Assembly: GCA_021797365.1 (NCBI GenBank)
Contig: JAJZZU010000042.1
Coordinates: forward strand, 1 to 12,786
DNA from: Pseudomonadota bacterium
Lineage (GTDB): Bacteria; Pseudomonadota; Gammaproteobacteria; Acidiferrobacterales; Acidiferrobacteraceae
Reading direction: 5' to 3'
DNA: 12,786 bases
Shown here piece after piece: positions 1 through 12,786 of the stretch; position 1 is the first letter of the stretch, and the number at the start of each line of letters is the position of its first letter. The position numbers and the translations under genes were made by a program. Under the pieces are notes generated by a model that saw nothing but the letters and a program-made list of their open reading frames with translations, was not told the origin of the DNA and made no database searches.

Positions 1-918
1 ATGCCAGACGCCGCGCCCGATCAACGCCGCATTTGGCTCATCGTAGACGAGGCCCCGCGAGTGGGTAAGGTCCCCAGCATTACGGATGCCTTGGCCACCG
101 CCCGCTCCAAGGGTCTACGCGTCGTGCTCGGGATCCAAAGTCTTGCACAAGTCCGCGAGGCTTATACGCGCGACACGGCCACGACCTGGGCGGGGCAGAC
201 GGCAACAAAAATCATCTGTCAGACGACCTCCCCCGACGATCAGGAGTGGTGTGCAAAGCTCTTGGGAGATCGCGAAGTCGATCGTTTTCAGCACCAGGTC
301 TCGACCCAGACCGGCCGCGATGGCGGCCAGCACAATCAATCCTGGCAGCGCGTCCGCGAGCCCGTGTTGATGCCGGCCGCGTTTGGTCGGGATCTCCAGG
401 TGATCAAAGGCCGCGGCCCGCGCGCGCTTGTGATGGCAGGCGGCGAGGCCGCCATCCTCAATTGGCCGTTTCCTCACCTGCCAATCTATCGCCCGGATCG
501 CATCGAGGCGCGCTGGATTCAGCCGAACTACCAGCGCCCGGACTGGGGTAAGGCCCCACCCGACGTAGGGAAACCCTCTGCTCCTGTGGCAGCCGTGCCG
601 CACTCCAAGAAAAAGCCCGAGAAGGACCAGCAAGCGCCAGCCTTCGGCACGCCGATGAGGGATTCTGAAACGCCGCGTCCCTTGCCTCCCGTCACGCCCG
701 ACACGGATCTCGCCGCTCCCATACAAGATCTTGTGTTCGACCACCTGGCCCCCGGTTTGGGCCTGCTCGGCAAAATATTGGGCACGATCGAAGCGGTGGG
801 CAGCGGACCGCCAGCCCCGGCGCAGGTGGTTACGGCCCGCCCACCGGCGCCCGAAGCGGCAGGTGTCGACGATCTCGACGGCGCCCGGGAGGGGCAAGAC
901 GAGGAACGGGAGCCGTAG
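1..918 (+). CDS. Type IV secretion coupling protein (TraD/VirD4-like ATPase), C-terminal part
   Basis: This is the C-terminal 305 residues of a coupling protein, the hexameric inner-membrane ATPase that feeds DNA-relaxase complexes into a type IV secretion channel. The window shows the Walker B strand WLIVDEAPRVGK (residues 12-23), the segment DALATARSKGLRVVLGIQS (29-47, ending in the family's sensor-like Gln) and the rest of the RecA-like fold to about residue 170. From about 180 on there is a Pro/Ala-rich, low-complexity tail, probably variable and possibly substrate-binding. The frame is open to the first base and Walker A is absent. Coupling proteins are usually around 600 residues, so the gene surely begins outside the window and the ATG at base 1 is probably internal. 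A 7-bp hairpin lies between its stop and the next gene. Family assignment is firm; F-type versus P-type is not resolved. Confidence 0.85.
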   Translation: MPDAAPDQRRIWLIVDEAPRVGKVPSITDALATARSKGLRVVLGIQSLAQVREAYTRDTATTWAGQTATKIICQTTSPDDQEWCAKLLGDREVDRFQHQVSTQTGRDGGQHNQSWQRVREPVLMPAAFGRDLQVIKGRGPRALVMAGGEAAILNWPFPHLPIYRPDRIEARWIQPNYQRPDWGKAPPDVGKPSAPVAAVPHSKKKPEKDQQAPAFGTPMRDSETPRPLPPVTPDTDLAAPIQDLVFDHLAPGLGLLGKILGTIEAVGSGPPAPAQVVTARPPAPEAAGVDDLDGAREGQDEEREP

Positions 919-955
919 GGCGCGAGTCATTTCCGCGCGTGCTGCACACTGTAAC

Positions 956-974
956 GCCACCGGATTTCGGTGGC
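956..974 (+). other. Intergenic hairpin after the coupling-protein gene
   Basis: Seven-base-pair inverted repeat GCCACCG / CGGTGGC with a 5-nt GATTT loop, 37 nt after the coupling-protein stop and about 30 nt before the next start. No T-run follows, so it is not a classical terminator. It could be an mRNA-processing or stability hairpin, or a weak attenuator between the transfer gene and the small cassette. Confidence 0.4.
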
Positions 975-1003
975 CAAACGACTACCTGTACGGAGTAAAT
1001 CGC

Positions 1004-1216
1004 ATGACACACAATAATGAAAACAACGGGCTACTCACCGAGGAACAGGAGGCCTATTTTATCGAACTCGGTTGGTACAGCCGCGCACTGTTTGCTCAGG
1101 CCCTTGCCGCTTTCATACGCGGCGATGAGCCCGAGGGTCGGCGCCTTTCCCAGGAAGACCAGCGCCTGAAACGCGCGGCGGATGATGGCCAGGGTACGCG
1201 CCTGGGGGAGGAATAG
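1004..1216 (+). CDS. Small acidic protein of unknown function (70 aa)
   Basis: A 70-residue soluble protein with no family I recognise. The frame is open further upstream to 731, but that part overlaps the coupling-protein gene. The ATG at 1004 is preferred because GGAG at 992-995 lies 8 nt before it and the start clears the upstream stop. The sequence is mostly helical in look: an N-terminal acidic segment (LTEEQEAYFIELG, residues 11-23), a hydrophobic amphipathic stretch (RALFAQALAAFI, 27-38) and a charged C-terminus rich in Glu, Arg and Asp. There is no signal peptide and no cysteine pair. It is followed after only 3 nt by the next start, with a strong GGGGAGGA site lying inside its own last codons, so it belongs to one cassette with the membrane protein and the phospholipase-D protein. 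Its role is unknown; a small conjugation accessory protein is possible. Confidence 0.65.
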   Translation: MTHNNENNGLLTEEQEAYFIELGWYSRALFAQALAAFIRGDEPEGRRLSQEDQRLKRAADDGQGTRLGEE

Positions 1217-1219
1217 ACT

Positions 1220-1396
1220 ATGTTTTTTATTATTGCCTTTGTCGTTATCTGGATATTCTTTGGATTCGACCATGCTTTCGAGGCGGCGTTTGCCATGGGT
1301 CTTTTGGCGGTCATTATTGGCCTGGGGGCCGCGCCGGGGATCATTATAGACAAGACCATCAAGGATATTCAGAACAACCGGAAGAACCACTCATGA
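1220..1396 (+). CDS. Small membrane protein, two hydrophobic segments (58 aa)
   Basis: A 58-residue protein that begins MFFIIAFVVIWIFFGFDHAF and contains two likely membrane helices (residues 2-16 and about 22-43, the second Gly/Ala-rich and ending in GAAPGIII). A short charged tail, KTIKDIQNNRKNHS, probably faces the cytoplasm by the positive-inside rule. The start is set by a strong GGGGAGGA site at 1205-1212, 7 nt upstream. The gene starts 3 nt after the previous stop, and its own stop shares an ATGA with the phospholipase-D start, which is typical of translational coupling. I do not recognise the family. It could anchor or regulate the phospholipase-D protein, or be a minor secretion-channel accessory; that is inference from context only. 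Confidence 0.7.
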   Translation: MFFIIAFVVIWIFFGFDHAFEAAFAMGLLAVIIGLGAAPGIIIDKTIKDIQNNRKNHS

Positions 1397-2253
1397 CAAT
1401 ATTCATTGAACCCCAAGCCGGCACCGGGCCGGTCATCGCCTTTATCCAGCGGGCACGCGGCCCGCTTAATATCAACGCCTACCTGATGACGGATCGGCGC
1501 ATTATTCGGGCCATCACACAGGATGTGCGCCGCGGGATCCGCGTCCGCATCTTGATCGACCGACGCCCCTACGGCGGCCGGCCACGCGAGGAAATTAGGC
1601 GTCTTCGGGCCACCGGGGCGCAGGTGCATTATGCGCCGGCACGGTTCACTGGTCGCTACCGATTCGACCACGCCAAATATATGGTGAGCGGATCCTCTTT
1701 GGAGCTCGGCACCGCCAACCTCACGTGGTCGGCCTTCCACAAAAATCGCGAATACCTCGATATCGCCCGGCAATCCGCTATAGCCCACGCCCTGCACGCG
1801 GTCTTCACTGCGGACTGGCACAATCGCCCCGCCGGCAACGCCCCGCGCCATACTCTGGTTCTGTCGCCGGGCGCCACATCGGCGCTGGTGGCCGTCATCC
1901 GCCAACCCGGCGGCGTTTGTATCGAGTCCGAGGAGTTGGGGAAAGACCGAGCGATCCTAAATGCGCTGCGGGCCAAGGGTGCGCAAGCCCGGATTCTGTT
2001 ACCGGCCACGTTGAATCGATATGATCGGCACCTTGCCCAAGGGCTCACTATGGACGGCGTGCGCGTGCGGTATCTCGCCGCTCCTTATCTGCACGCCAAA
2101 TTGATTGCGGGCCCGACAGAAGCTTTCCTGGGATCCGAAAACTTCACCTGGACGAGCCTCAACCGTAACCGCGAGGTCGGCATCCTCCTGGGCAATCCCA
2201 CAGCGGCCCGTCTCGATCGTCAATGCCTGCGGGATTGGTCGGCGGCGCGGTGA
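1393..2253 (+). CDS. Phospholipase-D-fold (HKD) phosphodiesterase/nuclease-like protein
   Basis: A 286-residue, two-lobed protein of the phospholipase D superfamily, whose members cleave phosphodiester bonds in lipids or DNA. Both lobes show the motif core: DHAKYMVSG with GTANLTW and NRE (H93, K95, N109, E120) and LHAKLIAG with GSENFTW and NRE (H234, K236, N250, E261). The Asp normally six residues after the His-x-Lys pair is replaced by Gly in the first motif and Pro in the second. His and Lys, the nucleophile and phosphate-binding residues, are intact in both lobes. There is no signal peptide, so it probably acts in the cytoplasm, and a plasmid-type Nuc-like nuclease role is more likely than lipid chemistry. 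Its ATG overlaps the stop of the membrane-protein gene. A degraded relative of its 3' end lies near 4206-4300. Confidence 0.85.
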   Translation: MTIFIEPQAGTGPVIAFIQRARGPLNINAYLMTDRRIIRAITQDVRRGIRVRILIDRRPYGGRPREEIRRLRATGAQVHYAPARFTGRYRFDHAKYMVSGSSLELGTANLTWSAFHKNREYLDIARQSAIAHALHAVFTADWHNRPAGNAPRHTLVLSPGATSALVAVIRQPGGVCIESEELGKDRAILNALRAKGAQARILLPATLNRYDRHLAQGLTMDGVRVRYLAAPYLHAKLIAGPTEAFLGSENFTWTSLNRNREVGILLGNPTAARLDRQCLRDWSAAR

Positions 2254-2308
2254 CCTGCATAGTATAGTTCTCCATATCCTATGGAAAACCATACGGAACG
2301 GGGCAGTA

Positions 2309-2342
2309 GTACCATTTTTGGTAATATTACCAAAAATGGTAC
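2309..2342. repeat. Perfect 34-bp palindrome, candidate operator
   Basis: The 17-nt arm GTACCATTTTTGGTAAT is followed directly by its exact reverse complement, with no spacer or mismatch. Each arm is itself an imperfect dyad (ACCA-TTTT-TGGT), giving four ACCA/TGGT contacts. A further ATTACCAAA half-site follows at 2343-2351, 17 bp downstream of the same string inside the palindrome. No T-run follows, so it is not a terminator. A binding site for a dimeric or tetrameric regulator, or a cruciform-forming site, are the natural readings. Confidence 0.6.
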
Positions 2343-2415
2343 ATTACCAAACCCCTCGTTTAGATCCGGGGAAGACTAGTTACCAGACATCTGTGGCGAG
2401 CCTTCCGCCTCGATA

Positions 2416-2456
2416 CCCCCACAAGGCCATGCGGCCTGCAATGCAACGTGCGGGGG
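2416..2456 (+). other. GC-capped nested hairpin just before a terminator
   Basis: CCCCCAC at 2416-2422 can pair with GTGCGGGGG at 2448-2456 (one small bulge), enclosing an inner hairpin GGCC-ATGC-GGCC at 2425-2436. It lies 8 nt before the Rho-independent terminator at 2464. As RNA it could be the body of a small terminated transcript or a structured 3' UTR of the phospholipase-D cassette. Folding was judged by eye only. Confidence 0.35.
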
Positions 2457-2463
2457 CAATGAG

Positions 2464-2493
2464 GGCCGCCCGTTTTTAGGTGGCCATTTTTAT
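2464..2493 (+). terminator. Rho-independent terminator
   Basis: Stem GGCCGCC (2464-2470) pairs with GGTGGCC (2479-2485), six Watson-Crick pairs and one G-U. It has an 8-nt loop and is followed by ATTTTTAT on the plus strand. This would end transcription of the cassette that finishes at 2253, or of a short RNA made from the gap, and isolates the 2706 gene as its own unit. Confidence 0.6.
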
Positions 2494-2576
2494 AAATCTT
2501 CCATTCGACGGGATCGGGCTCTATTACACGAGTAATACAATCTTTCCGTTGAGTAGATGTTAACACCAACAATTCC

Positions 2577-2599
2577 GACGGCGGGCAACTGACGGCGGG
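2577..2599. repeat. Short direct repeat, 9 bp at 14-bp period
   Basis: GACGGCGGG occurs at 2577-2585 and again at 2591-2599, with CAACT between. Flanking AACAA and TTGTT form a weak inverted repeat around the pair. It lies about 105 bp upstream of the 2706 start. It may be a regulator site or chance; only two copies are seen. Confidence 0.3.
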
Positions 2600-2705
2600 A
2601 GTTTTGTTGTCTAATACCTTGCTGCAAAAGTAGCGCCGCGCTCAAATCTCGGTATCCTATACGAACTGGTGGCAATCTTGAGATGAGATAAAAAGGACGG
2701 CAGCA

Positions 2706-4184
2706 ATGAGTAACAACGAGGGGAAAACACAACCGCAGAGTTTCTTTTATCGCCTCCGTTCCATTGACGCCATTTTAGGCGAACGCAAGGAGCTGGAAAA
2801 CCAGGAAATCTATTTTTGTCCACCCGATCAATTGAACGATCCGATGGAGGGCTATAAAGACCTTTTTTGGTGGGGGGATGAAATTGTCTGGCGGAACCTT
2901 CTGAAGCACTATCTTGCGTGCTTGACGCAATCGCTCCTTACGGCGTTCATATTGCGTGAAGACTACGATCCTCATCTTGCGCGGAACTTCGTATTCACGA
3001 CGCCATCCACGCTGCCGACAGAACAACTCAAGGGACTTCATCGGCGTGTTTGTGATATTTTTTTTGGTCTGAACAGGCTTGCCCGCTTGCCCGCGATGCT
3101 TGCCGCCCGGACTAGTGCTTTGCGGCGTGAGGAAGTGGAGTTCTGTTTGCGTGCGGTTCATGGGGTCGCCCTCAAATGTGTCAAGACGATATTGTGCGAG
3201 GAAGGACGCTGGCCATCTGTAAACGAGACGTCGTCTGTGCCGCAGTTTACAGAAGAAGATATCCGCGTTCTCGAAAATCTATTCAAGGTCCTTGACGGCT
3301 TAAAGGAGCACCAAGTCGAATCCAAACCAGAACTTATGGGCGCACTGTTCGGCGCAAGCGCGCGTATCAACCGGCAAATGGATCTGATCCGATATTGTGG
3401 TTTCACAGACGACCTCTCAAGGGCCTGGCACCCGATTTTCTATTCCTTTCCTGAGCATTACGTGGATAGTCTCCGCGATCTCGTATACTTCAATTGGTAT
3501 GCTGCCTGCTTCGTCACCGACCCAACTCATGCCGCGATGTGGGGACATTATGGTGACGCGCATAAAGGTATCTGTCTCAAATTCCGCGCCGAGGAAAGGG
3601 AGGGACAGCCATCTGTGCTAAAATTACACGGCATTAAGGGTTGGCAGGGCTGTCCAAACGGTGGAGGGCCGGTTTACGGCGATATTCCGCTGTCATTCGA
3701 GCAGATAATTTACACGGACAAGCTGCCAGAAATCGATTTCTTCCGTTCTATTGGCCGCTTTCCGGTGCCCGTCTTGCAGTCGCAATGGTATACGGATGAG
3801 CAAGGCAACAGCAGCGCGTGTGCTGAGGATGTGTTCGAACACATGAGCGATTGGCACAAGCGTTACTGGGAGTCATTCAGGCAATTGGCCTTTACCAAAC
3901 TGCAGGACTGGCGATATGAGGGGGAATACCGCCTGACCCTGATGCCTTCGCTCGATTTCTTCAGCGAAGCCAAAGATCGCAAGCTGCGATACCGTTTTTC
4001 TGATCTTGAAGGAATCATCTTTGGTATCAGGACACCGCTTGCTAAGAAGGCCCGCATCATCGATATCGTGGCTGCTAAGTGTAAGGCTGAAGGAAGAAAA
4101 TCGTTTGCATTCAGTCAGGCGGTCTATAATGCCCATAATGGTAGGATTGAAGCCCATCCGCTCGATCTGATCCGGTTCGAGTAA
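2706..4184 (+). CDS. DUF2971-domain protein (492 aa)
   Basis: A soluble 492-residue protein with the landmarks of DUF2971: N-terminal YRLRS followed by EIYFCPPDQLNDPMEGY (residues 34-50), then MWGHYGDAHKGICLKF (278-293) and, near the C-terminus, FTKLQDWRYEGEYRL (396-410). Between the first two landmarks lies a helix-rich insert of about 200 residues, making this protein longer than the usual DUF2971 members of about 250-350 residues. The biochemical role of the family is not established; members are common in defence-rich and mobile regions. The start is supported by AAGGA at 2693-2697, 8 nt upstream. It stands alone, with a terminator upstream at 2464-2493 and a convergent gene downstream. 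Its more AT-rich composition and its position between an intact and a broken phospholipase-D gene point to insertion as a separate cargo gene. Confidence 0.75.
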   Translation: MSNNEGKTQPQSFFYRLRSIDAILGERKELENQEIYFCPPDQLNDPMEGYKDLFWWGDEIVWRNLLKHYLACLTQSLLTAFILREDYDPHLARNFVFTTPSTLPTEQLKGLHRRVCDIFFGLNRLARLPAMLAARTSALRREEVEFCLRAVHGVALKCVKTILCEEGRWPSVNETSSVPQFTEEDIRVLENLFKVLDGLKEHQVESKPELMGALFGASARINRQMDLIRYCGFTDDLSRAWHPIFYSFPEHYVDSLRDLVYFNWYAACFVTDPTHAAMWGHYGDAHKGICLKFRAEEREGQPSVLKLHGIKGWQGCPNGGGPVYGDIPLSFEQIIYTDKLPEIDFFRSIGRFPVPVLQSQWYTDEQGNSSACAEDVFEHMSDWHKRYWESFRQLAFTKLQDWRYEGEYRLTLMPSLDFFSEAKDRKLRYRFSDLEGIIFGIRTPLAKKARIIDIVAAKCKAEGRKSFAFSQAVYNAHNGRIEAHPLDLIRFE

Positions 4185-4205
4185 ACGAGGTTATTTCAGG
4201 GACTA

Positions 4206-4300
4206 CCCGCGGCAGAAGGATATTGGGTACTCCACATGCCCTGGACGAGCCTCAATCGCAATTGCGAGGTCGGGAATTGATTTGTCGGCGTTGCCGGTGG
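4206..4300 (+). pseudogene. Remnant of a second phospholipase-D gene (3' end)
   Basis: The core at 4240-4273 matches 2147-2180 of the intact phospholipase-D gene at 30 of 34 bases, counted by eye. In the same frame it reads WTSLNRNCEVG, against WTSLNRNREVG in the intact gene, then hits TGA at 4278. Of the four differences three are synonymous (AAC/AAT, CGT/CGC, AAC/AAT) and one changes Arg to Cys, so the copy diverged as a coding gene before it decayed. Weaker similarity extends left to about 4206 (CAGAAG...TGGG, matching 2116-2131) and resumes at 4281 (TTGTCGGCG against TGGTCGGCG near 2238) if about 50 bp were deleted. The outer limits are approximate. Confidence 0.6.
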
Positions 4301-4331
4301 GGCGACGAAGTGTTATCAGGTAACCGAAATA

Positions 4332-4925
4332 CTACCGAGATCCCCGATAAAAAGTGTTGGCCGGACTTCCCGGTGTCCAATTGAATTGGGTATGGTAAGG
4401 TGCACCGAACACGTCGGTATATTCAATGTATATCTTATAATCCTCAGGATTTGTGATGTAGTCAGCCCAGGAAGAATCCGAAAAACCTTCCAGCGGGGGG
4501 CCAAAAATGCGTGGCGTTTGGCAGGCAGTACCCGGGCGCAGATCATCGGCAAACGCGAATAATTGTGTGCCGGGAAATTGGGACAGACAAAGGATCACTT
4601 TTACATTAAGCGCTGGACCCATGCCAATGTTCTGTATCGTCACAGAGTTTTGTGCCTTATTGTTAGGTACCTGGATCTCAAAAAAAGATGGGGGATGCAA
4701 AGCAGGATCTTGCTTCCACTGTACTACGGGCCTTAGCATATTTAAAGGAACACACAATTCACAAACTGGCATTAAATTATCTCTGTGGTGAATGTCCGCT
4801 CGCTCAGCGAGATAGGCGGTCTTTTTCGCCATCCTGGACGTCGACCACGCCATAAACCCTGTAACTACTGCTAGAGCGAGTGTGCCAAGTGCGGTGGCTG
4901 CGTGTACCCAATTCGTAAGACTCAT
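4332..4925 (-). CDS. Membrane-anchored protein of unknown function (197 aa)
   Basis: The protein has a single N-terminal membrane segment (NWVHAATALGTLALAVVTGF, about residues 4-23) and then a basic, Arg/Lys-containing helix (STSRMAKKTAYLAERA). After that comes a soluble domain of about 150 residues rich in beta-prone stretches, including NSVTIQNIGMGPALNVKVIL. The frame extends upstream to 4982, but ATG at 4925 is preferred because GGGG lies 8 nt before it and the protein then begins directly with the helix. The 'IQNIGMGPALNV' type of segment is familiar from uncharacterised membrane-anchored proteins of bacteria, but I cannot name a family or function. It is convergent with the DUF2971 gene and divergent from the region leading to the PIN toxin. 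An imperfect 18-bp dyad lies 29 bp upstream of its start. Confidence 0.65.
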   Translation of the reverse strand: MSLTNWVHAATALGTLALAVVTGFMAWSTSRMAKKTAYLAERADIHHRDNLMPVCELCVPLNMLRPVVQWKQDPALHPPSFFEIQVPNNKAQNSVTIQNIGMGPALNVKVILCLSQFPGTQLFAFADDLRPGTACQTPRIFGPPLEGFSDSSWADYITNPEDYKIYIEYTDVFGAPYHTQFNWTPGSPANTFYRGSR

Positions 4926-4953
4926 GACAAAATCCCCGTGTGAATTTGCTGAA

Positions 4954-4971
4954 ACCGTAAACTTTAACGGT
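4954..4971. promoter_or_regulatory. Imperfect 18-bp dyad between divergent starts
   Basis: ACCGT and ACGGT flank an AT-rich centre (AAACTTTA), giving 7 of 9 paired positions. It lies in the 59-bp gap between the minus-strand start at 4925 and the possible plus-strand start at 4985, a natural place for an operator controlling both directions. No convincing -35/-10 pair could be assigned next to it. Confidence 0.35.
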
Positions 4972-4984
4972 AGGAGAAGCAAGG

Positions 4985-5140
4985 ATGGCAGGGCCAGATT
5001 GCAGCCATTGCAGCCTTTTGGCTCGGTTGGGGATCGTGACCGATCTCTCTAACCCTGAACACGATGGCGCCGTAACGATGGTCATGCAGCGGAAGGCAGG
5101 GCCAGTTTTTTGGATAGCGCAAATTGCATGGGCAACCTGA
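4985..5140 (+). CDS. Possible small protein with a CxxC pair (51 aa)
   Basis: A 51-codon frame starting MAGPDCSHCSLLARLGIV and ending WIAQIAWAT, preceded by an excellent ribosome binding site (AGGAG at 4972-4976, 8 nt spacing). It contains one CxxC pair (residues 6-9). An 11-bp direct repeat, GGCAGGGCCAG, lies in the same reading phase at 4987-4997 and 5095-5105 and encodes AGP twice. A 9-bp tandem repeat, ATTGCAGCC, sits at 4998-5015. No family is recognised. It ends 41 bp before the antitoxin-like gene and could be its leader or a third member of that unit. It may also be non-coding; the good start signal is the main support. Confidence 0.3.
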   Translation: MAGPDCSHCSLLARLGIVTDLSNPEHDGAVTMVMQRKAGPVFWIAQIAWAT

Positions 5141-5155
5141 ATATGTAAGGATAAT
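5124..5155 (+). promoter_or_regulatory. Weak candidate promoter for the toxin-antitoxin pair
   Basis: GATAAT at 5150-5155 resembles a -10 box. The only -35-like string upstream is TTGCAT at 5124-5129, with a 20-bp spacer, which is longer than ideal. If used, transcription would begin near 5162, about 20 nt before the antitoxin start. Confidence 0.25.
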
Positions 5156-5181
5156 ACGGGTAGCTCCTGCGAGGCCGTATC

Positions 5182-5403
5182 ATGAATATGTTTCCCATCA
5201 TGCCCGCGATTGAGGCCTGCATAAACGTCATGGATATAGGAAACGAATCCGAACGCGTGCAGGCGGGAGCCTGGAGACAGGAGAGGGACACGATTACGGA
5301 TGGCCGTGGCCCCATTGAGGACAGGAACAGGGCCCTCGTGGCACTCCTGAACAGGATCCAACCGATAGCGGATGGGGTTGAGCGGGCGCGGCGAGAGCGT
5401 TAG
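5182..5403 (+). CDS. Putative antitoxin partner of the PIN toxin (73 aa)
   Basis: A 73-residue protein beginning MNMFPIMPAIEACINVMDIG, with a highly charged, helical C-terminal half (SERVQAGAWRQERD, then PIEDRNRALVALLNRIQPIA, ending GVERARRER). GAGG at 5171-5174 lies 7 nt before the ATG. No ribbon-helix-helix, AbrB or Phd signature is obvious, so the antitoxin call rests on position. It lies directly upstream of a PIN-domain gene, on the same strand, with its stop codon fused to the toxin's ribosome binding site (TAGGAGG). The amphipathic C-terminal helix would suit wrapping around a PIN toxin. It could instead be an unrelated small protein. Confidence 0.5.
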   Translation: MNMFPIMPAIEACINVMDIGNESERVQAGAWRQERDTITDGRGPIEDRNRALVALLNRIQPIADGVERARRER

Positions 5404-5407
5404 GAGG
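5401..5407 (+). promoter_or_regulatory. Stop codon fused to ribosome binding site (TAGGAGG)
   Basis: The TAG stop of the 73-residue gene (5401-5403) overlaps a perfect AGGAGG (5402-5407) that sits 5 nt before the PIN-gene ATG at 5413. Ribosomes ending the first gene would unload directly on the second gene's binding site. Such coupling keeps antitoxin and toxin synthesis linked. Confidence 0.65.
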
Positions 5408-5412
5408 CGATA

Positions 5413-5910
5413 ATGACCTTATACCTCATGGATACAAACGCCTTCAACAACATATGCGATGCCGAGGATGTGGATGTCGCCACTATCGCGCGACAAGCGC
5501 AGGGTCGCGTATACGTAACCCACATTCAGCAGGATGAGGTCAATAACACTCGGGATGTTGCTCGGAGAGATGTTCTTAGGGGATGTCTCCAAACCATCAA
5601 TGCAGAGCCTTGGCCTACGGAGACCTTTATGATCGGGAAGTCGCGGCTTGGGATGGCGAGGTTGAGTGATGGTAGGCGTTATCACGCGATCTTGGACGAA
5701 CTGAACAACCGCAAGAAAAAAAGGAGCAACGAAGCTGACGCGCTGATAGGCGAGACGGCCGAAGCCCGTGAATGTGTCTTGGTGTCGGATGACCAGGATT
5801 TATCAGAGGTTATGAGAGAAGTGGGCGTCCAGGTGATTGGGTGGCGTCAGTTTGTTAAAGAATTGAGCGACCCAAGTCCCGCGACAAGCGCCGGTCTAGT
5901 AGGCCCTTGA
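5413..5910 (+). CDS. PIN-domain ribonuclease, probable toxin (VapC-like)
   Basis: A 165-residue PIN-fold protein, the metal-dependent RNase fold of VapC toxins. The expected acidic residues are visible: D7 in YLMDTNAF, E42 in QQDEVNN, D109 in NEADALIGETA and D126/D127 in VLVSDDQDL, the arrangement that binds Mg or Mn in the active site. Length is slightly above the usual 130-150 residues because of a tail after QVIGWRQFVKEL. The KKKRSNEADALI stretch before the third acidic residue is basic and could contact RNA. It is coupled to the 73-residue upstream gene through the shared TAGGAGG. Its 3' end overlaps the convergent nuclease gene by 15 bp. Likely role: growth inhibition by RNA cleavage and stabilisation of the mobile region. 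It could also be a stand-alone PIN nuclease. Confidence 0.75.
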   Translation: MTLYLMDTNAFNNICDAEDVDVATIARQAQGRVYVTHIQQDEVNNTRDVARRDVLRGCLQTINAEPWPTETFMIGKSRLGMARLSDGRRYHAILDELNNRKKKRSNEADALIGETAEARECVLVSDDQDLSEVMREVGVQVIGWRQFVKELSDPSPATSAGLVGP

Positions 5911-7092
5911 TATCACCAGCCGTGCGCTTCCGGGATCATAGGTAACGTCCGTAATAGAGCCATCCCGGATGCGCTGGACCGCTTCGTCAATGACGGGGAG
6001 CGGTACCAGGAACCACTCACGGGGGCGGACGGGCTTGCCGAATCGGTCTTCAATGGTGAGATCGAGCTGGGCGGGTGCGAAGAGGCGATGAAAGAGCCTC
6101 TCTAATTTGGTCCGGTTAATGCGCGCCAGTTTGTAGGTTGCCACGACTTCCACATCCGCCAGCAAGTAAGTCGCGTCGTGTGCCGCATTAGCAATGCGGG
6201 TTTCCACCTTACCGCCCGTCACGCCAATCTTATGAACAAGCTCCCGATGTTCAACAATAAACGGATGATGAGACAGGCTGCGCAACACATAGATAGTGCC
6301 GCTTTCAATGTCGTCTTCCTCCCATATCTGGCTGAACACGGGGCCGGAGTCGGGTTCCGGTGTCACACGCCGTCCGGTCTCATCTTTATACAGGGCGCGC
6401 TGGAGCGATCTACGTAAGAGATTGCTCTCGGTGCCATTAGCATAGACGACCCGTAAGCGGGCATCATTCCTGCCGGTGGCTGTTTTGATGGGCTCGCCCA
6501 CCTCGACGACATAGACGAGTTGGCCCGTCAGAATAAAAAAGTCCCCCTCCACGATAGCGGCGCCTTCCTTGCCGAAAGGCAGTGTCCGGCGCACGCCAGT
6601 CTTTAGATCACTCTCAACTTTGGCAAATAATGGCTTAAAGTGCGCGAAATCCAGACAGGGCGTGCGGTCGGCTACCTCTTCGGCGACCCGCCGGTCCTCT
6701 TGCGAGCGCACGTGCTTGAGGATGGTGATGTCCTCTTCGTTCGGGGTGGCCACACCGAGTTCGGCCAACAGCCCCTCGTCATCGAGTGTGTCCACCGGAC
6801 GCGTTTCCCTGGCGGCATCAAGGGCCAGCAGACTAAGAACGTCGCGGCTTGCCAGCAGTTTGCGCGCCTCGGGCAAGGCACGCAGGCGATCAAGGCGCAC
6901 CGCATACAGCCGCTCAAAGATATCACGGTCCTCTCCGTGTTGGGGTACGCGCCCCTGGATCTCGATAAAACGCAGGATGTCCTCAAAGCCGGCGATGAGG
7001 CGTTCCTCGCGCGGTGTGTGACGCCCAGTCGCGGCCGGGGTGACATCGACGCCTAAAGCATCGAGTAGCTCATCATCGGATAAATCAGACAT
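5896..7092 (-). CDS. GIY-YIG nuclease, third gene of the modification operon (398 aa)
   Basis: A 398-residue protein with a C-terminal GIY-YIG domain of the T5orf172 kind: GTIYVLRS (265-272), HKIGVTGG (287-294), R299, KLERLFHRLF (329-338, with E331 as the likely metal ligand) and REWF (358-361). The N-terminus carries an acidic motif, LSDDELLDALGV (4-15), that recurs as LDDEGLLAELGV (103-114). Between them is a helical module with GRVP and DIFERLYAVRLDRL (48-70), and residues 180-230 look like a small beta domain. ATG 7092 is chosen because AGGA lies 7 nt upstream; ATG 7098 would be only 1 nt from that site. It overlaps the helicase gene by 8 nt. It is probably the cleaving subunit of the methyltransferase-helicase-nuclease trio. 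It makes the 3' end of the operon and overlaps the PIN gene tail-to-tail. Confidence 0.8.
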   Translation of the reverse strand: MSDLSDDELLDALGVDVTPAATGRHTPREERLIAGFEDILRFIEIQGRVPQHGEDRDIFERLYAVRLDRLRALPEARKLLASRDVLSLLALDAARETRPVDTLDDEGLLAELGVATPNEEDITILKHVRSQEDRRVAEEVADRTPCLDFAHFKPLFAKVESDLKTGVRRTLPFGKEGAAIVEGDFFILTGQLVYVVEVGEPIKTATGRNDARLRVVYANGTESNLLRRSLQRALYKDETGRRVTPEPDSGPVFSQIWEEDDIESGTIYVLRSLSHHPFIVEHRELVHKIGVTGGKVETRIANAAHDATYLLADVEVVATYKLARINRTKLERLFHRLFAPAQLDLTIEDRFGKPVRPREWFLVPLPVIDEAVQRIRDGSITDVTYDPGSARLVISRAY

Positions 7093-9208
7093 CGCCATTT
7101 CCTGCGCGTTCGGCTGTGGCTTTTTCCTGAGCACGATAGCGGGCCAAGGCCGCCACGCCTTCGGCCATGCGCCGTTCCCAAGCGTCCTGCGCGTTGATGT
7201 GCGGTAATCGACCTCGTTCCTGTTTGAATTGCAAAGCCCGTTGCGCGAGCTCACGCGCCTCGTCGATTGGAATGGTAAGTCGCTTGGCCGCAATCGTTGC
7301 CTGTACTTGGCGGAGCGTCTTCTCGTCCATTGCCTTAGCGAGAATGGCATAGGCCGCCTCAAAAGGGTTGATGCGGTCAATGAGATCAATATCCAGGTCG
7401 CGCACGTTCACAAACCGCCGGACGCCTTCAATAAGCGCCATACTGCCGGTGCCCTCAGAACCGACTGGTTTGTCACTTACCATATGTTGTTTGGCTTGCT
7501 GGGTGAGGTTCAGGGTCGCCACCGCATGCTGGCGGACAGCCTCCTGATCGGTCTCGGTCAACTCGGGATAGCGCTCGCGGACAATCTTGCCCATACGCAA
7601 CTGCGTCAATTCCTCAGGCAGCGTATTCTCTTGATCAAAGAGACCACGCTCCAAAGCAGATTTATCTTGCACAAAGGCGGTGATGACTTCGTTTAGATCT
7701 TCGCGGCAGATACGGCTTGCCTCGGGGCTTTGGGGCATCGCAAGTCCCCCGATCTCGACATGATACTGACCGGTCGCCTCATTGACGCCAACATTGGTGG
7801 CGCCCTCTACGTATCCACTCGGACCGTAATCAAAATCCCCCTGGGGCCCGGCGTTTTTCGGCGTAAACTCAAAGCGGGGCGCTAAGACCTGCTCCATCAA
7901 GAGGCTTGCCGCAATAGCCTTGAGGGTATCGTTGATCGCATCGACCACGGTGGTTTCGATAGCATCCGGTTCGGCGATTAGATTGGTAAAGCGGGCCCTT
8001 TCCTTGCCAGGGGCATCGCGTGTGGCACGGCCAATGATCTGGACAATCTCGGTGAGACTACTGCGATAGCCGATGGTCAAGGCATGCTCGCACCAGATCC
8101 AATCGAATCCTTCCTTGGCCATGCCCAGCGCGATAATGATATCCACATGGTCGCGGTTGCCTCGTTGCGCCGGGTCTTTTAAGGCGGATAGCACCTGGGA
8201 GCGCTTGGCGGGATCCCCATCATCGACGAGGTCAGCAACCTTAATAACCCTCCCATTCGGGTCACCGGACCGCTCAATGAGGTGAAATCCGGTCACGGGA
8301 TCCACCCCTTGCCAGGTGCCGAGGGCATCCATGATCTCCTCGACCTCTTTGTGTTTGTCTTTGAGGCTCTCGCGCGAATTGACATTCGGGATATGCACGA
8401 TGGTCTTGAGCGACGCATCGAGCACCTTCATGATCGCGTCCAGATAGCGGCCTGTATAGAAGAAATAGCCGATGTCGAGGGATTTGAGGTACTCGTAACC
8501 GTTTAACTGTTCATAATAGGTGTAGGTCACCGTCTCAAAGCGGGCCTCATCGGAAGGCGCGAGCACCGCCGCGGCATCCCCCCGAAAATAAGACCCCGTC
8601 ATGGCGACGATATGGGTCTTGTCGCGGGCCAGAAAGAGCGCAAGCTGACTTCCCAGCCGATTGTCTGGGTGGCTGCTGATGTGGTGAAACTCATCGACCG
8701 CAATGAGCCGATTATCAAAAGCCTCCACGCCGAGATCATCGACGGCGAAACGGAAGGTGGCGTGGGTGCAGATCAACACCCGGTCATCGCTTGCGAGGAA
8801 TTGACCGACCGCCTGGACCTTGGAGTGGGCGATACGCGGTTCATCGGCGCCCGGCGCATTGCACAGATTCCATTGGGGCTTAACGGTCCAGTCCCACCAA
8901 AAACCGGCCTCGCTTAAAGGTTCGTCAGCAAAACTACCCCCTATTGAGCGTTCGGGTACGACGATAATGGCTTGTTTGAGCCCCTGGTTATGGAGCTTAT
9001 CAAGAGCAATAAACATCAAGGCCCGCGACTTCCCCGAGGCTGGGGGCGACTTCAGGAGCAGATATGGTTCACCGCGTTTGGTATAGGCGCGCTCCTGCAT
9101 GGGCCGCATCCCTAGGGCATTGATCCTACTCGATGCGCCACTGCGATTGGTTGCAATCGACACCGAGGGGACCGTGTACCGGTTAGTGGGATTGTCAGGG
9201 GTACTCAT
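7085..9208 (-). CDS. DEAD/DEAH-box SF2 helicase/translocase of the modification operon (707 aa)
   Basis: Superfamily 2 ATPase resembling the motor subunits of restriction systems. Motifs seen: Walker A SPPASGKS (54-61), motif Ia-like IIVVPERSIGG (81-91), ICTHATF (146-152), Walker B DEFH (172-175), motif III MTGS (203-206), VDIIIALGMAKEGFDW (355-370) in the motif V region and motif VI QIIGRATRD (390-398). Residues 410-707 form a long C-terminal part ending in a segment with GRLPHINAQDAWERRMAEG, similar to one in the nuclease. The ATG overlaps the methyltransferase stop by 4 nt (ATGA), and the stop overlaps the nuclease start by 8 nt, so the three are certainly one operon. Expected role: ATP-driven translocation on DNA to link target recognition by the methyltransferase to cleavage by the GIY-YIG subunit. 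It carries no nuclease motif of its own. Confidence 0.85.
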   Translation of the reverse strand: MSTPDNPTNRYTVPSVSIATNRSGASSRINALGMRPMQERAYTKRGEPYLLLKSPPASGKSRALMFIALDKLHNQGLKQAIIVVPERSIGGSFADEPLSEAGFWWDWTVKPQWNLCNAPGADEPRIAHSKVQAVGQFLASDDRVLICTHATFRFAVDDLGVEAFDNRLIAVDEFHHISSHPDNRLGSQLALFLARDKTHIVAMTGSYFRGDAAAVLAPSDEARFETVTYTYYEQLNGYEYLKSLDIGYFFYTGRYLDAIMKVLDASLKTIVHIPNVNSRESLKDKHKEVEEIMDALGTWQGVDPVTGFHLIERSGDPNGRVIKVADLVDDGDPAKRSQVLSALKDPAQRGNRDHVDIIIALGMAKEGFDWIWCEHALTIGYRSSLTEIVQIIGRATRDAPGKERARFTNLIAEPDAIETTVVDAINDTLKAIAASLLMEQVLAPRFEFTPKNAGPQGDFDYGPSGYVEGATNVGVNEATGQYHVEIGGLAMPQSPEASRICREDLNEVITAFVQDKSALERGLFDQENTLPEELTQLRMGKIVRERYPELTETDQEAVRQHAVATLNLTQQAKQHMVSDKPVGSEGTGSMALIEGVRRFVNVRDLDIDLIDRINPFEAAYAILAKAMDEKTLRQVQATIAAKRLTIPIDEARELAQRALQFKQERGRLPHINAQDAWERRMAEGVAALARYRAQEKATAERAGNGDV

Positions 9209-11985
9209 GGTTGGGTCTTCCTTGTCTTCTTGCCCGCGGTTTGGGTTCCGGTCATCTTGGCGTACAGATCAAACAATTTCTCCAAGCGCTCGGTATCGTT
9301 CCGAAACCGACGGCCGATATAGATACGCTCAAGCACCTCGTCATTGCTTTCATGGGCATGACGCAGATTCTCCGGCATGTGGTCGGGGTCGTAGAGATCA
9401 GCAATAGTGGCCGGAAAATGCGCCTCGCGGGCCAACAGAATGTCTTCCGCACAGCGGGTCAGATCGGCTTTGTTTTGCTCTGTTAATAATGGTACAGGGA
9501 AGGTGTTCCAGCCCAAGGTGTTGGAGTATCGGAAATCCGTTTTTAGCTTGCCGCAGACCGTTGCAATCCAGACCAGATGCAGGCGCGAGGCGAGTAGCGC
9601 CATGTTCCAGAGGGGGGCGTCGTAGAGGGCAAAAGCGAGATTGCTTACTATCGCGCCTGGTGGCAAATAACCAACTGGAAGATATTCACGACTTTCGGAC
9701 GAGACACTGGGCATGATGATGCTACGCTCGTCGCCCCTTTGGCGGACCTCGCCAAAGCGGTACGGAAACCGAGCAAGGTCTTTGGTCGTCTTTCGATCAG
9801 ATGCCAACCGCTGTTCTCGTACCCCCTTGAAACGAGCGCGTAGCCATGCGTTTTCGTTAGCACTTTCATACTGATCATCCGTAACCCAAACGCACCGTCT
9901 TTCGATACCCCGGATAAACTCTTGTGAGCCGAGAAACGGGCGAATAAACGTCGTCGGCACATCGTGCTCCCTTACGGCTGAGTGAGCCTGATCCACATTC
10001 AGTAATAGGTTTCCGCCGTCATTCGGCATATTGCCGAAGCTCATTTCAGTCAGATCATTTATCGGGCGGGAGATGGGCCTAACAAGCACATTAGGGCCCG
10101 GCACAAGATAGGCGTTGATGTTGTTAACGACTTTGATATTAGTATCTGCGTTATCCGCTGCAGAAAAAAGCCGCCGGGTCTTGTTCGAGCTATTTGAGAT
10201 AGCCACGATAACAACGGTTACTCCGGCATTGTAGGTTGCAAGATTCGCCCACTTGAACGAGGAGTAGGCAAAGACGATTTCGTGGCCAAGCGAAAAAATA
10301 AGCGACCACAATGTATCAACCTGCCTCCCCTGACAGATGGAATTCGTCGCCACGAACGCCGCCACGGTTTGCGTTTTTGTACCGTACTCTGCCGCCTTCA
10401 TAAACCATCCTGACACGTAATCGAGCGATTTCCAGCTCTTCGTGCGCGGCTCGAAGACGACCTTGAGGTCAGATTTTTGTGCTTCCGTCTGCCATTGACT
10501 TCCACGATATGGTGGATTCCCACAGATATACGTTTCACCACCCTCGTTCTCAAAATCAATCTCGGCCTGATCAAGCGGTGTCTGAAAGAGATCGTCCGAA
10601 ACAACCCTAACCCCTGTACCTGTCGGCGGACAAATGCTGAGCCAATCCAATTGCAACGCATTGCCGCAAGTGATCCAGTTTTCGGTCGCAAGCGGCAGAA
10701 ATCCGTCCAGCGCCAGGGCCTGACCGCGGTAAAGGACATTGCACTGGTATTCGGCAATGGTGAGTGCCAATCGTGCAATCTTTGCCGGAAAATCGCGTAA
10801 CTCGATCCCCCGAAAGTTGGTGAGAGGGATTTCTGTAGGACGATCTGACTCGCCGCGGCGCGTGTTGATCTCCGCCTCGATCGCGCGCATCTGTTTATAG
10901 GCGATCACCAGAAAGTTGCCGGAGCCACAGGCGGGATCGAAGACGCGGATGTGGCTTATGCGCTTGCGCAGGTTCAACAGCAGGCGGGGATTGCTGCCGG
11001 CGGCCTCCAACTGGGCACGCAGATCATCTAGAAAAAGAGGGTTTAGCACCTTCAGGATATTGGGCACGCTTGTGTAGTGCATGCCTAAGGCCTCGCGTTC
11101 CCCTTCATCGGCCACCGCCTGGATCATGGAGCCGAAGATGTCCGGGTTGATGTGCGCCCAGTCCAGATGCCCGGCGTGGAAGAGGTAGGTGCGGGCAATA
11201 CGTGAGAAGCGTGGGACCTCGGTACTGCCGGCAAAGAGGCCGCCGTTGACGTAGGGAAAGGGCTGCGACCAAGACGGCAGCGATGCGGCAGAACGTGCAG
11301 TATCTCGCATGTTCATGGCGCGAAACAGTATGCCCATAACCTCATGCGTGTTGGTCCCGTCACGCTCGGTCATCTGCTCAAGGGTGCGCGTAAAAAGGTC
11401 GTCGCCATTAAAGATACGGGTGTCTTCAGCAAAAAAACAGAAGATAAGACGCGCCATAAAGTGATTGAGATCATGACGGCGGGTCTCGGTGGCCCACTCG
11501 GGGTTATCTTTCAGCAGCTCCACATAGAGTTTGTTCAGTCGCCCCGTGGCGCGGACGTCGATGGGGTTATTCTTGATCTCTTGGATCGACGCAATACCAG
11601 CGAGTGGCAAGAAAAAGCCAAAGTACTGGGCGAGATCGCAATAATTGCAGGCGAGGGTGTCACCACCGACGAGATCTTCCGCCTCCAGCGTCTGGCCATC
11701 GGTAGCGAGGATGAATTTCGCTTTGGCGCTTATGGTCTTGGGGTGATCACGCAGCGTCTGTAATAGGGCGCCTACGGTGCCGGGCGCACAGACTACAATA
11801 TGGATGTTATTGCGTTGAAGCACCCCGCCTGGGACATCGGAGGCATTCGTCTCGCCCTTGCGCAGGCGATTGATGGTGGTTTCTTTGTTGTCGAAGGCAG
11901 CCAGAAAGGCGAACGCAAACTCATCCCGATCAAAAGGCTGGCGGGCTAAATCGGAGACGGCGGCTTCGATCTCGACGGCGTTCAT
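9205..11985 (-). CDS. MmeI-like N6-adenine DNA methyltransferase without visible nuclease motif (926 aa)
   Basis: A large class I, SAM-dependent, gamma-type adenine methyltransferase. Motif I FDPACGSGNFL (349-359) binds SAM, and motif IV GNPPY (489-493) is the catalytic NPPY of adenine methylases. Residues 150-345 form the helical spacer typical of MmeI-like enzymes (FCFFAEDTRIF, PYVNGGLF, EREALGMHYTS). Residues about 640-830 look like the target-recognition part, ending in KLKTDFRYSNTLGWNTFPVP, and a helical C-terminus follows. In bifunctional MmeI enzymes the N-terminal domain carries a PD-(D/E)XK nuclease. Here residues 1-130 (with FILATDGQTLEAEDLVGGDT) show no such motif, so it probably only methylates and recognises DNA. 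It is the first gene of the operon and overlaps the helicase start by 4 nt. Upstream there is no clear ribosome binding site next to the ATG. The Lys-rich tail (GKKTRKTQP) is probably disordered. Confidence 0.85.
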   Translation of the reverse strand: MNAVEIEAAVSDLARQPFDRDEFAFAFLAAFDNKETTINRLRKGETNASDVPGGVLQRNNIHIVVCAPGTVGALLQTLRDHPKTISAKAKFILATDGQTLEAEDLVGGDTLACNYCDLAQYFGFFLPLAGIASIQEIKNNPIDVRATGRLNKLYVELLKDNPEWATETRRHDLNHFMARLIFCFFAEDTRIFNGDDLFTRTLEQMTERDGTNTHEVMGILFRAMNMRDTARSAASLPSWSQPFPYVNGGLFAGSTEVPRFSRIARTYLFHAGHLDWAHINPDIFGSMIQAVADEGEREALGMHYTSVPNILKVLNPLFLDDLRAQLEAAGSNPRLLLNLRKRISHIRVFDPACGSGNFLVIAYKQMRAIEAEINTRRGESDRPTEIPLTNFRGIELRDFPAKIARLALTIAEYQCNVLYRGQALALDGFLPLATENWITCGNALQLDWLSICPPTGTGVRVVSDDLFQTPLDQAEIDFENEGGETYICGNPPYRGSQWQTEAQKSDLKVVFEPRTKSWKSLDYVSGWFMKAAEYGTKTQTVAAFVATNSICQGRQVDTLWSLIFSLGHEIVFAYSSFKWANLATYNAGVTVVIVAISNSSNKTRRLFSAADNADTNIKVVNNINAYLVPGPNVLVRPISRPINDLTEMSFGNMPNDGGNLLLNVDQAHSAVREHDVPTTFIRPFLGSQEFIRGIERRCVWVTDDQYESANENAWLRARFKGVREQRLASDRKTTKDLARFPYRFGEVRQRGDERSIIMPSVSSESREYLPVGYLPPGAIVSNLAFALYDAPLWNMALLASRLHLVWIATVCGKLKTDFRYSNTLGWNTFPVPLLTEQNKADLTRCAEDILLAREAHFPATIADLYDPDHMPENLRHAHESNDEVLERIYIGRRFRNDTERLEKLFDLYAKMTGTQTAGKKTRKTQP

Positions 11986-12072
11986 GGGGCATTGTGCCTA
12001 TTACGTGTCATTGTCTCTGTGTCAGCGTCAGCGTCTGTCACTGCTGCCCGATGGGCGCTTGCGTGCAGGGGA
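11986..12072 (-). other. Gap upstream of the modification operon with short repeats
   Basis: 87 bp between the 138-residue gene and the methyltransferase start. It holds a 6-bp tandem repeat (GTCAGC at 12021-12032, followed by a partial third unit GTCTGTCAC) and a small GCCC-GAT-GGGC dyad. No T-run follows on the minus strand, so there is no terminator and read-through from the recombinase side is possible. Confidence 0.4.
11998..12025 (-). promoter_or_regulatory. Weak candidate promoter for the modification operon
   Basis: On the minus strand CTGACA (12025-12020, five of six matches to the -35 consensus) is followed after 16 bp by TAATAG (12003-11998, a poor -10). Transcription would start very close to the methyltransferase ATG at 11985, giving an extremely short leader. 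That would fit the lack of a clear ribosome binding site there, but the -10 match is weak. Confidence 0.25.
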
Positions 12073-12489
12073 TCATATCCCATTAGCGAACGATAACAAC
12101 CGTTCTATATTGTTTCGAAACATCTCCTTAGGATCGGGTTGGCCCACAAAACCCATATATTGATGGTACATTTGCGCGTCGATCGTCGGACGGCCACCTA
12201 CTCCGACACGGTAAATGTCCCATGCTCTATCAAAGGCTTTCCGATGCCATCGATGGATAAACGGTCTAAACGTTTCTTTAGCTGCCTGCAGCTTCGGGAA
12301 AACCGAACGCAGATGCTGATTGATATCCGACGGCCATTCTGGGGCGATAGGGTAAATGCCAATGAATGCCAGGAGAACTTCATTATAAAAGACTTTTTTC
12401 GCGTGCGCGGTACGAGATTTCCTGTCTCTAGCTAACGCTAACCAATGGTCAACCAAAGATTTAACGATATCATCTACGATAAAGGCCAT
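12073..12489 (-). CDS. Unknown 138-residue protein coupled to the recombinase gene
   Basis: A soluble, mostly helical protein beginning MAFIVDDIVKSLVDHWLALA, with a basic stretch (RDRKSRTAHAKKVFYNE) and several Trp and Tyr residues (HRWHRKAFDRAW, MYHQYMGF). I recognise no family, no membrane segment, no zinc-binding cysteine set and no obvious helix-turn-helix. The start is supported by GAGGTAA, which combines the recombinase stop with a ribosome binding site 6 nt before the ATG; only 3 nt separate the two genes. This tight coupling suggests a function tied to the recombinase, for example an accessory or excision-control factor. Equally it could be a passenger gene of the downstream defence operon, which begins 87 bp further on with no terminator between. 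Confidence 0.6.
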   Translation of the reverse strand: MAFIVDDIVKSLVDHWLALARDRKSRTAHAKKVFYNEVLLAFIGIYPIAPEWPSDINQHLRSVFPKLQAAKETFRPFIHRWHRKAFDRAWDIYRVGVGGRPTIDAQMYHQYMGFVGQPDPKEMFRNNIERLLSFANGI

Positions 12490-12492
12490 ACT

Positions 12493-12786
12493 TTACCTCA
12501 ACCTCCCCACCAAATCTTTCGCCTTCAAGTGAGTATATCGCTTGAGCATCTGCAGGGTCTTATGCCCTGTAATCGCCGCCACTTCCATAGGATTCAATCC
12601 CTTCTCAAAAAGCCTGCTCGTGGCCTCATGCCGCAGATCATGGAAGGTGAGCCCTTCGATGCCCGCGGCCTTGCAGGTCTCGGCAAAGCCTCGACTGATA
12701 GATGCTGCATGAATAGCAAAAACACGGCCGTCGATACGTCGTGGCAGTGTGTCCAAGGTTGTCAGCGCTCGTGTCGATAACGGCAC
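12493..12786 (-). CDS. Tyrosine recombinase (phage-type integrase), C-terminal part
   Basis: The last 97 residues of a tyrosine recombinase, which joins or separates DNA through a covalent 3'-phosphotyrosine link. Visible catalytic residues are H49 and R52 in LTFHDLRHEATS, H75 in ITGHKTLQMLKRYTHL and the nucleophile Y84. The first catalytic Arg and the N-terminal DNA-binding domains lie beyond the right edge of the window, so the gene is partial at its 5' end and the GTG at the boundary is not a real start. It ends TAA at 12493-12495, with the next gene's start 3 nt later. The match to integrases of prophages and integrative elements is clear; the precise family is not. It suggests that the adjacent genes travel in an integrated element, whose attachment site should lie outside this window. 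Confidence 0.85.
   Translation of the reverse strand: MPLSTRALTTLDTLPRRIDGRVFAIHAASISRGFAETCKAAGIEGLTFHDLRHEATSRLFEKGLNPMEVAAITGHKTLQMLKRYTHLKAKDLVGRLR

Follow-up and report, generated by a model that had tools for sequence, protein, structure and literature searches.

The principal result of this analysis is that the window, the whole stretch of 12,786 nucleotides analysed here, carries on its minus strand (5896-11985) an operon which is an intact-looking copy of the DnmA(YeeA)-YeeB-YeeC cassette, the B. subtilis proteins having been compared by description. According to the ORF list, its three overlapping genes code for a methylase, a motor and a nuclease. An earlier note on this DNA had put the operon forward as a candidate restriction type outside the standard classes, a novelty that was not borne out, since the cassette is already described in the sections of PMC7261158 and PMC9973331 that deal with the B. 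subtilis locus.

Operon structure and protein domains

The features of the operon are as follows:

9205..11985, minus strand: DnmA/YeeA-like methylase-specificity protein, 926 aa (ORFs, Pfam, structure match, motifs, PADLOC PDLC03598)
7085..9208, minus strand: YeeB-like SF2 DNA motor, 707 aa (ORFs, Pfam, motifs)
5896..7092, minus strand: YeeC-like GIY-YIG (T5orf172/MUG113) nuclease, 398 aa (ORFs, Pfam, alignment)
11506..11985, minus strand: MmeI_N domain, aa 1-160, D..EXK residues absent (Pfam and motif-column check)
9487..10098, minus strand: target-recognition domain (TRD), aa 630-833 (Pfam, MmeI alignment, specificity positions)
7121..7246, minus strand: motor C-terminal module, aa 655-696, resembling the nuclease N-terminal module (hhalign)
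6859..6987, minus strand: nuclease N-terminal module, aa 36-78, common to the motor C-terminus (hhalign)
5965..6300, minus strand: GIY-YIG catalytic domain, aa 265-376 (Pfam, motifs, alignment)

The ORF coordinates confirm the overlaps of 4 nt (9205-9208) and 8 nt (7085-7092) given in the earlier note. The nuclease length of 398 aa assumes the ATG start at 7092; as alternative starts, the frame is open from an upstream TTG and has an in-frame ATG at 7098. The surroundings of the operon are of a conjugation/recombinase kind. A megablast search with the window found only short matches among plasmid records, in 14 of them and confined to the methylase region.

The methylase follows the layout MmeI_N, spacer, N6-adenine methyltransferase, TRD and C-terminal bundle, with the Pfam domains MmeI_N, MmeI_hel, MmeI_Mtase (E 1e-112), MmeI_TRD (2.6e-83) and MmeI_C and the motifs HYTS303, DPACGSGN350 and NPPY490; the full MmeI domain set and NPPY490 thus bear out the NPPY adenine methylase of MmeI-like architecture read from the first inspection. 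It matches PADLOC PDLC03598 at E 9.1e-282, and in a sequence search of solved structures (E 0.001) MmeI was its sole match, with 450 bits to structure 5hr4; for the motor or the nuclease, this search gave nothing better than E 0.29. The SF2 motor, likewise anticipated with its main motifs, contains PPASGKSR55 (Walker A), DEFHH172, MTGSYF203, ALGMAKEGFDW360 and GRATRD393, and its Pfam matches to DEAD, Helicase_C and ResIII each lie under the curated cut-off. A GIY-YIG nuclease of the T5orf172 kind was also correctly recognized, as Pfam matches to MUG113 and T5orf172 lie above the curated cut-offs and the residues G265-T-I-Y268, K288-I-G290, R299 and E331 were located. E331 is invariant in 53/53 aligned nucleases, which were picked for full coverage; a shortened plasmid nuclease (L002) ends before this residue. 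A module recurs at the C-terminus of YeeB and the N-terminus of YeeC (hhalign probability 91), scoring 40.9, whereas 60 column shuffles used as a control did not exceed 19.4. Protein searches returned at least 7999 relatives of the motor and at least 8000 of the nuclease, and the named relatives listed include Acidiferrobacter thiooxydans, with a motor 86% and a nuclease 82% identical; the window copy is accordingly of probable gammaproteobacterial origin. Phage records yielded two motor matches, of 23% coverage each.

Conservation of the three-gene unit

In the window, the SF2 helicase gene and then the T5orf172/GIY-YIG gene lie downstream of the methylase on the same strand. Lack of co-occurrence in other genomes had been named beforehand as a possible refutation; of the 80 genome loci found by helicase seeding, 76 proved complete for the three genes and 4 ran into contig ends, which supports the claim that the three genes are one conserved unit. 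Methylase and motor lie at least 600 nt apart in 39 of 78 loci, and the interval frequently holds defence-like or toxin-antitoxin genes; the kinds at this junction include DUF1016, AlbA_2/Schlafen, RhuM, GmrSD-like and toxin-antitoxin. Two viral loci (L131 and L132) have a methylase and a partially matching motor, the nuclease being absent. Another locus (L137) has a motor piece, also a partial match, without nuclease, and at L124 the motor is present without a methylase within 6.8 kb upstream.

Absence of the nuclease site from partnered methylases

A feature missed by the earlier note is that the MmeI_N domain of the window methylase lacks the PD-(D/E)XK catalytic residues. The D..EXK residues were found in 0/96 MmeI-like methylases with downstream motor and GIY-YIG genes, and in 32/33 methylases without these partners and with room at the locus. 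Applied to other parts of these proteins as a control, the motif pattern matched 28 of 438 segments; for this reason, the D, E and K columns of the alignment were checked one by one. All three are present in 32/33 stand-alone methylases with room and in 8/13 near contig ends; in the methylases with both partners, D is absent in 96/96 and no E/Q occurs with K. For L209 and L212, the pattern had fallen on a chance stretch, the true motif being nonetheless present. One bipartition of the unrooted methylase tree, with support 1.0, splits the two methylase groups. A Rhodococcus plasmid locus (L011) has a methylase without the motif and without downstream partners, and an SNF2-type helicase gene upstream.

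Because many of these loci were chosen by their motor, which introduces a seeding bias, a second comparison used genomes sampled through the MmeI TRD family instead. MmeI-TRD matches, both kinds, occurred in 29/274 and 15/299 sampled genomes, and the MmeI_TRD profile also matches in the B. subtilis control genome. From 51 listed matches, the 38 with E < 1e-60 were analysed and the 13 weaker ones left out. Motor and nuclease accompany the methylase at 16 of these 38 loci, where 14 methylase frames are intact and none has the motif; excluding two that lie in draw-centre genomes (L276, L289), the figure is 12/12 without it. Another 16 loci have neither motor nor nuclease, and all 14 intact methylases show the motif, 12 by pattern and two (L271, L290) by eye, the pattern having fallen on a chance stretch; the two broken frames (L283, L298) show it as well. 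The draw therefore gives the motif in 0/14 methylases with partners versus 14/14 without. Six loci were set aside, two cut by contig ends and without the motif (L265, L268) and four with methylase pieces only (L270, L275, L281, L300).

Since the D..EXK residues are missing from the first protein where it stands beside a motor and a GIY-YIG gene, cutting very probably resides in the third protein, as had been supposed. The full MmeI domain set might instead indicate a stand-alone Type IIL enzyme of the MmeI kind, cutting alone beside unrelated helicase and GIY-YIG genes. This is contradicted by the absent D..EXK residues, for which an ordinary MmeI (Type IIL) enzyme was rejected, and by neighbours that are in place at 76/80 loci, the 4 remaining ones being truncated at contig ends, and we consider it extremely improbable.

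Target recognition and methylation

Recognition and methylation had been assigned to the first protein, and the variability and code of its TRD support this. Aligned to MmeI, the TRD of the family is hypervariable and retains the MmeI specificity code: among loci whose motors share 80% identity or more, mean identity is 0.43 in the TRD and 0.73 in MmeI_N, and the 806/808 pair is E-R, K-D or R-D in 92 of 96 split methylases. The specificity positions of the window TRD are R731, E746, S760, N782, L783, K815, D817 and R819, and the site read from this code is predicted to be about CNNGmAG.

As proposed for B. subtilis, the methylase could also be an orphan epigenetic regulator, with motor and nuclease as passengers or relics. 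In that species, m6A loss alters the expression of some genes, and restriction was not seen in the experiments described in the sections on the locus (PMC7261158, PMC9973331). However, none of the window genes is shortened and their motifs are intact, motor and nuclease stand in place at 76/80 genome loci, E331 is invariant in the 53 aligned nucleases, and the TRD is far more variable than the rest of the methylase. Since the evidence from motifs, synteny, E331 and TRD variability fits defence better than regulation, we regard an orphan regulator as unlikely.

Proposed mode of action

The operon probably encodes a methylation-gated, ATP-dependent restriction system, with site recognition by protein 1, YeeB as motor and cutting by YeeC. 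Judging from its sequence, protein 1 would read a short non-palindromic site through the TRD and methylate adenine there (predicted CNNGmAG), and its MmeI_N domain, kept without a PD-(D/E)XK site, may serve as a docking surface. We infer that at an unmethylated site protein 1 would recruit or license the SF2 motor YeeB, which would translocate along the DNA and bring the GIY-YIG nuclease YeeC to cut. YeeC may be docked via the module common to both proteins, although this module could bind DNA rather than dock the nuclease. Against this reading weigh the negative results in B. subtilis, the low Pfam scores of the motor and the loci that depart from the pattern (L131, L132, L137, L124 and the shortened L002 nuclease); the phage phenotype of V. 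crassostreae speaks in its favour. The cassette family is widespread, although its B. subtilis representative is considered a relic; with an intact copy whose site is predicted and whose roles are clearly divided, whether and how the cassette restricts becomes directly testable.

Comparison with known systems

BREX and DISARM are defence operons that combine a PglX/DrmMI-type methylase with helicases. HsdS, PglZ, DrmA and DrmB were not among the matches listed for 8 window proteins in PADLOC and 10 in Pfam, so that their absence, noted earlier, was upheld within the window; BREX requires PglZ and DISARM requires DrmA and DrmB, none of which is among the matches listed for the 8 window proteins in PADLOC. 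DrmC-like PLD matches at 1393-2253 reach 63.1 bits versus an NCBIfam cut-off of 133. A BREX- or DISARM-like exclusion, in which methylation would label the host's own DNA and phage DNA would be stopped by motor and nuclease without cutting triggered at a site, would agree with the DrmMI and PglX profiles being distantly similar to the methylase (PADLOC) and with the report that phage genomes show no depletion of GACGAG, the DnmA site (PMC9973331, PMC7261158). The GIY-YIG catalytic residues and the absence of PglZ, DrmA and DrmB among the matches listed for the scanned proteins argue against exclusion, which we judge improbable.

Like the window methylase, MmeI and Type IIL enzymes (PMC4833311) are five-domain chains with alignable TRD code positions; the window methylase differs in lacking D..EXK, in forming a separate clade and in having motor and nuclease as genes of their own. 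What is named the 'helicase spacer' of MmeI is a helical linker (PMC4833311), and the enzyme lacks a motor. The earlier description of the operon as a split version of MmeI was therefore half right: the genes are separate, but the motor was added and not split off, the direction of change being unrooted.

The accounts of the B. subtilis cassette already propose an R-M role, 'Type I-like' or noncanonical (PMC7261158, PMC9973331), and PMC7261158 cites Morgan et al. (2009) both for the Type I-like proposal and for MmeI homologues that lack the nuclease motif and adjoin yeeB- and yeeC-like genes. The conserved gene order was shown and the genes tested in B. subtilis (PMC9973331). As far as these accounts describe, deletion of dnmA, yeeB or yeeC left three phages unaffected, deletion of dnmA, the sole gene so tested, left plasmid transformation unchanged, and the authors termed the locus an RM relic (PMC9973331, PMC7261158). 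Deleting dnmA and yeeB made V. crassostreae more sensitive to some phages (PMC9973331, citing Piel et al.). DnmA methylates GACGmAG (PMC7261158, PMC9973331), and in four Bacilli homologues of 879 aa NPPY lies at 462-465, in agreement with the position of DnmA Y465 (PMC7261158). Both cassettes have the same gene order, a methylase without nuclease motif, an SF2 helicase and a T5orf172/GIY-YIG protein; a non-palindromic m6A site ending in GAG is predicted in the window and found for DnmA, whereas the first base is C in the prediction and G for DnmA. The conjugation/recombinase setting of the window copy is unlike that of the B. subtilis cassette.

Type I (HsdMSR) and Type ISP (LlaGI) R-M systems bring together the functions of methylase, recognition, SF2 motor and nuclease, as does the window operon. 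It differs from Type I in the lack of an HsdS among the window proteins, in having motor and nuclease on separate chains and in a GIY-YIG nuclease replacing PD-(D/E)XK, and from Type ISP in distributing the functions over three genes and not one chain; the earlier comparison with LlaGI stands as an analogy of parts, with no kinship shown. We tentatively suggest that the cassette may represent a distinct ATP-dependent R-M subtype, an MmeI-like lineage in which a motor and a detachable GIY-YIG nuclease, joined by the module, replace the fused PD-(D/E)XK, and in which the junction between methylase and motor serves as a slot where guard genes can be exchanged; these could act once a phage has disabled the restriction complex, like PrrC at a Type I locus. 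Extra genes are embedded in loci of the family as prrC is embedded in a Type I locus (PMC12707154), and this gene slot ties the cassette family to R-M loci with back-up defences.

The three genes and their surroundings

The reading frames show three minus-strand genes with the overlaps of 4 nt and 8 nt that the earlier note had claimed, and its description of their products was borne out. The methylase (926 aa) has the full MmeI domain order in Pfam and matches MmeI (5hr4) at 450 bits, the main motifs of an SF2 motor were found in the second protein (707 aa), whose Pfam scores lie under the curated cut-offs, and the third (398 aa) is a GIY-YIG nuclease of the T5orf172 kind (Pfam T5orf172/MUG113). 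E331, the nuclease residue named in that note, is invariant in 53/53 full-length nucleases aligned; a shorter copy (locus L002) stops ahead of it. PADLOC labelled the window methylase 'REase_MTase_IIG', and its scan gave only two marginal matches for the motor (E 0.01) and none for the nuclease.

Features of the window
1-918 (+): piece of a TraD/VirD4-type coupling protein
1393-2253 (+): PLD-family nuclease, resembling DrmC and DpdK at scores under the NCBIfam cut-offs
2706-4184 (+): DUF2971 protein, 492 aa, matching the PADLOC candidate defence family PDC-S31
5182-5403 (+): 73-aa reading frame, no PADLOC match
5413-5910 (+): PIN-domain gene, 24.9 bits against a cut-off of 23.6
5896-11985 (-): methylase, motor and nuclease operon
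12493-12786 (-): piece of a tyrosine recombinase

The PIN-domain gene is convergent with the nuclease gene, the stop of which it overlaps by 15 nt, and could form a toxin-antitoxin pair with the 73-aa frame ahead of it. With a coupling-protein piece at one end and a tyrosine recombinase piece at the other, the window appears to be a segment of an integrative or conjugative element.

Conservation of the gene order

The test named in the earlier note, co-occurrence of the three genes in other genomes, did not refute its reading. A profile from 8 aligned motors was run against a one-genome-per-species collection and the best 80 of at least 527 confirmed loci were taken, so that these genome loci are near relatives (motors 69-78% identical). 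In 76/80 of these motor-seeded loci all three genes lie on one strand, with the methylase gene upstream of the motor gene and the nuclease gene downstream of it; the other 4 end at a contig edge. Among 43 viral-contig loci, 30 carry the complete set, in 9 the nuclease is present but the stretch upstream is shorter than 3.5 kb and holds no methylase, and 4 are other cases (L131 and L132, methylase and motor without nuclease; L137, a motor piece without nuclease; L124, a motor without methylase upstream).

In 78 of the genome loci (L015-L094), the spacing between the methylase stop and the motor start is bimodal: 34 are below 200 nt, 5 lie at 200-600 and 39 at 600 or more. The window operon has no insert there. 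In 26/39 long gaps there is an overlap of exactly 4 nt between the methylase stop and the first reading frame. The scan covered 54 of the 57 gap frames found, three short ones being excluded, and gave 33 Pfam families, of which 25 were listed; several of the 54 had no Pfam match, and some are possibly not genes. In a Moraxella plasmid (L014), the slot holds a RelB/YafQ pair, DUF4433 and a macro-domain gene.

Pfam families in gap frames, among those listed (members)
DUF1016/YhcG nuclease: 8
AlbA_2/Schlafen: 7
RhuM: 3
GmrSD_N, YafQ, ParE: 2 each
CcdA, RelB, PIN, Fic, DUF559, PDDEXK_4: 1 each

PMC12707154 describes R-M loci with coupled accessory genes, among them a Type I locus with prrC, and PMC9973331 mentions frequent uncharacterized neighbours of the cassette. 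No report on such accessory genes in the DnmA-YeeB-YeeC family was found in literature whose coverage excludes most subscription papers.

Distribution of the MmeI nuclease motif

The D-x(9-10)-ExK motif of the MmeI N-terminal domain is present in stand-alone MmeI-like methylases, e.g. IDLFWKGVLLVEQK in L007, and absent from methylases having motor and GIY-YIG genes. The set comprised 146 methylases (176 ahead of 90% deduplication) from the window, plasmid, viral and genome loci, and an aligned-column check of the nuclease residues returned identical counts for all partner classes.

Methylases with the nuclease motif, by partner genes
Motor and nuclease: 0/96
Motor only: 0/3
Nuclease only: 0/1
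Neither, at least 3.5 kb downstream room: 32/33
Neither, less than 3.5 kb downstream room: 8/13

Since many loci had been picked by their motor, the draw was repeated via the MmeI target-recognition domain (TRD) family, found in 29/274 genomes of one class and 15/299 of another. Among the 38 of 51 matching stretches examined, the motif occurred in 0/14 intact methylases with both partners and in 14/14 intact ones without partners. In the unrooted tree of the 146 methylases, one bipartition (support 1.0) parts the 40 motif-bearing sequences plus L011 from all 96 split ones. L011 (1650-7666, Rhodococcus plasmid) is an MmeI-like methylase without the nuclease motif, preceded by an overlapping gene for a 1090-aa SNF2-type helicase whose top PADLOC profiles are HKD+Snf2 and DrmD; it may represent a second partner arrangement, outside the YeeB-YeeC clade. 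In L007 (5192-9057, Methylobacterium plasmid), the motif-bearing enzyme is followed, after an 8-nt gap, by a phospholipase D family gene.

Motor and nuclease also share a module. Profiles of the motor C-terminus (113 aligned residues, 45 sequences) and the nuclease N-terminus (140, 84 sequences) align over 42 columns with probability 91, score 40.9 and E 1.1e-6 for this single pair, whereas controls reached at most 15.0 (12 tiled segments), 9.6 (reversed profile) and 19.4 (60 column shuffles). The pattern is roughly F-x5-GR-x-P ... ER-x2-A, and we infer a role in docking or in DNA binding.

DNA recognition

In 93 split loci (844 pairs with motors at least 80% identical), mean identity is 0.43 in the TRD and 0.68 in the methylase domain, as against 0.73 in MmeI_N. 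Thus the TRD has been diversified or exchanged while the remainder of the methylase was kept, and the N-terminal domain, lacking its catalytic residues, is maintained and not decaying. The MmeI specificity residues were taken from PMC4833311; at positions 806/808, 92/96 split methylases carry E-R, K-D or R-D.

Specificity residues of the window methylase (MmeI numbering) and predicted base
R723/E738: first base C (weakest rule)
L774/R810: fourth base G
K806/D808: sixth base G

The predicted site is CNNGmAG, and base 3 is plausibly C, given N773, a residue that the window methylase has in common with MmeI. Five Bacilli homologues, not identifiable as the B. subtilis protein, were scored with the same residues: P0241 and P0242 gave GNNGAG, compatible with the known GACGAG, P0244 and P0256 gave GNNRAG, and P0251 a different sixth base.

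Relation to the DnmA-YeeB-YeeC cassette

Among plasmid relatives of the motor, one in NC_019327, with 67% identity, bears the annotation 'restriction/modification system component YeeB'. According to two papers (PMC9973331, PMC7261158), B. subtilis DnmA (YeeA), a homologue of MmeI that lacks the nuclease motif, methylates GACGmAG, and dnmA is followed by a helicase gene (YeeB) and then a T5orf172/GIY-YIG gene (YeeC), an order conserved across species. The papers trace both this arrangement and a 'Type I-like' suggestion to Morgan et al. (2009), cite Makarova et al. (2011) for a putative antiphage role of YeeB and YeeC, and cite Piel et al. for V. crassostreae, in which deleting dnmA and yeeB made cells more sensitive to some phages. 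The operon probably carries out ATP-dependent restriction that is gated by methylation, with recognition, motor and cutter as separate proteins, a claim we make no more firmly because the B. subtilis results were negative. Given these papers, the class is already known and its novelty is not supported; the observation itself was sound, and the window operon is an intact-looking copy of the described DnmA-YeeB-YeeC cassette.
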